A stretch of DNA of 64,000 nucleotides, from NCBI RefSeq assembly GCF_000183745.1, contig NC_014761.1:372001-436000 (forward strand), read 5' to 3'. The number at the start of each line of letters is the position of its first letter. The first letter of the stretch is position 1. Shown here in pieces: positions 1 through 64,000 of the stretch. The DNA comes from Oceanithermus profundus DSM 14977 (GTDB lineage: Bacteria; Deinococcota; Deinococci; Deinococcales; Marinithermaceae). The notes below the pieces were generated by a model, which did no database searches, had not been told where the DNA came from, and saw only the letters and a program-made list of their open reading frames with translations. The position numbers were made by a program, and so were the translations under genes.

Positions 1-699
1 CAGCAGCTCGCGGTGATCGCGGATGCGGGCCGTGGGCTCGGGCCCGGGCTCGCCGGCGTGGTCATCCCCGAAGAGCACCGCGTGCCGGTACCCGGTGCGG
101 CGGGCGCCGGCGATGTCGGTGCGCGGGTGGTCGCCGGTGTGCAGCGCCGCTGAGGGCTCCACCCCCAGCGCCTCGAGGGCGGTCAGGAAGGCGCGCGGGT
201 CGGGTTTGAAGACCCGCGTCTCGTCGGAAAAGGAGAAGGCGGAGAAGTAGGGGAGCAGCCCCTCGCGGTCGAGGTAATGGCGCAGCATCGCCCCGCCCGA
301 GACCCCGGTGTCGGAGACGATGGCCAGCTTGTAGTGGCGCGCCAGCTCGGGCAGCGCCTCGTGCACCCCGGGGCGGACGACCAGGTCGGCGTCGCGCCCG
401 GTCTCGGCCAGCGCCCGGGCGGTGCGGCGCACGAGGTCGGGGTCGTAGCGCACGCCCAGCAGCTTGAAGGCGTAGGCCACCCGGTCCTCGAGGGCCATGA
501 AGACCCCGGCGCGCCAGGCGTCGTTAAACTTGCGGGTCGCCTGGCTCCAGGCGTCGCGCACCTCGGCCTCGCCCGCGGGCACGCCGGCCTCGTCGCTGGC
601 GGCCAGCAGGATCTCGTAACGCTCGGGCAGCACCTGAGCGGCGTAGTTCGGCCCCTCGACCATCAAGGTTCCCCAGAAGTCAAAGGTCATCGCCTTCAT
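1..699 (-). CDS. HAD-superfamily hydrolase (3' end outside window)
   Basis: The reading frame runs from an ATG at 699 to the window edge without a stop, giving 233 codons. The protein opens with MKAMTFDFWGTL, the HAD motif I with the nucleophile Asp in DFWGT. Motif II is the Ser in IVSDTG and the later GDHPRTDIAGAR block is motif IV. The cap domain lies between motifs I and II, as in haloacid dehalogenase-type phosphatases. A Shine-Dalgarno-like GAGGTGAAGC precedes the ATG. The substrate cannot be told from sequence. It is encoded upstream of purB's far end on the same strand, separated by 150 bp that hold no other gene. Being cut, its true C-terminus is unknown. Confidence 0.85.
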   Translation of the reverse strand, partial: MKAMTFDFWGTLMVEGPNYAAQVLPERYEILLAASDEAGVPAGEAEVRDAWSQATRKFNDAWRAGVFMALEDRVAYAFKLLGVRYDPDLVRRTARALAETGRDADLVVRPGVHEALPELARHYKLAIVSDTGVSGGAMLRHYLDREGLLPYFSAFSFSDETRVFKPDPRAFLTALEALGVEPSAALHTGDHPRTDIAGARRTGYRHAVLFGDDHAGEPGPEPTARIRDHRELL

Positions 700-849
700 G
701 CTTCACCTCGCTTGAGCCCTGCGCGGCCTGCCGGGGCGGCCCCGCCCCGCCGCGCCTCGGGGCGGGCGCCCGTTGAGGGTAAACACGGCCCGACCGGCAC
801 GTAGGGGACGTCCGGTGCGGCGGTCTACCGAAGGCGGCTTTGGATTATT

Positions 850-2160
850 TTACAACCCGAAGCGGGCGTAGATCGTGTCCACGTGCCGCAGGTAGTGGGC
901 GGGGTCGAAGGCCGCGGCCAGCTCCTCGGGGGTGAGCGGGTTTTCCGGGTCGGCGGCCAGCAGCTCGGCCAGGTCGCGCCCCTCCTCCCAGCACTTCATG
1001 GCGTTTCGCTGCACCAGGCGGTAGGCGCGGTCGCGCTCCAGCCCCTTCTCGATGAGCAGGTTCAGCACCCGCTGGCTGTAGACGAGGCCGCGGGTGAGCG
1101 CGAGGTTCCGCTGGATGCGGTCCTCGTGCACCACCAGCCCCCGCAGCACCCGGGTGAGGCGGCGGGTGAGGTAGTGGGCCAGGGTGGTGGAATCGGGCAG
1201 GATCACCCGCTCCACCGAGGAGTGGCTGATGTCGCGTTCGTGCCACAGGGCCACGTTCTCGAGGGCGGCCTGCAGGTTCGACTTGAGCAGGCGGGCGAGG
1301 CCGGAGACGTTCTCGAGCGCCACCGGGTTCTTCTTGTGGGGCATCGAGCTCGAGCCCGTCTGCCCCGTACGGAAGGGCTCGCTGACCTCGAGCACCTCGG
1401 TGCGGGCGAGGTGGCGCAGCTCGACGGCGGCGCGCTCGAGGTTGGCGCCGAAGACCGCGAGCGCCGCCAGCACCTCGGCGTGTCGGTCGCGCGGGGCCAC
1501 CTGGGTACTCACCGGCTCGGGTACGAGGCCCAGGCGTTCGGCCACGTAGGCCTCCACCTCGGGCGGGGTGTGGGCGTAGTTGCCCACCGAGCCGCTCACC
1601 ACCGCGGTGGCGATGGCCTCGCGGGCGCGGCGAAGGCGTTCGCGGTCGCGCAGCCCCGCGGCGTAGAAGCTCAGGAAGCGCAGGCCGAAGGCCGTCGGCT
1701 CGGCGTGCACCCCGTGGGTGCGGCCCACGGCGGGGGTGCGCTTGTAGCGCACGGCGAGGTCGGCGAGCGCCGCGAGGAGCCCTTCCAGCTCGGCCAGGAC
1801 GAGGTCCAGCGCCTCGGCGAGCAGCCGGTTCTGGGCGGTGTCCACCACGTCGGAGCTGGTGAGGCCGTAGTGGAGGTAGCGCCGCACCGCCGCGTCGCCG
1901 CTGCGCTCCGCCAGGGCGCGCACGAAGGCGACCACGTCGTGGTGGGTCTCGGCCTCGATCGCCGCCACCCGCTCGCTGAACTCGGGTTCGAAGTCGCCGG
2001 CGGGCAGGGCCCGCGCCAGCTTCTCGGCCACGCCCGCGGGGACGGCCCCCAGGCCTTCCCAGGCCTCCAGCGCCAGGCGCTCGACCTCGGCCCAGACGCG
2101 GAAGCGGTGTTCGGGCGACCACAGGGCCGCCATCTCCGGGGTCTGGTAGCGCGCGATCAT
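850..2160 (-). CDS. purB: Adenylosuccinate lyase
   Basis: This 436-aa protein cleaves SAICAR and adenylosuccinate in purine synthesis, releasing fumarate, in the cytosol. The fumarase/aspartase superfamily signature SSSMPHKKNP is at residues 270-279. TSSD at 101-104 and RTHG at 147-150 supply the other active-site blocks, and the length matches the family. An in-frame extension upstream is open, but the ATG at 2160 is preferred: it gives the canonical MIARYQTPEM start, and a TAGGCT -10 box lies at 2168-2173, 7 nt before it, implying a leaderless transcript. The next gene on the plus strand is divergent. Confidence 0.97.
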   Translation of the reverse strand: MIARYQTPEMAALWSPEHRFRVWAEVERLALEAWEGLGAVPAGVAEKLARALPAGDFEPEFSERVAAIEAETHHDVVAFVRALAERSGDAAVRRYLHYGLTSSDVVDTAQNRLLAEALDLVLAELEGLLAALADLAVRYKRTPAVGRTHGVHAEPTAFGLRFLSFYAAGLRDRERLRRAREAIATAVVSGSVGNYAHTPPEVEAYVAERLGLVPEPVSTQVAPRDRHAEVLAALAVFGANLERAAVELRHLARTEVLEVSEPFRTGQTGSSSMPHKKNPVALENVSGLARLLKSNLQAALENVALWHERDISHSSVERVILPDSTTLAHYLTRRLTRVLRGLVVHEDRIQRNLALTRGLVYSQRVLNLLIEKGLERDRAYRLVQRNAMKCWEEGRDLAELLAADPENPLTPEELAAAFDPAHYLRHVDTIYARFGL

Positions 2161-2250
2161 CGGCCCCAGCCTAGCACGCAGGCTGCGCTGTCGGCTGGAC
2201 GACGTCGCCGGCCCGGCGCAGGGCGCAGGGTGGAGGGGAGGAGGAAGGAC

Positions 2251-2682
2251 ATGACCAACGCCACGACCCCGACCCACCGAACCGTACGCGGCCTGATCGC
2301 GGGCCTCGTCGCCGCGATCCCCATGGGGGCGCTGACGATGATGCTCGGCCTCGCCGTAGGCCTGGGCTTCGTCGAGCCCCTGCGCCTGATCGCCAGCGCG
2401 CTGCTGGGGGAGGCCGCCCTGAACGGGGCGTTCCCGGTGCTGTTGGGCCTGATGCTGCACATGGCGACCGGCGCGCTGCTGGGGGCCCTGTACGCCTGGA
2501 TCGTGCGGCCCGCCGCCAGCACCCCCGCCGCGGGGATCGTCTACGGGCTGGGCGTCTGGGCGGTGGCCGCGCTGGTTCAGGGCGCCGCCGCCCCGCTGCT
2601 CGCCCAGAACCTGCCGGGCTGGATCTTCGCCCTGGCCCACCTGGTCTACGGCCTGTCGCTCGCCGCGCTGCTGCGGCGCTAG
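2251..2682 (+). CDS. Small four-helix membrane protein, function unknown
   Basis: The ATG at 2251 follows a strong GAGGAAGGAC ribosome site and encodes 143 residues. Hydrophobic stretches at about 13-40, 60-83, 92-114 and 122-141 predict four transmembrane helices with short loops. No catalytic motif is visible. It is divergent from purB and convergent with rmuC, so it looks like a single-gene unit. The alternating Ala/Leu/Gly-rich helices resemble small DUF-type membrane proteins of Thermaceae, but I do not recognise a named family. Confidence 0.75.
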   Translation: MTNATTPTHRTVRGLIAGLVAAIPMGALTMMLGLAVGLGFVEPLRLIASALLGEAALNGAFPVLLGLMLHMATGALLGALYAWIVRPAASTPAAGIVYGLGVWAVAALVQGAAAPLLAQNLPGWIFALAHLVYGLSLAALLRR

Positions 2683-2707
2683 CCGGAGGCGCAGGGGACC
2701 GGGGGGT

Positions 2708-3964
2708 TCAGCCCCCCGGTCCTTCTTCCCCGGGCGGCGGCCGGAGCGCGCGGTCCAGCGGCTCGGGCTCGGGGCCCTCGTCCTCGCCCAGGTCGGCGCG
2801 AAAGCGCCGGAGCGCCGGGGCCAGGCGGCTTTGGAAGCTGCCCACGGCGCGGTTGTAGGCGGTCACGCTCTTCTCGAGCCCTCGCCCCACCTCGGCGAGC
2901 GCGGCGGTGAGGGTGTCCAGGCGCTCGATCAGCACCCGCCCCGAGTCGGCGATGCGCCGGGCGTTCTCGCTGAGGGCCTGCTGCTGCCAGCCGTAGGCCA
3001 CCGCCTTGAGCAAGGCCACCAGGGTGACCGGCCCGGCGGGCAGCACCTTCTGGGCGAGGGCGTCGTCGAGCAGGCGGCCGTCGGACTCGAAGGCCGCGGC
3101 CAGCGCGGCCTCGCTGGGCACGAAGACGACGACCAGGTCGGGGGCGGGGTCGAAGGCCTTCCAGTAGGCCTTGGCGGCCAGCTCCTTGATGCGCGCCCGC
3201 AGCGCCCGGGCGTGCTCGCTCAGCTTGGCGGCGCGCTCCGCGTCGCCCGCGGCCTCGAGCGCGGCCAGGTAGGCGGCCAGCGGGGCCTTGGCGTCCACCG
3301 GCAGCACCGCGCCCCCGGGCAGGCGCACGACCAGGTCGGGCCGGCCCGCGGGGGTGTGCACCTGGACGTCGAAGTCCACGTGGGCCGTCATCCCCGCGAG
3401 TTCGACGACGCGGCGCAGCTGCAGCTCGCCCCACTGGCCGCGCGCGCTCGAGCTCCGGAGCGCCTGACCCAGCGTCGTCGTCGCCCGCTCCAGCGTCCGC
3501 TGCTGCTCGGCAAGGGTGCGCAGCTGCTCGGCGAGGCGGCCGTAGGCGCCCTCGCGCTTCTCCTCCAGGGCCCGCACCTGCGCCTCCAGCCGCGCCAGGT
3601 GCTCGCGCAACGGCCCCACGAGCCCCGCGAGCTCGGCCTTGTGGGTGCTGAGCCGCCCGCCCAGCTGGTCTTCCAGACGGCCCAGAAGCTCGGCGCTGCG
3701 CTCGGCCAGGCTGCGGGCGCTTTGCTCCAGGTTGCGGTGCGAGAGGGCGACGAAGGCGTCGGCGAGCTCGCCCTTGGCCCCTTCGATCCAGGCGTTCTTG
3801 GTCCGTTCGGCCTCCAGCTCGGCGCGCGCCCGTTCGAGCTCGCGCACCAGCGCCCGTTCGCGCCGCGTCCAGACCGAACCGCGCCAGGCGGCCAGCGCCC
3901 CGGCGAGCGCCAGCCCCATCAGGAAGGCGAGCGTCAGGTGCAGCGCGGTGTAGGCGGGCTCCAC
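2708..3964 (-). CDS. rmuC: RmuC-family DNA recombination protein
   Basis: The 418-aa product has an N-terminal membrane anchor (about residues 8-26), a long Arg/Glu/Ala-rich coiled coil to about residue 165, and a C-terminal RmuC domain. That domain contains the typical VDFDVQVHTPAGRPDLVVRL and VDAKAPLAAY blocks of the nuclease-like fold. RmuC proteins limit recombination at inverted repeats; the biochemical activity is not settled. The start is a GTG at 3964, chosen because a TAAGGT -10 box at 3971-3976 sits 6 nt upstream (leaderless pattern). It is divergent from the CDGSH gene. Confidence 0.9.
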   Translation of the reverse strand: MEPAYTALHLTLAFLMGLALAGALAAWRGSVWTRRERALVRELERARAELEAERTKNAWIEGAKGELADAFVALSHRNLEQSARSLAERSAELLGRLEDQLGGRLSTHKAELAGLVGPLREHLARLEAQVRALEEKREGAYGRLAEQLRTLAEQQRTLERATTTLGQALRSSSARGQWGELQLRRVVELAGMTAHVDFDVQVHTPAGRPDLVVRLPGGAVLPVDAKAPLAAYLAALEAAGDAERAAKLSEHARALRARIKELAAKAYWKAFDPAPDLVVVFVPSEAALAAAFESDGRLLDDALAQKVLPAGPVTLVALLKAVAYGWQQQALSENARRIADSGRVLIERLDTLTAALAEVGRGLEKSVTAYNRAVGSFQSRLAPALRRFRADLGEDEGPEPEPLDRALRPPPGEEGPGG

Positions 3965-4044
3965 GCCCTCACCTTACCGGAAGGTAGCGCGGGCGACGGT
4001 GGTCCGCGGCCCGCGGCGCTAGGCTGGAGGCGGGAGGGAAAGAG

Positions 4045-4245
4045 ATGAAGATCACCGCGACGAAGGACGGGCCCTACCTGGTGCCCACGGGCGGACGCGC
4101 CGCCATTGACGGCGAGGTCATCGAAAAAGCGCAGGTGGCGCTCTGCCGCTGCGGCCACTCGCAGAACAAGCCGTTCTGCGACGGCAGCCACAAGGCGGCG
4201 GGGTTCGAGGCGCCGGCCGCGACGGTCGAGCTCGAGCTGGGCTAG
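4045..4245 (+). CDS. CDGSH iron-sulfur domain protein
   Basis: A 66-aa single-domain protein with CRCGHSQNKPFCDGSH at about residues 32-47. This is the CDGSH signature with three Cys and one His that hold a redox-active [2Fe-2S] cluster. No signal peptide or membrane anchor is visible, so it is probably cytosolic, unlike mitoNEET. The start ATG at 4045 follows GGGAGGGAAAGAG, a clear ribosome site, and a TAGGCT box lies about 20 nt further upstream. Small free-standing CDGSH proteins are common in thermophiles, but the partner here is unknown. Confidence 0.92.
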   Translation: MKITATKDGPYLVPTGGRAAIDGEVIEKAQVALCRCGHSQNKPFCDGSHKAAGFEAPAATVELELG

Positions 4246-4272
4246 CCCGCGCGCGCCGGGCATACTGAGGGG

Positions 4273-5442
4273 GTGCGAAGGCTCACCCCCGAGGCCGTGC
4301 GCTTCCTCTCCGGCCCGGCCGCCCAGGCCGAGCTGGCGGCGCTGGCCGAAGGGCCGCTCGACCCCCTGACCACCCTTGCCGCGCTGCGCAAGCGCTGGAG
4401 CGCGGACGAGGCGGCCTGGCTCTACGACCAGGTGCGCCTGCGGCGCAAGGCGCGGGCGAAGTTCCCCCAGGCGGACGCCCTGCTCTTCGAGGCCGAGGCG
4501 CTCGAGCAGGCGAGCGCTGGACCGATGGCGCGCTGGCGGGCGGAGCATGTCTTCGCTCCCTACGCGCGGGTCGCCGACCTGGGCGCGGGGATCGGCGGCG
4601 ACGCGCTGGCGCTGGCGCTGGTGGGCAAACGGGTGCTGGCCGTCGAGCGCGACCCGGTGCGGGCGGCGCTGCTGGAGCACAACGCCGCCGCTTTGGGCCT
4701 GGCGGACCGCTTGCGGGTGGTGCGCGCCGACTGGCGGACGCTCGAACTGGACGTGGAAGCGGCCTTCGCCGACCCGGCGCGGCGCAGCGGCGGGCGCCGG
4801 ACCGTGCGCCTCGACGCGATGGAGCCGCCGCTTTCCGACCTCGAGCGGCTCTCAGGCCGCCTGCCGGCGGTGGCCGTCAAGCTGGCCCCGGCGCTCGACA
4901 AGGCCGAACTTCCCGCGCGGGCGGGTCTGGGCTTCGTCTCGCTCGCGGGCGAGCTGAAGGAGGCGCTGGCCGGTTTCGGCGAGCTGGCGGCGCCCGAGCC
5001 CTGGGCGGCGGTGCTGCCCGCGGGGGTCCGGCTCTCGGGCCCCGAGGGCCCCGAGCGGACCGGTCCGGTGGGGGCCTGCCTCTACGAGCCCGACCCCGCG
5101 GTGATACGCGCCGGTCTGGTGCGGCGGCTCGCGGCCGAGCTGGACGCCTGGCAGCTCGACCCGCAGGTGGCCTACCTGAGCGCGGACGCCCCCCGGAGCA
5201 CGCCGTTGGCGCGCGGCTGGCGGGTGCTCGAGCACGGCCCCTTCCGGCAGAAAGCGGTCGCCGCCTGGCTGGCCGCCCACGGCGCCGGCGCGGTGGAGGT
5301 GAAGCGCCGCCGCAGCCCCATCGAGCCCGCGGTGCTCGAAAAGAAGCTGAAGGCCGCCCTCGCCCGCGGCGGCCCGACCCTCACCCTTTTCCTCACCCGG
5401 ATCGCCGGCCGCCCCTGGGCGGTCCTGGGCCGGCCGCTCTAG
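4273..5442 (+). CDS. Class I SAM methyltransferase with THUMP-like C-terminal domain
   Basis: A 389-aa protein starting at GTG 4273. A CATACT box 6 nt upstream fits a leaderless promoter. The Rossmann motif I, VADLGAGIGGDALAL, lies at about 100-114 and the acidic residue at the end of strand 2 (VLAVERDP) at 121-128. A FADPARR motif near 165-171 occupies the motif IV position. The C-terminus with VKRRRSPIEP resembles the THUMP-like ferredoxin-fold domain of PG_1098-type methyltransferases, suggesting RNA as substrate, but the target is unknown. It ends exactly where the convergent gene at 5443 ends, with no intergenic base. Confidence 0.85.
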   Translation: MRRLTPEAVRFLSGPAAQAELAALAEGPLDPLTTLAALRKRWSADEAAWLYDQVRLRRKARAKFPQADALLFEAEALEQASAGPMARWRAEHVFAPYARVADLGAGIGGDALALALVGKRVLAVERDPVRAALLEHNAAALGLADRLRVVRADWRTLELDVEAAFADPARRSGGRRTVRLDAMEPPLSDLERLSGRLPAVAVKLAPALDKAELPARAGLGFVSLAGELKEALAGFGELAAPEPWAAVLPAGVRLSGPEGPERTGPVGACLYEPDPAVIRAGLVRRLAAELDAWQLDPQVAYLSADAPRSTPLARGWRVLEHGPFRQKAVAAWLAAHGAGAVEVKRRRSPIEPAVLEKKLKAALARGGPTLTLFLTRIAGRPWAVLGRPL

Positions 5443-6192
5443 CTACTCGCCGGCCGCCCGGGCGATCTGCTGCGCCAGCCCCTGCTCGCGTTCGAGGAAG
5501 CGGGGGCTGTAAACGCGTACGGCCTCGCCGCCGCCGCGGTGGCCGCCGGTGGCCCAGACGAGGTAGTTCCCGGCGAGGGGCCCGTCTTCGATCTTGAAGA
5601 CGAGGAAGTTGCCGCCCTCGCCCAGGATGCGCACCTTGCCCAGCTCCTCGGGCTGGATCGGGGGGCCCTGAGCGCCGGGTTCGAGGTGCACCATCCAGGT
5701 TTCTGGATCGGTGGGGTGCTTGGAGAGGAAGACGGTCTGCAGGGTGCGGTCCGCGAGGTTCAGGTCCACGTACTCGTAGATGCGGTCGCCCTCGTTGGGC
5801 GCGCCTTCGGGGGCGGCGCCCGACTGGGCCAGGGGGAAGCGGTTGGGTTCTTGGACCAGGCGCTCGAGCTCGCCCACCCAGGCTCCGGCGCGGCCCGGGA
5901 TCAGGTGTTCGGGAATGGGCGGGGCCGCCCCGGGCGCGTCCTCCTTGGCCACTGCCGCGTCCTCGGGAACGCCCGTTTCCGGTGCGGCCGCCTCCATGGC
6001 CGCGGCGGGGGCGCGGTCGGAGGCGAGCACCGTGCCCACCGGCTCCTCGGAGCCGCCGGGCCAGAGGCCGAAGGCGGCCAGCGCCAGGCCGGTGACCACC
6101 CCCAGCACCGCGGGCGACGACCAGCGCCGCGAGAACAGCGCCATCAGCGCGCTGAGCAGGACGAGAACGAGCCCAATGACGACCAGGTTCAT
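5443..6192 (-). CDS. Membrane-anchored protein of unknown function
   Basis: A 249-aa protein with two N-terminal hydrophobic stretches (about 1-20 and 28-45). An Ala/Pro/Glu-rich low-complexity linker to about 100 follows, then a compact C-terminal domain of about 150 residues with no motif I recognise. The longer in-frame start at 6225 is rejected. The ATG at 6192 begins directly at the membrane segment, and a TAGAAT -10 box at 6200-6205 lies 7 nt before it. It is divergent from yjbQ and convergent with the methyltransferase. Confidence 0.75.
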   Translation of the reverse strand: MNLVVIGLVLVLLSALMALFSRRWSSPAVLGVVTGLALAAFGLWPGGSEEPVGTVLASDRAPAAAMEAAAPETGVPEDAAVAKEDAPGAAPPIPEHLIPGRAGAWVGELERLVQEPNRFPLAQSGAAPEGAPNEGDRIYEYVDLNLADRTLQTVFLSKHPTDPETWMVHLEPGAQGPPIQPEELGKVRILGEGGNFLVFKIEDGPLAGNYLVWATGGHRGGGEAVRVYSPRFLEREQGLAQQIARAAGE

Positions 6193-6247
6193 GCGGCCCA
6201 TTCTACGGCAGGCCCGCCGGGGCATCCGCCCGCGCTAGAGTGCGGGT

Positions 6248-6652
6248 ATGGAACGCTTCGAGGTGCGTACCCGCTCCCGCAACCAGATGGTGAAGATCAC
6301 CGCCCAGGTCGAGGCGGCCGTGCGTGCGCTGGGCCTCACCGAGGGCGCGGTGCTCGTCTACTCGCCGCACACCACCGCGGGCGTGGTGGTGCAGGAGGGG
6401 GCCGACCCCGACGTGGCCCACGACCTGCTGGCGCGGCTGGCCGAGCTGGTCCCGCACCGCCACCCCGCCGACCGCCACGCCGAGGGCAACAGCGACGCCC
6501 ACCTCAAGACCGCGCTGGTGGGCCACGCCCAGCTGCTGCCCGTGAGCGGAGGTCGGCTGGCGCTGGGGACCTGGCAGCAGGTCTTCCTGGCCGAGTTCGA
6601 TGGCCCGCGCACGCGGCAGGTGTGGGTGGTAAAGGTGGGCAGTGGGATGTAG
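6248..6652 (+). CDS. YjbQ/UPF0047 family protein (secondary thiamine-phosphate synthase type)
   Basis: A 134-aa protein matching the UPF0047/YjbQ family in length. The conserved SPHTTAGVVVQEGADPDV block, the HRHPADRHAEGNSDAHLKT block and the GTWQQVFLAEFDGPRTRQV tail are all present. Some family members show weak thiamine-phosphate synthase activity, so the physiological role is uncertain. The ATG at 6248 has a TAGAGT -10 box at 6236-6241, 6 nt upstream, and no ribosome site, so a leaderless message is likely. Downstream lies a 620-bp repeat-bearing gap. Confidence 0.92.
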   Translation: MERFEVRTRSRNQMVKITAQVEAAVRALGLTEGAVLVYSPHTTAGVVVQEGADPDVAHDLLARLAELVPHRHPADRHAEGNSDAHLKTALVGHAQLLPVSGGRLALGTWQQVFLAEFDGPRTRQVWVVKVGSGM

Positions 6653-7276
6653 GAGGTGGGATGTAGGAGGTCGGTTTGCGATGGTCGTCGGTGCAGGTCC
6701 GTAGTACGTCGTAGGGTCGGACCTGCGTGTCCGCCCGGCTTGCGGTCTGTGGCCTGTAGCGGGCCCGTCAACGGCAACTGAATCTCGGCTTCCCCCAGCA
6801 TGGACCCTGAATCAAGTTCAGGGCAGGCCCTGAATCAAGTTCAGGGCAGGCCCTGAATCGAGTTCAGGGCAGGCTCCCGGATCTCGGCAACCTTCGGTCG
6901 CCTCGTCCGGGGATACGAGAAAATCAGGAAGCAGGAGGTGGGGTGAGGAGACGGGCCTTCTCGAAAAGCCCGTTGACGAGGCTGTAAACGGCATATTAAT
7001 AACGAAAGGAGATCTCCCCACATCCCACACCCGACATCCCACATCCTGATTCATCCCACACCCCGGCGAAGCCGACCCATCGGGCCCATGCCGCACCCGG
7101 AATCCACGGTTGAGCCGCCGCGAAATGAAAACTCCCTCCCCTTGGGGAGGGTCGGGGAGGGGGTTGTTGGCACTGACGAAGCCAAACGTCCGCCATCTGG
7201 ATCGTGGCCAACCCACCTCCCACCCCCTACACCCCACGCCCTGCTTCGCCTCCGCCGGTGGAAGGTCGCCCGCCCC
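6653..7276. other. 624-bp intergenic stretch with degenerate repeats
   Basis: No convincing gene is present; the open frames here are low-complexity. It holds two GGGATGTAGGAGGT units at its left end and several CATCCCACA words in opposite orientation near 7019-7060. It also contains the triple 23-bp hairpin repeat at 6805-6873 and a GGGGAGGGTCGGGGAGGGG-type G-rich block near 7144-7162. It has the look of an accumulated repeat graveyard between convergent transcription units. Confidence 0.7.
6805..6873. repeat. Three tandem 23-bp hairpin-forming repeats
   Basis: Three head-to-tail units of 23 bp begin at 6805, 6828 and 6851. Each contains CCTGAA-N5-TTCAGG, which can fold back on itself. The third unit differs from the first two by a single A-to-G change. 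One exact reverse-complement copy of the unit occurs at 46668-46690, so this is a dispersed family rather than a local accident. Confidence 0.9.
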
Positions 7277-7921
7277 TTAGGCCAGCATCCAGGCGAGCAG
7301 GCCCGCGGCGGCGGTGGCCACGGCGTTGTTGACGTCGTTCGTCCACCCGCCCAGGCGTTCTTCCAGGGGGCCGGTCAGGGTGTCGAGCACGGCGCCCAAG
7401 ACGCCGGCAGCGAAGACCGCGGCGCGGTGCTCGCCGCCGAAGGGAAGCGCCACCAGCGCCGCGCCCAGCACGAGCGCCAGCGTGCCCGGCAGGCTGACGG
7501 CGGCGTTGGTGCCGCTCGGCACCCGGCCGCGGCCGGGGCGCCAGGCCCAGGGGGCGCGGCCCCCGAGCTCGCTGGCCAGGGTGTCGGCCAGCGCCGCGGC
7601 CACCGCCCCGTAGAAGAAGACGGGGCCCAGCAGCACCCCGCCCAACCCCGCGGGCAGGCCGTTGGCGAGCACCTGCAGGGGTTCGCGGCCCCCGCGGTCG
7701 CGCGAGCGCGGATTCCCCCGCGCAGCCAGGCTGCCGAGGGCCACGAAGAGCAAGAGCGCGGCGGCGGTGCCCGGTCCGCCGGCCCACCAGGCGAGCGCGC
7801 CCACGAGCGCGGCGGCCAGCCCGGCTCGCGGACGGAGCCAGCCCAGGGCCACGGTCACCCCGCCCAGCACCGCGCCGAGTGCGGGTCCGGCGGCGTAGAA
7901 GAGCAGTTGTTTCGGGTCCAT
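7277..7921 (-). CDS. DUF92 family integral membrane protein
   Basis: A 214-aa polytopic protein with about six hydrophobic helices. The segments GTNAAVSLPGTLA and TNDVNNAVATAAAGLLAW are typical of the DUF92/TIGR00297 family found in cyanobacteria, archaea and Thermus. In plants a relative (VTE6) acts as phytyl-phosphate kinase, but no such role can be assumed here. The ATG at 7921 overlaps the TGA of the upstream rel gene by one base, so the two are probably translationally coupled. Confidence 0.85.
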   Translation of the reverse strand: MDPKQLLFYAAGPALGAVLGGVTVALGWLRPRAGLAAALVGALAWWAGGPGTAAALLLFVALGSLAARGNPRSRDRGGREPLQVLANGLPAGLGGVLLGPVFFYGAVAAALADTLASELGGRAPWAWRPGRGRVPSGTNAAVSLPGTLALVLGAALVALPFGGEHRAAVFAAGVLGAVLDTLTGPLEERLGGWTNDVNNAVATAAAGLLAWMLA

Positions 7922-10125
7922 CAGCCGCGGCGGACGACGCGCACGTCGGGGATCTCGCGCAGGGCCTGCTTGTAGCGCATGAGTTCTTCTTCGTCCTTGA
8001 CCTCGAGCCGGATGCGCATCCGCGCCACGTGGCCGCTCACCTGGGTGTCGGCCCCCAGCACGCTCTTGCCGAGGCCGGCGAAGACGTCCATCACGTCGCG
8101 CAGCAGGCCGGGGCGGTCGGAGGCTTCGAGGTGGATCTCGACGACGAAGTGGCCGGTCTTGCCGGTGTCCCAGCTGGCAGCGATGCAGCGCTCGGGCTCG
8201 GTGCGCAGCAGCCGCTGCATGTTGGGGCAGTCGGCGCGGTGGACGGTGACGCCGCGGCCGCGGGTGACGTAGCCCAGAATGACGTCGCCGCGCACCGGTT
8301 TGCAGCAGCTGGCCAGCTTGATGGGGGCTTGGAGGTGCCCTTCGAGCAGGATGCCGCTGGGGCGCGGCGGGGTCTTGGGCGCCGGTTTGGGCTTCTCGCG
8401 CAGCTCGCCCGGAACGAGGATGCGGGCGATCTGATGGGGCGTGACCCGGCTTTGTGCGAGCGCCAGGTAGACGTCTTCGGGGCTCTTCGGCACGTTCAGC
8501 TTCTCGGCGGCGCGCTCCAGCTCCGCTTCGCTCGGGAGGCGCAGCCCCCGGCGCTTGAAGTACTTCTCCAGGGTGCGCTGGCCCTTGGCGAGCAGTTCGT
8601 CGCGCTCGGCGGCGCGGAAGAAGTGGCGGATCTTCTGGCGGGCCGAGCGGGAGTGGGCGAAGTTGAGCCAATCCTTGCTGGGCCCGGGCGAGCTCTTGGA
8701 GGTGAGGATCTCGACGATGTCGCCGTTCCTCAGCTCATAGCTGAGCGGCACGATCTTGCCGCCCACCTTGGCCCCGATCATGCGGTGCCCCACCTCGGTG
8801 TGGATGTGGTAGGCGAAGTCCACCGGGGTGGACCCCTTGGGCAGGTCGATGACCCGCCCCTTGGGGGTGAAGACGAAGACGCGGCCCGAGAGCAGGTCGT
8901 GCTGTACGGCCTCGACGAAGTCGCGGCTGGTGGTGAAGTCGCGCTGCCACTCCTGGAGCAGCTCGATCCACTTCACCCGCCGCTTTAGCTGGTTGGGGTC
9001 GGTGAGCCCTTCCTTGTAGAGCCAGTGGGCGGCGACGCCGTACTCGGCGACGCGGTGCATCTCCCGGGTGCGGATCTGCACCTCGAGCGGCAGACCGCCC
9101 GGGGTGATGACGGTGGTGTGCAGCGACTGGTAGCCGTTGGGCTTGGGCTGGGCGATGTAGTCCTTGACGCGGCCGGGGATGGGCGGCCAGAGCGCGTGGA
9201 CCAATCCCAGGACGTGGTAGCAAACCTGTTTTTCGCGGGAGGCGGCCTCTTCGGGGCTGGCCACCGGTTTGGGGTCGAGGATGACGCGCAGGGCCAGCAG
9301 GTCGTAGATCTGCTCGAGCGTCTTCTCCTCGCGCTGCATCTTCTTCCAGATCGAGAAGAGGTGCTTGGTCCGGCCCGAGACCGAGAAGCCGTCGACCGAG
9401 AGGCCGAGCACGTAGTCGTTCTCGAGGGCGTGCTCGAGCGCGCCCTTGGCGTTGTCCACCACCTCGCGGTGCGCCTGGCTGTGGTGGGCCAGCCGCTCCA
9501 CCAGCGCGGCGTACTCTTCGGGGTGCAGGTAGCGGAAGGCCAGGTCCTCGAGCTCCAGCTTGATCTGCCCGATGCCCAGGCGGTGGGCCATGGGCGCGAA
9601 GATCTCGAGCGTCTCCTTGCTGATCCGCCGCTGCTTCTCGGGCGGCATGAACTCGAGGGTGCGCATGTTGTGGGTGCGGTCGGCGAGCTTGACGATGATG
9701 ATGCGCAGGTCGCGGGTCATGGCGATGAACATCTGCCGCAGGTTCTCGGCCTGCTGGTCCTCGACGCTCGTCGCCATCTTGGAGAGCTTGGAGACCTTGG
9801 TCTCGCCCTCGACGATGCGGGCCACGTCCTCACCGAAGCGCTGGCGGATCGTCTCGAAGCTCACCGACTCCACGTCCTCGACGGTGTCGTGCAGCAGCCC
9901 GGCGATGAGGGAGTCCGGATCCATCTGCAGCTCGGCGAGGATCTCGGTAACGGCCACGGGGTGGGTGATGTAGGGCTCCCCCGACCGGCGGAACTGGCCC
10001 TCGTGGGCCCGGTAGGCGAAGTCCAGGGCTTCGCGCACGCGCACGCGCGCCTCCTCGGGCAGGTAGTCGAGCTTGGGCTCGAGCTGCTGCCAGAGGACGG
10101 TGGGGGTGATCGTGACCGTTTCCAT
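7921..10125 (-). CDS. Bifunctional (p)ppGpp synthetase/hydrolase (Rel/SpoT family)
   Basis: A 734-aa stringent-response enzyme. The HD hydrolase domain is intact (ITHPVAV near 54, LLHDTVEDVE near 78), so alarmone hydrolysis should be possible. The synthetase domain includes PKPNGYQSLHTTVI and the EVQIRTREMH block. A TGS domain (FVFTPKGRVIDLPKGSTPVD) and a C-terminal ACT domain follow. An earlier in-frame ATG exists at 10155, but a TAGACT -10 box at that position favours the ATG at 10125, which begins METVTITP. It is followed with one-base overlap by the DUF92 gene. Confidence 0.93.
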   Translation of the reverse strand: METVTITPTVLWQQLEPKLDYLPEEARVRVREALDFAYRAHEGQFRRSGEPYITHPVAVTEILAELQMDPDSLIAGLLHDTVEDVESVSFETIRQRFGEDVARIVEGETKVSKLSKMATSVEDQQAENLRQMFIAMTRDLRIIIVKLADRTHNMRTLEFMPPEKQRRISKETLEIFAPMAHRLGIGQIKLELEDLAFRYLHPEEYAALVERLAHHSQAHREVVDNAKGALEHALENDYVLGLSVDGFSVSGRTKHLFSIWKKMQREEKTLEQIYDLLALRVILDPKPVASPEEAASREKQVCYHVLGLVHALWPPIPGRVKDYIAQPKPNGYQSLHTTVITPGGLPLEVQIRTREMHRVAEYGVAAHWLYKEGLTDPNQLKRRVKWIELLQEWQRDFTTSRDFVEAVQHDLLSGRVFVFTPKGRVIDLPKGSTPVDFAYHIHTEVGHRMIGAKVGGKIVPLSYELRNGDIVEILTSKSSPGPSKDWLNFAHSRSARQKIRHFFRAAERDELLAKGQRTLEKYFKRRGLRLPSEAELERAAEKLNVPKSPEDVYLALAQSRVTPHQIARILVPGELREKPKPAPKTPPRPSGILLEGHLQAPIKLASCCKPVRGDVILGYVTRGRGVTVHRADCPNMQRLLRTEPERCIAASWDTGKTGHFVVEIHLEASDRPGLLRDVMDVFAGLGKSVLGADTQVSGHVARMRIRLEVKDEEELMRYKQALREIPDVRVVRRG

Positions 10126-10185
10126 CGTGCGCCTGCGTATTCTCCAGTCTAGCACGCGTATGCAGAAACCCTGAATAAAGCAAGA

Positions 10186-10203
10186 CCCCGCCCGGAGGCG
10201 GGG
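10186..10203 (-). terminator. Intrinsic terminator downstream of tRNA-Leu
   Basis: CCCCGCC (10186-10192) and GGCGGGG (10197-10203) form a 7-bp G/C stem with a 4-nt loop. Read on the minus strand it is followed by TCTTGCTTTATT. It lies about 30 nt past the tRNA 3' end and upstream of the rel promoter. Confidence 0.75.
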
Positions 10204-10230
10204 CGCGGCCCTGCCGAAGCAGGGGAGGGT

Positions 10231-10318
10231 TGGTGCCGGGAAGGGGACTTGAACCCCTACGGCCTAAGCGGCCACTAGCCCCTCAAGCTAGCGCGTCTAC
10301 CAATTCCGCCATCCCGGC
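10231..10318 (-). tRNA. tRNA-Leu, anticodon GAG
   Basis: On the minus strand the sequence folds as a class II tRNA. It has a 7-bp acceptor stem (GCCGGGA paired with TCCCGGC), a D-arm with GGTAGACGCG, an anticodon stem CTAGC/GCTAG around the loop TTGAGGG, a long variable arm, and a T-arm with GGTTCAAGTCC. The anticodon is GAG, reading CUC and CUU leucine codons. CCA is encoded at 10231-10233. A terminator follows at 10186-10203. Confidence 0.96.
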
Positions 10319-10361
10319 GCGTAGCGCGCAAGATTCATGGTATCGAGCCGCCGGCGGGGTG

Positions 10362-11333
10362 TCAAGCGCACCCCAGCACCTCACGCAGCTGCTCGGGGCT
10401 GAGGTTTCCTCCGCTCAGCACGACGCCCACGCGCCGGCCGCGCAGCCCGTCCGCGTGCTTCCGTGCGGCCGCCAGCGCGGCCGCACCCGCGCCCTCGGCC
10501 AGGTTGCGGGTGTGTTCGAGGTAGAGCCGCACCGCCGCCTGGATCTCGGCGTCGCTGACGAGCACGAAGTCGTCGAGCAGCGCCCGCAGGATGCGCTGGG
10601 GAAGCTCGAAGGGGGTTCCGGTGGCCAGCCCCTCGGCGAAGGTGCGTGCGGGCGCTTCCACCGGCCGCCCCTGCTTCCAGCTCAGGTAGGCCGCGGGCGC
10701 GCCTTCCGCCTGAACGCCGACGACGCGCATTCCCGGCCGCAGCGCCTTGGCCACGATCGTCGCCCCCGCCGCCCCGCTGCCGCCCCCGACGGGCACGAAG
10801 AGGACGTCCAGCTCGGGCTGCGCCTCCAGCATCTCGAAGGTGAGGGTGCCGACCCCCGCGATCAGGTCGGGTTCGTTGCCGCTGTGGATGTAGCGGTAGC
10901 CGCGCCGCGCCGCCTCCTCTTCCACCCAGAGCCGGGCGTCGTCGTAGTTTTTGCCGTGAAAGACCACCTCGGCCCCCAGGTCGCGCATCGCCTGCACCTT
11001 GGTGGGGTTGGCCCCCTCGGGCACCGCTACGATGGCCCGCACCCCGAAGAGGCGGGCGGCGAAGGCCACCGACTGGCCGTGGTTGCCGGTGCTGGCGGCG
11101 ATCACCCCCGCCGCCTGCTGCTTGGAGGGCATGCGGGCGATCAGGTTGACCCCGCCGCGCACCTTGAACGCGCCCACGGGCTGGTGGTTCTCGTGCTTGA
11201 CCCAGACCTCGAGCCCCAGCTCCCGGTCCAGCGAAGGGTAGCGGTGGGTGGGCGTCGGCCGCAGGTAGGGGGCGATCCGCCGCCGGGCGGCCAGCACGTC
11301 GGCGAGGGTCACGGGCAGGTCGTCACGGGTCAC
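10362..11333 (-). CDS. Threonine/serine dehydratase-like PLP enzyme (fold type II)
   Basis: A 323-aa protein with the PLP lysine at about K57 in GAFKVRGG, the substrate Asn loop STGNHGQS near 81-88, and the glycine-rich phosphate loop PVGGGSGAAG at 181-190. There is no C-terminal regulatory ACT domain, so it resembles catabolic threonine dehydratase or serine racemase rather than biosynthetic IlvA. GTG at 11333 is chosen because GAGGTG sits just upstream. It begins 12 bp after the stop of the DUF4874 gene and is probably co-transcribed with it. Threonine deaminase is the best guess; a hydroxyaspartate-type ammonia-lyase is possible. Confidence 0.85.
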   Translation of the reverse strand: MTRDDLPVTLADVLAARRRIAPYLRPTPTHRYPSLDRELGLEVWVKHENHQPVGAFKVRGGVNLIARMPSKQQAAGVIAASTGNHGQSVAFAARLFGVRAIVAVPEGANPTKVQAMRDLGAEVVFHGKNYDDARLWVEEEAARRGYRYIHSGNEPDLIAGVGTLTFEMLEAQPELDVLFVPVGGGSGAAGATIVAKALRPGMRVVGVQAEGAPAAYLSWKQGRPVEAPARTFAEGLATGTPFELPQRILRALLDDFVLVSDAEIQAAVRLYLEHTRNLAEGAGAAALAAARKHADGLRGRRVGVVLSGGNLSPEQLREVLGCA

Positions 11334-11344
11334 GAAGCACCTCG

Positions 11345-12733
11345 CTAGCGCACTTCCAGCCTTCCCAGCCAGTTGACGCCGTCGTAGTCGAGGTCGTTGG
11401 CGAAGCGAATCGCGTATTCGGCGCGGTCCGGCAGCGCCGGGTCGCGCACGGCCACGCCCAGGCGCCAGGCGCCCGCAGGCGGGGCCGTGAGGCCCTCGGC
11501 GGCGAAGGTCAGGCGCTCTCCTGGGGCCACCCGGCGCAGGTCGAAGCCGAGCGGCCGCTCCACGGTCCGGTCGCCCTGCCGCAACACGAGCGCCACGTCG
11601 TAGCGCCGCTTGAGGCGCGAAAAGCCGTCGTTGCGCACGCTCATCCGGAACTTCCAGCCTTCCCCCGCCGCCGGCGCGGTCCAGGCCGCCTCCTCGACGA
11701 CCAGCCGGTAGCCCATGCGCGCGGCGACTTCGTCGTAGATCCTGTCCTGCCGCCAGCGATCGAGCATGCCGGGGTGGTAGTCGGCGTTGAGGTAGTCCAG
11801 GTGGGCCCGCTCCAGCTCGGCCAGCGCCCGCGCGCCCCGGGCGCGGGCGGGGTCGTCGCGGTCTTCGGCCTCGCAGGTCTCGCCGCCGAAGACCAGGAAG
11901 GCGTTCTCGGCGTAGGTGAAGCCGCGCCACTCTGCGATGCGCTCGGGCGGATGGTTCGGGTAGGTGCCCACGTCGTTCGCGCTCGAGAGGAAGCAGTCGT
12001 TCAGGTGGGCGATGCGGGCGCGCTTCCGCCGGGCCGCCGGAAGTTCGTCGGCAAACCCGGAAACCGGGTCGGGCGGGGGCGGCGCGTCGCCGTCGCCGCT
12101 GAAGTCCACGTCGCCCAGGTAGCGCGCCTTGTCCGCCGGGTAGCGCACCGCCACCGGCACGTCGGTGCCGGCCAGCGCGTCCAGCAGCCGTTCCAGCACG
12201 TAGGCCTTCTCGGCCGCGCCCTCGTGGCAGACCTCGGTCGCTTCCCAGCAGTGCCACTCGCCCCAGCGGCCCAGGAAGCCCGCCTGCATCACCGCGATCA
12301 CGTCGGCGTTGCGCCGCACGATCGGGAGAAGCTGCTCGAGGTGGCGTTGGATCCGGCCCCAGTCGGCGTCGCCGTTTTCGCTGTAGCGGAAGCGCAGGAT
12401 CAGCTTGAAGCCGCTGGTGCGCACCAGGTCGAAACCGTGCTGCAGGGTGGCGAGTTCGCCTTCCGTCAGGTCGCGGTCCGCCGGCAGCCAGGTTTCGTAG
12501 GGGTAGGCCAGGGTGTGGCCGCGGGCCCGCACCGAGGCGTAGACCTCGGCGTCGGGGTGGAAGAGGTCGACGTCGGTGGTGAAGAAGCCGCGGCCGGGGT
12601 TCAGGACGTTCTGCCCGGGCGGCAGCGGCGCGGGCGCGACCGCCGTCCAGCCCCCGCCGTCCGGCGCCTGTCCGGAGGTGCAGCCGGTCCAGAGGGCGGC
12701 GGCCAGCGCGAGGGTCGCGGCGGTCTTGCGCAT
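11345..12733 (-). CDS. DUF4874/DUF4832 secreted lipoprotein
   Basis: The 462-aa product has a lipoprotein signal peptide (lipobox ending at Cys18 in LWTGCTS), so it should be anchored outside the cytoplasmic membrane. NPGRGFF near residue 45 and the RFRYSENGDADWGRI and GFLGRWGEWH segments are characteristic of DUF4874. The C-terminal third, with NDGFSRLKRRYDVAL, is the beta-sandwich DUF4832. Family members look like GH-type TIM barrels with unknown substrates. A TAGAAT box at 12742-12747, 8 nt before the ATG, marks its own leaderless promoter downstream of the DUF2207 genes. Confidence 0.85.
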   Translation of the reverse strand: MRKTAATLALAAALWTGCTSGQAPDGGGWTAVAPAPLPPGQNVLNPGRGFFTTDVDLFHPDAEVYASVRARGHTLAYPYETWLPADRDLTEGELATLQHGFDLVRTSGFKLILRFRYSENGDADWGRIQRHLEQLLPIVRRNADVIAVMQAGFLGRWGEWHCWEATEVCHEGAAEKAYVLERLLDALAGTDVPVAVRYPADKARYLGDVDFSGDGDAPPPPDPVSGFADELPAARRKRARIAHLNDCFLSSANDVGTYPNHPPERIAEWRGFTYAENAFLVFGGETCEAEDRDDPARARGARALAELERAHLDYLNADYHPGMLDRWRQDRIYDEVAARMGYRLVVEEAAWTAPAAGEGWKFRMSVRNDGFSRLKRRYDVALVLRQGDRTVERPLGFDLRRVAPGERLTFAAEGLTAPPAGAWRLGVAVRDPALPDRAEYAIRFANDLDYDGVNWLGRLEVR

Positions 12734-12744
12734 GTTCCCCGATT

Positions 12745-13983
12745 CTACCGGCCGCCGGGGAGCTCGGGGGTGTAGGCGCCGGCCTGTTGGTAGGCGTTGT
12801 GCAGCGCGCGGGAGACCCCCAGGCTGTAGGTGTAGAGGCCCACCATGCGCGGGTAGCTCTCCGCTGTGGTGTCCCACAGCATCGCCGCCTGGACCTCCTC
12901 GGGGTGGACGCTCAGGTAGCGCTCGAGCCGGCGGGCGAAGGCGCTCTCCACGCCCAGGGCGACGGCGTAGGGGTAGAGGGCGCGCAGCGTCTCCGGGGTG
13001 TCCTCGGGCGCCTCGATGCGGCGCAGCTCGGCGGCGTCGGTGGTGCCCAGGTAGCGCGCCAGCCCCTCCAGGTGCCGCCAGGCCTCGGCGCCTTCGCGGG
13101 TGAGGGCGGGCAGCGAGCGGGCGCCCCACGCCGCGACCAGCAGCAGCGCCGTGGCGAGCGCGCCGGCGGGAGCGCCGGCGGCGAGGCCCAGCCCCAGGCC
13201 CCCCAGCAGGGCCGCGAGCAGCACGAGGAGCAGGCCGGCCCCGGCGCGCGCCAGTTCGCGGGGCCGGGCGAGGCCGGGCACCCGCCGGTGGCGTTCCCAG
13301 CCCAGGGCGGCGGCCTGCAGCGCCTGAGCGCCGAAGAAGACGTAGCCGAGGGTGAAGAAGCCGGCCAGCAGCGCCGCGTCGGCGTGGCCGTAGGCGAGCC
13401 GCGCGGCCAGGGCGAGGGCGAGCGACGCCAGGACGGTGACGGCGCCGACCGCCGCCCCGTTCGGGCGCAGGTAGGGGGCCGCGGCCTTGGCCAGGTTGCG
13501 CCCCAGCTCGCTGCGGGCCAGGAGCAGGGTTTCCCCGTTTTCGCGGCCGAGTTCGATCTGCGGACGCCGCCGGGGCACCAGGGCCTCCAGCAGGGCGCGC
13601 AGCTCGAGCGGCGGACTCGTCTCCGGCGGACCTGGCGCCCGGTCGATGCGCGGCTTGGGGCCGCCCACCACGTTCACGAAACCCCGCGCCGCCAGCTCGG
13701 CCACCGCCGCGGCGAAGACGCGCGCGGTCACGCTGCGGTCGCCCAGGTAAGCGGCCAGCGCCGCGCTCACGCCTTCGGGCGGCCGGAAGCGGGGGATCAC
13801 CGGCGCGGCCGGGTCGCGCGGGTCTTTGCGAACGGCGAACAGCCCGGCGGCGAGCAGGAGCAGCGCCGCGGCCAGGAGGCCCGTGACCGGGCCGGCGGCC
13901 GGAGCGCCCTGCGCGAAGGCGGGGACGATCAAGGCCGGCGTCAGCGCGGCGCCGACGCCCGGGAGGGAAGGAATGCGCACCAT
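12745..13983 (-). CDS. Truncated DUF2207-like membrane protein (paralogue 2)
   Basis: A 412-aa paralogue of the neighbouring DUF2207 protein. It lacks that protein's ~230-residue extracytoplasmic N-terminal domain and starts with a signal-like hydrophobic segment, then goes straight to the membrane helix and the cytoplasmic VIPRFRPPEGVSAALAAYL region. Four or five further hydrophobic segments and the RYLGTTDAAELRRIEAPEDT region follow. The C-terminus lacks the Gly-rich tail of its neighbour. The ATG at 13983 lies 12 bp after the neighbour's stop without a good ribosome site, suggesting translational coupling. It shares a 170-bp identical DNA tract with the neighbour (12897-13066). Function unknown. 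Confidence 0.75.
   Translation of the reverse strand: MVRIPSLPGVGAALTPALIVPAFAQGAPAAGPVTGLLAAALLLLAAGLFAVRKDPRDPAAPVIPRFRPPEGVSAALAAYLGDRSVTARVFAAAVAELAARGFVNVVGGPKPRIDRAPGPPETSPPLELRALLEALVPRRRPQIELGRENGETLLLARSELGRNLAKAAAPYLRPNGAAVGAVTVLASLALALAARLAYGHADAALLAGFFTLGYVFFGAQALQAAALGWERHRRVPGLARPRELARAGAGLLLVLLAALLGGLGLGLAAGAPAGALATALLLVAAWGARSLPALTREGAEAWRHLEGLARYLGTTDAAELRRIEAPEDTPETLRALYPYAVALGVESAFARRLERYLSVHPEEVQAAMLWDTTAESYPRMVGLYTYSLGVSRALHNAYQQAGAYTPELPGGR
12897..13066. repeat. 170-bp tract identical to 14196-14365
   Basis: Base-by-base comparison shows the same 170 bp at 12897-13066 and 14196-14365 in the same orientation, offset by 1299 bp. Sequence on either side diverges quickly. 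It lies inside the conserved RYLGTTDAAELRR coding region of both DUF2207 paralogues. Confidence 0.93.
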
Positions 13984-13995
13984 CTTGTAATCGTT

Positions 13996-15876
13996 TTACC
14001 ACCCGCCGCCGCCCCCGCCGCCTCCGCCGCCGCCCGAGAAGCCACCGGAGAAGCTGCCGGAGCCCGAGCCGGAGGCGGAACCGACCCGCGCGTAGGCCGT
14101 TTGCAGCGCCCGCGACACGCCGGTGCTGAACCCGGCGAAGCCAGCGCGGGGCGCCCCGTCCTCGCTGGGGCTCCAGAGCAGCGTCCGCGGGGCCGCCTCG
14201 GGGTGGACGCTCAGGTAGCGCTCGAGCCGGCGGGCGAAGGCGCTCTCCACGCCCAGGGCGACGGCGTAGGGGTAGAGGGCGCGCAGCGTCTCCGGGGTGT
14301 CCTCGGGCGCCTCGATGCGGCGCAGCTCGGCGGCGTCGGTGGTGCCCAGGTAGCGCGCCAGCCCCAGCAGCTGCCGCCAGACCGCGGCCCCCTCGGGCGT
14401 GAGCGCGGGCATCAGGTAGAGGCCGAACGCCCCCACGAGCACCAGCCCCGCCGCCAGCAGCCCTGCGGCCATACCGGCGAAGAGGCCCAGGAAGAGGCCG
14501 CCCAGGAGCGGCACCCCGAAGACGAAGAGCAGGCTCCCGCCGGCCCGCAGCAGCTCGGCCAGGGGGCTCACCCCCGGCACGAGCCGGTAGCGCTCCCAGG
14601 CCAGCGCCGCGGCGTGCAGCGCCGCGGCGGCGAAGAGCAGGTAGAACAGCACGGCCGCCCCCGCGAAGACGGCGACGCCGAACTCGCCGGCGAGGTGGCC
14701 CGCCAGCGCCGCGAGGACCAGCGTGACCGCCCCCGCGCCCGCCAGCGCCGCGGCGTGGTTGGGGCGCAGGTAGGGCGCGGCACGCCGCGCCAGGTTGCGG
14801 CCCAGTCCGGAGCGGGCCTCTTGCAGCGTCTCCGCGTGCGCGCGGTCGAGCGCGAGCTGCGGCCGCCGCGCGGGCACCAGCGCCTCCAGCAGGGCGCGCA
14901 GCTCGCGCGGTAGGCGTTCGTCGGTCGGCTTGGCGGTGCGGACGAGGCGGGGTTCGGAACCCCCGGAAACCTCGAGGAAGCCCCGCGCCGCCAGCTCGGC
15001 CACCGCCGCGGCGAAGGCCCGGGGCGTGAGGCTGCGGTCTTGCAGGTAGGCGGCCAGCGCCGCGCTCACGCCTTCGGGCGGCCGGAACCGGGGAATCACC
15101 GGGGCGCCGCCGGGGTCGCGGCCCACGCGCCGCCAGGCCCAGACCTCGAAGAGGACGAGGGCGGCCAGGACGAGGCCGAGCCCCGCCACCAGGGGGTCGA
15201 GCGGGGCCTCGTCGACGGGCAGGGCCGCCAGCGGCCAGGCGGCGTAGAGGGTAAGCCCCGACCCCGGCGGCAGCGGGGCGTCGAGGCGGAAGACGAGCGC
15301 CTCCGCCTCGGGGCGCAGGGGGGACGAGGCGCGCGAACCCAGGGGCCCGTAGAAGGCCCGCGCCTCCACGGCGTAGGGGTCGAGGCCCGGAGGCAGGACG
15401 AGGCGCACGCCCGTGCGCTCGATCGGGAAGCTCCATTCGTTGCCGGTCACGTTCCACTCGAGCGCGCCCCGGCCGGCACGGGCGACGGCGGCGTGTTTGG
15501 CGCGGTAGCGCAGGGTGTAGCGGTGCACCCCCAGCGGGGCGAGGGCGTCCGGGGATCCCAGGTAGACGCGCAGGCCCTGGGCCGAGGTCTGGACCCGCCA
15601 GGGGATCGGCGCGCCGTCGAGCCGGGCGCCTTCGATCGTGTAGCGCACGGCGGTCGCGGACGCCGCCCCCCAGGCCGCCACGGGCCGCTTCAGCAGGTCG
15701 CGGTAGATGCCCCGGCGGATGCGGTCGTGCTCGATGCGCACGGTCAGGTCCTCGGTCACCGCGAGATGGCCGCCGGGCAAGAGCTCCAGCTCGGCCCGGA
15801 AGTCGAGGATCGCCTCGCGGGCGCCCGCGAGGCCGAACAGGGTGACCAGCAGCAGGGGCAGGAGCCGGGCTACCAC
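13996..15876 (-). CDS. DUF2207 domain membrane protein (paralogue 1)
   Basis: A 626-aa protein with an N-terminal signal peptide and an extracytoplasmic beta-rich DUF2207 domain (about 20-230, including LEWNVTGNEWSFPIE). A membrane helix near 245, a cytoplasmic region, and a second group of helices at about 400-500 follow. It ends in a Ser/Gly-rich tail finishing in a polyglycine-Trp. Such GGGGW tails are typical of DUF2207 proteins. The GTG at 15876 overlaps the lemA stop by 7 bp. LemA and DUF2207 proteins are often paired; the joint function is unknown but envelope-related. Confidence 0.88.
   Translation of the reverse strand: MVARLLPLLLVTLFGLAGAREAILDFRAELELLPGGHLAVTEDLTVRIEHDRIRRGIYRDLLKRPVAAWGAASATAVRYTIEGARLDGAPIPWRVQTSAQGLRVYLGSPDALAPLGVHRYTLRYRAKHAAVARAGRGALEWNVTGNEWSFPIERTGVRLVLPPGLDPYAVEARAFYGPLGSRASSPLRPEAEALVFRLDAPLPPGSGLTLYAAWPLAALPVDEAPLDPLVAGLGLVLAALVLFEVWAWRRVGRDPGGAPVIPRFRPPEGVSAALAAYLQDRSLTPRAFAAAVAELAARGFLEVSGGSEPRLVRTAKPTDERLPRELRALLEALVPARRPQLALDRAHAETLQEARSGLGRNLARRAAPYLRPNHAAALAGAGAVTLVLAALAGHLAGEFGVAVFAGAAVLFYLLFAAAALHAAALAWERYRLVPGVSPLAELLRAGGSLLFVFGVPLLGGLFLGLFAGMAAGLLAAGLVLVGAFGLYLMPALTPEGAAVWRQLLGLARYLGTTDAAELRRIEAPEDTPETLRALYPYAVALGVESAFARRLERYLSVHPEAAPRTLLWSPSEDGAPRAGFAGFSTGVSRALQTAYARVGSASGSGSGSFSGGFSGGGGGGGGGGGW
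14196..14365. repeat. Second copy of the 170-bp identical tract
   Basis: Partner of the tract at 12897-13066. It encodes the same stretch of the longer DUF2207 paralogue. A second shorter identical block of about 38 bp is shared near 13770-13810 and 15050-15090. Confidence 0.93.
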
Positions 15877-16409
15877 TTCACCTCCGGCGCCCGGGCTTCG
15901 GTGGCCAGCGGCAGTTCGAAGTAGCGCGCCGGGGTGAAGCCGAAGCGGCGGGCGACGAGGAGGGTGGGAAACGACTCGAGCAGGGTGTTGTAGATCCGCA
16001 CGGCCCCGTTGTAGTAGCGCCGCGCCAGCTGCAGTGCCTCCTCCACCTCGACGAGCTGCCGCTGCAGGCTGAGGAAGTTCGCGCTCGCCTTCAGCTCGGG
16101 GTAGGCCTCGGCCACCGCGAGCAGCCGTTCGAGCTCGTGGCTCAGCTCGGCCTCCTCCTCCAGGTCGGGCACGTTGCGGCTGCGCAGCCGCGCCACGCGC
16201 TCGAGCAGCCCCCGCTCGTGCCGGGCGTAGGCCCCCACGGCGTCGACGAGCATCGGCACCAGGTCGTGCCGGCGCTTGAGCTGCACGTCGATGCCCGACC
16301 AGCCCTCCTTGACCGCGTTGCGCGCCGCCACCAGGCGGTTGTAGGTCCAGGCGAGCCAGAGGAGCAGCAGGAGAACGACGAACCAAAGCGCGTAGGCCGT
16401 AGGGGTCAC
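15870..16409 (-). CDS. lemA: LemA family protein
   Basis: A 179-aa protein with a single N-terminal membrane helix (about 6-23) followed by the LemA helical bundle: YNRLVAARNAVKEGWSGIDVQ at 24-44, LKASANFLSLQRQL near 110-123, and the terminal ARRYYNGAVRIYNTLLESFP region. The start is GTG at 16409, with a TAGAAT box at 16416-16421, 6 nt upstream, indicating a leaderless transcript. It is the first gene of a unit with the two DUF2207 genes. LemA proteins are membrane scaffolds of unclear role. Confidence 0.93.
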   Translation of the reverse strand: MTPTAYALWFVVLLLLLWLAWTYNRLVAARNAVKEGWSGIDVQLKRRHDLVPMLVDAVGAYARHERGLLERVARLRSRNVPDLEEEAELSHELERLLAVAEAYPELKASANFLSLQRQLVEVEEALQLARRYYNGAVRIYNTLLESFPTLLVARRFGFTPARYFELPLATEARAPEVKW

Positions 16410-16499
16410 GAAGCCATTCTACCGTCGCCGCCGGGGCCGACCGGGCGGTTTCGTGGTAGCGTAAGGCTAGCCCCGCAAGGGGTGACAACTCGGCCTCGA

Positions 16500-16630
16500 G
16501 GTCCCTGGTGCCTGGCGCGCGTAGCCCAGGCTTAAAGTGGGGAAGTCCGGTGAGAGTCCGGCGCTGTCCCGCAACGGTCATGGCTCCCCCAGAGGAGCAC
16601 GAGCCCGAACACCTGCCAGGGAAGCCCCGC
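16500..16630 (+). ncRNA. Cobalamin riboswitch aptamer
   Basis: The leader of the B12 operon carries the conserved cobalamin-riboswitch blocks in order: GGTGCCTGG, GAAGTCCGGTGAGAGTCCGG, GCTGTCCCGCAACGGT, and the B12-box region GAGCCCGAACACCTGCC ending near 16618. A promoter-like TAGCGT lies at 16457-16462. Binding of a cobalamin is expected to lower expression of the downstream uptake and synthesis genes through the terminator at 16693-16719. Class details beyond the general B12 fold were not resolved. Confidence 0.95.
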
Positions 16631-16692
16631 ACCCCACGGGGCACCTCTCGCGGAAGGGGGCGGTTAGGGGGCGTCATGCACATGACCCTGAA

Positions 16693-16719
16693 CCCTGCCG
16701 CGCGCAGGGTGTTTTCTTT
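16693..16719 (+). terminator. Riboswitch-associated intrinsic terminator
   Basis: CCCTGC (16693-16698) and GCAGGG (16704-16709) pair around a 5-nt loop and are followed by TGTTTTCTTT. It sits about 75 nt after the aptamer and 44 nt before the btuF start, as expected for transcriptional attenuation. Confidence 0.85.
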
Positions 16720-16722
16720 CCC

Positions 16723-16758
16723 CCACCTCCCGAGCAAGGGGCCGAGGTACGGAGGTGG
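16723..16758 (+). promoter_or_regulatory. Possible Shine-Dalgarno-sequestering hairpin before btuF
   Basis: CCACCTCC at 16723-16730 is the exact complement of GGAGGTGG at 16751-16758. The latter is the ribosome site 4 nt before the btuF ATG (16763). An 8-bp helix with a 20-nt loop would hide the ribosome site. It lies after the terminator, so it could act on read-through transcripts. Confidence 0.5.
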
Positions 16759-16762
16759 TTGT

Positions 16763-17644
16763 ATGAAAAAGCTCGTCTTCCTGTTGGCCCTCCTCGCAAG
16801 CCTGGCCCTGGCCACGTCCTACCCGCTCGTCGTCACCGACGACCTGGGGCGCACGGTCACGATCCCCGCCGAGCCCCAGCGCATCGTGGTGATGCTGCCC
16901 TCGGCCACCGAGACGCTCTGCGCCGTGGGCGCCTGCGACCGGATCGTGGCCACCGACGACTACTCCAACTGGCCCCCCGAGGTGGCGGACAAGCCCAAGG
17001 CCGGGGGGCTGTACAACCCCAACGTCGAGCTCATCGCCAGCTTCGAACCCGACCTGGTGGTCACCAGCAAGTACGGCAAGCTCACCGAGGCCCTGGAGCA
17101 GCTGGGCCTCACCGTCTACGCGGTCAACACCCAGACCTTCGAGGACATCTTCCGCACCGCCCGCACCCTCGGCGAGCTCGTGAACCGCGAGGCGGAGGCC
17201 GAGGCGCTCGTCGCCCGCATCAACCGGGAGGTCTACGCGCTGGAATCGCAGGCGGCCAAGGCGGCCGACCGCCCGACGGTCTACTACGAGATCGACGCCA
17301 CCCCCTACACCGTGGGCCCCGGCTCCTTCATCGGCGTGCTCATCGCCAAGGCGCGCGGGGTGAACGTGATCCCCGCCGAGCTGGGCCTCTTCCCCAAGAT
17401 CAGCCCCGAGCTGGTGGTGGAGAAGAACCCCGAGGTGATCGTGCTGGGCGACGCGCCCTACGGCGTGACCGCGGCCAAGATCGCCGAGCGGCCGGGCTGG
17501 GCGGCCGTTCAGGCGGTGAAGGACGGCCGCGTCTGCGAACTGACCAAGGAGCAGACCGACGTGGTTCACCGCCCCGGCCCCCGGGTCGCCGAGGGGCTCC
17601 GGGTGCTTATCGACTGCTTCCACCCCGGCCTGCTAGGCGAGTAG
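16763..17644 (+). CDS. btuF: Cobalamin-type ABC transporter substrate-binding protein
   Basis: A 293-aa class III periplasmic binding protein with a signal peptide (residues 1-17, cleaved near LALA-TSYP). The VTDDLGRTVTIP and RIVVMLPSATETLCAVGACDRIV blocks and the FEPDLVV motif are typical of the BtuF/FhuD family. It captures the ligand outside the membrane for BtuCD. The riboswitch immediately upstream makes a corrinoid the probable substrate; iron-siderophore binding is the family alternative. ATG at 16763 follows a strong GGAGGTGG site that may be hairpin-controlled. Confidence 0.9.
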   Translation: MKKLVFLLALLASLALATSYPLVVTDDLGRTVTIPAEPQRIVVMLPSATETLCAVGACDRIVATDDYSNWPPEVADKPKAGGLYNPNVELIASFEPDLVVTSKYGKLTEALEQLGLTVYAVNTQTFEDIFRTARTLGELVNREAEAEALVARINREVYALESQAAKAADRPTVYYEIDATPYTVGPGSFIGVLIAKARGVNVIPAELGLFPKISPELVVEKNPEVIVLGDAPYGVTAAKIAERPGWAAVQAVKDGRVCELTKEQTDVVHRPGPRVAEGLRVLIDCFHPGLLGE

Positions 17645-17651
17645 GCGAAAC

Positions 17652-18656
17652 GTGCGCACGCTCGGCTGGCTGCTCCTGCTCGGCGCCCTCGCCCTGGCCG
17701 TGGTGCTGGGGGTGATGGTGGGTGCGGTGCCGCTGGGGCCGGACCGGGTGCTCACCGCGCTCGCCGACGGCCTGACGGGTCGGGCGGTCGACCCCATCGT
17801 CTGGCAGATCCGGCTGCCGCGGGTGCTCATGGCGGTCCTGGTGGGGGCGGCGCTTGGCGTTTCGGGAGCCGTCTACCAGGGGTTGTTCCGCAACCCCCTC
17901 GCCGACCCCTACCTGATGGGCGCGGCTTCGGGGGCGGCCTTCGGGGCCACGGTGGCGCTCACCCTTACCGGATCGCTCTCGAGCGCCTACGCCCACAGCG
18001 TCGCCGAACGCTGGCCCGCGAGCGTGCCCCTCTTCGCCTTCGCGGGCGCGGTGGGCGCGGTGGCGCTGGCCGTCGTCCTCGCCGGCGGGGTGGCGCGGCG
18101 GTACAACCTGATCCTCGCGGGGGTGGTCGTGGGCAGCGTGCTGATCGGCCTCACCACCTACCTGATGATGCTCGACGCCGACCGGGTGCGCGCCGTCTTC
18201 AGCTACACCCTGGGCAACCTGGCCTTCAGCGGCTGGCCCGACGTGCACCGGCTCGCGGCGTACCTGGCGGTCGCGCTCCTGCCGCTCTTCTTCTTCGGGC
18301 GTGCGCTCAACGCGCTGCAGCTGGGCGACGCGGTGGCCCACACGCTGGGGTTGCCGCTCGCCTGGATCAAACTGGGCCTGATCCTGGGGGCGACGCTGGC
18401 CACGGCGGCCGCGGTGGCCCAGGTCGGCATCGTCGGGTTCGTGGGGTTGATCGTTCCCCACACGATGCGCCGGTTCGCGGGCGAGGACTACCGGGCGCTC
18501 GTGCCCGCGAGCGCGCTCGGCGGGGCGGTGCTCTTGGTGCTGGCCGACCTGCTGGCGCGGATGCTGGTGCGGCCGGCCGAGCTGCCGGTGGGCGTGGTGA
18601 CGACGCTGCTCGGCGGCCCCTTCTTCCTCTACCTGCTCAGGAGGCAGCGTGCTTGA
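17652..18656 (+). CDS. btuC: Cobalamin-type ABC transporter permease
   Basis: A 334-aa FecCD/BtuC-family permease with about ten transmembrane helices. The WQIRLPRVLMAVLVGAALGVSG segment (split by RLPR) and GFVGLIVPHTMR are the family hallmarks. The latter forms the cytoplasmic coupling helix that contacts the ATPase. The start is GTG at 17652, 7 bp after the btuF stop. The 3' end overlaps the ATPase gene by 8 bp, so the three importer genes are tightly coupled. Confidence 0.93.
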   Translation: MRTLGWLLLLGALALAVVLGVMVGAVPLGPDRVLTALADGLTGRAVDPIVWQIRLPRVLMAVLVGAALGVSGAVYQGLFRNPLADPYLMGAASGAAFGATVALTLTGSLSSAYAHSVAERWPASVPLFAFAGAVGAVALAVVLAGGVARRYNLILAGVVVGSVLIGLTTYLMMLDADRVRAVFSYTLGNLAFSGWPDVHRLAAYLAVALLPLFFFGRALNALQLGDAVAHTLGLPLAWIKLGLILGATLATAAAVAQVGIVGFVGLIVPHTMRRFAGEDYRALVPASALGGAVLLVLADLLARMLVRPAELPVGVVTTLLGGPFFLYLLRRQRA

Positions 18657-19425
18657 GGCGCGGGGCCTGCACTTCGGCTACCCGCAGGGGCCGCGGGTGC
18701 TGGCGGGGGTGGAGCTGCGGCTCGAGCCCGGAACCTGGCTCGCGGTGCTGGGGCCCAACGGATCGGGCAAGACGACGCTGCTTGCGCTGCTGCTGGGCCT
18801 GCTGCGCCCCAGCGCCGGCGAGGTCCGCCTGGACGGGCGCGCCCTGCACGCCTGGAGCGCGGCCGCGCGCGGCCGCCGGATCGCCTACCTTCCCCAAAAC
18901 GGCCCCTACCCGCCGGGGCTCACCGCCGAGGAGGTGGTCCGCCTCGGCCGCCTGCCCCACCTGGGGTTGTGGAGCCGCGAGGGCCCGGAGGACGAGGCCG
19001 CGGTGGCCTGGGCCATGCGGGTCACGGAAACGGCCGCGCTGGCGGACCGGCCCCTGGCCGCCCTCTCCGGAGGGGAGCGGCAGCGGGTCTTGCTCGCCCG
19101 GGCCCTGGCGCAGCGCCCCCGCTACCTGCTCCTCGACGAACCCACCAACCACCTCGACCTGCACCACCAGGCGGCCCTGCTCAGGTTGCTGGGGCGGCTC
19201 GCCGCCGAGGGCATCGGGGTCGCGAGCGTCTTTCACGACCCCAACCACGCGCTCGCGGCGCGCCGGGCGGTGCTGCTCGAGGGCGGCCGGGTCGCCGACG
19301 CCGGAACCCCGGAGCAGGTGATCACGGGGGCGGCGTTCCGCCGGGTGTACGCGGGGGACGTCCGCGTCCTGCGCGGCGAGGGCCGGGTGGCGGTGCTGCC
19401 GCGCTGGGCGGAGGTGGAGGAATGA
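18649..19425 (+). CDS. btuD: Cobalamin-type ABC transporter ATP-binding protein
   Basis: A 258-aa ATPase with Walker A GPNGSGKTT at 35-43, Q-loop LPQN near 81-84, signature LSGGERQR at 139-146, Walker B YLLLDEPT at 159-166 and the switch histidine near 196 (FHDPNHA). It powers import by BtuFC. GTG at 18649 lies inside the end of btuC. Its TGA overlaps the ATG of the following unknown gene by 3 bases (ATGA). Confidence 0.93.
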   Translation: MLEARGLHFGYPQGPRVLAGVELRLEPGTWLAVLGPNGSGKTTLLALLLGLLRPSAGEVRLDGRALHAWSAAARGRRIAYLPQNGPYPPGLTAEEVVRLGRLPHLGLWSREGPEDEAAVAWAMRVTETAALADRPLAALSGGERQRVLLARALAQRPRYLLLDEPTNHLDLHHQAALLRLLGRLAAEGIGVASVFHDPNHALAARRAVLLEGGRVADAGTPEQVITGAAFRRVYAGDVRVLRGEGRVAVLPRWAEVEE

Positions 19426-19784
19426 AGGGAAGCCTGAGGGCCACCGGGAACCTGCTGGTCGTGGACCTGGGCGAGGTGCGCCGGCTGGTCAGCGAGAGCG
19501 GGCCGCGGCTCGCGCGCTACGTGGCCGTGGTGCGCTCGGAGAAGGTGCGCGCCTGCACCCGGGCGGGCACGAACCGCTTCGGGCCGCTCTTGTTGCGCCA
19601 CGGCCTGCCGCCGGGCGAGACGGTCGTCTACACCACGACGGACGACACCCTGGACTTCGAGATCGAAGGGCGCACCGTGCGCGTGGGGGGCGTGGCCATC
19701 TACCCCGAGGGGGCGCCTGAGTGGGTGGAGACGCCCTACTACGTGTGGGTGGAGGGAGCGGACGATGAACAAGGAACGGCCTAA
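19422..19784 (+). CDS. Unrecognised 120-aa protein in the B12 operon
   Basis: The frame starts at an ATG overlapping the btuD TGA and ends 20 bp inside cobO, so it is firmly embedded in the operon. The product is a soluble alpha/beta-looking protein. Features visible are [15 protein letters not shown] near the N-terminus, an Arg/Cys pair in [20 protein letters not shown], and a C-terminal beta-rich part with [14 protein letters not shown]. There is no signal peptide, P-loop or metal-binding cluster. I do not recognise the family. Its position suggests a role in corrinoid handling, but this is association only. Confidence 0.75.
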
Positions 19785-20307
19785 AGGCGAGCGCCGCGGG
19801 CTGGTGCTCGTCTACACCGGCGACGGCAAGGGCAAGACGACCGCGGCCCTGGGCCTGGTGCTGCGCGCGCTGGGCCGCGGCTTCCGGCCGCGCATCTTTC
19901 AGTTCATGAAGCACGAGCGCGCCGCCTTCGGCGAGCACCGGGCGCTCGAGAAGCTGGGCGTGCCCATCGAAGGGTTGGGCGACGGGTTCAGCTGGCGCTC
20001 GCGCGATCTGGAGAAGTCCGCGGAGCTGGCGCGGGCGGGCTGGCAGCGGGCGGCGGCGGCCATCGCCTCGGGGGACTGGGACCTGGTCGTTCTCGACGAG
20101 GTGACCTACCCGCTTCGGTTCGGCTGGATTCCCGTGACCGAAGTCGTGGAAACCCTGCGCGCCCGGCCGCGGCACGTGCACGTGGTGCTCACCGGCCGCG
20201 ACGCCCCGGCGCAGCTCGTGGCGCTGGCCGACACCGTGACCGAGATGAAGAAGATCAAGCACGCCTACGACGCCGGCGTGCCGGCGCAAAAGGGCATGGA
20301 GCATTAG
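19765..20307 (+). CDS. cobO: Corrinoid adenosyltransferase (CobO/BtuR type)
   Basis: A 180-aa enzyme that transfers the adenosyl group of ATP to cob(I)yrinate diamide or cobalamin. The P-loop [12 protein letters not shown] at 19-30 is the CobA/CobO/BtuR variant. [25 protein letters not shown] and VLTGRDAP are further family blocks. The C-terminus with [22 protein letters not shown] is canonical. The start overlaps the upstream gene by 20 bp. It acts in the cytosol on imported or newly made corrinoid. Confidence 0.96.
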
Positions 20308-20315
20308 GCTGGGGT

Positions 20316-21119
20316 ATGGACCGGCGGATCGAGGCCTTGCGGGCGTTTCGGCGTCGCCACCGGCTGCGTTCGCTGGAGCAGGATGGTCGGGTCTGGCGTT
20401 ACTACGCACTGGGCGAAGGACGGCGCACCCTCCTCTTCCTGCACGGCATGGCCGGCGCCGGCGACATCTGGTTCCAGCAGCTCGAGGCCTACGCGGAGCG
20501 CTGGCGGGTGGTGGCCCCCACCTACCCGGCGACCGGGTCGCTGGAGGGGCTGGCGGGCGGCGTTTGGGCGGTGCTCGACGCGGCGGGCGCGCCGAGCGCG
20601 GTGGTGGTCGGCACCTCGCTCGGCGGCCTGCTGGCCCAGTACCTGGCGGCCCGCCGCCCGGAGCGGGTGGAGCGGGCCGTCTTCGCCAACACCTTTCCAC
20701 CGGGTCATCCCGAGATCCTGAAGGGCCGCCGCATGGCGGCGCTCGCCCGCTGGCTGCCCGAGCGGCTGGTGCTGGGGGCGATGCTGCACAACGCCCGGCG
20801 AAAGCTGGTGCCGGCTGCCGGCGGCGATGCGCTGCTCGCCTACTACCTGGAGGAACAGTACACCCGCCGGATGCGCAAGGCCGACGTCCTGGCCCGTTCG
20901 CGGGCCGTTTTCGAAACCTTCGCGCTCCCCGAGCCGCGCATGCCCCACGCCGTCTTCGAGGCCGCGAACGATCCGCTCATCCCGCCGCGGGCGCGCGCCG
21001 ACCTGAAGGCGCGCTACCCGGAGGCCTTCGTGCGCGACCTTGGGGCCGTGGGCCACTTTCCCTACCTGAGCCATCCCGAGCGCTTCAACGCCGCGCTCGA
21101 CGCGTTCTTGGAGTCGTGA
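20316..21119 (+). CDS. Alpha/beta hydrolase in the B12 operon
   Basis: A 267-aa alpha/beta-hydrolase fold protein with the oxyanion HG motif (FLHGMAGAGD at 41-50), nucleophile elbow GTSLGG with Ser101, an acid near 221 (AANDPLIPP) and the catalytic His near 248 (VGHFPYL). The substrate is unknown; related genes appear among general carboxylesterases. A TAGGCT box overlapping the cobO stop (20305-20310) lies 5 nt before the ATG, so it may have its own internal leaderless promoter. Its TGA overlaps the cbiA GTG. Confidence 0.85.
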   Translation: MDRRIEALRAFRRRHRLRSLEQDGRVWRYYALGEGRRTLLFLHGMAGAGDIWFQQLEAYAERWRVVAPTYPATGSLEGLAGGVWAVLDAAGAPSAVVVGTSLGGLLAQYLAARRPERVERAVFANTFPPGHPEILKGRRMAALARWLPERLVLGAMLHNARRKLVPAAGGDALLAYYLEEQYTRRMRKADVLARSRAVFETFALPEPRMPHAVFEAANDPLIPPRARADLKARYPEAFVRDLGAVGHFPYLSHPERFNAALDAFLES

Positions 21120-22447
21120 AGCTGCCGCGTCTGGTGATCGCCGCGCCGTCGTCGGGTTCGGGAAAAACGACGGTGGCGGCGGTCTTGCTGGCGGCCTGGC
21201 GGGCGCGGGGCCGGGTCGTGCAGCCCTTCAAGGCGGGCCCCGACTACATCGATCCTACCCACCTGGGCCGGGCGGCGGGGCGGACGCCGCGCAACCTCGA
21301 CGGCTGGTTCCTCGACCGGCCCGAGCTGCTCGAGGTCTTCCGGCGCGGATCGGCGGGTGCGGAGGGCGCGCTGGTGGAAGGGGTGATGGGGCTCTTCGAC
21401 GGGCGCGACGCCCTGGGGCGCGAGGGCTCCACCGCCCAGGCGGCGCGCTGGCTGGACGCGCCGGTGGTGCTGGTGGTGGACGCGCGGGCGATGGCCGGCT
21501 CCATCGCCGCGCTGGTGCGGGGGTTTCGCGACCACGACCCGCGCCTGTGGCTGGCAGGGGTGGTGGCCAACCGGGTGGGCTCGGCGCGGCACGCGGAGAT
21601 CCTGACCGAGGCGCTCGAGCCCGTGGGGGTGCCGCTGCTGGGCTACCTGCCGCGCGACCCCGCGTTCGCGCTGCCCGAGCGGCACCTGGGCCTGGTGCCG
21701 GCCGGCGAGCGTTCGCTCGAACCCGAAGCCTGGGCCCGGGCGGCGGGCACGCTCGACGTGGAGGCGCTGTGGCGGCTGGCGCAGGCGGCGCCGGCGCTCG
21801 AGCTTCCCCCGCATCGTTTGCCCGAAGGGCGCCGGCCCCTGCGGGCGCGGATCGCGGTGGCCCGGGACGCCGCCTTCAGCTTTTACTACCCCGAGGCGCT
21901 CGAGCTGCTCGAGCAGCTGGGCGCGGAGCTCGTGCCCTTCAGCCCGCTCGCGGACGAGGGGCCGCCCGAGGACGCGGGCGCGGTCTGGATCGGTGGGGGG
22001 TATCCCGAGCTCTACGCGCGCGAGCTGGCCGCGAACCGGGGCGCGCTGGCGGCGCTGCGCCGCTTCCCGGGGCCGGTCTACGCCGAGTGCGGCGGCCTGA
22101 TGTACCTCTCCGAGGCCCTCGAGACCCCCGAGGGGCGCTATGCGATGGTCGGCCTGGTGCCCGGCGCGGCGCGCATGCAAAACCGCCCCACCCTGGGCTA
22201 CCGTCACGTCGAGGCGCTGGCCGACGGTCCGGTGGCCCGGCGCGGCTGGCGCGCCAAGGGGCACGCCTTCCACTACTCCACCCGCCCCGCGGTGGAGCCC
22301 GCGGCCTGGCGGCGGGTGGACGGGACCGAGCGCGAGGGCTACTCGGACGGCCGGGTGCACGCCAGCTACACCCACCTCTACTTCCCGGCGGCGCCCGAGC
22401 TGGCCCGGCGCTTCGTCGAGGCGGCCGCCGCGCGCGCGGGGGTGTGA
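21116..22447 (+). CDS. cbiA: Cobyrinate a,c-diamide synthase
   Basis: A 443-aa glutamine amidotransferase-type enzyme that amidates the a and c side chains of cobyrinate. The N-terminal ATP domain carries PSSGSGKT at 11-18, QPFKAGPDYIDPTHL near 36-50 and VEGVMGLFDG near 87-96. The C-terminal GATase domain has the triad-type Cys325 in YAECGGLMYL and the His in ASYTHLYF near the end. The start GTG at 21116 shares GTGA with the preceding stop. Length and motifs match CbiA/CobB. Confidence 0.95.
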   Translation: MKLPRLVIAAPSSGSGKTTVAAVLLAAWRARGRVVQPFKAGPDYIDPTHLGRAAGRTPRNLDGWFLDRPELLEVFRRGSAGAEGALVEGVMGLFDGRDALGREGSTAQAARWLDAPVVLVVDARAMAGSIAALVRGFRDHDPRLWLAGVVANRVGSARHAEILTEALEPVGVPLLGYLPRDPAFALPERHLGLVPAGERSLEPEAWARAAGTLDVEALWRLAQAAPALELPPHRLPEGRRPLRARIAVARDAAFSFYYPEALELLEQLGAELVPFSPLADEGPPEDAGAVWIGGGYPELYARELAANRGALAALRRFPGPVYAECGGLMYLSEALETPEGRYAMVGLVPGAARMQNRPTLGYRHVEALADGPVARRGWRAKGHAFHYSTRPAVEPAAWRRVDGTEREGYSDGRVHASYTHLYFPAAPELARRFVEAAAARAGV

Positions 22448-22448
22448 G

Positions 22449-23318
22449 TTGGCCGTCCTGCTCGCCGCCCTCCTCGACGCCGTCTTTCGCGAACCGCCCG
22501 CGCGGCTGCACCCGGTGGTGGGGATCGGGCGGCTGCTGGCGGGGCTCGAGTGCTTCTGGCGCGCGGGCGCGGGCGCGGGCGCGCTGGCCTGGCTCGCGGG
22601 GGCGGCGGCGGTGCTCGCGCTTTCCTCGCTGGCGTGGTGGGGTGTGAGCGCGCTCGAAGCGCCCGGCCGCGCGCTGCTGGCCGGCCTGCTGCTGTGGCCG
22701 GCCTTCTCGCTGCAGATGCTCACGGGCGAGGTGGCCGCGGTGGAGGCGGCGCTTTCGCGCGATCTGGACGAAGCCCGCGCGCGGCTTGCGCGGCTGGTGA
22801 GCCGCGACACTCGGGGACTCGATGCGGCCGGGGTGCGCATGGCGGCCTTGGAGACCCTGGCCGAGAACCTTTCCGACAGCTTGGTGGCTCCGCTCTTCTA
22901 CTTCGTCCTCTTCGGCCTTCCGGGGGCCTGGCTCTACCGCTACGCCAACACCGCCGACGCGGTCTGGGGCTACCGCACGCCCCGCTACCGGCGCTGGGGG
23001 TGGCTGGCGGCCCGGGCCGACGACCTGCTGAACTGGATTCCCGCGCGCCTGACCGGCTTGCTGCTGGCCCCGCGGGGCCTCGCGGCGCTGCGCCGCGAGG
23101 CCGGCCGCACCCCCTCGCCCAACGCCGGCTGGCCGATGGGGGCGCTGGCCCTGGCGCTGGGGGTGCGGCTCGAGAAGCGGGGCGCCTACGTGCTCCACCC
23201 TTCCGGCCGCGCGCCCGAACCCGCCGACCTGCGGCGGGCGCTGGTGCGGGTGCGGCGGGTGGCGGTCGCGGTCTACGCGCTGGCCGCCCTGCTGAGCTGG
23301 GGGAGGTGGGGGCTGTGA
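22449..23318 (+). CDS. cbiB: Adenosylcobinamide-phosphate synthase (CbiB/CobD membrane enzyme)
   Basis: A 289-aa membrane enzyme that attaches the aminopropanol phosphate linker to adenosylcobyrate. The start motif LDAVFREPPARLHPVVGIGR, SRDTRGLDAAGVRMAALETLAENLSD (split across 112-137), PLFYFVLFG and the TPSPNAGWPMGALALAL block are diagnostic. No ATG or GTG is available in frame near the operon junction. A TTG at 22449, two bases past the cbiA stop, is the best start. The 3' end shares GTGA with the next gene. Confidence 0.92.
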   Translation: MAVLLAALLDAVFREPPARLHPVVGIGRLLAGLECFWRAGAGAGALAWLAGAAAVLALSSLAWWGVSALEAPGRALLAGLLLWPAFSLQMLTGEVAAVEAALSRDLDEARARLARLVSRDTRGLDAAGVRMAALETLAENLSDSLVAPLFYFVLFGLPGAWLYRYANTADAVWGYRTPRYRRWGWLAARADDLLNWIPARLTGLLLAPRGLAALRREAGRTPSPNAGWPMGALALALGVRLEKRGAYVLHPSGRAPEPADLRRALVRVRRVAVAVYALAALLSWGRWGL

Positions 23319-24286
23319 CCTTCCACGGCGGGCCCGACGGCGGCCCCGAGCCCCGCTACGACTTCTCCAGCAACGCCAACGCCCTGGGGCCGAACCCGGC
23401 GGTGCTGGCGGCGGTGCGCGCCGCCGACCTTTCCCGTTACCCCGACCCGCGTTACGGGGCGCTACGGGAGCACCTGGCGGCCCATCACCGCGTTCCTGCG
23501 GGAAGCGTGGTGGTGGGAGCGGGGGCAAGCGAGCTGATCCACCGCCTGGTGCGGCTGCGCCGCGGGCCGGTGCTGACGCTCGAGCCCACCTTCGGCGAGT
23601 ACGCCCGCGCGGCCCGCGCGGCCGGGGTGCGGCACCGGACGGCGCGTTCGCCCGGGGAGTTTTTGGACCTGTTGGAGGGGGCGGCGGTGGCCTTTCTGGC
23701 CCAGCCAAACAACCCCACCGGCGAGCTCCACGACCGCGCCTTCGTGCGCGAGGCGGCGCGGCGGGCCGAGCGCTCGGGCGCTTGGCTGGTACTGGACCTG
23801 GCCTACGCCCCCCTCAGCGAGCGGCCGGTCGCGGCCGCGGCCGCGGCCTTCCGGCTCTTCGCACCCAACAAGGCCCACGGCCTCACCGGCGTGCGCGCCG
23901 GCTACCTGGTCGCCCCGGCGGCGGAGCCGGCGGCGCGGCTCGCGGAGGCGGCCCCCTCGTGGGTCATCGGCGCGGCCGAGGTCGCCTTCTTGCGCGCCCA
24001 GGCGGGGGTCGCGGCGCGCACCTGGCTGCGCGGCACCCTCCCCACCCTCTTCGCCTGGCGGTGCCGGCTGGCCGCCCTCCTGCGCGAACGCGGCTACGAG
24101 GTGCAGGAGGGCGCGGCCAACTTCGTCATGGCGCGGTTGGGCGAGGAAGCGGCCGCCTTCTTGCGCGCGCGTGGGCTGCGGGTACGTCCGCTCTTCGACA
24201 AGGGCCTGCCCGAATGGGCGCGGCTTTCGGCCCAGCCGCCGGCGGCGCTGGCGGCGCTCGCCGCCGCCCTGGAGGAGCGCGGATGA
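23315..24286 (+). CDS. cobD: Threonine-phosphate decarboxylase-like aminotransferase
   Basis: A 323-aa class I/II aminotransferase-fold protein with YDFSSNANALGPNP near 15-28, the AQPNNPTGE cofactor motif near 129-137 and the PLP lysine at about K186 in LFAPNKAHGL. Between CbiB and a CobC phosphatase it most likely makes (R)-1-amino-2-propanol phosphate for the nucleotide loop. Its close relative is histidinol-phosphate aminotransferase, and only context decides between them. GTG at 23315 overlaps the cbiB stop. Confidence 0.85.
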   Translation: MTFHGGPDGGPEPRYDFSSNANALGPNPAVLAAVRAADLSRYPDPRYGALREHLAAHHRVPAGSVVVGAGASELIHRLVRLRRGPVLTLEPTFGEYARAARAAGVRHRTARSPGEFLDLLEGAAVAFLAQPNNPTGELHDRAFVREAARRAERSGAWLVLDLAYAPLSERPVAAAAAAFRLFAPNKAHGLTGVRAGYLVAPAAEPAARLAEAAPSWVIGAAEVAFLRAQAGVAARTWLRGTLPTLFAWRCRLAALLRERGYEVQEGAANFVMARLGEEAAAFLRARGLRVRPLFDKGLPEWARLSAQPPAALAALAAALEERG

Positions 24287-25029
24287 GCCGGGCGGTATCA
24301 TCAGGACCAGGCATGGAGCCCCTGCACTTTTTGTTCATCGACGAAACCGGCGTGCTCAGCCGCGACCGGCGCCAGCCCTTCTTCGGTCTGGGGCTGTTGC
24401 GCACCGCCGACACCGCCGCGCTTTCGGCCGAGCTGCACGCGCTCCTGCAACAGGCGCGCGGCCGCGTGCACCCGCGCTTCGAGTTCAAGTTCGCCCGCAT
24501 CGGGCGGAGGAGCGCCTGGGTCTACCGCGAGCTGGTGGACCTCTTCTTCGGCGTGCCGGGGCTCGGCTTCAAGGCCCAGGTGCTCGACAAACGCCAGCCC
24601 GGCTTCGACCCCGGACGCAACTACGGCGGCCTCTGGGAGGCGCAGATCGGCTACACCCGCCGGCTCGTGGACAGCGCCCTGGCCGACGGCGCCTACGGCG
24701 TGGTCATCGCCGACCACGTGACCAAGCCGCGCGAGTCGCAGCGCTACTTCGAGCGCGAGGTGCGCCGCCACCCGCGGGTGCTGAACGCTTTGATGCTCGA
24801 TTCCAACGCCACCCTCTACGTGCAGCTGGCCGACGTGCTCTTGGGCCTCGTGGTCTACGACTGCAAGGTGCGCGCCGGCGCGGCCGCGCCCAACCCGGTC
24901 AAGCAGGAGATCGCCCGTTACCTGGCCGGGCGCGTGGGTGTGAGCGAGCTCTGCCGGCCTCACACCCGTCGTGAACCGCCTTACTTTGGCGTGCGCCTGG
25001 TGGCTCCGCCGGGAGGCAAGGAAGAATGA
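24283..25029 (+). CDS. DUF3800 domain protein
   Basis: A 248-aa protein with the DUF3800 N-terminal FLFIDETGVLSRD motif (FIDESG-like acidic strand) and the C-terminal QLADVLLGLVVYD motif, an RNase H-like arrangement of acidic residues. The family function is not established, and it is often seen in mobile or defence contexts. Two starts compete. ATG 24283 overlaps the cobD stop and has GGAGGAG upstream (used here). ATG 24313 has a TATCAT box about 11 nt before it. The next gene overlaps by 4 bp, so it is part of the operon despite its odd family. Confidence 0.85.
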   Translation: MSRAVSSGPGMEPLHFLFIDETGVLSRDRRQPFFGLGLLRTADTAALSAELHALLQQARGRVHPRFEFKFARIGRRSAWVYRELVDLFFGVPGLGFKAQVLDKRQPGFDPGRNYGGLWEAQIGYTRRLVDSALADGAYGVVIADHVTKPRESQRYFEREVRRHPRVLNALMLDSNATLYVQLADVLLGLVVYDCKVRAGAAAPNPVKQEIARYLAGRVGVSELCRPHTRREPPYFGVRLVAPPGGKEE

Positions 25030-25559
25030 AGACCCTGTTCTTGATCCGCCACGGCGAGAACATCTGGAACCGCGAGCACCGGCTGGGCGGCTGGACCGAC
25101 GTGCCGCTGACGCCGCTGGGGCGCGCGCAGGCCGCGGGGTTGCGGCCGCAACTGGCGGGCGAACGCTTCGACGCCGTCTGGGCGAGCGACTTGGTGCGGG
25201 CCTGGAAGACGGCCGAGCTGGCGGGCTTCGTGCCCGAAAGGGTGCCCGAGTTGCGCGAGATCCACTTCGGCCGGCTCGAGGGTCGGCGCTGGGAGAGCCT
25301 GGATCCGGCGACGCAGGAGGCGATGATGGGCTTCGAGCGCTTTCGCGCCCCCGGCGGCGAGGCGACGCTGGAGGTGCTCGAGCGGGTGACCGCCTTCGTG
25401 GACGCGCTGCCGGCGGGGCGGCACCTGATCTTCAGCCACGCCGGGGTGATGCGCGCGCTCTTGTGGCTCTCCGGGGACCTGCAGATCGTTCCCCACACCA
25501 CGGTCTACGTCTACGAGTGGCCGGCCCGGCGTTTGGTGGAGGTATGGCGCGAAGACTAG
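25026..25559 (+). CDS. cobC: Histidine phosphatase, CobC-like (alpha-ribazole phosphatase)
   Basis: A 177-aa phosphoglycerate-mutase-fold protein with the phosphohistidine motif LIRHGEN at 6-12, WASDLVRAWKTAE near 56-68 and the second catalytic His in IFSHAGVMRAL near 135-146. The location between B12 genes suggests removal of the phosphate from alpha-ribazole phosphate or cobalamin phosphate. General sugar-phosphate phosphatases share the motifs. The ATG overlaps the DUF3800 stop by ATGA, and the 3' end overlaps cobQ by 16 bp. Confidence 0.85.
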   Translation: MKTLFLIRHGENIWNREHRLGGWTDVPLTPLGRAQAAGLRPQLAGERFDAVWASDLVRAWKTAELAGFVPERVPELREIHFGRLEGRRWESLDPATQEAMMGFERFRAPGGEATLEVLERVTAFVDALPAGRHLIFSHAGVMRALLWLSGDLQIVPHTTVYVYEWPARRLVEVWRED

Positions 25560-27526
25560 CCCCGGTGCTGATGGTCCAGGGGGCCACCTCGGGTGCGGGG
25601 AAGAGCCTGCTGGTGACCGCGCTGGCGCGCTGGTTCGCCCGCCGGGGCGTGCGGACGGCCCCCTTCAAGGCGCAGAACATGTCGAACCACGCCCGCGTGG
25701 CCGCGGGCGGCGAGATGGGCAGCGCCCAGTACCTGCAGGCGCTGGCGGCCGGAGCGACGCCGGAGGTGCGGATGAACCCGGTGCTGCTCAAGCCCGAGGC
25801 CGAGACCCGTAGTCAGGTGGTGGTGCTGGGCCGGCACGACCCCGCGCTCTCGCGCACGTCCTGGAACGAGCGCAAGCCGCGGCTGTGGCCGGTGGTGCGG
25901 GAGAGCCTGCGGGCGCTGCGCGAAGAGTACGAGCTGGTGCTCGCCGAGGGGGCGGGCAGCCCCGCCGAGGTCAACCTGCGCGCCGGCGACCTCGTCAACA
26001 TGGCCGTCGCCCGCGAGGCGGGCGCGGCGGTGCTGCTGGTGGCCGATATCGACCGCGGCGGCGCCTTCGCCCACCTCTGGGGCACCTGGAGCCTGCTCGC
26101 GGCCGAGGAGCGTGCGCTGGTGCGGGGCTTCGTGCTCAACAAGTTCCGCGGCGACGCCGCGCTGCTCGCGCCCGCGCCCGAGCAGCTCGAGCGCTGGACC
26201 GAGGTGCCCACGCTGGGGGTGCTACCCTACCTGCGCCACCGCCTCCCCGACGAGGACGCGCCGCTCTTGGGCACGGCCGCGGGGGGCGCGGGGCCGCGCG
26301 TCGCCATCGTCGCCTACCCCTACGCCTCGAACCTCGACGAGTTCTGGCCGCTTGCGGAGCTGGCCCGGGTGGAGCTGGTGCGCGAGCCGGCCGCGCTGGC
26401 GGAGGCCGAGCTGGTGATCCTGCCCGGCTCCAAGCACACCGCCGCCAGCGCCGAATGGCTGGCGTCGAGCGGGATGGCGCGGGCGCTGCGCGACTACGCG
26501 GCCTCGGGCCGACCGCTGCTGGGCGTCTGCGGCGGGCTGCAGCTTTTGGGCCGCGCGGTGCACGACCCCGAGGGGGTGGAGGGCGCGGCGCAGGGGCTCG
26601 GGCTCTTGGAGCTCGAGACGACGATGGACCCCGGCAAGACGGTGCGCCGCAGCCGCGGCCGTTTTGCGGAGCTGGAGGGCTACTGGGCGGCGCTCAGCGG
26701 CCTGGAGGCCTGGGGCTACGAGATCCACCACGGCAACAGCCGCGCCGGCGGCGGGACCCGCGAGGCGTTGGCCAGCGGGCTGGGCTTCGCCCGGGGCAAC
26801 GTGCTGGGCGTCTACCTGCACGGCCTCTTCGAGGACCCGGCGGTGCAGCGGGCGCTCTTCGGCCGTGCGGCGGCGGGCCTGGAGCGCGAGTTCGACCGGC
26901 TGGCGGACGCGCTGGAGGAACATCTGGACATGGAGCGCATCGAAAATATGACGTTTTCGCACCGAAAGCCTGCGGGGCGCGCGGGGCCGGTCGCGCCCCC
27001 GGACCCGCCCCGGATTCCGCGCCTCGTCCTCTACCTGGGTGGGGCGCGGGCGGGAAAGAGCGCCGCGGCGCTGGCCCGGGCGCGGGCGCTGGGGGGCGGG
27101 GCGGTCAGCTTCGTCGCCACCGCCTCCCCCGGCGACGAGGAGATGGCGGCGCGGGCGGCGGCCCACCGGGCCGAGCGGCCCGCCGCCTGGGAGACGATCG
27201 AAGAACCCCGCGACGCGGCGGCGGCGCTGGGGCGCGCGAAACACGACGTCGTCGTGCTCGACTGCCTGACCCTGCTGGTCAGCAACCTGCTGCTAGAGGG
27301 CGGCGAGGCGGCGGTGCGAGAGGGCGTGGAAGCGCTGCTCGCCGCCTGGCGCGAAAGCGGCAGGACGCTCGTCGTCGTCAGCAACGAGGTGGGGATGGGC
27401 ATCGTGCCGGAGAACGCCCTGGCCCGGCGCTACCGCGACCTGCTGGGCTGGGCCAACCGCACCGTGGCCGCGGCGGCGGACGAGGTGCGCCTAGTGGTGG
27501 CGGGGCGGGAGTTGCCGCTCGGGTAG
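25544..27526 (+). CDS. cobQ: Cobyric acid synthase / adenosylcobinamide kinase fusion (CobQ-CobU)
   Basis: One uninterrupted 660-codon frame holds two enzymes. Residues 1 to about 465 are CobQ/CbiP: VQGATSGAGKSLL, APFKAQNMSNHA, the GATase nucleophile region LLGVCGGLQLLG and GVYLHGLFED. After a polar Pro/Arg linker (about 469-490) follows CobU: P-loop LGGARAGKSAAAL, DCLTLLVSNLLLEGG and SNEVGMGIVPENALARRYRD. CobQ amidates four corrin side chains. CobU phosphorylates adenosylcobinamide and adds GMP. An ATG at 26948 could also start a separate CobU, with only a weak GGAG upstream. The ATG at 25544 has GGTGGAGGT upstream and overlaps cobC. Confidence 0.92.
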   Translation: MARRLAPVLMVQGATSGAGKSLLVTALARWFARRGVRTAPFKAQNMSNHARVAAGGEMGSAQYLQALAAGATPEVRMNPVLLKPEAETRSQVVVLGRHDPALSRTSWNERKPRLWPVVRESLRALREEYELVLAEGAGSPAEVNLRAGDLVNMAVAREAGAAVLLVADIDRGGAFAHLWGTWSLLAAEERALVRGFVLNKFRGDAALLAPAPEQLERWTEVPTLGVLPYLRHRLPDEDAPLLGTAAGGAGPRVAIVAYPYASNLDEFWPLAELARVELVREPAALAEAELVILPGSKHTAASAEWLASSGMARALRDYAASGRPLLGVCGGLQLLGRAVHDPEGVEGAAQGLGLLELETTMDPGKTVRRSRGRFAELEGYWAALSGLEAWGYEIHHGNSRAGGGTREALASGLGFARGNVLGVYLHGLFEDPAVQRALFGRAAAGLEREFDRLADALEEHLDMERIENMTFSHRKPAGRAGPVAPPDPPRIPRLVLYLGGARAGKSAAALARARALGGGAVSFVATASPGDEEMAARAAAHRAERPAAWETIEEPRDAAAALGRAKHDVVVLDCLTLLVSNLLLEGGEAAVREGVEALLAAWRESGRTLVVVSNEVGMGIVPENALARRYRDLLGWANRTVAAAADEVRLVVAGRELPLG

Positions 27527-27536
27527 GCTGGGGAGG

Positions 27537-28106
27537 ATGCGCCTGCCCCGCGAGCTCGAGACCGAGCGGCTGCGCTTGCGCACCCCGCGAACGGACGACC
27601 AGGACTTCCTCGAGGGGTTGTTCTCCGATCCCGGCGTCGTGCGCTACCTCAGCTTCCGGCCCGTCGAGGAGCCCGAGCGCGTCCGGGCGATGCTGAGCAG
27701 TTTCATGGCCGCCTGGGCCCGTCACGGCGGCGACCTGTCGCTGGAAAAGCAGGGCTGCCTCTACGTGCTCGAGCGCCGCTCCGATCGGGCGCCGCTGGGC
27801 ACGCTGGGCGTGCGCAAGGAGACCTACGGCTACGAGCTCAGCTACGCCCTGGCGCGCGCCGCCTGGGGCCGCGGCTACATGCCCGAGGCGGTGCGGGCCG
27901 TCAGCGGCTGGCTGCTCGAGAACGGCGCCTGGCGCGTCTTCGCCACCTGCCACGTGGACAACACCGGGTCGCAGCGCGTCCTCGAAAAAGCGGGGTTCGA
28001 GCGCGAAGGCCGCATGCGCCGCTACTTCACCTTCCCCAACCTGGGCCCAGAGCCGGCCGACGGCTACCTCTACGCAAAAGTAATCCCCGCGCGCCGTTCG
28101 TCGTGA
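27537..28106 (+). CDS. GNAT N-acetyltransferase (RimJ/RimL-like)
   Basis: A 189-aa acetyltransferase. LETERLRLRTPRTDD at the N-terminus and the acetyl-CoA loop region LARAAWGRGYMPEAVRAV are typical of the RimJ/RimL branch of GNAT enzymes, as is the late HVDNTGSQRVLEKAGFEREG block. The target is unknown. It starts 10 bp after the cobQ-cobU stop. A TAGGCT box on that stop (27524-27529) and GGGGAGG before the ATG allow either operon or independent expression. Confidence 0.9.
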   Translation: MRLPRELETERLRLRTPRTDDQDFLEGLFSDPGVVRYLSFRPVEEPERVRAMLSSFMAAWARHGGDLSLEKQGCLYVLERRSDRAPLGTLGVRKETYGYELSYALARAAWGRGYMPEAVRAVSGWLLENGAWRVFATCHVDNTGSQRVLEKAGFEREGRMRRYFTFPNLGPEPADGYLYAKVIPARRSS

Positions 28107-28142
28107 AGCGGCGCGCGGGAGGACGCGGGCAGGCGCCGGCCG

Positions 28143-28613
28143 TTATTCCTTCTCTTCGACCAGGGCCTTCCACTCCAGGTAGACCTGTTGCGGCGTCAGC
28201 TTGAGGCCGCGCTCCTTGGCCACCTCCTCCGCGGTGTAGGGCTTGAAGTCCTTGGGCAGGTGCTCGGCGTTGCCCCAGGCGGTGAGGGTGTAGTTGAGGA
28301 TGGCCGCGATCTCGGCGTCGCTGATCTGCGCGAGCGGCGGCATGAAGCCGTCGTAGGTGACCCCCATGGCGGTAATCTTCCCCTGGAGGCCGAAGAGCAC
28401 CACGTGAATGAGGAACTTCCGCCCCTTTTCGCCCTTCTCGATGTACTCGTAGACCTCTCCGGCCAGCGGCGTGAAAACCCCCTTGACGCCTTCGCCGGTC
28501 ACCTGGTGACAGGCGGCGCAGTAGGTGTCGTAGGCGGTTTTCCCGGCGTCGGAAGCCCACGCCAGGCCCAGACCGGCAACCAGTGCGATGACCAGCACCC
28601 CGTTCCTCATCAT
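28143..28613 (-). CDS. Exported monoheme c-type cytochrome
   Basis: A 156-aa protein with a signal peptide (about 1-20, ending AWASD) and one heme-binding CAACH at 32-36. A likely axial Met lies at 91 in GFMPPLAQISDAEIAAILNYT (positions 90-110), the class I cytochrome c pattern. The C-terminal 40 residues form a charged helical extension. It should shuttle electrons on the outer side of the membrane. AGGAGGACAAC precedes the two possible ATGs (28613, 28610). It is convergent with the GNAT gene and lies downstream of, but probably separate from, the sugar ABC operon. Confidence 0.92.
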   Translation of the reverse strand: MMRNGVLVIALVAGLGLAWASDAGKTAYDTYCAACHQVTGEGVKGVFTPLAGEVYEYIEKGEKGRKFLIHVVLFGLQGKITAMGVTYDGFMPPLAQISDAEIAAILNYTLTAWGNAEHLPKDFKPYTAEEVAKERGLKLTPQQVYLEWKALVEEKE

Positions 28614-28646
28614 GTTGTCCTCCTATGAACAGATTCTCATACGGTG

Positions 28647-28664
28647 CCGGGACATGTGTCCCGG
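28647..28664. promoter_or_regulatory. Perfect palindrome upstream of the cytochrome c gene
   Basis: CCGGGACA (28647-28654) and TGTCCCGG (28657-28664) form an 8-bp inverted repeat about 35 bp upstream of the cytochrome start. It could be an operator or the hairpin of a terminator for the permease operon. There is no T-run on either side, which makes an operator somewhat likelier. Confidence 0.4.
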
Positions 28665-28710
28665 TTCCGGACGTTCGGCCCGCGGGGCCGCCCGCGCAGC
28701 GAAACGGCGG

Positions 28711-29541
28711 TCAACCCTTCAGGCTGCCCAGCGTCAGCCCGCGGATGAAGTACTTCTGCGCGGCCAGGAAGACGATGATGGGCGGGATCGTCGCCAGCGA
28801 GAGGCCGGCCATGAGCACCGTCCACTCGGTGGTGAACTGGGTGTTGAAGACCGCCAGGCCCACGGTGAGCGGGCGCATCTCGATGGAGTTGGTGGCGATC
28901 AGCGGCCAGAGGAAGGCGTTCCAGCCGCCCAGGAAGGTGAAGGTGCCCAGCGTGGCCAGCGCCGGGGCCGCGAGCGGCAGCGCGATCTTCCAGTAGATCT
29001 GCCAGGGGGTGGCCCCGTCGATGAGCGCGGCCTCCTCCAGCTCCCGGGGCAGCGAGATGAAGTTCTGGCGCATCAGGAAGATGGCGAAGGCGTCGAAGAG
29101 GCCCGGCAGGACGAGGGCGTAGTAGGTGTCGATCCAGCCGAGCCGGCTCATGATGATGAAGAGCGGGATGATCAGCACGTGGGCCGGGATCATCAACGTG
29201 ATCAGCGAGAAGAGGAACATCACGTCCTTGCCCTTCCAGCTAAAGCGCGCGAAGGCGTAACCGGCGAGCGCGCCGCTGGTGAGGTTCAGGAAGGTGAGGC
29301 CCAGCGCCAGCACCAGCGAGTTGAAGTACCAGCGCGCGAAGGGTACCGCGGTGAGCACCCGCTGGTAGTTCTCCCAGTGCAGCTTCTCGGGCCAGAGCTG
29401 GATGGGCAGGTCGAAGAGCGATCCCGGCTCCTTGAAGCTCGTCGAGATCATCCACAGGAAGGGCACGAGCATGGTCAGGCCGCCCAGCAGCAGCACCACG
29501 AAGATGACGGCGTCGGTAATTCGTTGCCTTTGCTTACTCAC
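28711..29541 (-). CDS. Sugar ABC transporter permease (MalG type)
   Basis: A 276-aa inner-membrane permease with six predicted helices. The EAA coupling loop is at about 174-193 (EEAALIDGATPWQIYWKIALP). It forms a heterodimeric channel with the upstream MalF-type protein. The cluster has no ATPase gene, so a shared ATPase elsewhere is implied. It is the last gene of the cell-wall recycling transporter operon; the likely cargo is an amino sugar or muropeptide-derived sugar, an inference from neighbours only. Confidence 0.92.
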   Translation of the reverse strand: MSKQRQRITDAVIFVVLLLGGLTMLVPFLWMISTSFKEPGSLFDLPIQLWPEKLHWENYQRVLTAVPFARWYFNSLVLALGLTFLNLTSGALAGYAFARFSWKGKDVMFLFSLITLMIPAHVLIIPLFIIMSRLGWIDTYYALVLPGLFDAFAIFLMRQNFISLPRELEEAALIDGATPWQIYWKIALPLAAPALATLGTFTFLGGWNAFLWPLIATNSIEMRPLTVGLAVFNTQFTTEWTVLMAGLSLATIPPIIVFLAAQKYFIRGLTLGSLKG

Positions 29542-29637
29542 ACCTGACCTCCCGCACGCCCTTGGTGGAAGAACGCCTTTCTGAAAGGGTTTCGCTCCTT
29601 GCCCACCTTCTGCCTCCCACTCCCCACTTCCTGCCCT

Positions 29638-30600
29638 TCATGCCTCCTCCCAGACCCAGCGCTTGCGCAGCTGCCACTGCACCACGGTGAGGGCGAAGAG
29701 GAAGGCGAAGAGCAGCCAGGCGATCGCCGAGGCGTAGCCCATGTCGGGCGGGAAGATGCCGAAGGCCTTCTGGTAGAGGTAGAAGAGCAGCACGTTGGTG
29801 GCGTCGAGGGGCCCGCCGCCGGTCATCACGTAGATCAGCCCGAAGACCTGGAAGCCGCCGATCAGCGCCAGCAGGGTGTTGAGGAAGACGGTGGGCGAGA
29901 GCAGCGGCAGGGTGACGTTCCAGAACTGCTGCCAGGGGCCGGCGCCGTCGAGCGACGCGGCCTCGTAGTAGGTCTTGTCGATGTTCTGCAGGCCCGCCAG
30001 GAAGATGAGCATGCGGAAGCCGATCCCCGCCCAGACGGCGGCGAGGATGATGCCGGGCATGGCCCAGCGCTCGTCGGAGAGCCAGCCGGGGCCCTCGGTG
30101 GCCAGCCAGTGGACCGCCCCGGGGGCGGTGAGGCCGAAGAAACCGAAGAGGGCCTCGAGCTGCTGGCCAATCCAGCGCAGGAAGAGGTTGACCGGGCCCA
30201 CGTAGGGGTTCAGCACCCAGCGCCACAACAGGCCCACGGCCACCACGCTGGTCACCGTGGGCAGCAGGTAGAGGGTGCGCACGATCTTGACCCCGGGAAA
30301 ATCGCGGTTCAGCCCCAGGGCCACCAAGAGCGAGATGAAGATTTCCAGCGGCACCGCCACCAGCACGTAGTAGAGGGTGTTCCAGAAGGCCTTGTGGAGC
30401 ACCGGGTCGCGCGCCATCTCGCGGTAGTTCTCGAGCCCCACCCAGCTGTCTGTGACGGCGCCGAGGTTGAGGGGGTCGAAGACGTCCCACTCGGTGAACG
30501 AGAGGACGAGCGAGATCAGGATCGGCCCGGCGTTGAAGGCGAAGAAGCCCACCAGGCTGGGCAGGATGAAGAGCCAGGGAAAGCGGCGGTAGCTGGACAT
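29638..30600 (-). CDS. Sugar ABC transporter permease (MalF type)
   Basis: A 320-aa permease with an N-terminal helix and a longer periplasmic-side insertion. The EAA loop is near 231-250 (EAASLDGAGPWQQFWNVTLP). Partner of the MalG-type protein encoded 96 bp downstream. The gap between them is unusually long for such pairs and contains a purine/pyrimidine-biased degenerate repeat (29610-29640). It follows the binding-protein gene after a GC-rich palindrome at 30629-30654, which may reduce permease expression relative to the binding protein. Confidence 0.92.
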   Translation of the reverse strand: MSSYRRFPWLFILPSLVGFFAFNAGPILISLVLSFTEWDVFDPLNLGAVTDSWVGLENYREMARDPVLHKAFWNTLYYVLVAVPLEIFISLLVALGLNRDFPGVKIVRTLYLLPTVTSVVAVGLLWRWVLNPYVGPVNLFLRWIGQQLEALFGFFGLTAPGAVHWLATEGPGWLSDERWAMPGIILAAVWAGIGFRMLIFLAGLQNIDKTYYEAASLDGAGPWQQFWNVTLPLLSPTVFLNTLLALIGGFQVFGLIYVMTGGGPLDATNVLLFYLYQKAFGIFPPDMGYASAIAWLLFAFLFALTVVQWQLRKRWVWEEA

Positions 30601-30628
30601 TTCGAAAAAGGACTTCCCGTGTTGGAAA

Positions 30629-30654
30629 GGCCGCGGGGGCGCGCCCCCGCGGCC
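30629..30654 (-). terminator. GC-rich palindrome after the sugar-binding protein gene
   Basis: A perfect 26-bp palindrome centred between 30641 and 30642 (half-site GGCCGCGGGGGCG). On the minus strand it follows the binding-protein stop within about 10 nt and is followed by TTTCC. It probably acts as a partial terminator or mRNA stabiliser. Confidence 0.65.
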
Positions 30655-30663
30655 CGAAAAAGG

Positions 30664-31959
30664 TTACTTGCGCTTCGCGCGCTCGGCCTGAACTTCGTCG
30701 AGGATCTTCTGCACCGCCGGCGCGACCTTGTCGAGGGCGGTCTGCACGTCCTCCTTGCCTTCCCATACCGGTCCCAGCGCCTTGGAGATGAGGTTCAGCG
30801 CCTCGCTCCAGCGCTCGAAGGTCTCGGTGGGCACCGCGTCCTTGTTGACGGTGAGGAAGTACTGCTGGTGGCGCGGCGGCGGCGGCTGGAAGAAGGCCTT
30901 GAGGATGGCGTTCGTGGCCTGGGGGTTGTTGGGGTCGAAGCCGATCGCGGGGATGATCAGGCCGCCCTTGGTGAAGGCGAGGCTGCCTTCGGGCCCGGCC
31001 AGGAACTTGAGCACCTCCCAGGCGGCGTCGGGATTGCGGCTCTGCCGCGAGATGGCCCAGCCGGAGCCGTCGATGTCGACGATGCTCCCGGCCTTGCCGC
31101 GGGGGAAGGGGACGATGTCCCAGTCGAACTTGGCCTTCTTCTTGAGGCTGGGCACGCGCCAGCGGCCGTCGACGATCATGCCCGTCTTGCCGCCCAGGAA
31201 GAGGCTGTAGGCGCTGCGGTCGGCGGCCTCGGCGGGGGTGGGGGCGACGTGGTGCTTCCAGCGCAGGTCCACGTAGAACTGCAGACCCTCGACCGAGGCG
31301 GGGCTGTTGAGCAGGAACTTGGAGTGGTCGGGGCTGTACCAGCGGCCGCCGTTGGACCAGACCCAGGGCTCCCAGAAGAGGAAGTAGGTGTAGAAGCTCA
31401 CGCCCCACTGGGTGCGCTTGCCGCCCTCTTCCTTGGTCAGCGCCTTCGCGTAGCGCAGGAAGTCGTCCCAGGTCCAGTCGGGGTCGGGGTCGGGCAGGCC
31501 CGCCTCGCGCAGCAGGTCGCGGTTGTAGTAGACGACCATGTTGGAGATGTCGCGCGGCAGGGCGTAGAGCTTGCCCTCGAAGCGGAAGGCATCGAGGATG
31601 CCTTTGTAGAAGATACCGGTGTCGTAGTTGTCCTTCTTGATGAAGGGCTCGAGCGGCCGGGCCACGCCCTTGGCCGCCAGGGCGGGGAAGTTGATGTTGT
31701 TGGTGAAGAAGAGGTCGGGCGCCTTGCCGGCGGCGAACATCGCGGTCAGCTTGGTCCAGTAGTCGCGCGAGGGGATGTGCAGCAGCTCGACCTTGATGTT
31801 CGGGTGCTCGGCCTCGAACTTCTTGAAGAGTTCCTTGTAGAGGGCGATCTCCGACTCGCCGCCCCACCCGGCCACGGTGACCTTGGTGGTCTTGGCTGCG
31901 CCCAGGCCCATCGTCAGCACGAGGGCCAGGGCTCCCAGTTTGAGGATCCAACGCTTCAT
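30664..31959 (-). CDS. ABC transporter sugar-binding protein
   Basis: A 431-aa class I extracellular solute-binding protein with a signal peptide (about 1-21, ending GLGAAKTT). KVTVAGWGGESEIALYKELF is the N-terminal lobe start and LYYNR-type segments (VVYYNRDLLREAGLPDPDP, split at 165-183) are typical of MalE/UgpB relatives. The C-terminal tail is charged. Operon partners NagZ-like, MurQ and AnmK imply uptake of anhydro-MurNAc, MurNAc or GlcNAc-containing sugars, but ligand residues cannot be assigned. Confidence 0.9.
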   Translation of the reverse strand: MKRWILKLGALALVLTMGLGAAKTTKVTVAGWGGESEIALYKELFKKFEAEHPNIKVELLHIPSRDYWTKLTAMFAAGKAPDLFFTNNINFPALAAKGVARPLEPFIKKDNYDTGIFYKGILDAFRFEGKLYALPRDISNMVVYYNRDLLREAGLPDPDPDWTWDDFLRYAKALTKEEGGKRTQWGVSFYTYFLFWEPWVWSNGGRWYSPDHSKFLLNSPASVEGLQFYVDLRWKHHVAPTPAEAADRSAYSLFLGGKTGMIVDGRWRVPSLKKKAKFDWDIVPFPRGKAGSIVDIDGSGWAISRQSRNPDAAWEVLKFLAGPEGSLAFTKGGLIIPAIGFDPNNPQATNAILKAFFQPPPPRHQQYFLTVNKDAVPTETFERWSEALNLISKALGPVWEGKEDVQTALDKVAPAVQKILDEVQAERAKRK

Positions 31960-31963
31960 AGTC

Positions 31964-33523
31964 TTACCTCCCGATTCCCGATCCGATGGGGAAGGGCCCC
32001 ACCGGTACCGGTAGCCTGCCGCCGGGGACGAAGCTCCCGGACAGCGCTTCCAACGCGGCGCGCACCTGGGCCGCGCGGTAGCCGTAGGTGACCAGGTACC
32101 CCGCGGGCGCGGGGTCCAGGTAGGTGTAGTCGTCGGGGTTGCCCAGCGCGACGACGTAGACGGGTTTTCCGGTGTTCACCAGCGCTTCGTAGAGCCAGAC
32201 CTGCTCCTCGGGCAGCCGGCCCAGCCAGTGGTAGGTGCCGAGGACGACGCGGTCGAACTTCTTCGCGCGCTCCACGGCCGTCGCGATGTCGTTTCCTGAA
32301 GGCGCCTCGCCCACGACCTGGTAGTGCGCCCCGGGCAGATACTTGGGGGCCAGCTCGGCCAGGCTGGGTTCGGCGCCCCAGGTGGCGCGCACCCGGGGGG
32401 CGATCACCAGCGTGCCCGCCCCGGGGACGGGCAGTTCGCCGGAAAGCCAGGTGACGCCGGCGCGCGCGGCCTTCAGGTTGAGCGCCTCGAGCGCCTTCCA
32501 GTCGGGCTCGGGGGCGGGCGGACGCAGCCGGCTCCGCGCCGCTTGCAGCCGGCGCTCGCTGGCCGCGGCACGCTGCGGCGTGATCCGGCCGCTCGCGAGC
32601 GCTTCTTCCAGGGCCGCGTAGACCGCCTCGGCGGTGCCGCCGCCGCGGCCCACCAGCACCAGGTCGGCTCCGGCCAGCACCGCCCGCACCGCGGCCTCGC
32701 CCGCGCCCCAGCGGCCCGAGATGGCGCGCATGCCCATGTCGTCGGTGACGATCAACCCGTCGTAGCCCATCTCCTCCCGCAGGAGGCCGGTGAGGATCTT
32801 GCGGGAGAGGGTGGCCGGGGCGTCGGGGTCGAGGGCGGGGTAGAGGATGTGGGCGGTCATGATGACGGGAACGCCGGCGCGCACGGCCGCCCGGAAGGGG
32901 GCGAGCTCCACCCGCTCGATCTCCGCGCGCGGCTTGTCCACGATCGGCAGCCCGGTGTGGGAGTCGGTGTGGGTGTCGCCGTGGCCGGGGAAGTGTTTGG
33001 CCGTCCAGAGCACCCCGGCCTCCTCGAGCCCCCGGGCGAAGGCCAGCCCGTGCCGGATCACCGCCTCGGGGTCGGCGCCGAAGCTGCGCAGACCGATGAT
33101 CGGGTTCCTGGGGTTGACGTTGACGTCGAGCACCGGGGCCAGGTCCACGTTCGCGCCCAGGTAGGCGACCTCCTGGCCGATGGCGCGGCCGACCGCGCGG
33201 GTGAGCTCGGGGTCGTTCGCGGCCGCCAGGGCCATGGCCGCGGGGAAGCGGGGCACGCCGGGGGCGCGGTAGCTGAAGAAGGGGCCGCCCTCCTGATCGA
33301 TGAGGACGAGCAGTTCGGGGTAGCGCCGGCGCAGCTCGCGCACGGTACCCACCGGATCGTCCGCCAGGTTCGAGGGGAAGAGGATCACCCCCGCGGGGCG
33401 GTAGCGTTCGATCAGCCCGGTGGGCGGCTCGGCGCCCCGGAAGGAGAGGACCATGAACTGCCCCGGGTGGGCGGCGAGGGCGAGCGAGAAGAGCATCAGC
33501 AGGGCGAGCAAGCGTCGGTTCAC
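31964..33523 (-). CDS. Exported GH3 beta-N-acetylhexosaminidase (NagZ-like)
   Basis: A 519-aa glycoside hydrolase family 3 enzyme with a cleavable signal peptide (1-18, LALAAHP). KHFPGHGDT at 176-184 and DSHTGLP at 187-193 form the His/Asp loop of NagZ enzymes. VTDDMGMRAI places the nucleophile at about Asp261. A C-terminal domain of about 170 residues follows the barrel, as in exported Bacillus NagZ. It releases GlcNAc from peptidoglycan fragments outside the membrane. It lies 4 bp before the binding-protein gene and overlaps murQ by 4 bp. Confidence 0.92.
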   Translation of the reverse strand: MNRRLLALLMLFSLALAAHPGQFMVLSFRGAEPPTGLIERYRPAGVILFPSNLADDPVGTVRELRRRYPELLVLIDQEGGPFFSYRAPGVPRFPAAMALAAANDPELTRAVGRAIGQEVAYLGANVDLAPVLDVNVNPRNPIIGLRSFGADPEAVIRHGLAFARGLEEAGVLWTAKHFPGHGDTHTDSHTGLPIVDKPRAEIERVELAPFRAAVRAGVPVIMTAHILYPALDPDAPATLSRKILTGLLREEMGYDGLIVTDDMGMRAISGRWGAGEAAVRAVLAGADLVLVGRGGGTAEAVYAALEEALASGRITPQRAAASERRLQAARSRLRPPAPEPDWKALEALNLKAARAGVTWLSGELPVPGAGTLVIAPRVRATWGAEPSLAELAPKYLPGAHYQVVGEAPSGNDIATAVERAKKFDRVVLGTYHWLGRLPEEQVWLYEALVNTGKPVYVVALGNPDDYTYLDPAPAGYLVTYGYRAAQVRAALEALSGSFVPGGRLPVPVGPFPIGSGIGR

Positions 33524-34395
33524 GACAGGGCCTCCCGCAGGTTGCCGCCCGCGGCCGCGAGGCGCCGGAGCGCGGCTTCGGGGTCGGGTTCGCGCTCGAG
33601 CAGCACGGCCAGGCGCACGTCGCCGCCGGCCCGTTCGAGCAGCGTACGGGCGCGGGCTTCGTCCACCCCGGCGATCTCGGTGACGATGCGCACCGCCCGC
33701 CGGACGAGCTTCTCGTTGGAGGCCTGGACGCCGACCATCAGGTTCGAGTAGACGCGTCCGAGACGGATCATCAGCAGCGTCGAGAAGAGGTTGAGCGCCA
33801 CCTTCTGCGCGGTGCCCGCGGCCAGCCGCGTGGAGCCGGCGAGGACCTCGGGGCCGGTCTCGAGCAACACGCCCACCTCGGCCGCCTCGAGCAACGGCGT
33901 GCGCGGGTTGTTGGCGAGGCCCACGGTGAACGCACCCAGGCTGCGGGCGGTGCGCACCGCGGCGACGGTGAAGGGGGTGCGGCCGCTCGCGGCCACCCCC
34001 ACGAGCACGTCCCCGGGCCCCAGCCCGGCTTCGCGCACCCGGCGCTCGGCCTCTTCGGCCACGTCCTCGGCGGCTTCGGCCGAGCGCACCAGCGCCCCCT
34101 CGCCGCCGGCGAGCAGGTAGCCCAGGCGCTCGTGGGGCCAGCCGAAGGTCGGCGGCAGCTCCACCGCGTCGAGCGCGGCCAGCCGCCCCGAGGTTCCGGC
34201 GCCGGTGTAGAGCAGCCGCCCGGAGCCCCGCCCCAGCCGCTCGGCCGCGCCCCGGGCGGCGCGCTCGAGCGCGGGCAGGGCCGGGCGCACCGCGGCCAGC
34301 GCGGCGAAGTTGCGTTCGAGCAGGGCCTCGAGCACCTCGGCGTCGGGCCAGGTGTCGAGGCCGCGGAAGCGCAGGGCGACGTCTTCGGTGGTCAC
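33520..34395 (-). CDS. murQ: N-acetylmuramic acid 6-phosphate etherase
   Basis: A 291-aa SIS-domain enzyme that removes the lactyl ether of MurNAc-6-phosphate to give GlcNAc-6-phosphate. The motif YTGAGTSGRLAALDAVELPP lies at about 69-88. VGVAASGRTPFTVAAV and the Glu-containing region LLETGPEVLAGSTRLAAGTA (split at 188-207) are conserved in MurQ. The GTG start at 34395 shares GTGA with the serine hydrolase stop, and GGAGGCC lies upstream. The kinase supplying its substrate is probably the AnmK encoded divergently. Confidence 0.95.
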   Translation of the reverse strand: MTTEDVALRFRGLDTWPDAEVLEALLERNFAALAAVRPALPALERAARGAAERLGRGSGRLLYTGAGTSGRLAALDAVELPPTFGWPHERLGYLLAGGEGALVRSAEAAEDVAEEAERRVREAGLGPGDVLVGVAASGRTPFTVAAVRTARSLGAFTVGLANNPRTPLLEAAEVGVLLETGPEVLAGSTRLAAGTAQKVALNLFSTLLMIRLGRVYSNLMVGVQASNEKLVRRAVRIVTEIAGVDEARARTLLERAGGDVRLAVLLEREPDPEAALRRLAAAGGNLREALS

Positions 34396-35429
34396 GTGGG
34401 CCTCCAGGCGCCGGCGAGCGCGCCCGCCACGGCGCGGCGCAGTTCGGGCAGGGGGTTCTCGCGGTGGCGGCTGGGGTGGACGCGGTTGGTGAGCAGCGCC
34501 CAGGCGTAGCCGCGCTCTGGGTCGATCCAGACGCCGGTTCCGGTGAAGCCGGTGTGGCCGTAGGCCAAGGGGCTGGCCAGGCGGCCGCCGGACCAGCCGG
34601 GGTGACGGCGCGCCCAGCCGAGCAGGCGTTCTTCGCTGTGGGGTTCGACGGCGGCCGCGTGGGCCGAGGGGGAGAGCTCGGTTCCCGTGAGCCAGGCGTG
34701 GGCGCGGTCGAGCACCCCGTCCAGGGTGCCGAACAGCCCGGCGTGGCCCGCCGCGCCGCCCAGGGCGAAGGCGTTTTCGTCGTGGACCTCGCCCACCAGC
34801 ACGCGCCCGCGCCAGGGGCAGCGCTCGGTGGCGACGCTGCGGTCGGGGTCGGGCGCGAAGGTGAGGCCTGCGGGCAGCTCGAAGTCTTTCAACTCGCGGC
34901 CGCGCAGCCGCTCCAGCAGGAGGCCGAGCAGCATGAAGCCGACGTCGGAGTAGACCGGTTCGCCCAGCCGCCAGCGCTCTTGCAGAAGCCGCGCCTTCAG
35001 GGTGGCCGCATCGCAGCCCCAGGTGTAGAGGGGGACCCAGGCGGGCAGGCCCGCCTGGTGGGCCAGCAACTGGCGGACGGTGATGCGCGCCAGCGCCGGG
35101 TCTTCCTGCAGCCAGCCGGCTTCGGGCAGGTGCTGCTTGAGGGGGTCGTCGAGGTCGAGCCGGCCTTCCTCCACCAGCTTCATAACCTCCGGCAGCGTGA
35201 AGAGCACCTTGGTGAGGCTGGCCAGGTCGAACCAGGCGTCCGCCTCGAGGGGGCGCGGCTCGGGCTCGATCTGGGCCCGGCCCAGGTGGACCGCTGCGCG
35301 GTCTCCGCTGGCCGACACCACGCCCAGCGCCGCCCCCGGCACCCCGCCCTTGGCGAGGGCCGCTTCCAGAATCGGTGCGGCTGCGGTAAGCATCCGTTCG
35401 AGGGTGGCTTGGTTCGGCGCGGCGTTCAT
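34392..35429 (-). CDS. Serine hydrolase, class C beta-lactamase/PBP4 fold
   Basis: A 345-aa protein with the SxxK motif SLTK (Ser71, Lys74), YSD (Tyr160) and a GHTGFTG motif near 300, the three elements of the beta-lactamase/DD-peptidase family. No signal peptide is visible, so it may act in the cytosol. It resembles Bacillus YbbE, the serine hydrolase of the MurNAc recycling cluster. Trimming of muropeptide side chains is a reasonable guess. The ATG at 35429 has a TATACT box 10 nt upstream that overlaps a regulator site. An N-terminally longer in-frame reading is rejected because it crosses that promoter. Confidence 0.88.
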   Translation of the reverse strand: MNAAPNQATLERMLTAAAPILEAALAKGGVPGAALGVVSASGDRAAVHLGRAQIEPEPRPLEADAWFDLASLTKVLFTLPEVMKLVEEGRLDLDDPLKQHLPEAGWLQEDPALARITVRQLLAHQAGLPAWVPLYTWGCDAATLKARLLQERWRLGEPVYSDVGFMLLGLLLERLRGRELKDFELPAGLTFAPDPDRSVATERCPWRGRVLVGEVHDENAFALGGAAGHAGLFGTLDGVLDRAHAWLTGTELSPSAHAAAVEPHSEERLLGWARRHPGWSGGRLASPLAYGHTGFTGTGVWIDPERGYAWALLTNRVHPSRHRENPLPELRRAVAGALAGAWRPT

Positions 35430-35438
35430 CTTTGGGCG

Positions 35439-35495
35439 GAGTATACCGCGCGGGTAGGGGCGGGGCAAGGCGAATGGTATGCGAGTGGTATACTC
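35439..35495. promoter_or_regulatory. Divergent promoters with inverted GTATAC operators
   Basis: GAGTATACC (35439-35447) and its exact inverse GGTATACTC (35487-35495) flank the space between the serine hydrolase and gntR starts. Each contains the TATACT -10 box of one divergent gene, 10 and 7 nt from the start codons. A degenerate third copy, GGTATGCGAG, lies at 35476-35485. The arrangement suits repression by the adjacent GntR/HutC protein. Confidence 0.7.
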
Positions 35496-35501
35496 GGGAC
35501 C

Positions 35502-36260
35502 ATGCCAGGCCCCAAACCCAACCACGAGATCTGGATGCGCCTGCAGCTCGACGACGGGGGCGGCCTGCCGCTCTACCAGCAGCTGCGGGAGCACGTGTTG
35601 CGCATGATCCGCTCGGGGCAGCTCGAGCCCGGCGGTGCACTCCCGGCCGAGCGGCTGCTCTCCGAGCTGCTGGGCGTCTCGCGCCTCACCGTGCGCAAGG
35701 CCTTCGACAGCCTGGTGGCCGAGGGGGTGCTCGTGCGCCGCCAGGGCTCGGGCACCTTCGTGGCCCGCCGCTTCGAGCAGCCGCTCTCGTTCCTCAGCGG
35801 CTTCAGCCAGGACATGCGCGCCCGCGGCATGGAGCCGGGCTCGCGCCAGGTGCGGCGGGTGCTGGGCCAGGCCACGCCGGAGGAGGCGCTGGCGCTCTCC
35901 CTCTCGCCCGGGGCCTCGGTGGCGCGGATCACCCGCGTCCGCACCGCCGACGGCCTGCCCATGGCCATCGAGTCGGCGGTGCTGCCGGCCGAGTTCGTCC
36001 CCGACCCCGAGGCCGTGGGCGACTCGCTCTACGCCTACCTCAAGGCGCGCGGCCTGCGGCCGGTGCGGGCGCTGCAGCGGCTGCGCGCGGTCGCCGCGCC
36101 CGAGGAGGAGGCGCGCCTGCTCGGGCTGGCCCCCGGGGACCCGGTGCTCTACATCCAGCGCGTCAGCTTCCTCTCCGGGGGCCGTCCGCTCGAGTTCACC
36201 CGCAGCCACTACCGCGGCGACCGTTACGACTTCGTCGCCGAACTGCGCGCCGAGCCGTGA
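35502..36260 (+). CDS. GntR/HutC-family transcriptional regulator (NagR-like)
   Basis: A 252-aa regulator. The winged-helix domain spans about 20-95 (LPLYQQLREHVLRMI, LPAERLLSELLGVSRLTVRKA, VRRQGSGTFVARR). The UTRA ligand domain follows to about 245, with the YIQRVSFLSGGRPLEF block. UTRA domains in NagR/YvoA bind amino-sugar phosphates. It probably controls both divergent arms of the cell-wall recycling locus through the GTATAC sites. The ATG at 35502 lies 7 nt after a TATACT box, so the transcript is probably leaderless. Confidence 0.92.
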   Translation: MPGPKPNHEIWMRLQLDDGGGLPLYQQLREHVLRMIRSGQLEPGGALPAERLLSELLGVSRLTVRKAFDSLVAEGVLVRRQGSGTFVARRFEQPLSFLSGFSQDMRARGMEPGSRQVRRVLGQATPEEALALSLSPGASVARITRVRTADGLPMAIESAVLPAEFVPDPEAVGDSLYAYLKARGLRPVRALQRLRAVAAPEEEARLLGLAPGDPVLYIQRVSFLSGGRPLEFTRSHYRGDRYDFVAELRAEP

Positions 36261-37336
36261 TCGTACTGGGCGTCATGAGCGGCACCAGCGCCGACGGCGC
36301 GGACCTCGCGCTGGTGCGGCTCGAGGGGCGGCCGCCCCGGCTGCGCTGGGAGCTGCTCGAGCGCCGGAGCGCCCCCTACCCCGAGGGCCTCTTCGCGCGG
36401 GTGCGCCAGGCCCAGCAGGACCGGGTGCTGGGTCCGCGCGACCTCGCCTGGCTGCACCACGACCTCGGCCGCTTCTACGCCGAGGCGGCCGCGCCCTTCC
36501 GGGGGCGCGCCGAGCTGGCGGCGCTCGCGGGGCAGACCGTCTGGCACGAACCGCCCGGCGTCACCTGGCAGCTGGGCGAGCCCAGCTGGCTGGCCGAGGC
36601 GCTGGGGGTTCCGGTGGTGCACGACTTCCGCCCCGCCGACCTGGCCGCCGGCGGCGAGGGCGCGCCGCTCGTGCCCTATCCCGACCTGCTCCTCTACGGC
36701 GAGGAGGGGGTGCGCCGCAGCGTCCACAACCTGGGGGGCATCTCGAACCTCACCTACCTGCCCGGCCGCGACCCCGCGGGGGTGCTCGCCTTCGACACCG
36801 GCCCCGGCAACTGCCTGATCGACGAGGCGGCGGCGCGCATGGGCGAGCGCTACGACGCGGGCGGCCGGATCGCCGCCGAGGGGCGGGTGGACGAGGCGTT
36901 GGTGGAGGTCTGGTTCAACCACGCCTACCTGCGCCGCCCCCCGCCCAAGTCGACCGGGCGCGAAGTCTGGCGGCTCGAGCGCCTGGCCTTCACCGACCGC
37001 CTCGAGGGCGCCGACCTGGTGGCCACGGTCACCGCCTTCACCGTGCGCACCGTCGTGGCCGCCTACCGCGACTTCGTCCTGCCCCGGGGGCTCGACGAGG
37101 TCTGGGTCGCCGGCGGCGGCGCCAGGAACCGCACCCTGATGGCCGGCCTCCGCGCCGGCCTGCCGGTGCCCGTGCGCACCTTCGACGAGGTGGGCCACGA
37201 CCCCCTGGCGCGCGAGGCTTTGGCCTTCGCGGTTCTGGGCTACCTGCGCTGGCTGGGGCTGCCCAACGTGCTGCCCCACACCACCGGCGCCCGGCGCGCC
37301 GCGGTGGCGGGTCGGGTGACCCGGCCGGCGGTCTAG
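36257..37336 (+). CDS. anmK: Anhydro-N-acetylmuramic acid kinase
   Basis: A 359-aa ASKHA-fold kinase that converts 1,6-anhydro-MurNAc plus ATP to MurNAc-6-phosphate, the MurQ substrate. GVMSGTSADGADLALVRLEG at 5-24 is the family signature. HNLGGISNLTYLP near 157-169, LAFDTGPGNCLID near 178-190 and WVAGGGARNRTL near 281-292 are also conserved. GTG at 36257 overlaps the gntR stop (GTGA). With MurQ on the opposite arm this completes the MurNAc branch of recycling. Confidence 0.96.
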   Translation: MIVLGVMSGTSADGADLALVRLEGRPPRLRWELLERRSAPYPEGLFARVRQAQQDRVLGPRDLAWLHHDLGRFYAEAAAPFRGRAELAALAGQTVWHEPPGVTWQLGEPSWLAEALGVPVVHDFRPADLAAGGEGAPLVPYPDLLLYGEEGVRRSVHNLGGISNLTYLPGRDPAGVLAFDTGPGNCLIDEAAARMGERYDAGGRIAAEGRVDEALVEVWFNHAYLRRPPPKSTGREVWRLERLAFTDRLEGADLVATVTAFTVRTVVAAYRDFVLPRGLDEVWVAGGGARNRTLMAGLRAGLPVPVRTFDEVGHDPLAREALAFAVLGYLRWLGLPNVLPHTTGARRAAVAGRVTRPAV

Positions 37337-37795
37337 TTACTCCTTCCAGCCGCCGAAGAAGACGGTGACCAGCGGGCCCGTCTCCGGTTCTTCCTCCGCT
37401 TCCAGCGCGGCCAGGCGTTCGCGAAGCTGCCGGATCAGCTCGAAGACCTCCTTGGCCCGTTCTTCGGTGGTGCGGAAGAAGACCGCGCTCATCGTGCCCT
37501 CGGCCTTGCCCCGGGCGATCTTGTCCACGCCCGTCTTGAGGTGCTCCAGCAGGTGCTTGGCCGTATCCACCGTCGCGCTCGCGGAGCGGCCCGTCGCCTT
37601 GTAGACCTTGTGCTCGCCCTTCTGGCCCACGACCTGGACGAGGCCGTGGCGCTCGAGGCGGTCGAGGTCGCGCACGATGCGGGCGAGGGCGCGGCCCGTG
37701 GCGTCGGCGAGCGCGGGGGCGGTGAACTCGCCCTCGGTCAGCTTGTGCAGCACTTCGAGGGCGCCGGTGTCCAGAAAGACTTCGTTCCGTGCCAT
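37337..37795 (-). CDS. Winged-helix transcriptional regulator (TrmB/ArsR-like)
   Basis: A 152-aa protein with an N-terminal winged helix (about 8-70: LEVLHKLTEGEFTAPALADA, then ARIVRDLDRLERHGLVQVVG). A C-terminal helical part with charged repeats, probably a dimerisation coiled coil (FELIRQLRERLAALEAEEEP), follows. The regulon is unknown. GAGGAGGACGTCC precedes the ATG at 37795, and a TATACT box lies about 35 nt further upstream (near 37831). It is exactly convergent with anmK (no intergenic base) and divergent from cobT. Confidence 0.85.
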   Translation of the reverse strand: MARNEVFLDTGALEVLHKLTEGEFTAPALADATGRALARIVRDLDRLERHGLVQVVGQKGEHKVYKATGRSASATVDTAKHLLEHLKTGVDKIARGKAEGTMSAVFFRTTEERAKEVFELIRQLRERLAALEAEEEPETGPLVTVFFGGWKE

Positions 37796-37878
37796 GGACG
37801 TCCTCCTCGATCCTGGGTTTCTTGTGGCGAGTATAAACCGATGAGGCGCCGGAGAGGGCGCGGCGGTATCTTGGAGCC

Positions 37879-38928
37879 ATGAGCCGCGTACCTCCCGTCG
37901 ACCGCGAATTTCTCGATCGTGCCCGCGCCCGTCAGGACCGCCTCACCAAGCCCCCCGGCTCCCTGGGGCGGCTCGAGGAGGCGGGCGTCCGCCTCGCGGC
38001 CATCCAGCGCACCGAAAGGCCCCGGCTGGGGCCGGGCGCGGTGGTGGTGGCCGCCGCCGACCACGGCGTGACCGCCGAGGGCGTCTCGGCCTACCCCGCC
38101 GAGGTGACCCCGCAGATGGTGCTGAACTTCCTGGCCGGGGGCGCGGCCATCAACCAGATCGCCCGGGCGGCCGGGGCCGAGGTCTACGTCCTCGACGTGG
38201 GGGTGAACGGCCCCGAGTTCCCGGCCCACGAGCGCCTGATCCCGGCGCGGGTGCGCCCGGGCACGGGCAACCTCGTCCGCGAGCCCGCCATGAGCCCGGC
38301 CGAGGCCATGGCCGCGTTGCAGGCGGGGGAGAACGCCGCCCGCCGGGCGGTCAGCGAGGGGGCCACCCTCCTGGCCGCGGGCGACATGGGCATCGGCAAC
38401 ACCACGGCCGCCGCCGCCCTGACCGCCGCCCTGCTGGGGCTTCCCGCGTCCGAGGTGACCGGCCGCGGCACCGGGGTGGACGATGCGGCCTACGCCCGCA
38501 AGCTGGCGGTGGTGGAGCGGGCGCTCGCGCGCGCCGCCGCCGAGCTTGGCGACCTGGCGAAGGCCGACCCCCTCGACGTCGCGGCCCAGCTGGGCGGGCT
38601 CGAGATCGTCGCGGCCGCCGGCGTCTTCCTGGCCGCGGCCGCCGCGGGCCTGCCCGTCGTCACCGACGGGTTCCCCGTCACCGCGGGGGCGCTCCTCGCC
38701 GCCCGGCTCGAGCCCAACCTGAAGGACTACCTCTTCGCCGGCCACCGTTCGGTGGAGCCGGGGCACGCACGGCAGCTGGAGGCGCTGGGGCTCGAGCCCC
38801 TGCTCGACCTGGAGTTGCGCCTGGGCGAGGGCACCGGCGCGGTGCTCGCCTTCCCGGTGCTGCGGGCCGCGGCCGCGGTGCTCGCGGGCATGGCCACCTT
38901 CGACGAGGCCGGGGTGAGCGAGGGCTAG
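37879..38928 (+). CDS. cobT: Nicotinate-nucleotide:dimethylbenzimidazole phosphoribosyltransferase
   Basis: A 349-aa enzyme that makes alpha-ribazole phosphate for the lower ligand of cobalamin. TKPPGSLGRLEEAGVRLAAI at 23-42, VVVAAADHGVTAEGVSAYP near 56-74, AAGDMGIGNTTAAAAL near 168-183 and the tail with FAGHRSVEPGH are diagnostic. A TATCTT box at 37867-37872, 6 nt before the ATG, suggests a separate leaderless promoter. No riboswitch precedes it, so it may not be under the B12 control seen at 16.5 kb. Confidence 0.96.
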   Translation: MSRVPPVDREFLDRARARQDRLTKPPGSLGRLEEAGVRLAAIQRTERPRLGPGAVVVAAADHGVTAEGVSAYPAEVTPQMVLNFLAGGAAINQIARAAGAEVYVLDVGVNGPEFPAHERLIPARVRPGTGNLVREPAMSPAEAMAALQAGENAARRAVSEGATLLAAGDMGIGNTTAAAALTAALLGLPASEVTGRGTGVDDAAYARKLAVVERALARAAAELGDLAKADPLDVAAQLGGLEIVAAAGVFLAAAAAGLPVVTDGFPVTAGALLAARLEPNLKDYLFAGHRSVEPGHARQLEALGLEPLLDLELRLGEGTGAVLAFPVLRAAAAVLAGMATFDEAGVSEG

Positions 38929-38945
38929 GCCGGTATCGTGGGGTG

Positions 38946-39674
38946 ATGAAGCGCCTGCGACCCTTCTGGTTCGCCCTGGGTTTCTTGACCACGCTTCCGG
39001 TTCCGCGCGCGGAGGGCGCAACTGCGGGGGAGCTGCGCCGCTCCGTCGCCTGGTACCCCCTCGTCGGCTGGGTCGTGGGCGCGGTCCTCGTGGCGACAGC
39101 CGCGCTGGCGCAGGCGTGGTCCCCGGGGCTGGCGGCGGCGCTGGTGCTCGCCGCGTGGCTGGCGGTCACGGGGATGCTCCACTTCGACGGCTTGCTCGAC
39201 AGCGCCGACGCGCTCCTCGCGCCCCGCGCCCCCGCAGAGCGCCTGCGGATACTGGCGGACGTGCACCACGGCAGCTTTGCCCTGGGGGTGGGCGCGGTCT
39301 TCCTGATCCTCAAGTGGCAGGCGATCGCCGCGGGCCCGGGCCTCTGGGCGCTGGCGCTGGCGCCGGTGGCCGCGCGCACCTGGATCCTGCCGCTGCTCGG
39401 CTTCTTCCCTTCGGCGCGCCCCGGCGGCCTGGGCGCAAGCGCACGCGGCGGGTCGTGGGGTTGGGGGCTGCTCTTCGCCGCCCCCCTCGTGCTGCTGGCG
39501 CCCGGCCCGGCCGCCGCCGCGGGCGCGTGGACGTTGGGGTTCGCGTTCTGGTCCTCCCGCCGCCTGGGGGGCGGGCTCACGGGGGACGTTTACGGCGCCG
39601 CGGTCGAGACCACCGAGCTGGTCTTCCTCCTCGCCGCCCTGCTCTGGAGGGCGCCGGGAATGACGTTCGGATGA
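38946..39674 (+). CDS. cobS: Adenosylcobinamide-GDP ribazoletransferase (cobalamin synthase)
   Basis: A 242-aa polytopic membrane enzyme that joins adenosylcobinamide-GDP and alpha-ribazole, the last assembly step. FALGFLTTLPVPR near the N-terminus, HFDGLLDSADAL near 80-91 and the GSFALGVGAV-type segment are family marks; the Asp-rich loop binds metal. ATG 38946 is preferred over GTG 38943 because a TATCGT box (38934-38939) lies 6 nt before it. It follows cobT by 17 bp. Confidence 0.94.
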   Translation: MKRLRPFWFALGFLTTLPVPRAEGATAGELRRSVAWYPLVGWVVGAVLVATAALAQAWSPGLAAALVLAAWLAVTGMLHFDGLLDSADALLAPRAPAERLRILADVHHGSFALGVGAVFLILKWQAIAAGPGLWALALAPVAARTWILPLLGFFPSARPGGLGASARGGSWGWGLLFAAPLVLLAPGPAAAAGAWTLGFAFWSSRRLGGGLTGDVYGAAVETTELVFLLAALLWRAPGMTFG

Positions 39675-39741
39675 CGCAGGGGCTTTATGTTGGCCTTCGG
39701 GACGCGGTATACTGAGTCTCGCAAGAAAAGGAGGTAGCATT

Positions 39742-41052
39742 ATGAAGCGATTAGCAACGGTAGTCGGTCTCTCGGCGCTCCTCGGCTTTGCGTTTGCGGC
39801 CGAAAAGGTGCAGATCACCTTCTGGCACGCTTTCGGTGGCGGGCGTACGGCCTTCATCCAGCGCGCAGTCGAGGACTTCAACTACACCCACCCCGGCATT
39901 GAGGTCAAGGTCGAATACAAGGGCAGCTACCGCGACACGCTGAACGCGGCCATTTTGGCGGCCAAGCAGGGCAACGCGCCGCACATCGTCCAGATCTTCG
40001 AGGTCGGCAGCCAGCTCGCCCTCGACTCGGGCATCTTCGTCCCCATCGAGAACTACGTTCCCGCCGACCTGAAGTTCCAGCTCGACGACTACATCAAACC
40101 GGTGGCGAACTACTACCGCATCGGCGGTAAGTTCAACTCGATCCCCTGGAACTCCTCGAACCCGATCCTCTACTACAACAAGGACATCTTCAAGAAGGCC
40201 GGGCTCGACCCCGAGAACCCGCCCAAGACCTTCAACGAGGTGGCCCAGGCCTGCGAGAAGATCATCGCCAGCAAGGCCGCGCCCAAGTGCATCACCTGGC
40301 CGCTGCACTCGTGGTTCGTCGAGCAGTGGATCGCCGAGCAGGGCGCGCTGCTCGCCAACAACGAGAACGGCCGCGCCGCCCGCGCCACCGACGTCTACAT
40401 CGACTCCGAGGCCATGAAGCGGATCATGAAGTGGTGGAAGGGCCTCTACGACAAGGGCTACTACACCTACACCGGTAAGCCCGAGGACTGGGACGGCGCC
40501 AACCAGCTCTTCGTGAGCCAGCAGGCGGCCATGGAGATCACCTCGACCTCCGACGTGACCTTCATGCAGAACGCCTCCTTCGAGAACGGCTTCGAGCTGG
40601 GCACCGGCTTCCTCCCCGTGCCCGACGGCGTCGAGCGCAACGGTACCGTCGTCGGCGGCGCCTCGCTGTGGCTGACCAAGGGGCACCCGCAGAAGGAGCA
40701 GGAAGCGGCCCTCACCTTCCTGCTGTGGTTCACCAACACCGAGAACATGGTGCGCTGGCACAAGGGCACGGGTTACTTCCCGGTGCTGAACACCTCGGTG
40801 AAGGTGCTCGAGTGGCAGAACTGGTTCGAGCGCAACCCCGCCTACCGCGCCGCGTTCGATCAGCTGCTGCAGTCGAAGGCCAACCGCGCCACCCAGGGCG
40901 CGCTGATCGGTCCCTTCCCTGAGATCCGCACGATCATCGAGAACATGGTCCAGGAGATCTTCCAGGGCAAGGACATCGCCAAGGCCCTCTCCGAGGCCGA
41001 CGCGCAGGCCGACCAGGCGCTCAAGCGCTACAACGCTTCGGTCAAGAAGTAA
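39742..41052 (+). CDS. ugpB: Glycerol-3-phosphate-type ABC transporter substrate-binding protein
   Basis: A 436-aa extracellular binding protein with signal peptide (1-19, FAFAAEKV). ITFWHAFGGGRTAFIQRAVEDFN (split, residues 24-46), AAKQGNAPHIVQIFEVGSQL and PWNSSNPILYYNKDIFKKAG are close to UgpB. Next to UgpA, UgpE and UgpQ homologues, the likely ligand is glycerol-3-phosphate or a glycerophosphodiester. It has a TATACT box at 39708-39713 and a strong AAAGGAGGTAGC ribosome site, unlike the leaderless neighbours. A perfect hairpin follows its stop. Confidence 0.92.
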   Translation: MKRLATVVGLSALLGFAFAAEKVQITFWHAFGGGRTAFIQRAVEDFNYTHPGIEVKVEYKGSYRDTLNAAILAAKQGNAPHIVQIFEVGSQLALDSGIFVPIENYVPADLKFQLDDYIKPVANYYRIGGKFNSIPWNSSNPILYYNKDIFKKAGLDPENPPKTFNEVAQACEKIIASKAAPKCITWPLHSWFVEQWIAEQGALLANNENGRAARATDVYIDSEAMKRIMKWWKGLYDKGYYTYTGKPEDWDGANQLFVSQQAAMEITSTSDVTFMQNASFENGFELGTGFLPVPDGVERNGTVVGGASLWLTKGHPQKEQEAALTFLLWFTNTENMVRWHKGTGYFPVLNTSVKVLEWQNWFERNPAYRAAFDQLLQSKANRATQGALIGPFPEIRTIIENMVQEIFQGKDIAKALSEADAQADQALKRYNASVKK

Positions 41053-41060
41053 CCCCGTCG

Positions 41061-41084
41061 GGCCCGGCGCGATCGCGCCGGGCC
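41061..41084 (+). terminator. Hairpin between ugpB and ugpA
   Basis: GGCCCGGCGC (41061-41070) and GCGCCGGGCC (41075-41084) form a 10-bp stem with a GATC loop, followed by CCACCTTCTTTTGTTT. It probably terminates part of the transcripts so that the binding protein is made in excess over the permeases. Confidence 0.8.
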
Positions 41085-41126
41085 CCACCTTCTTTTGTTT
41101 AAGGGACACAACAGGGAACGTATCAA

Positions 41127-42017
41127 ATGGACACGCACGCCGCCTACAAAAGCCGTTGGTTGCCCTGGGTTCTGCTGCTTCCTTCCTTCGTCATCCTGAT
41201 CCTCTTTCTCTACTACCCCACCATCGAGACCTTCGTGCTCTCGCTTTACCAGGTGGCGTTTTTGGGGCTTTCCAAGAGTTTCGTCGGGATCGAAAACTAC
41301 AAGATCCTGTTCACCGACCCCGAGTACCTGCAGATCTTCAAGAACACGGTGATCTTCGCCTTCTTCGTCGTCATCTTCTCGATGGCGGTGGGGCTCGCGC
41401 TCAGCGTCCTGGCCAACCAGAAGGTTTCCGGCTGGCGCATCTACCGGCTGCTCCTGATCTGGCCTTACGCGCTCAGCCCCGCCGTCGCGGGCGTGATCTT
41501 CCTCTTCATGTTCAACCCCCAGTCGGGGATCGTGAACTACCTGCTCACGATCACGCTCGGCATCGCCCCCGACTGGTTGACGAACCCCACGCTGGCCATG
41601 GGCCTGCTGGTCTTCGTGGCCGTGTGGAAGAACGTGGGGTACAACGTCGTCTTCTACATCGCCGGGCTGCAGAACCTCCCTGGGGAGGTGCTCGAGGCCG
41701 CGCTCATCGACGGGGCCACCCCCTGGCAGCGGTTCTGGCGGGTGACCTTCCCGCTGCTCAGCCCCATGACCTTCTTCCTGCTCATTATCAACACCATCTA
41801 CGCCTTCTTCGAGGCCTTCCCCTTCGTCGACCTGCTCACCAAGGGCGGGCCCAGCAACGCGACGAACATCCTCATCTTCAACATCTACCGCGACGGCTTC
41901 GAGTACTACAAGACCGGCATGGCGGCGGCGCAGTCGGTGATCCTCTTCATCGCCGTCGTCTTCCTGACCATCCTCCAGTTCCGCGTCGGCGAGGGCCGGG
42001 TCCACTACGGAGGCTAG
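41127..42017 (+). CDS. ugpA: Glycerol-3-phosphate-type ABC transporter permease
   Basis: A 296-aa permease with six helices. LPSFVILILFLYYPTIETFV at the N-terminus and the EAA coupling loop near 191-210 (EAALIDGATPWQRFWRVTFP) fit UgpA/MalF. The TKGGPSNATNILIFNIYRDG region is typical of UgpA relatives. It pairs with the product of the next gene. No ATPase gene lies in the cluster. A ribosome site AGGGAACG lies about 10 nt before the ATG. Confidence 0.93.
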   Translation: MDTHAAYKSRWLPWVLLLPSFVILILFLYYPTIETFVLSLYQVAFLGLSKSFVGIENYKILFTDPEYLQIFKNTVIFAFFVVIFSMAVGLALSVLANQKVSGWRIYRLLLIWPYALSPAVAGVIFLFMFNPQSGIVNYLLTITLGIAPDWLTNPTLAMGLLVFVAVWKNVGYNVVFYIAGLQNLPGEVLEAALIDGATPWQRFWRVTFPLLSPMTFFLLIINTIYAFFEAFPFVDLLTKGGPSNATNILIFNIYRDGFEYYKTGMAAAQSVILFIAVVFLTILQFRVGEGRVHYGG

Positions 42018-42018
42018 C

Positions 42019-42843
42019 GTGAAGCGCAAACGCCTGAGCAACCTGATCGTTCACGTGCTGCTGATCTTCTCGGTGCTGGTGGTGGCGGCGCCCATCCTGC
42101 TGGCGTTCATCTTCTCGACCCAGACCCCGGCGCAGATCTTCAGTTACCCGCCCCGCTTCACCTTCGGCACCGCGATGCTCGAGAACTACTCGATCGCCTG
42201 GAACCAGTTCCATCTGGGCGTCTACATGAAGAACTCCTTCTACATCGCCATCGCCGTCACCGTCGGGAAGACGATCATCTCGTTCATGGCGGCGCTCGCC
42301 CTGGTCTACTTCCGTTTCCCGCTCAAGGGGGCGGTCTTCACCTTCATCCTGCTGACGCTGATGATGCCCACGGAGATCATGATCGTCGCGCTCTTCGACC
42401 TGGTCACCAAGCTGGGCTGGTCCAACTCCTACGCGGCGCTGATCGTGCCCTTCCTGGCCTCGGCGACGGGCACCTTCCTCTTCCGGCAGCAGTTCCTGCA
42501 GATCCCCACCAGCCTCGTCGACGCCGCCAAGATCGACGGCGCGGGGCCGCTGCGCTTCGCCTGGGCCATCCTGCTGCCCATGTCGCTCAACGTGGTGGCG
42601 GCGATGGCCGTGATCCAGTTCGTCTACATGTGGAACCAGTACCTCTGGCCGCTGATCATCATCCGCGAGGGCGACCGCCAGGTGGTGCAGGTGGGCCTGC
42701 GCATGATGACGAGCGGGCAGGACGCCACCAACTGGGGCATCGTCATGGCGGGGGCGATCATCGCCCTGCTTCCCGCCCTGGTCGTCTTCCTGCTGCTGCA
42801 GGAACAGTTCAGCCGCGGCTTCGCGCTCAGCCAGGAAAAGTAG
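42019..42843 (+). CDS. ugpE: Glycerol-3-phosphate-type ABC transporter permease
   Basis: A 274-aa MalG/UgpE-type permease with six helices. The EAA-type loop appears as LVDAAKIDGAGPLRFAWAIL around 166-185, and VYMWNQYLWPLIII near 205-218 is characteristic of UgpE. GTG at 42019 lies one base past the ugpA stop, and ugpQ begins one base after its own stop, so the three genes are tightly linked. Confidence 0.93.
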   Translation: MKRKRLSNLIVHVLLIFSVLVVAAPILLAFIFSTQTPAQIFSYPPRFTFGTAMLENYSIAWNQFHLGVYMKNSFYIAIAVTVGKTIISFMAALALVYFRFPLKGAVFTFILLTLMMPTEIMIVALFDLVTKLGWSNSYAALIVPFLASATGTFLFRQQFLQIPTSLVDAAKIDGAGPLRFAWAILLPMSLNVVAAMAVIQFVYMWNQYLWPLIIIREGDRQVVQVGLRMMTSGQDATNWGIVMAGAIIALLPALVVFLLLQEQFSRGFALSQEK

Positions 42844-42844
42844 C

Positions 42845-43540
42845 ATGCCGACGCTGCCCTTCGCGAACCGCCGGCGCCCCGTCCTCCTGGGGCACCGCGG
42901 CCTGCCGACGCTCGCCGACGGCAACACCCGGGCCGCCTTCCTGGCGGCGGTGGACGCCGGTCTCGACGGGATCGAGACCGACGTGCAGCGCACCAAGGAC
43001 GGGGTGCTGGTCATCCACCACGACTTCGTCGTGGGGTTGCGGTTGATCTCGGACATGACCTACGCCGAGCTGATCGAGCAGCGCCCCGAGATGATGACGC
43101 TCGAGCAGCTCTTCGAACTGCTCGAGCCCTACCCCGACTTCCTCCTCAACCTCGAGCTCAAGAGCATTCCCGGGCTCGAAGACGGGCGCGCCCACGAGCT
43201 CGCCGATGCGGTGGCCGGCTGGCCGGGTCGGCACCGCGTCTGGATCTCCTCCTACGACCCCGCGGCCCTCTTCAAGGTGCGCGACCACCGCCCAGAGATC
43301 CCTCTGGGCTACCTCTTCCGCGTCTACGACACCGGCCGCATGGCCGAGCTGCTGGGCATCGAGGCGGTGCACCCGCACTGGCAGCTCGTCACCCCCGCCC
43401 GGGTGGCCCGCTGGCACAAAAAGGGCATGGGGGTGGCCACCTGGACCGTCAACGACGCCAGCACAGCCCGCGAGCTCGCCGGCCTGGGCGTGGACGTGCT
43501 CATGGGCGACGACGCCGAAGTCCTCAAACAAGCGCGTTAA
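42845..43540 (+). CDS. ugpQ: Glycerophosphodiester phosphodiesterase
   Basis: A 231-aa cytosolic GDPD (no signal peptide). LGHRGLPTLADGNTRAAF and GIETDVQRTKDGVLVIHHD supply the His/Glu/Asp metal and catalytic residues, and NLELKS the further metal ligand. It hydrolyses glycerophosphodiesters to glycerol-3-phosphate and an alcohol, matching import by the adjacent Ugp-type transporter. ATG at 42845 is one base past ugpE. Confidence 0.94.
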   Translation: MPTLPFANRRRPVLLGHRGLPTLADGNTRAAFLAAVDAGLDGIETDVQRTKDGVLVIHHDFVVGLRLISDMTYAELIEQRPEMMTLEQLFELLEPYPDFLLNLELKSIPGLEDGRAHELADAVAGWPGRHRVWISSYDPAALFKVRDHRPEIPLGYLFRVYDTGRMAELLGIEAVHPHWQLVTPARVARWHKKGMGVATWTVNDASTARELAGLGVDVLMGDDAEVLKQAR

Positions 43541-43608
43541 ACGGCCTTTCCACGGAAAACGACCCGGGGTGCGTTATTGGTTTATCCTTGTTCCAAGGAG
43601 GAATACGT

Positions 43609-43845
43609 ATGGAACCGGGTCCGGCGCTTTTCTTCGCCGCTCCGGCCGCGGCCGCCGGGTGGGCGCTGGGGCTGGCCCTGATTTAGTGGTGGCTCCGCTG
43701 GCTCCAGCGCCTCGACGTGGCCCAGGGGCAGGCGCCGGAGCCGGGAAGCGAGCGGCTCGCGTTGGCTTTCGTTCGGACCTTTTGGTGGGAAGCAGGCGCC
43801 CCGACCGAGTGGGCGGCGTGGACTTCGAGGAGGGAGGAAGCATGA
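43609..43845 (+). pseudogene. Small membrane-protein gene with in-frame amber codon
   Basis: An AAGGAGGAATACGT ribosome site precedes ATG 43609. The frame reads a hydrophobic 25-residue segment (ending GWALGLALI), then TAG at 43684-43686. It then continues open for 52 codons, beginning WWLRWLQRLDVAQ, to a TGA at 43843-43845 that overlaps the ATG of the next gene. The overlap suggests an ancestral 78-codon gene. TAG could come from TGG or CAG by one change. It may be a disrupted gene, a read-through case, a sequencing error, or a genuine 25-aa peptide. Confidence 0.5.
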
Positions 43846-44027
43846 ACCTGGGAATCGGAGAGTTTCTTATCGTGCTCGCGCTATGGGGAGTCCTGATCTG
43901 GGCCTTTTTCGCGCTTATTCGCTGGGCCGTGCGCTCGGCGCTGCAGCAGTTCCTCGAGGCCAACCGGGAAGAGCTGGTGGAGATCGTTCGCAAGGCGGTG
44001 GCCGCGGACGCCGAACGTCAGGGCTGA
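43842..44027 (+). CDS. Small single-helix membrane protein (61 aa)
   Basis: ATG at 43842 follows GGAGGGAGGAAGC. The 61-aa product has one strong membrane helix (about 8-26, FLIVLALWGVLIWAFFALI) and an amphipathic, charged C-terminal helix (FLEANREELVEIVRKAVAAD). No family recognised. The same plan, a helix then R-x-AV-x-x-A followed by a Leu/Glu/Arg-rich tail, recurs in the 64-aa and 37-aa products just downstream, suggesting related peptides. Confidence 0.7.
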   Translation: MNLGIGEFLIVLALWGVLIWAFFALIRWAVRSALQQFLEANREELVEIVRKAVAADAERQG

Positions 44028-44031
44028 GGCC

Positions 44032-44145
44032 GTGTACGTCCTTGCCCTGCTCATCCTGAATGGCCTGGTGACCTACGCGGTGGTCCGCGTGGGAGTCAGG
44101 GCGCTGCTCGCCGAAGAGCGCGAGCGCTGGCTATCGGAGTTGTAG
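44032..44145 (+). CDS. Possible 37-aa membrane peptide
   Basis: A GTG at 44032, five bases after the previous stop, opens a 37-codon frame: a membrane helix (YVLALLILNGLVTYAVV) followed by a short charged tail (LLAEERERWLSEL). It is too short for certainty, but the composition and its place between two similar small genes support translation, probably coupled to the gene before it. Confidence 0.5.
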   Translation: MYVLALLILNGLVTYAVVRVGVRALLAEERERWLSEL

Positions 44146-44247
44146 GAGCCCTGCCGGTCGTCCGGAGGTGTCGATCCCCGGCCGGGCGAGCGGCCGCAGC
44201 TGCGGTAGCTGCGTGCGCCAGGGCCGCGCTCGAAAAAGGAAAGGAGG

Positions 44248-44442
44248 TTGGGAACGGAGATCGTCGCGGTCCTACTGAGCATAATCGTTTACTTATTCTT
44301 GATATGGCTTGCCTACGAGATCGTACGCCGCGCTGTAGTCGCCGCCATTCGCACCGTGCTGGAGGAGGATGGGCGACCGTGGGTTGATCGGCTCGCTCAG
44401 GCGATCGCCGGGCAGATGACGTCCGAGCGCAGGGAGGGATAG
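44248..44442 (+). CDS. Small single-helix membrane protein (64 aa)
   Basis: A 64-codon frame from a TTG at 44248. AAAAAGGA lies 7 nt upstream and GGAGG directly abuts the TTG, so the exact start is uncertain. The product has one helix (about 5-25, VAVLLSIIVYLFLIWLAYEIV) then RRAVVAAIRTVLEEDGRPWV and a charged tail. It resembles the 61-aa product in layout. No family recognised. Confidence 0.6.
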   Translation: MGTEIVAVLLSIIVYLFLIWLAYEIVRRAVVAAIRTVLEEDGRPWVDRLAQAIAGQMTSERREG

Positions 44443-44500
44443 GGCGCTTTGCGGTCCTCGGCCGCGTGACTTGAGCCGCCTGGGGGGTGGCGCGCCGAAG

Positions 44501-44528
44501 GCGATCCGCCGGCCGGGCGGCGGATCGC
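44501..44528. terminator. Hairpin between convergent genes
   Basis: GCGATCCGCCG (44501-44511) and CGGCGGATCGC (44518-44528) form an 11-bp perfect stem with a 6-nt loop, directly before the stop of the amidotransferase gene on the opposite strand. There is no T-run, so termination is likely but not certain. Confidence 0.6.
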
Positions 44529-45380
44529 TCAGGAAGCCGATGGCCGCACCAGGTGCTCGAGCCAGTTGGCGAACTCGAGCTGGCGGATCCGGTCGTCCAG
44601 CAGGGTCTCGTCCACCCCCAGCTTGCGGCGCAGGGCCTCGTCGTTCGGGTTCTGGAACAGCGCCTTCATCTCCGCGGCGTAGCGCAGCACGTCTTCCTCG
44701 TTTTCGAAGAAGCCTTCCTTCACCAGCGCCCCGGCGCGGGCGGCGATCAGGCGGGCGTTCTCCCAGAGGTCGAACTCGGGGTGGTACTGGGTGGCCCAGT
44801 AGGCGCCGTTTTCGTGCTCCACCGCCAGCGCCTGCACGCGGGTGTGCTCGCCGGTGGCCAGCAGCTCGGCGCCCGCGGGCAGCTCGGTCACGTGGTCGAG
44901 GTGCATCTCGATGCCCTGGAAGACCGGCGGCTTCCCCGCGGTGAGCGGGTGCTCGCGGCCCGCGGCGGTCAGCTCGATGCGCGGCGCGAAGCCCCACTCG
45001 CGCCCTTTGGGGTTGGCCTCCACCCGGCCGCCGGCGGCCACCGCCGCCATCTGCGCCCCCCAGCAGCTGCCGAACTGGGGCACGCCGGCCTCGAAGGCGC
45101 GGCGGGCGAAGGCGATCTGCCGGGCGACCTTTTCCTCGTGGGTGCGGTAGATGGTCTGGTCGGACCCGGTCCAGATGACGCCGTGGAAGCCGCGCACCTC
45201 GTCCAGGCTGGGCAGCGGGTTCTCCACGTCGGCGATGAAGAAGACCTGCGACTCCGAGCCGGGCGCGTAGCGGTCGAGCAGCCGCCGGTAAAGGTCGTGG
45301 GGGTGAGCGACGTCGGAGCGGTCGAAGTTATCCCGGCTTGCGCGCGGGTAACCGTTGACGATCAGGAAGTTCAGGGTCAT
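44529..45380 (-). CDS. Class I glutamine amidotransferase-like protein
   Basis: A 283-aa protein with the nucleophile elbow GSCWGAQM (Cys106) and the His/Glu pair in TQYHPEF (His200, Glu202), so the full GATase1 triad is present. It is a stand-alone domain similar to GMP-synthase-like amidotransferases, with a C-terminal extension of about 70 residues. The acceptor substrate is unknown. ATG at 45380 overlaps the stop of the GDPD gene by ATGA, so the two are co-translated. Confidence 0.85.
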   Translation of the reverse strand: MTLNFLIVNGYPRASRDNFDRSDVAHPHDLYRRLLDRYAPGSESQVFFIADVENPLPSLDEVRGFHGVIWTGSDQTIYRTHEEKVARQIAFARRAFEAGVPQFGSCWGAQMAAVAAGGRVEANPKGREWGFAPRIELTAAGREHPLTAGKPPVFQGIEMHLDHVTELPAGAELLATGEHTRVQALAVEHENGAYWATQYHPEFDLWENARLIAARAGALVKEGFFENEEDVLRYAAEMKALFQNPNDEALRRKLGVDETLLDDRIRQLEFANWLEHLVRPSAS

Positions 45381-46213
45381 GGCGTTTCCTTTCCGGCCGT
45401 GGCGCGGGCCAGCGGCACCAGGTCCTGCGGGAAGTCGGTGAAGAGGCCGCTCGCGCCGGCCTCGATGTAGGCTCTGGCTTCGCCTGTGTCGTTGACGGTG
45501 AAGAGGTTGACCTTCTTGCCCGCCGCCACCAGCTCGCGCACCTTCTCCGGCGGCGTCAGCGCCGCGCGGGCGTTGACCGTCGGGTAGTCCGCCACCGCGT
45601 CCCAGTCGATGGGCCGGTCGCGGTAGTAGCCGACCAGGGCCTGCACCTCCACCTCGGGCCGCAGGGCGCGTGCCTCCTCGAGCCAGCGGTGCTCGAACGA
45701 GGAGAGCCGCACCCGCTCGGGGGCGATGCCCACCCGGTCCATCACCTCGAAGAAGCGGGGCACGATGGGAAAGTCCTCGAGCGGCGCCGGCAGCCGCTTC
45801 AGCTCGATGTTCACGGTCCAGTCGTGGTCGCGGGTGAAGGCGAGCGCCTCCTCCACCGTGGGCACCTTGAGGCCCACGTAGGCGGCCTGGTCGGCGGGGC
45901 TTACCCGGCCGGCGGCGATCTGGCCGAAGGGGTCGTCGCGGTCGAACCAGCTGCCGGCGTCAAGGCGTTCGATCTCGGCGAAGGTGAACTCGGTGAAGGT
46001 CCAGGGGGCGCGGTCGGGGTAGACCTCGGGGGCGTTGGTGGTGCGCTTCAGGCTGTCGTCGTGGAAGAGGATGAGCACGCCGTCCGCGGTCACGCCCACG
46101 TCGGTCTCCCACAGGTCGGCTCCGGCCTCGAGGCCCTTTTCTGCGGCCGCCAGCGTGTTTTCGGGTGCGAGGCTGCGCGCGCCGCGGTGCGCGATGACGA
46201 GGGTGCGGTTCAC
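45377..46213 (-). CDS. Glycerophosphodiester phosphodiesterase family protein (second copy)
   Basis: A 278-aa GDPD. VIAHRGARSLAPENTLAA at the N-terminus, LWETDVGVTADGVLILFHDDSL near 34-55 (the catalytic and metal residues) and VNIELKRLP are canonical. It is larger than the UgpQ copy at 42.8 kb and cytosolic by the absence of a signal. GTG at 46213 has a TATCGT box at 46220-46225, 6 nt upstream (leaderless). It heads an operon with the amidotransferase. Confidence 0.92.
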   Translation of the reverse strand: MNRTLVIAHRGARSLAPENTLAAAEKGLEAGADLWETDVGVTADGVLILFHDDSLKRTTNAPEVYPDRAPWTFTEFTFAEIERLDAGSWFDRDDPFGQIAAGRVSPADQAAYVGLKVPTVEEALAFTRDHDWTVNIELKRLPAPLEDFPIVPRFFEVMDRVGIAPERVRLSSFEHRWLEEARALRPEVEVQALVGYYRDRPIDWDAVADYPTVNARAALTPPEKVRELVAAGKKVNLFTVNDTGEARAYIEAGASGLFTDFPQDLVPLARATAGKETP

Positions 46214-46816
46214 GGGAACACGATACCGCAGGCGGCCGGGCTGGAGGAGCCCTTCGGCCACGGGGCCTGTGCGGCCCGATGTATATCTGACTTGCGGCCC
46301 GCTTGGCCGGAACCACGCAGTCTTAGAGTGCCCGAGCTGGCCGCAGCTGTCCGGACGAACCCCCCCGCGTCACCCCGGACGAGATTCAGGGTCTCGCCGT
46401 TGCCGCTACCGAAGGCGTTTGGTAACTCATGAGCTGGCGTCGAGGTTCCAGACCTGTCCCGGGCTGGGCTTAATGCGCTTGGTTCCTTCAGCGTGCTCTG
46501 CGAGGTTCCGGACCTGTGCCGGACTTGATCCGGGATTACGCAGGTCTTACGACCTGCTTGTCCGGAACGACGGGAGTTAGTTTCAGCGCGTTCTGTCCTT
46601 TCACCTTCTGCTACGTGTGCGCAACCTTTCATTTCGTCACCCCGGACGAGCGCAGCGAGATCCAGGGCCTGCCCTGAACTTGATTCAGGGGTCTCGCGGG
46701 CGACGCGAAGAACGCGCCAACCTGGGGCGCACGACGAGATCAGGGTCTCGACGGAACGGCGACCGGGGTCGCCGCGATTACGCTGCTTCGGCGGGACGCC
46801 CCTACGGGGAGCCGTG
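46214..46816. other. 603-bp intergenic repeat-rich stretch
   Basis: No gene is supported. It carries several degenerate inverted-repeat words of the type GTCACCCCGGACGAG, CCGGACTTGATCCGG (near 46522-46536) and TTCAGGGTCTCG in both orientations. It also holds one exact reverse copy (46668-46690) of the 23-bp unit found at 6805-6873. It lies at the 3' side of the GH3 gene and upstream of the GDPD promoter. Confidence 0.7.
46668..46690. repeat. Exact inverted copy of the 23-bp hairpin repeat
   Basis: Exactly the reverse complement of the units at 6805-6827 and 6828-6850. It contains TTGATTCAGGG at its right end and a foldback of CCTGAA with TTCAGG. Confidence 0.9.
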
Positions 46817-48295
46817 CTACGCCCCCGGACCGAAGAGCGGCGCGGGCATACGGCCGCGGGCCGGGACCTCGCCGCGCAGCCAGGCGAGCACCGCCTCGAG
46901 CGCTTCGGCGCGGAAACCGTAGCTGACGAGCGCCGGGGCGGGCACCCGCGCGGCGGCGAAGGGGTTCCACAGGGCCACGTGCAAATCGGGCCGCCAGCGC
47001 CAGCCAGCCGCCGGATACAGGCGGCGGCTGTTGGAGATGAGCAGCTTGAAACAGCCGTCCGTCGCGACCTCCAGCCCCGGAACCTCGGCGACGTCGCCCA
47101 CGAAGACGGGTTCGACCCTCCAGTAACCCTCCAGCAGCCTGGCCAGCTCGGCCCCGCTGGCGCCGGCCTCGGAAACGCCGTCGCCGCTCGGGCGCGCCTG
47201 GGCCACCACCCGCAGGCAGGCGTCCTCCGGCGGCGGGGCGGGGTCGCCCACCGCGGTCAGGCCGCGGGTCCAGGCCGCTGCGAAGAGGCGGCGGTCGGCG
47301 GTCCGCTGCGCTTCACCGTAGTCCCCCAGCCCGGCCGGGAAGGCGCGGGCCAAGGCGGCGACGCGCCCGGCGCTGGCCTCCATCTGCCCCCGATCGAGTT
47401 CGCCGGCGTCGAGCGCGGTCTGAATGCGCGCCAGCGTCGCCGCCTGCAGCTCGAGGCCGCCCAGCGGCATCACCAGGTCGGCCCCGGCGGCGAGCGAACG
47501 CACCGCCGCCTCGGGCGCGCCCCAGCGGTCCGCGATGGCGCGCATGTTGAGCGCGTCGCTGACGACGACGCCGTCGTAGCCCATTTCCTCGCGCAACAGA
47601 CCGGTGAGGATCCGCCGCGAGAGCGTCGCCGGCAGCTCGCCGTCGAGCTCGGGGTAGACGATGTGGGCGGTCATAAGGGCCGGGAGGCGGCCCGCCGCAC
47701 GGGCGAAGGGCACGAGCTCGAGCCGCCGCAGATCGGCGAGGGGCTTTTCCACCACCGGCAGGCCCAGGTGCGAGTCCACCGTGGTGTCGCCGTGGCCGGG
47801 GAAGTGCTTGCCCGTCGTGGCCACGCCCTCTTGCACGTGCCCCTCGTGCCAGGCGAGCGCCAGCTCGCTGGCGCGCTCGGGGTCCGCCCCGAAGGAGCGC
47901 TCGGCGATCACCGGGTTCGCCGGGTTGGTGTTGAGGTCGAGCACCGGCGCGAAGTTGAGGTTGAAGCCGTAGGCGGCGAGCCCGCGAGCGGTGGCCGCAC
48001 CCACGGCGCGGGCCAGTTCGGGGTCGTCCGCCGCGCCCAGGCTCATCCCCGGCGGGGGGCTGGGGAGGAAGGGCAGGCGCAGCACCGCGCCGCCCTCCTG
48101 ATCGACGCTGATCAGGGCTTCGGGTCCCAGGACCTCCAGCAGATCGGCCACCAGCCGCCGGAGCTGCTCGGGCCCGGCGACGTTGTGGCGGAAGAGGATG
48201 ACCCCGCCCACCCGGTAGCGCCGCCAGAGGGCGGCCAGTTCGGCGGGCAGCTCGGTGCCGGGAAGGCCGGTGATGACGAAGCGGCCGGCGTGCAT
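46817..48295 (-). CDS. Cytosolic GH3 beta-N-acetylhexosaminidase (NagZ-like paralogue)
   Basis: A 492-aa GH3 enzyme without signal peptide. KHFPGHGDT at 163-171, DSHLGLP at 174-180 and the nucleophile at about Asp247 in VVSDALNMRAI match NagZ. A C-terminal region of about 170 residues follows, as in the exported paralogue at 31964-33523, with which it shares many blocks (LSRRILTGLLREEMGYDG). Being cytosolic it would act on imported anhydro-muropeptides or GlcNAc-MurNAc. ATG 48295 is preferred over the upstream TTG because a TAGAGT box (48302-48307) lies 6 nt before it. Confidence 0.9.
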   Translation of the reverse strand: MHAGRFVITGLPGTELPAELAALWRRYRVGGVILFRHNVAGPEQLRRLVADLLEVLGPEALISVDQEGGAVLRLPFLPSPPPGMSLGAADDPELARAVGAATARGLAAYGFNLNFAPVLDLNTNPANPVIAERSFGADPERASELALAWHEGHVQEGVATTGKHFPGHGDTTVDSHLGLPVVEKPLADLRRLELVPFARAAGRLPALMTAHIVYPELDGELPATLSRRILTGLLREEMGYDGVVVSDALNMRAIADRWGAPEAAVRSLAAGADLVMPLGGLELQAATLARIQTALDAGELDRGQMEASAGRVAALARAFPAGLGDYGEAQRTADRRLFAAAWTRGLTAVGDPAPPPEDACLRVVAQARPSGDGVSEAGASGAELARLLEGYWRVEPVFVGDVAEVPGLEVATDGCFKLLISNSRRLYPAAGWRWRPDLHVALWNPFAAARVPAPALVSYGFRAEALEAVLAWLRGEVPARGRMPAPLFGPGA

Positions 48296-48347
48296 GCCCA
48301 AACTCTACCGCAGGCGCAGGCCGGCCCCTCGGGGCGCGTTGGCAAAA

Positions 48348-48370
48348 ACCCCGGAGCCCGGCTCCGGGGT
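48348..48370 (-). terminator. Intrinsic terminator, minus strand
   Basis: ACCCCGGAGC (48348-48357) and GCTCCGGGGT (48361-48370) form a 10-bp stem. Read on the minus strand it ends in a run of T (complement of 48343-48347). It lies just downstream of the clpB-like relic in that reading direction, so it may be the terminator of the lost gene end. It may now serve the response-regulator transcript. Confidence 0.75.
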
Positions 48371-48389
48371 CGGCGGAAGGTTTGCGGGA

Positions 48390-48433
48390 TCAGGCCTCGA
48401 CGGGGTGGTGGCCTCGAAGACCGGACCACGCTC
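48390..48433 (-). pseudogene. Relic of a clpB 3' end
   Basis: The 44 bp align with the last 45 bp of clpB (57959-58003) in the same orientation: 19 identical bases from the stop codon, one missing base, then three substitutions. The single-base loss breaks the frame. No similarity is visible beyond 48433. Together with intact clpB it brackets the respiratory gene block as direct repeats. Confidence 0.75.
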
Positions 48434-48771
48434 ATCAAGTCAGCGTGGCCCGTGTGGGAGAGCTCTTCGTCGGGCTGCTGTCCTGGGTCGAACCTGCGGT
48501 TGGGACGGCCGTCTCGATGGTGGACGGCAAGGTTGGCTCAGTTCGCGTTGTCCGTTGGCGTGAAGCCCGAAGGCGGTGTTCAACTTGAGGCCCGTCGTGG
48601 CTTCCGCAGTTTGCGCCCCGCCACCGCGATCCACAACCAAACTGCGAGAGGCGGGAAGCGCCGGGAACGTTTCTTGTCACCTGCACTCCCGGTTTGTTGC
48701 GATCTCCTTGCGATGTAGGAAACCCATGAGACGGGTGCCGAAGCCTGGGTTCTTGGGTCGATGGGGAGCGA

Positions 48772-49413
48772 TCAGTCCCCGTCGAGGAGGCCCACCTCAA
48801 GGGCCCAGCGTGTCAGTGCAGCCCTGGAGCTTAGGCCCAGTTTCGAGGCGGCCCGCTCCCGGTACGTTGCCACCGTTTTCTCGCTCAACTCCAGGTCGGC
48901 GGCAATCTGCTTGTAGGTCATCCCCATGGCGATCCCCCGCACCACAGAGCGCTCGCGTTCCGTGAGGACCTCGGGCGTAGGCTCGGGCTTTTCCTGCCGG
49001 TGCTGGATCATGGCGTAGAGCAGATCCTGAGGTACGTAATGCTCGCCGCGGGCCAGGGCCTTGACCGCGTCCATCAGTTCGTACTCGATGCTGCTCTTGC
49101 CTAGGTAGCCGGATCCGCCCGCGGCGAGGAAACGCTCGGCGTATTCGGCCTCCTCGTGCATGGAAAGGGCGAGAAGCTTGAGGTTGGGGCGAACTTCCTT
49201 CAGTCGGCGGGCACAGGCGATGCCGTCGATGCCGGGGAGGGAAAGGTCGAGGATGGCGATGTCGGCTTCGCTGTCCGCTTTGGTGAGTTTGTCTAGCGCT
49301 TCCTCGCCCGAGATCGCTTCGCCTACGACCGTAACTTCCCCGGAGCGCTCGAGGATGTACCGAACTCCGGCGCGCACCACCGGGTGGTCGTCGACGAGAA
49401 AAACCCGAATCAT
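48772..49413 (-). CDS. NarL/FixJ-type response regulator
   Basis: A 213-aa regulator. The receiver domain has the acidic pair Asp8/Asp9, phospho-acceptor Asp56 (ILDLSLPG) and the conserved Lys in YLGKSS near 106. The C-terminal LuxR-type helix-turn-helix spans about 148-205 (LTERERSVVRGIAMGMTYKQ then IAADLELSEKTVATYRERA). It shares ATGA with the kinase stop. It probably controls the divergent respiratory operon, as TtrR, NarL or ArxR-type regulators do. Confidence 0.93.
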   Translation of the reverse strand: MIRVFLVDDHPVVRAGVRYILERSGEVTVVGEAISGEEALDKLTKADSEADIAILDLSLPGIDGIACARRLKEVRPNLKLLALSMHEEAEYAERFLAAGGSGYLGKSSIEYELMDAVKALARGEHYVPQDLLYAMIQHRQEKPEPTPEVLTERERSVVRGIAMGMTYKQIAADLELSEKTVATYRERAASKLGLSSRAALTRWALEVGLLDGD

Positions 49414-51104
49414 GCCCTGACCTCCGCCGGGAGGGGGACACGGGCGTAGACCGACGTCCCCTTGCCCTCCGTGCTTTCAACGACCAGTTCACCCCCGGCC
49501 AGCTCGATGCGTTCACGCATGCCGATCAGGCCGCTGCTGCTCTCGCCCACCCGCCGGGGATCGAAGCCTATCCCGTCGTCTTCGACAACCAGCTGGACGT
49601 GGCGGTTGTGTTCCTTGAGCAGCACCGAAACGTGCCGCGCGCGGGCGTGGCGGACGACGTTGGTGAGCGCTTCTTGGGCGACCCGGTAGAGCACAGTCTC
49701 GAGTTCGGGCGGCAGCGGGTGGCTGCAATGCACGAAGACATCGCTCTCGATTTCCGCGAAGTCGGTCATCTCCTGGACCATCCGCTTAAGGGCGGCTTCA
49801 AGGCCCAGCTCGTCGAGGGCTGCGGGGCGCAACTCTCGGCCGATGCGGCGCACGTCGGAAAGCGTCGTCTCCACGAGGTGCTTTAGGGCATGCAGCGTTG
49901 GCGGCGCCGGTTCCAGCGCCTCGAGTCCCAGCCTGAGGGCGGTCAGCGACTGCCCTACCTGATCGTGCAGGTCTTTGGCTATGCGTCCTCGTTCCTCCTC
50001 CTGTGCCCTGAGTACCGCCTGGAGCAGACGGCGGCGTTCCAGCTCCTTTTCCCGAATGTGTTCGTGCACCCGCGCCCGCTCGAGCCCGTTCCTGAGGTAG
50101 TCGGCCACCGCCGCCAAGAAAGCTTCGCTGGCCGTGCCTCCCGAGAGCGCGAGCACGACCTCGTCGTTGATCCCGAGCGTTTGGAAGCCCTCAACGGGCC
50201 GGCCCAATTGCAGTTGCCGCAGCGCCGGGCACTCCGAGGGCGGAACCTTACACCCCACGCGTAGGAGGGAGCCTCTCTCGGTTGCGGGACTCAAGGCCTC
50301 GGCGCAGGAAAACCAGCGGGTTTCCACCAGCGTGTTCAGGGTGGCCCGGAGCATCTCCTGGGGGTCCAGCGTTTTGTTGAGGCGCTGACCCAGCAGGTTG
50401 AGGGTCCTCAGCTCGAGCGACCTCCGCCGGGCGGTTTCGGAGAATCGCTCCAGGGCCCTCCCAAGGACGCCCAGCTCGTCGTTCGGCACCGGGACCCGCG
50501 CGCGCTTGCCGTTTTCCAGGCTCTCCACCGCGGCGACCATGCCGCGTACCGGTGCGAGAAAAGCCTTGGTCATGCGCCCCGCTACCAGCGCGGCGGCAAG
50601 ACCCCCCAGAAGCAGGGCCAGGGCAAGGTTGGCCAGGGTGCGGCGCACGCCGTTCAGCGCGACGTTTTCGTATACGCCGAGCCAGAGGCTGCCTGCCTGC
50701 CCTCCGAGCAGTTTGACCTGCCGCTGCCGCACCGTACCCGCTTCACTGGCGATTCGTTCCCGCTGCCCCAGTTCGAGGAGCGTGTTCGGGAAACCCCCGT
50801 CGAAGGTATGGGTAAGCAGGCTGCCGCCGGGGCTCAGCAGGTAGGCGTAGGCCAAGTCGGGATGCTGCCGTTGGGCGCGTTTGAGGATGCGCCGCACCGT
50901 GTAGAGGTCGTTCATCAGCACGTAGTCGGTGAGCTCGCCGGCCAGGCTCTTCGACAGGCCTTCGATGCGAGCGTCGAGCGCATGGTTGGCCTGATCGCTG
51001 AGGATGACGTAAGCGGAAAGCCACAGGCCGCCCCCTACGATGGCAAAGGTAACCGCGACGATCCCTAGGAGCTTGGTGCGCAGGCTGACGTTACGGCGCG
51101 GCAT
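49410..51104 (-). CDS. NarX-like sensor histidine kinase
   Basis: A 564-aa membrane kinase with two helices (about 11-35 and 154-176) enclosing a ~118-residue outer sensing loop. A HAMP region to about 230, a GAF-like central module (240-340), a HisKA_3 dimerisation domain with the phosphorylated His380 (GRIAKDLHDQVGQS) and a C-terminal HATPase (VYRVAQEALTNVVRHA-like, GIGFD, GLIGMRER) follow. The central module has three cysteines (about 267, 285, 292), recalling the Cys-containing module of NarX. The gene overlaps the PhnD-like gene by 14 bp. Confidence 0.9.
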   Translation of the reverse strand: MPRRNVSLRTKLLGIVAVTFAIVGGGLWLSAYVILSDQANHALDARIEGLSKSLAGELTDYVLMNDLYTVRRILKRAQRQHPDLAYAYLLSPGGSLLTHTFDGGFPNTLLELGQRERIASEAGTVRQRQVKLLGGQAGSLWLGVYENVALNGVRRTLANLALALLLGGLAAALVAGRMTKAFLAPVRGMVAAVESLENGKRARVPVPNDELGVLGRALERFSETARRRSLELRTLNLLGQRLNKTLDPQEMLRATLNTLVETRWFSCAEALSPATERGSLLRVGCKVPPSECPALRQLQLGRPVEGFQTLGINDEVVLALSGGTASEAFLAAVADYLRNGLERARVHEHIREKELERRRLLQAVLRAQEEERGRIAKDLHDQVGQSLTALRLGLEALEPAPPTLHALKHLVETTLSDVRRIGRELRPAALDELGLEAALKRMVQEMTDFAEIESDVFVHCSHPLPPELETVLYRVAQEALTNVVRHARARHVSVLLKEHNRHVQLVVEDDGIGFDPRRVGESSSGLIGMRERIELAGGELVVESTEGKGTSVYARVPLPAEVRA

Positions 51105-51978
51105 GTTGCTCCTCCAGGAACTGCGCCCAGACCCGCCGGTAGGGTGCAGAGTCCGTGGGTGTGAACCGGGCGATGTGCAGGGGGCTCAACAGGCTGTTGT
51201 CGAGCGAGGTGAGGGCTGCGAGCAGGCCGCGCACCTGCGTTTCAGGTAGATCGGAGCGTACGACCAAAGGCGGGGGTGGATCCTCGGGGCTTTCCCAGAA
51301 CACCCGCAACTCCCGCCCGAGCCCAGGGTCTTCTTTGAGGAGGCCGAAGTACACGATTCCATCAACCGCTGCGGCGTCGACGAACCCGTCGAGCAACGCG
51401 CGAATGGAACGGTCGTGTGAATAGGTGAAGACGGTTTGCGAGAAAAAGGTACGGGCGTCCACGCCCCGGTTCCGGAAGAACCGCTGTGGCCAGGCGAAAC
51501 CGGTGTTGGAAAGCGGGTCCACGAAGGCGAAGCGGTGATTCGCCAGGTCCTCAAGCCTTTGCACCTGCATCGCGGTGCGGGTGAGGATCACCGAGCGGTA
51601 GGGGGCGTATTCATAGGGGACCCCGGCGGCGACGGCGCGCAGGTAGCCTTCGGAAACGCCTTTCCCTGCCGCCAGCGTGCAGAGGAACCCCACCTGCGCC
51701 GTGCCCTCCCGCAGCAGCTCGAGCACGTCGGAGTAGGTGCGGCGCTGAAGGACCACCACGTCGCGCCCTAGTTTTTCGGCCAGCGCGCCGGCGAGGCGGC
51801 GGTAGGGTTCCGAAGCCCGGGGCGAGAGCATCCCAGCCACCGCCACGACCAGCGCCTCCCCGCTGTCGGGAACGCGCACCTCGGGAACGGAGGGATCGAG
51901 CTCTCCCAGCCGGACGCTCGGGAGTTGCGGAGAGCACCCCGCCAGGACCAGCAGGAAGAGAACAGCGATTCGGCGCAT
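51091..51978 (-). CDS. PhnD-like periplasmic binding lipoprotein (sensor component)
   Basis: A 295-aa lipoprotein (lipobox VLAGCSP, Cys15) of the PhnD/phosphonate-binding superfamily: LVVAVAGMLSPRASEPYRRL near 43-62, FAFVDPLSNTGFAWPQRFF near 149-167 and AAAVDGIVYFGLL near 204-216. Fused or encoded next to histidine kinases, such proteins act as ligand sensors (TtrS, AioX/ArxX). It is therefore probably the ligand receptor of this three-gene sensing unit, not a transporter. A TAGGAT box lies 9 nt before the ATG, divergent from the respiratory operon. Confidence 0.85.
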   Translation of the reverse strand: MRRIAVLFLLVLAGCSPQLPSVRLGELDPSVPEVRVPDSGEALVVAVAGMLSPRASEPYRRLAGALAEKLGRDVVVLQRRTYSDVLELLREGTAQVGFLCTLAAGKGVSEGYLRAVAAGVPYEYAPYRSVILTRTAMQVQRLEDLANHRFAFVDPLSNTGFAWPQRFFRNRGVDARTFFSQTVFTYSHDRSIRALLDGFVDAAAVDGIVYFGLLKEDPGLGRELRVFWESPEDPPPPLVVRSDLPETQVRGLLAALTSLDNSLLSPLHIARFTPTDSAPYRRVWAQFLEEQHAAP

Positions 51979-52040
51979 CTTTCCTCTATCCTAGCCGACC
52001 CGTGGAATCGTCACCGGGAGGGACGTCCTGCCGCGATGTA

Positions 52041-52076
52041 GGAGTTTGAACCACAAATCGACTGGGACAAACCTCC
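52041..52076. promoter_or_regulatory. Candidate regulator-binding inverted repeat in the divergent promoter region
   Basis: GGAGTTTG (52041-52048) and CAAACCTCC (52068-52076) are near-inverse half-sites 19 bp apart, in the gap between the sensor gene and the ferredoxin gene. A TAGGGT -10-like box for the right-hand operon lies at 52123-52128. This is the natural place for the NarL-type regulator to bind; not demonstrated. Confidence 0.45.
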
Positions 52077-52151
52077 CAGGCAACGTGGGAAGCCGACGGA
52101 CCCGCGCGTCCGTGACCCCGCCTAGGGTGAGGGCAAGAAAGGGGGAAAGCT

Positions 52152-53048
52152 ATGGCCAACCACGAGGACCGACGCGATTTTTTAGAGAAGGTGGCCTCTG
52201 CCGTTTTCGCCGGCATGGTGCTTGGCGGGGCGAAGGTCGAGGCGCAGCGTCCCGACAGCGGTGTCGAACCGACGCCGCCACCGCCCTTCAAGATTGGTGC
52301 GGAGGCCCAGGAGGACGTGCTGCTGCGCATGCAGCGCGACCTGCAACGGGCGCTTACGAAACCAATCGATCAGCGCAGGTGGGGTATGGTCATCGACACC
52401 CGCAAGTGCGTGGGCTGCCATGCCTGCACCGTAGGGTGCGTGATGGAGAACAAGCTTCCGCCCGGCGTGGTTTACCGCCCCGTCATCGACATGGAGGTCG
52501 GCGAGTATCCGAACGTGGACCGCAGGTTCCTGCCGCGGCCCTGCATGCAGTGCGACAAACCGCCGTGCGTGCCCGTATGTCCAGTGGGAGCGACCTGGAA
52601 GCGCAAGGACGGCATCGTCGAGATCGACTACGACGCTTGCATTGGCTGCCGTTACTGCATCACCGCCTGCCCTTACAGTGCCCGCACCTTCGATTTCGGC
52701 GAAAACTGGACCGACGCCGCCGCTGCCGGAAAGGACGGTCCGCTGGCGCTGGAGACGGGTCGCATCTACGAGGAGCTGCCCAACTTCGAATACGGAGAGA
52801 CCTGGGAGCGTGGCGAGGGCATAATCCCGCAAAGCCCGGTGGGCAATGCCCGCAAGTGCACCTTCTGCATTCACCGCGTCGAGAAAGGCGTACTGCCCAT
52901 GTGCGCGACCACCTGCATCGGCCGCGCCACCTTTTTTGGCGACTTCAACGATCCCGAATCGCTGGTTTCCGAGCTGATCGCGCGCAACAACGCCGTTCGG
53001 CTCAAAGAAGAGCTGGGTACGGAGCCGAAGGTCTACTACCTGGTCTAG
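52152..53048 (+). CDS. Four-cluster ferredoxin subunit of a molybdopterin oxidoreductase (TtrB-like)
   Basis: A 298-aa protein with a twin-arginine-type N-terminus (RRDFLEK then a hydrophobic stretch), suggesting Tat export. Ferredoxin-type cysteine motifs are [35 protein letters not shown] and CTFC, with a final CATTC, enough for four [4Fe-4S] clusters. It passes electrons between the membrane subunit and the catalytic subunit on the outer face. The order B-C-A matches ttrBCA and srdBCA operons. The ribosome site is AAAGGGGGAAAG. Confidence 0.92.
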
Positions 53049-53059
53049 AGGAGGCGGTC

Positions 53060-54253
53060 ATGGTACAGAAGAAATACCCTTACGGATGGTTGTCGGTGGT
53101 GGGCTGGGTAGCCTGGCTGGCCCTAGCCGTGTTCGGTGGGTGGGGCCTGATCGATCGGTTCCTCTACGGCCACCGGCTGGCGGACTACAGTTCGTACGTG
53201 CCCTGGGGGCACTGGGTGGCGGCCTACATCTACTTCATCGGGCTTTCCGCCGGCGCTTTCCTGCTTTCCAGCCTGGTCTACGTTTTCGGGGTGAGGCAGC
53301 TCGAGCGCATCGCCAAGCTTTCGCTGTTCACGGCGATCGTCACCCTGCTTATGGCGCTGGTCACGATCTGGTTCGACCTGGGGCACCTCGAACGCTTCTT
53401 CTACGTCTTCACCCGCCCCAACTTCCACTCCATGATGGCTTGGATGGTCTGGTTGTACACGGCCTACTTCATTCTGCTTGTGGTCGAGCTCTACTACGCG
53501 ATCCGAAAGGACGCCGTCAGCGACACCGGGCTCAAGGCGCGCTACCAGCGTTACCTCACCTGGTTGGGCGGGGTCGGCATTCCGCTGGCGGTTGCGTTTC
53601 ACGGCGGGGTTGGCGCCCTCTTCGCCACCGTCATCGCCCGTGACCTTTGGCATACGCCGATCTACCCAATTCTTTTCCTCACCGGCGCGCTGCTCTCGGG
53701 CGGGGCGTTGATGACCGTGGTGGTCGCGTACTTCTGGCCCAACCGCTCCCCCGCCTGGCGGGAAACGGTGACCTACCTGGGCAAGGTGGTGCTGGGCCTG
53801 CTGCTGCTCGATGCGCTGCTCGAGTGGGCCGAGTACTCCATCCCGATGTGGTACGGCATCGGCGCCGAGTACGACAAGCTCATGTACGTCCTTTTCGGCC
53901 CGTTCTGGTGGAACTTCTGGATCGTGCACGTGCTGCTTGGCGTGTTGGTTCCGCTGGTCCTGCTGGTGGGGTACCGGAAGCCTTGGGGAATCGCCCTGGC
54001 CAGCCTGTTGATTACCGTGACCTTCTTCGCGGTGCGCCTGAACTTGGTCATCCCCGGACTCGTCTTCCCCGAGCTCAGGGGGCTCGAGCGCAGCTACACC
54101 GACCCCGTTCCCCCGGTGAACCGTCTGAGCTTCGACTACCTGCCCTCGGTCTTCGAATGGCAGATCTTCTTCGGCGTGATCGCCATGGGGATCGCGCTCT
54201 TCTACATCGGCTACCGCTGGTTGGCGCTCGTAACCGACAAGGAGGTGGCATGA
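53060..54253 (+). CDS. NrfD/PsrC-family membrane subunit (TtrC-like)
   Basis: A 397-aa integral membrane protein with nine or ten predicted helices. WVAAYIYFIGLSAGAFLLSS near 50-69, FDLGHLERFFYVFTRPNFHS near 107-126 and ALLEWAEYSIP near 253-263 are typical of NrfD/PsrC proteins, which oxidise or reduce quinone and link it to the ferredoxin subunit. GAGGCGGTC precedes ATG 53060. The TGA is one base before the ATG of the catalytic subunit. Confidence 0.92.
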   Translation: MVQKKYPYGWLSVVGWVAWLALAVFGGWGLIDRFLYGHRLADYSSYVPWGHWVAAYIYFIGLSAGAFLLSSLVYVFGVRQLERIAKLSLFTAIVTLLMALVTIWFDLGHLERFFYVFTRPNFHSMMAWMVWLYTAYFILLVVELYYAIRKDAVSDTGLKARYQRYLTWLGGVGIPLAVAFHGGVGALFATVIARDLWHTPIYPILFLTGALLSGGALMTVVVAYFWPNRSPAWRETVTYLGKVVLGLLLLDALLEWAEYSIPMWYGIGAEYDKLMYVLFGPFWWNFWIVHVLLGVLVPLVLLVGYRKPWGIALASLLITVTFFAVRLNLVIPGLVFPELRGLERSYTDPVPPVNRLSFDYLPSVFEWQIFFGVIAMGIALFYIGYRWLALVTDKEVA

Positions 54254-54254
54254 A

Positions 54255-57200
54255 ATGAAAGTCAACCGCAGGGATCTTTTGAAAGCGGGTGCGGTTTCCG
54301 GGGCCGGCGCGCTGCTGGGCGCCGAGGGGCTCCGGCTGATGAACCGCGCCATGGCCCAGGGCGAGGGTACTTACCCGCTGGTGGAGCCGGAGAACATCAT
54401 CTACGGTCTTTGCCTGCAATGCCATACCGAGTGCACCTTGAAGATCAAGCTGCAGGACGGTGTGGTTTCCAAGATCGACGGGAACCCCTTCAGCCCGGGC
54501 AACATGCAGCCGCAACTCGACTACGCCACCTCGCCCCGGCAAGCGGCGAAGGTGGACGGTTCGATCTGCCCCAAGGGGCAGGCCGGGGTGCAGACGCAGT
54601 ACGACCCCTACCGAATTCGTAAGGTGCTCAAACGCGCCGGCCCCCGGGGTAGCGGCAAATGGAAGGCGATCCCGTTCGACCAGGCCATCGACGAGATCGT
54701 GAGCGGCGGCAAACTCTTCGCCGACATTGGTGACGATCGGGTCTACCCGGGTTTCAAGGACGTCTTCAAGCTCCAGGACGCCCGGCTCGCCAAAGAATTG
54801 GCCGCCGACGTCGCCGCGATTCGCGCCGGCCGGATGACGGTCCAGGAGTTCAAGCGGAAGCACAGCGCCCACCTGGACCTGCTCATCGACCCGGACCACC
54901 CCGACCTCGGTCCCAAGAACAATCAGTTCGTCTTCATGGCCGGTCGCATCGAGCACGGGCGCAAGGAATATGCCAAGCGGTTTACCTTTGGCGGCCTGGG
55001 CTCGATCAATTGGTACGCCCACACCACCATCTGCGAGCAGGCCCACCACGTCGCCTACAAGTACGCCACCGCTCAGTGGGTCGAAAAACTCGGCAAATAC
55101 AGCTGGAAGAAGGGCAAGGATCACATGAAGCCCGACTTCGAGGGCGCCGAGTTCGTGATCTTCTGGGGTACCGGTTTCGCCGAAGCCAACTTCGGACCCC
55201 CGCCGATGACGCCGCAGGTCACCCAGGCGTCCACCGACGGCAAGCTCAAGTACGCCGTGATCGACCCCCGCCTTTCCAAGTCGGCGGCGCACGGCTGGTG
55301 GATTCCGGTCAAGCCGGGCGGCGACCTGGCCCTGGCGCTCGGTATGATCCGCTGGATCATCGAAAACCGGCGTTACGATGCCGCCTTCCTGAGGAACGCC
55401 AACAAGGCGGCGGCGACCGCCGACGGCGAGAAGAGCTGGAGCAACGCGACTTGGCTCGTCAATCCCGAGACCGGCCGTTTCATTCGCGCCAGCGAGCTTG
55501 GTCTGGGTGGAGAAGGTGAGTTCGTGGTTCTCGCCTCCGGCCGGCCGGTGGCGGTGGATCCGTACGACACCGAACAACCGGTGACGGGAGACCTCGAAGT
55601 CGACACCAGGATCGGCGGCTTGCCCGCCAAGTCCGCCTTCCTGGTGTTGAAGGAGGAAGTCTTCAAGCATGACCTCGACTTCTACGCCCGGGAGGCCGGC
55701 CTGGAGAAGGCGACCATCGTCGACCTGGCCCGTGAGTTCACCAGCCACGGCAAGCGGGCGGCGATCGACTTCTACCGCGGCCCCATCAAGTTCACCTACG
55801 GGTACTACGCCGCGCAAGCGATCATCCATCTGAACCTGCTCATCGGCAACATCGATCACAAGGGCGGCTTGGTCGTCGGCGGCGGCAAGTACAACGCCAT
55901 GGGCGGCGTCTTCGACCTCAAGAAGATGCACACCGGTGCCCTCACCCCGTTCGGCGTCAAGAGCAACCGCGAGGCGAGCGGCCCCTACGAGACCAGCACC
56001 CTCTTCAAGCGCGACGGCTACCCCGCCAAGCGGCCCTGGTTCCCCTTTACCGACGACGTCTACCAAGAAATCGTGCCCTCTGCGGCGTCGGGTTATCCGT
56101 ACCCGATCAAGATCCTCTGGTTGCACAAGGGTACCCCGGTGCTCGCGACCCCGGCCGGCCACCTGCAGATCGACATGCTGAAAGATCCCGACAAGATTCC
56201 GCTCTATATTGCCGACGACATCGTCATTGGGGAGACGAGCATGTATGCCGACTACGTCTTCCCGGATCTGACCTACCTGGAGCGTTGGGCCTTCGAGGGG
56301 TTCAGTCCGGCGATCAAGGTAAAGAGCTGGAAGTTGCGTCAGCCGGCCGCGGCTCCGGTACCCGAGATCGTCGAGATCGACGGGGAGGCGATGCCCATCA
56401 GCATGGAGTCGGTGATGCTGGCCATCGCCAAGAAGCTGCGTGCGCCCGGTTACGGCAAAGACGGCTTCGCCACCAGTTGGGACTTCAACCGCCCCGAGGA
56501 CTATTACCTCAAGATGGTCGCCAACGTGGCGATGCAGGATCCGCCGGTCCCCGCGGCGCCGGACGCCGAGGTCGAATTGCTGCGTAAGGCGCGGCGTCAC
56601 CTTCCCAAGGCCGTCTTCGACGAGAACAAGTGGCGCAGGGCCGTCGGCGGCGGCGTGTGGCGCCAGGTGGTGACGGTGCTGAACCGTGGCGGCCGGTTCG
56701 AGGCCTGGGACAAGGCCTACGCGCCGGACGGCGAGTTCGTGGCCCACACCTGGTCCAAGCTGATGAACCTTTACGCCGAGCCCGTCGGCACGGGGGTGCA
56801 CTCGGTGACCGCGAAGCGCCTCTCCGGCGTGCCCCGGTTCGAGCGGATGACCGGTTTCGACGGCACGGAGATCGAATTCCCCTCCGAATACGATTTGAAG
56901 CTCTTCACCTACAAGGAGATCTACGGTGGCCAGTCGCGCACCTCGGGCAACTACGCCGCCCAACAGGCGATCCAGCCCGAAAACTTCGTGCACGTCAGCG
57001 CCAAGGACGCCGAGCGACTTGGTCTCCGGGACGGTGACGTGGTGCAGGTGCGCTCCCCCGATTTCGAGGGGGTTTTCGAGGTGGCGCCCGGTCGGCGCGA
57101 GCGCGTCGAGGGCAAGGTGCGGGTCAGCCAGGGGATTCGTCCCGGTTCCGTGGCCATCTCCTGGCATTACGGGCATTGGGCTTACGGGTCCAGCGACGTC

Positions 57201-57449
57201 GAGATCGACGGTACGACCGTGCCGGGCGATTCCACCCGGAGCCGGGGCTTGGTGCCCAACCCGGCGATGGCCGTGGACCCCTACCTCAAGGACGTCTGCC
57301 TCACCGATCCCATCGCCGGCGATTCGGCCTACGGCGGGACCTACGTCAAGCTCGTCAAGATCAAGCGCGTCGGTGTGGGCGGGGCGGGCCGGAATTCGCA
57401 AGCGACCGCCGTGGAGGAAGCGGCACGTGCGCTGTTCGGCAACTCTTAG
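54255..57449 (+). CDS. Molybdopterin oxidoreductase catalytic subunit (TtrA-like; substrate unproven)
   Basis: A 1064-aa DMSO-reductase-superfamily protein with a Tat signal (NRRDLLKAGAV, about 1-35). An N-terminal [4Fe-4S] site is formed by Cys53, Cys56, Cys60 and Cys105. A likely molybdenum ligand is Cys260 in HTTICEQAHH. The C-terminal molybdopterin-dinucleotide domain begins near 900 (RTSGNYAAQQAIQPENFVHV). Length and B-C-A order favour the tetrathionate reductase/selenate reductase clade. Arsenate/arsenite (Arr/Arx) or polysulfide reductases are alternatives. It probably faces outward and is fed by the NrfD subunit. Confidence 0.88.
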   Translation: MKVNRRDLLKAGAVSGAGALLGAEGLRLMNRAMAQGEGTYPLVEPENIIYGLCLQCHTECTLKIKLQDGVVSKIDGNPFSPGNMQPQLDYATSPRQAAKVDGSICPKGQAGVQTQYDPYRIRKVLKRAGPRGSGKWKAIPFDQAIDEIVSGGKLFADIGDDRVYPGFKDVFKLQDARLAKELAADVAAIRAGRMTVQEFKRKHSAHLDLLIDPDHPDLGPKNNQFVFMAGRIEHGRKEYAKRFTFGGLGSINWYAHTTICEQAHHVAYKYATAQWVEKLGKYSWKKGKDHMKPDFEGAEFVIFWGTGFAEANFGPPPMTPQVTQASTDGKLKYAVIDPRLSKSAAHGWWIPVKPGGDLALALGMIRWIIENRRYDAAFLRNANKAAATADGEKSWSNATWLVNPETGRFIRASELGLGGEGEFVVLASGRPVAVDPYDTEQPVTGDLEVDTRIGGLPAKSAFLVLKEEVFKHDLDFYAREAGLEKATIVDLAREFTSHGKRAAIDFYRGPIKFTYGYYAAQAIIHLNLLIGNIDHKGGLVVGGGKYNAMGGVFDLKKMHTGALTPFGVKSNREASGPYETSTLFKRDGYPAKRPWFPFTDDVYQEIVPSAASGYPYPIKILWLHKGTPVLATPAGHLQIDMLKDPDKIPLYIADDIVIGETSMYADYVFPDLTYLERWAFEGFSPAIKVKSWKLRQPAAAPVPEIVEIDGEAMPISMESVMLAIAKKLRAPGYGKDGFATSWDFNRPEDYYLKMVANVAMQDPPVPAAPDAEVELLRKARRHLPKAVFDENKWRRAVGGGVWRQVVTVLNRGGRFEAWDKAYAPDGEFVAHTWSKLMNLYAEPVGTGVHSVTAKRLSGVPRFERMTGFDGTEIEFPSEYDLKLFTYKEIYGGQSRTSGNYAAQQAIQPENFVHVSAKDAERLGLRDGDVVQVRSPDFEGVFEVAPGRRERVEGKVRVSQGIRPGSVAISWHYGHWAYGSSDVEIDGTTVPGDSTRSRGLVPNPAMAVDPYLKDVCLTDPIAGDSAYGGTYVKLVKIKRVGVGGAGRNSQATAVEEAARALFGNS

Positions 57450-57460
57450 AGGGAGGTAAC

Positions 57461-57486
57461 GGGGCGGGGACGCGCGTCCCCGCCCC
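57461..57486 (+). terminator. GC-rich palindrome after the catalytic subunit gene
   Basis: GGGGCGGGGACGC and its inverse form a perfect 26-bp palindrome, followed by CCGTTTC. It is a probable terminator or attenuator, because the next start codon lies only 6 nt beyond it. Confidence 0.65.
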
Positions 57487-57492
57487 CGTTTC

Positions 57493-57891
57493 ATGAAACG
57501 CCTGATGGTCTGGACGCTGTTGTTCGCGGGCCTCGCCCTTGCGGGAGCTCCCATCGAGATACGGTTTGCCGCCGGGGGGCCCGATCCGCCCCGGCTGCAC
57601 GTGCCCACCGACCAACCCTATACCCTGGTCCTGCTCAATCAAACGAACGTGCCGGCCCGGCTGTTCTTCGACCAGGAGGCGGAGCTGAGTTCTCCAGAAC
57701 GGGCCTTCGCCGCCCGCTTTATGGACAAGGGCCCGCTCGTGGTGCCGGCTGCGGGGCGGCTCGAGCTGGAGTACTGGCCCACCCGGACGGGAATCCTGCA
57801 CTTGCGGGTTGCGGAGGGACCCGCCCGGTTCCTGCTCGAGCTGATCCTCGAGCCTCCCGAGTACTACGAGGGGCCTTCAGGGTGCAGCTGA
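57493..57891 (+). CDS. Small exported beta-sandwich (cupredoxin-like) protein
   Basis: A 132-aa protein with a signal peptide (about 1-18, ALAGAPIE). The mature part alternates short hydrophobic strands, including HVPTDQPYTLVLLNQTNVPA, LEYWPTRTGILHLRVAEG and FLLELILEPPEYYEG, resembling the cupredoxin-like Cupredoxin_1/PSCyt fold. The usual Cys/His/Met copper ligands are not evident. The ATG has no ribosome site and sits in the centre of the palindrome GTTTCATGAAAC, just after a terminator-like hairpin, so translation may be tightly limited. Context suggests an accessory of the respiratory complex. Confidence 0.75.
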   Translation: MKRLMVWTLLFAGLALAGAPIEIRFAAGGPDPPRLHVPTDQPYTLVLLNQTNVPARLFFDQEAELSSPERAFAARFMDKGPLVVPAAGRLELEYWPTRTGILHLRVAEGPARFLLELILEPPEYYEGPSGCS

Positions 57892-57913
57892 CCCCGCTTC
57901 GGCGGCTTCGACG

Positions 57914-57943
57914 AACGACCCCCCGCTGCGGCGGGGGGTCGTT
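57914..57943. terminator. Bidirectional terminator between convergent genes
   Basis: AACGACCCCCCGC (57914-57926) and GCGGGGGGTCGTT (57931-57943) form a perfect 13-bp stem with a TGCG loop, between the small exported protein and clpB, which run towards each other. Confidence 0.85.
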
Positions 57944-57958
57944 GCGGAGATCGATTCC

Positions 57959-60526
57959 TCAGGCCTCGACGGGGTGGGTGGTCTCGAAGACCAGACCGCG
58001 CTCGCCCACCTTGACGAGGACGGTGTCGCCTTCGCGCACGTTGCCCGCGAGGATCTCCTTGGCCAGCGGGGTCTCCAGCTCCTTCTGGATGACCCGTTTG
58101 AGCGGCCGGGCGCCGAAGACCGGGTCGTAGCCGCGCTCGCCGAGCCAGCGCTTCGCCTCGTCGGTGAGCTCGAGGGTGATCCGCCGCTCCGCCAGGCGCT
58201 GCTTGAGTCCGGCCACCTGGATCTCGACGATCTCGATGATCTGCTCACGCGTGAGCGGCTTGAAGACGATGATGTCGTCCAGGCGGTTGAGGAACTCGGG
58301 CCGGAAGTGTTCCTGGAGGACGGCGAAGACCCGCTCCTGGATGCGCTCGTAGGGCAGGCCCTCCTTGATGCCGTCGAGGATCAGGTGGCTGCCCATGTTC
58401 GAGGTCATGATGATGACGGTGTTGCGGAAGTCCACCACCCGGCCGTGGCTGTCGGTGAGGCGGCCGTCGTCGAGGATCTGCAGCAGGATGTTGAAGACGT
58501 CGGGGTGGGCCTTCTCGATCTCGTCGAAGAGGATGACGCTGTAGGGCTTGCGCCGCACCGCCTCGGTGAGCTGACCGCCTTCCTCGTAGCCGACGTAGCC
58601 CGGAGGCGCGCCGATCAGCCGGGCGACCGAGTGCTTCTCCATGTACTCGGTCATGTCGATCCGGATCATCGCCTCCTCGGTGTCGAAGAGGGTTTCGGCC
58701 AGGGTCTTGGCCAGCTCGGTCTTGCCCACGCCGGTGGGGCCGAGGAACATGAACGAGCCGATGGGCCGGTTCGGGTCCTTCAGGCCGGCGCGGGCGCGGC
58801 GGATGGCGTCGGCCACCGACTGGATGGCCTCGTCCTGGCCCACCACGCGCTTGTGCAGCTCGTCCTCGAGGCGCAACAGCTTCTCGCGCTCGCCCTCGAG
58901 CAGCTTGGCCACCGGGATGCCGGTCCAGCGGCTGACCACCTCGGCGATGTCCTCTTCGGTCACCTCGAGGCGGACGTACTTGGCGTCCTTCAGCTTCTCG
59001 GAGAGCCGGTTGACCTCCTCTTCCAGCTTGGGCAGCACCCCGTACTGCAGCTCGGCGGCCTTGTTGAGGTCGTAGTTGCGTTGGGCCAGCTCGATCTGGG
59101 TGCGCAGTTCGTCGAGCTCCTTCTGCTTCTCGCGCAGCTCGTTCAGGATCTCGACCTCGGCCTGCCACTCGGCCTTCATGGCCTCGATCTTCTCGGTCAG
59201 TTCGGCGATCTCCTTCTCGATCTCCTCGAGCCGCGCCTTGGAGTCGGGATCGGTCTCTTTCTTGAGCGCTTCACGCTCAATTTCCAGCTGCAGCTTCTTG
59301 CGCTCGAGCTGGTCGATCTCCTCGGGCTGGCTCTCCAGCTGCATCCGCAGCCGCGCCGCCGCCTCGTCGATCAGGTCGATGGCCTTGTCGGGCAGGCGCC
59401 GGTCGGAGATGTAGCGGTGGCTGAGGGTCGCCGCCGCCACGATCGCCGGGTCGGAGATGCGCACGCCGTGGTGGACCTCGTACTTCTCCTTGATGCCGCG
59501 GAGGATGCTGATCGTGTCCTCCACCGAGGGCTCGTCCACCAGCACCGGCTGGAAGCGGCGCTCGAGGGCGGCGTCCTTCTCGATCTCGCGGTACTCGTCG
59601 AGCGTCGTCGCCCCGATCAGGCGCAGCTCGCCGCGGGCCAGCGCCGGCTTGAGCATGTTGCCGGCGTCCACCGCGCCCTCGGCCTTGCCGGCGCCGACGA
59701 TGGTGTGCAGCTCGTCGATGAAGAGGATGATCCGGCCCTCGCTGGCCGTCGCTTCGGCGATGACCGCCTTGAGGCGTTCCTCGAACTCGCCGCGGTACTT
59801 GGCGCCGGCGAGCAGCGAGCCCATCTGCAGGGCGATGATGCGTTTTTCCTTGAGCCCTTCGGGCACGTCGCCGCTGACGATCCGCTGGGCCAAACCCTCC
59901 ACGATCGCCGTCTTGCCCACGCCCGGTTCACCGATGAGCACCGGGTTGTTCTTGGTGCGCCGCAGCAAGATCTGGATCGTGCGGCGGATCTCTTCGTCGC
60001 GTCCGATGACCGGGTCCAGCTTGCCCTGTTCGGCCAGCTCGGTCAGGTCGATGCCGTACTGCGCCAGGGCCTCGAACGTGCCCTCGCCATGTTCGCTTTC
60101 CACGGTTCTTCCTCCCCTTACCTCGTCGATGATCTTCTTCAGTTCGTCCGCCGGCGGCAGGCCGGGGAAGTTTTCCTCGGCGACGGCCAGCAGCAGGATG
60201 TCGAGGGCGACGAACTTGTCGCCCTGGGCTTCGGCCAGCTGCTCGGCGCGCTTCAGCACGCGGTCGAGCCGCTGCGAAAGGTACTGCCCGCCCTCGGCGC
60301 CCTGCACCTTGGGCAGGCCCGCCAGCTCTTTGTTGGCGGCCTCAACGGCTTCCTTGGGGTCGCGTCCGGCGCGCTCGAGCAGCCGGGACGGCAGGCCGGA
60401 CGGGTCGCGGAACAAGACCACGACCATATGGGGCAGGTCGATCTGCTGATGCCCCAGTTCACGCGCCAGCACCTGGGCCTGCGCCAGAGCTTCGCGGGAT
60501 TGTGCGGTCCATTTCTCCAGGTTCAT
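57959..60526 (-). CDS. clpB: ClpB disaggregase
   Basis: An 855-aa hexameric AAA+ chaperone that works with DnaK to resolve protein aggregates. It has the Clp N-domain (1-145), first AAA with Walker A GEPGVGKT at 199-206, the coiled-coil middle domain (about 395-520, with [20 protein letters not shown]), second AAA with GPTGVGKT near 600, and the small C-terminal domain ending [13 protein letters not shown] at 60526 follows AGGAGGAAGTC. An inverted repeat overlaps its promoter. The last 45 bp have a degraded copy at 48390-48433. Confidence 0.97.
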
Positions 60527-60551
60527 GACTTCCTCCTATGACCGTACATAA

Positions 60552-60581
60552 GCATAACACTTGATATAGGTAATATCAAGT
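60552..60581 (-). promoter_or_regulatory. clpB promoter with HAIR-like operator
   Basis: On the minus strand TTGATA (60579-60574) and TATGCT (60557-60552) are 16 bp apart and fit -35 and -10 boxes. The perfect inverted repeat ACTTGATAT-N5-ATATCAAGT (60559-60581) overlaps the -35 and spacer. It has the CTTGA-N-TCAAG geometry of HspR HAIR sites (CTTGATA-N7-TATCAAG), so heat-shock repression by an HspR-type protein is likely. Confidence 0.75.
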
Positions 60582-60624
60582 ATTTTGGGCATACCTTTCG
60601 GCCATGGTGCGGGGACCAGGAAAA

Positions 60625-60642
60625 CCCCCTCGTGCGAGGGGG
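60625..60642 (-). terminator. Terminator of the Ig-like lipoprotein gene
   Basis: CCCCCTCG (60625-60632) and CGAGGGGG (60635-60642) form a stem. On the minus strand it is followed by TTTTCC. A second outer pairing CCAGG/CCTGG extends it. It ends transcription before the clpB promoter. Confidence 0.8.
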
Positions 60643-60786
60643 CTACCTGGCGAACCGCCCAGGGTACGAAGCTGCGACCGGTCCGCACCGGCGTAGGCTG
60701 TCCGGGCTGTCTGAGCCGACGGCCCCCGGGTTACGAAACGAAGCGACCGTGCCCGGCGGGTGTCCAACGGCCCGGCCGCAAGCCGC

Positions 60787-62625
60787 TCACCGGGCCAGTC
60801 CGTTGTAGAGCTCCACCAGTACGTGGGCGCCGCTGCCGGCTTCCTGGTGCCAGCTGATTAGCGGCAGGTCGTGGCCGTCCACGGCCAGGGAAGCCCGCCG
60901 CCAGGTGTCGGCGTTGCCCAACGAAAAGGCTTTCCCGCCGACCGTGTCCCAGCTGGTTTCGACGTCGTTCCAGCGCATCACCCAGCCGCCTTGGCCGCTT
61001 GCCAGATCCTGATAAAGGACCAGCAGCGGTACGCCCTGCGCATCCGTTGCCAGGGCCAGCGGCCTGGTGGTTGCGCCGGCTTCGGTGGTTATGGCGCCGC
61101 CAAGCGCGTCCCACTGCCCGGCGACGGCGTTCCAGCGGTCCACGTGGGTGCCGCTGTCCCAGTTGCTGGCAAGGTAGAGCTCGTCGCCGGGGCCGAGGGC
61201 GAGTTTGTACCGCGATGAGTCAGGGGCGGTGTCTTGGTGGTTGACGGCCGCACCAAGCTGCTGCCAGCTGGCCCCGTCCCAGCGGTTGACCGCCACCCCA
61301 CCGGCCACGGGCTTGGCGTAGTAAACCGCACCGCTGGAATCCACGACGACCGGAGAGGCTTGTGAGGAAGCCCCCTGCGAGTAGGCGGCGCCAAGCGGGT
61401 CCCAGCTGGTGTTGGTGTCGTTCCAGACGGCCAGCTGGATGTGGTATTGGCCGCTTACCTGGTTCCACCAGATCACGGCTACGGTGCCGTCGGCTCCGGT
61501 CGCCACGCCGATGTCCTGTGCACCGGCGGCCTCGGCGATCGTGCCGCCGAGCTGCTGCCAGCTGCCGCTGCTGTGCTGCGCATCGTCCCAGACCCAGCGC
61601 TTGACGGTCATGCCGTCGTTGCCGTTGGTGTAAGCCACCAGCGGCCGGTCGGCTCCGTCCAGCGTCATGGCGGCGTAGTTGAAGTTGCTGCTGGTGGGGG
61701 CGCCGTCCACCGGGCCTGTTCCCAGAAGCTCCCAGCTCTCTGCTAGCGCGTTCCAGCGTTTAGTGAAGACGTTGATGCCGCCGTAGTTGTTGGGCTCGGT
61801 GAACGTCACCACAACGGAGCCGTCGGTGCCCGCGGCGATCATGGGGTGCTGGGAGTACTTGCTCGCAACCTCGTCCAGCTGGTTGCCTATCGCGGCCCAC
61901 TCGGCGGCGGTGTCGAAGCCAAAGCCGGCGGCGGCGCTGGGGTTGCCCGCCGCGTCCTTGACGCCGCTCACAGCCACGTCCAGGCGGGTGGGGAGGCTGG
62001 CTGGAGCGCTTTGTAGTGCGAGCCGGACTTCCGTCTGCTCGGCGTTGAACGAGGCGGTGTAGCCAAGGCTGGTCGCGCCGTCGCGGACCGCCACTGTCGC
62101 CGGCGTGACGGAGGCCGGGTCCACGGCCTCGCTGAAGACCAGCACGATCTCATCGGCCAGCAGGACCCCGGTCGCGCCGTCGGAAGGCACGTGGCTTTGC
62201 AGTTCGGGTGCGGTCACGTCAGCGCTTTCGAAACCAAACGAGGTGGCCGCCAGCAGGTTTCCGGCGAGGTCGCTGACGTTCTGCAGTTCTACCGTCACCG
62301 GCGCCGGGCTGGCGGCGGGGAAGGAAGTAAGCGTAAGCGTAAGCGTCTTCTTGTCGGAGCTGAGGGTGTACGCGTAGTTCAGGCTGGCGCCGCCGCTACT
62401 GAGTTTGACGCTGGCGGAGGTTACGCTGTCAGGAGCGATGGCCTCGTTGAAGGTCAGAAGGAGGGGGGCGTGCAGGTCCACCCCGGTGGCCCCGTCGGCC
62501 GGAGTGTGGCTCACCAGCCGGGGCGGGGTGGTGTCGGCGGGGGGCGGGGGTGAGCCGCAGGCCGCCAGAAGGGCGGGGAAGAGCGCCAAAATCCAAACGT
62601 AGAAATGTCTGGGAACCGTGGTCAT
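60787..62625 (-). CDS. Large lipoprotein with two Ig-like (Big_5/SbsA) domains and a W/LG repeat region
   Basis: A 612-aa lipoprotein (lipobox LLAACGS, Cys23). Two bacterial Ig-like domains begin TPPRLVSHTPADGATGVDL and TAPELQSHVPSDGATGVLL, about residues 31-130 and 131-233. The remaining ~370 residues contain repeated units with Trp and LG (SWELLG, SWQQLGG, SWDPLG, SWQQLGAA, WDALGG), suggesting a beta-propeller. ATG 62625 has AAAGGAGCGGT upstream and is preferred to a start 8 codons earlier. It is probably a surface protein; binding partner unknown. Confidence 0.85.
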   Translation of the reverse strand: MTTVPRHFYVWILALFPALLAACGSPPPPADTTPPRLVSHTPADGATGVDLHAPLLLTFNEAIAPDSVTSASVKLSSGGASLNYAYTLSSDKKTLTLTLTSFPAASPAPVTVELQNVSDLAGNLLAATSFGFESADVTAPELQSHVPSDGATGVLLADEIVLVFSEAVDPASVTPATVAVRDGATSLGYTASFNAEQTEVRLALQSAPASLPTRLDVAVSGVKDAAGNPSAAAGFGFDTAAEWAAIGNQLDEVASKYSQHPMIAAGTDGSVVVTFTEPNNYGGINVFTKRWNALAESWELLGTGPVDGAPTSSNFNYAAMTLDGADRPLVAYTNGNDGMTVKRWVWDDAQHSSGSWQQLGGTIAEAAGAQDIGVATGADGTVAVIWWNQVSGQYHIQLAVWNDTNTSWDPLGAAYSQGASSQASPVVVDSSGAVYYAKPVAGGVAVNRWDGASWQQLGAAVNHQDTAPDSSRYKLALGPGDELYLASNWDSGTHVDRWNAVAGQWDALGGAITTEAGATTRPLALATDAQGVPLLVLYQDLASGQGGWVMRWNDVETSWDTVGGKAFSLGNADTWRRASLAVDGHDLPLISWHQEAGSGAHVLVELYNGLAR

Positions 62626-63260
62626 ACCGCTCCTTTCGGCCGACAATCGGTGGAAGCTGATTCTCGACGCAGGTTTGTCAAATTGTAACAGAAGCCCTAT
62701 TGTGTGACCGGTTCATCCCGCGGATCGGCCTGTGGCCTGTGGAGGAGGCCGGCGACCGCATCCGGGATGATCCGAGGCGGAGGCCGGGCTGCCCGGCTTC
62801 GGCGGCCAGCCTGCCCGCTGCAATGACCCCCCCTACGAGCACCGCAGACGCGCGGCACCGGTCCTTTCGTACCTACACAACGTGTCGGCAAGCAACCCGG
62901 CGTTCAGGGAACCCCGCACCGGTTCGGTACCCTGCCTCTTCGCGCCGGCGCAACACGTTACCTGAGGGTTGCGGTGTCAAATCGCCTGTGCGATCGTCGA
63001 CGTCTTTTTCCGGAAATGTGCTTGGGTTCACGTATAATGAGAGACTTAACGTTTGTTTAACGCCGATGTTAACGGTAAATGTTCTTGTATTCTGAGAAGT
63101 TCTTGCATAGGATGAGGATGCAATGAATAACGAGAGGGGGGAGGTGGTGAGACTGAGGTAGCGGCAGTACAGGTCCTAGGCATACCGTCTGCGATCCGTA
63201 TACGACTTCAAGCTATTTTCATCGGCAGCACCCATCATTTTCGGCCTATTGGAGGTACAC
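62626..63260. other. 635-bp intergenic region between divergent lipoprotein genes
   Basis: The longest open frame (62700-63095) has no coding character. The left part contains GGCCTGTGGCCTGTGG-type words similar to those near 6740. A TATAAT box stands at 63033-63038, followed by an AT-richer leader with GTTTAAC and GTTAACGG words. A 12-codon frame at 63123-63161 lies in the leader but has no supporting evidence. Confidence 0.6.
63033..63038 (+). promoter_or_regulatory. Consensus -10 box upstream of the terminal lipoprotein gene
   Basis: A perfect TATAAT about 222 nt before the ATG at 63261; no good -35 hexamer is visible at 17 bp. If used, the transcript would have a leader of about 215 nt, exceptional in this window where many genes look leaderless. 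Confidence 0.45.
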
Positions 63261-64000
63261 ATGCAAAAGCAAGCAAGGTTGTGGTTGTGGGTATTGGGAT
63301 TGGTGTTCGTGCTCGCGGCGTGCTCGCAGCCGCAGGGCAACAACGGCACGAATCCGAACGTGCCCCCGCCGCCTCAGACCGCCGTGTTGAAGATCGCCGT
63401 TGACGGCGTTTCCGCGGCGGACGTTGTTTTGGCCAAGGGGCAGGAAGTGCTCTTCCAGGGCACCGTTGCGGGCGAAAAGACGCTCGAGCTCGGTCCCGGG
63501 ACCTACACCCTGGACGGCATGCCCATTAGCGGCATGATCGACCCCTCGCCGATGCTCGTCGTGCTCGACGGGGGCTCCCAGGTCACCGCCAAGCTCGAGT
63601 ACAAGCCGGTAGCGGTCGAAGGCGAACCCGGCATCGCGCGCTCGCTGCAGGTGGTTTCGGTCACCGACGTGATGGGCGTGGATCTGCCCGGCTTGCCGGA
63701 GCGGAACATCAACAAGGACGTGATGATCTACGCCTCGCAGACCGAGGAACCCGTCTGCGTGACCCTGCAGGCGCTCGACGAGAACGGTGATCCGGCCGCC
63801 TACGTGCCCGTCGTGGTCAACATCGCCGACGGCACCTGGATGGACGACCGCATCGCCATCATCCGCGGCTGCGCCGCCGAGGGCGACTACGCGGCCATGG
63901 GCTTCCGCGACGGCCTGATGACCGACGCGCAGGGCATGGTCAAGTTCACCCTGTACGCGACCTTCGGCAGCGAAGCGTACGACTGGGACTACGGCATCGC
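63261..64000 (+). CDS. Secreted lipoprotein, C-terminus outside window
   Basis: The frame from ATG 63261 stays open to the window end (246 codons). GGAGGTACAC is the ribosome site. Lipobox VLAACSQ gives Cys21, followed by an Asn/Pro-rich linker. Beta-rich sequence follows, with LELGPGTYTLDGMPISGM (PEGA-like 'price paid' segment) and a domain resembling an Ig-like adhesin repeat (VTLQALDENGDPAAYVPVVV). It is divergent from the Ig-like lipoprotein at 60787-62625 and probably belongs to the same kind of surface protein set. Confidence 0.8.
   Translation, partial: MQKQARLWLWVLGLVFVLAACSQPQGNNGTNPNVPPPPQTAVLKIAVDGVSAADVVLAKGQEVLFQGTVAGEKTLELGPGTYTLDGMPISGMIDPSPMLVVLDGGSQVTAKLEYKPVAVEGEPGIARSLQVVSVTDVMGVDLPGLPERNINKDVMIYASQTEEPVCVTLQALDENGDPAAYVPVVVNIADGTWMDDRIAIIRGCAAEGDYAAMGFRDGLMTDAQGMVKFTLYATFGSEAYDWDYGI

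What the first reader, a model, noticed from the sequence alone, without database searches (positions are those of the whole stretch)
25544..27526. In-frame CobQ-CobU fusion
Cobyric acid synthase and adenosylcobinamide kinase/guanylyltransferase are normally separate. Here one 660-codon frame holds both complete motif sets, joined by a Pro/Arg-rich linker. The junction (26936-26960) is locally AT-rich and contains a small CGAAAA/TTTTCG foldback around an in-frame ATG at 26948, so internal initiation giving a separate CobU is also possible. The fused steps are not consecutive (CbiB acts between them), so channelling would skip a membrane enzyme.
Basis: seen in the sequence. Interest (0 to 1): 0.6.

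Follow-up and report, generated by a model that had tools for sequence, protein, structure and literature searches.

The report
Two vitamin B12 enzymes, one protein
In this heat-loving bacterium, its cousins and Thermus, two enzymes of late vitamin B12 synthesis that are usually made separately form one protein; the fusion is real and long conserved, but in the well-known Thermus record it is labelled as only the first enzyme.

Summary
The fusion is real. One frame at 25544-27526 (+) encodes a 660-residue, 70 kDa protein: complete cobyric acid synthase CobQ (residues 8-469), a Pro/Arg-rich disordered linker, and complete CobU (494-659). Curated NCBIfam cut-offs are passed for both, and it is the genome's only CobU. 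It is not an artefact: 12 genomes of the window's family, 25 Thermus-group genomes and two Trueperaceae read both enzymes in one frame. Catalytic residues of both are invariant in 37 fused sequences, apart from one frameshifted gene. The linker varies freely but stays in frame. Internal initiation at ATG 26948 is unlikely: that ATG is lost in two of six congeners, and several Thermus genes have no ATG/GTG/TTG between the domains. The foldback is background. T. thermophilus HB8's fused protein is filed in RefSeq only as 'cobyric acid synthase'. Trees suggest two origins (Thermus/Oceanithermus line and Truepera) from a neighbouring gene pair. The fused enzymes act on either side of membrane-bound CbiB, which fits a published proposal of a membrane B12 assembly complex; this is untested. 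Interest is modest.

The parts
25544..27526 (+). cobQ-cobU fusion gene, 660 codons plus stop, 70 kDa product
   Evidence: open frame; Pfam and NCBIfam; one frame in 39 genomes
25565..26950 (+). CobQ domain, residues 8-469: P-loop 13-21, glutaminase Cys329 and His426
   Evidence: NF001989 505 bits; Cys and His invariant in 37 fused proteins
26951..27022 (+). Linker, residues 470-493; 475-490 predicted disordered
   Evidence: pLDDT under 50; free variation in congeners; length variation across fused genes
27023..27520 (+). CobU domain, residues 494-659: P-loop 499-506, His541 (aligned with Salmonella His46), NEVGMGIVPEN 614-624
   Evidence: PF02283 177 bits, NF004469 165 bits, alignment to 1C9K, invariance
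26941..26959 (+). CGAAAA/TTTTCG foldback around ATG 26948; judged incidental
   Evidence: background frequency, not conserved
16489..16634 (+). Cobalamin riboswitch at the head of the B12 gene run
   Evidence: Rfam RF00174, 59 bits, gathering score 31.5
22437..23318 (+). cbiB, the membrane enzyme that acts between CobQ and CobU (start approximate)
   Evidence: TIGR00380 210.8 bits, cut-off 165.9
25026..25559 (+). cobC-like phosphatase; overlaps the start of the fusion gene by 16 bases
   Evidence: TIGR03162 hit below its cut-off; coordinates
37879..38928 (+). cobT
   Evidence: PF02277 443 bits
38943..39674 (+). cobS
   Evidence: PF02654 157.5 bits

Best explanation
The gene makes one multifunctional protein. 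Its N-terminal part amidates adenosylcobyrinic acid diamide to adenosylcobyric acid (CobQ); its C-terminal part phosphorylates adenosylcobinamide and guanylylates its phosphate (CobU). A flexible linker of about 24 residues joins two independently folded domains. Shown: a single frame conserved over a wide lineage, both catalytic sets intact, no second CobU in the genome. Inferred: translation as one chain, and that tethering serves co-production and co-location near CbiB at the membrane rather than direct hand-over of an intermediate, because CbiB must act in between. The fusion probably arose from an adjacent cobQ-cobU pair like the overlapping pair kept in Deinococcus.
For: Both family cut-offs passed. 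Only one CobU in the whole genome. All 12 family genomes with the gene read both domains in one frame; 25 f4 genomes (24 of genus g13 and one of g14) span both domains in one match, as do two Trueperaceae. GATase Cys/His and CobU P-loop, His541, Asn614 and Glu615 are invariant in 37 fused sequences. Congener linkers differ at 16-63% of residues except for one near-identical pair, with only whole-codon gaps. Ten rows of the linker table, about eight distinct Thermus sequences, have no ATG/GTG/TTG between CobQ's end and the CobU P-loop. Confident domains joined by a disordered linker. In three Deinococcus plasmids cobQ and cobU overlap by 4 nt; in one genome of the pseudomonad phylum both lie in one frame with a single stop (G701). 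Published proposal of a CbiB-CobU-CobT-CobC-CobS membrane complex (PMC8092220).
Against: No protein-level data. An internal start inside the CobQ domain, or proteolysis at the disordered linker, would give free CobU and cannot be excluded by sequence. In the window ATG 26930 has a fair Shine-Dalgarno match (-9.3 kcal/mol, about the best 5-6% of random positions), though that match is weak in two congeners. Related genera keep the two genes separate, so the tether is not required.
Confidence: 0.88

Rival explanations
1. Both a fused protein and a separate CobU are made, the latter from an internal start (ATG 26948 or ATG 26930) in the window's lineage.
For: In-frame ATGs at 26930 and 26948 in a locally AT-rich stretch; ATG 26930 has a -9.3 kcal/mol SD match.
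Against: ATG 26948 is a Leu codon in two of six congeners and has a weak SD (-5.6, near the random 25th percentile). ATG 26930 encodes the Met of the HLDM/HLNM end of CobQ and its SD is weak in two congeners. Several Thermus linkers have no start codon at all.
Confidence: 0.08
2. Sequencing or assembly error joined two genes.
Against: Same join in 38 other genomes, with different linkers.
Confidence: 0.01
3. The fusion channels an intermediate directly from CobQ to CobU.
For: Covalent tether only.
Against: CobQ's product is not CobU's substrate; CbiB acts in between (PMC8092220, PMC7242693). The linker is unconserved and predicted disordered.
Confidence: 0.05

Closest known systems
Thermus thermophilus HB8 WP_164926109.1 (pTT27, TTH_RS10320)
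   Same: Same CobQ-linker-CobU order in one frame, in a B12 gene run with cbiB and an aminotransferase
   Different: About 48% identical, Pro-rich linker of different sequence; on a megaplasmid; RefSeq names only the CobQ half
Truepera radiovictrix fusion (G108, L142)
   Same: Same domain order in one frame
   Different: CobQ domain groups with Deinococcus, apart from the Thermus/Oceanithermus fusions; a clade of all fusions is rejected on CobQ, AU p 2.6e-5
Deinococcus cobQ-cobU pair
   Same: Same gene order, adjacent, 4-nt overlap
   Different: Two separate proteins
Salmonella CobU (1CBU/1C9K)
   Same: P-loop, guanylylated His46, NEVGMGIVPEN motif
   Different: Stand-alone enzyme

Membership tests
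Cobyric acid synthase CobQ | Score above curated equivalog cut-off over the full model | tested here: met
   NF001989 505.3 vs 273, model 2-478 of 480; TIGR00313 402.8 vs 309.9
Cobyric acid synthase CobQ | P-loop plus glutaminase Cys and His | tested here: met
   GATSGAGKS 13-21, Cys329, His426
Cobyric acid synthase CobQ | Four-fold amidation activity | not testable with these tools
   needs an enzyme assay
CobU kinase/guanylyltransferase | Score above curated cut-off over the full model | tested here: met
   NF004469 165.3 vs 161; PF02283 177.2 vs 27
CobU kinase/guanylyltransferase | P-loop and guanylylated histidine | tested here: met
   GGARAGKS and His541 aligned with His46 of 1C9K (His46 as the site: reference 17 of PMC8092220)
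CobU kinase/guanylyltransferase | Both enzyme activities | not testable with these tools
   needs purified protein
True gene fusion (one product) | One frame without stop, conserved in relatives | tested here: met
True gene fusion (one product) | Single polypeptide in the cell | not testable with these tools
   needs proteomics

The most novel reading that the evidence does not exclude
The fusion, formed twice independently, marks a physical late-B12 assembly complex in which CobQ and CobU sit on either side of membrane-bound CbiB, extending the proposed five-enzyme complex to CobQ.
Probability: 0.25. Interest if true: 0.55.

Novelty: new variant of a known kind. Interest (0 to 1): 0.3.

Why it matters
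It exposes an annotation gap: at least in T. thermophilus HB8 the CobU activity is hidden under the name cobyric acid synthase, so pathway surveys that rely on names could score CobU as missing. It also offers a natural, heat-stable handle on the open question whether late B12 steps run in a membrane complex around CbiB (proposed in PMC8092220).

Tried and rejected
Internal start at ATG 26948: rejected on conservation and SD strength. Foldback as a signal: rejected, background frequency. Assembly artefact: rejected. Second CobU elsewhere: none. Same fusion in other phyla: none seen in 397 genomes drawn from the phylum of L005 (Actinomycetota) or 200 from that of L021 (Pseudomonadota); only the listed matches could be checked, and other phyla were not surveyed. 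Dating by tree: CobQ rejects a single clade of all fusions (AU p 2.6e-5), CobU does not (p 0.17), so two origins are likely but fission or transfer is not excluded. A single clade of the Thermus plus Oceanithermus-family fusions is not rejected (p 0.14). Literature: no paper describing this fusion found in the held open-access library; most subscription journals are not held.

Full report
What is there. The frame 25544-27526 on the + strand encodes 660 residues. Pfam finds the CobQ nucleotide-binding domain, the CobB/CobQ glutaminase domain and CobU in that order. NCBIfam's curated cut-offs are passed for cobyric acid synthase (505 bits, cut-off 273) and for the bifunctional CobU enzyme (165.3 bits, cut-off 161). 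It is the only CobU in the genome. The genome has 2,439,291 bases in two contigs, exactly the size reported for Oceanithermus profundus 506T (PMC3111992), so the window very probably comes from that strain.

Junction details. The stretch around 26936-26960 is the most AT-rich in the gene. The foldback at 26941-26959 is real, but exact 6-bp inverted repeats of that kind occur about seven times per kb in the window.

Conservation. In the window's own family, 12 of 14 genomes have the gene over both domains, all in one open frame; the two without a both-domain match are 71% and 76% complete. In the phylum search, 25 more genomes of family f4 span both domains in one match (24 of genus g13, one of g14). 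Genus g13 is Thermus: the G060 contig that holds the gene has the 143,277-base length of the T. parvatiensis plasmid, and that copy carries a frameshift near its start. Two Trueperaceae genomes are also fused; one has the exact size of Truepera radiovictrix (PMC3072082). The other f4 genera looked at (g10-g12) have separate genes, in one genome in the order cobQ-cobC-cobU. In T. thermophilus HB8 the fused protein is annotated only as cobyric acid synthase.

One protein or two. Active-site residues of both enzymes are invariant in 37 fused sequences, apart from the CobQ P-loop in the two copies of the frameshifted T. parvatiensis gene. Among congeners the linker changes at 16-63% of residues (one near-identical pair aside), with dN close to dS in the more distant pairs, while gaps are whole codons; the flanking domains are under clear purifying selection. 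ATG 26948 is a Leu codon in two of six congeners. In ten rows of the linker table, about eight distinct Thermus sequences, no ATG, GTG or TTG lies between the end of CobQ and the CobU P-loop. A start farther upstream inside CobQ, a rarer start codon, or proteolysis was not excluded. AlphaFold gives two confident domains and a linker (475-490) with pLDDT under 50.

Origin. In three Deinococcus plasmids the two genes overlap by four bases, and in one genome of the pseudomonad phylum one match runs over both domains with a single stop (G701). Fusion therefore needs only a small change. The CobQ tree places the Truepera fusions with Deinococcus, and a single clade of all fusions is rejected (AU p 2.6e-5); the CobU data do not reject it (p 0.17). 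Two independent fusions are the simplest reading, not a proven one. No fusion was seen among the listed matches in 397 and 200 genomes of two other phyla.

Function. CobQ makes adenosylcobyric acid; CbiB attaches aminopropanol phosphate; CobU then activates the product (PMC7242693, PMC8092220). Direct hand-over from CobQ to CobU is therefore not expected. [quoted passage not shown] A fusion of the enzymes on either side of CbiB fits an extended version of that idea, and equally fits plain co-expression. The window's genome has no CbiD or CbiC match, and none of 14 family genomes has CbiC, although the window's genome carries CbiA, CbiB, CobT, CobS, an adenosyltransferase, a BtuFCD-like importer and a cobalamin riboswitch. 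It therefore probably salvages corrinoids, where CobU's kinase acts on imported cobinamide (inference).

Verdict. A genuine, long-conserved lineage-specific fusion of two known enzymes, under-annotated at least in T. thermophilus and apparently undescribed in the open literature searched. Modest interest.

Noticed in passing
whole genome G000 and 13 family genomes: No CbiD (own genome) and no CbiC (14 family genomes) match, though CbiA, CobQ, CbiB, CobU, CobT and CobS are present in the window's genome: late steps kept without corrin-ring synthesis markers.
   Followed up: partly
16489-16634 (+): Cobalamin riboswitch ahead of a BtuF-like binding protein and BtuCD-like transporter genes.
   Followed up: no
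20316-21119 (+): Alpha/beta hydrolase between the corrinoid adenosyltransferase and cbiA in the B12 gene run; no specific family passes its cut-off.
   Followed up: no
24298-25029 (+, start approximate): DUF3800 protein between the CobD-like aminotransferase and the cobC-like gene.
   Followed up: no
L080 / L143, CobQ N-terminus: T. parvatiensis copy of the fusion has a frameshift near residue 55, and no gene is listed there in PLSDB.
   Followed up: no
G044:C11, G058, G061, G068: G044 has a second, partial cobQ-cobU copy; G058, G061 and G068 (Thermus) each carry two full-length matches.
   Followed up: no
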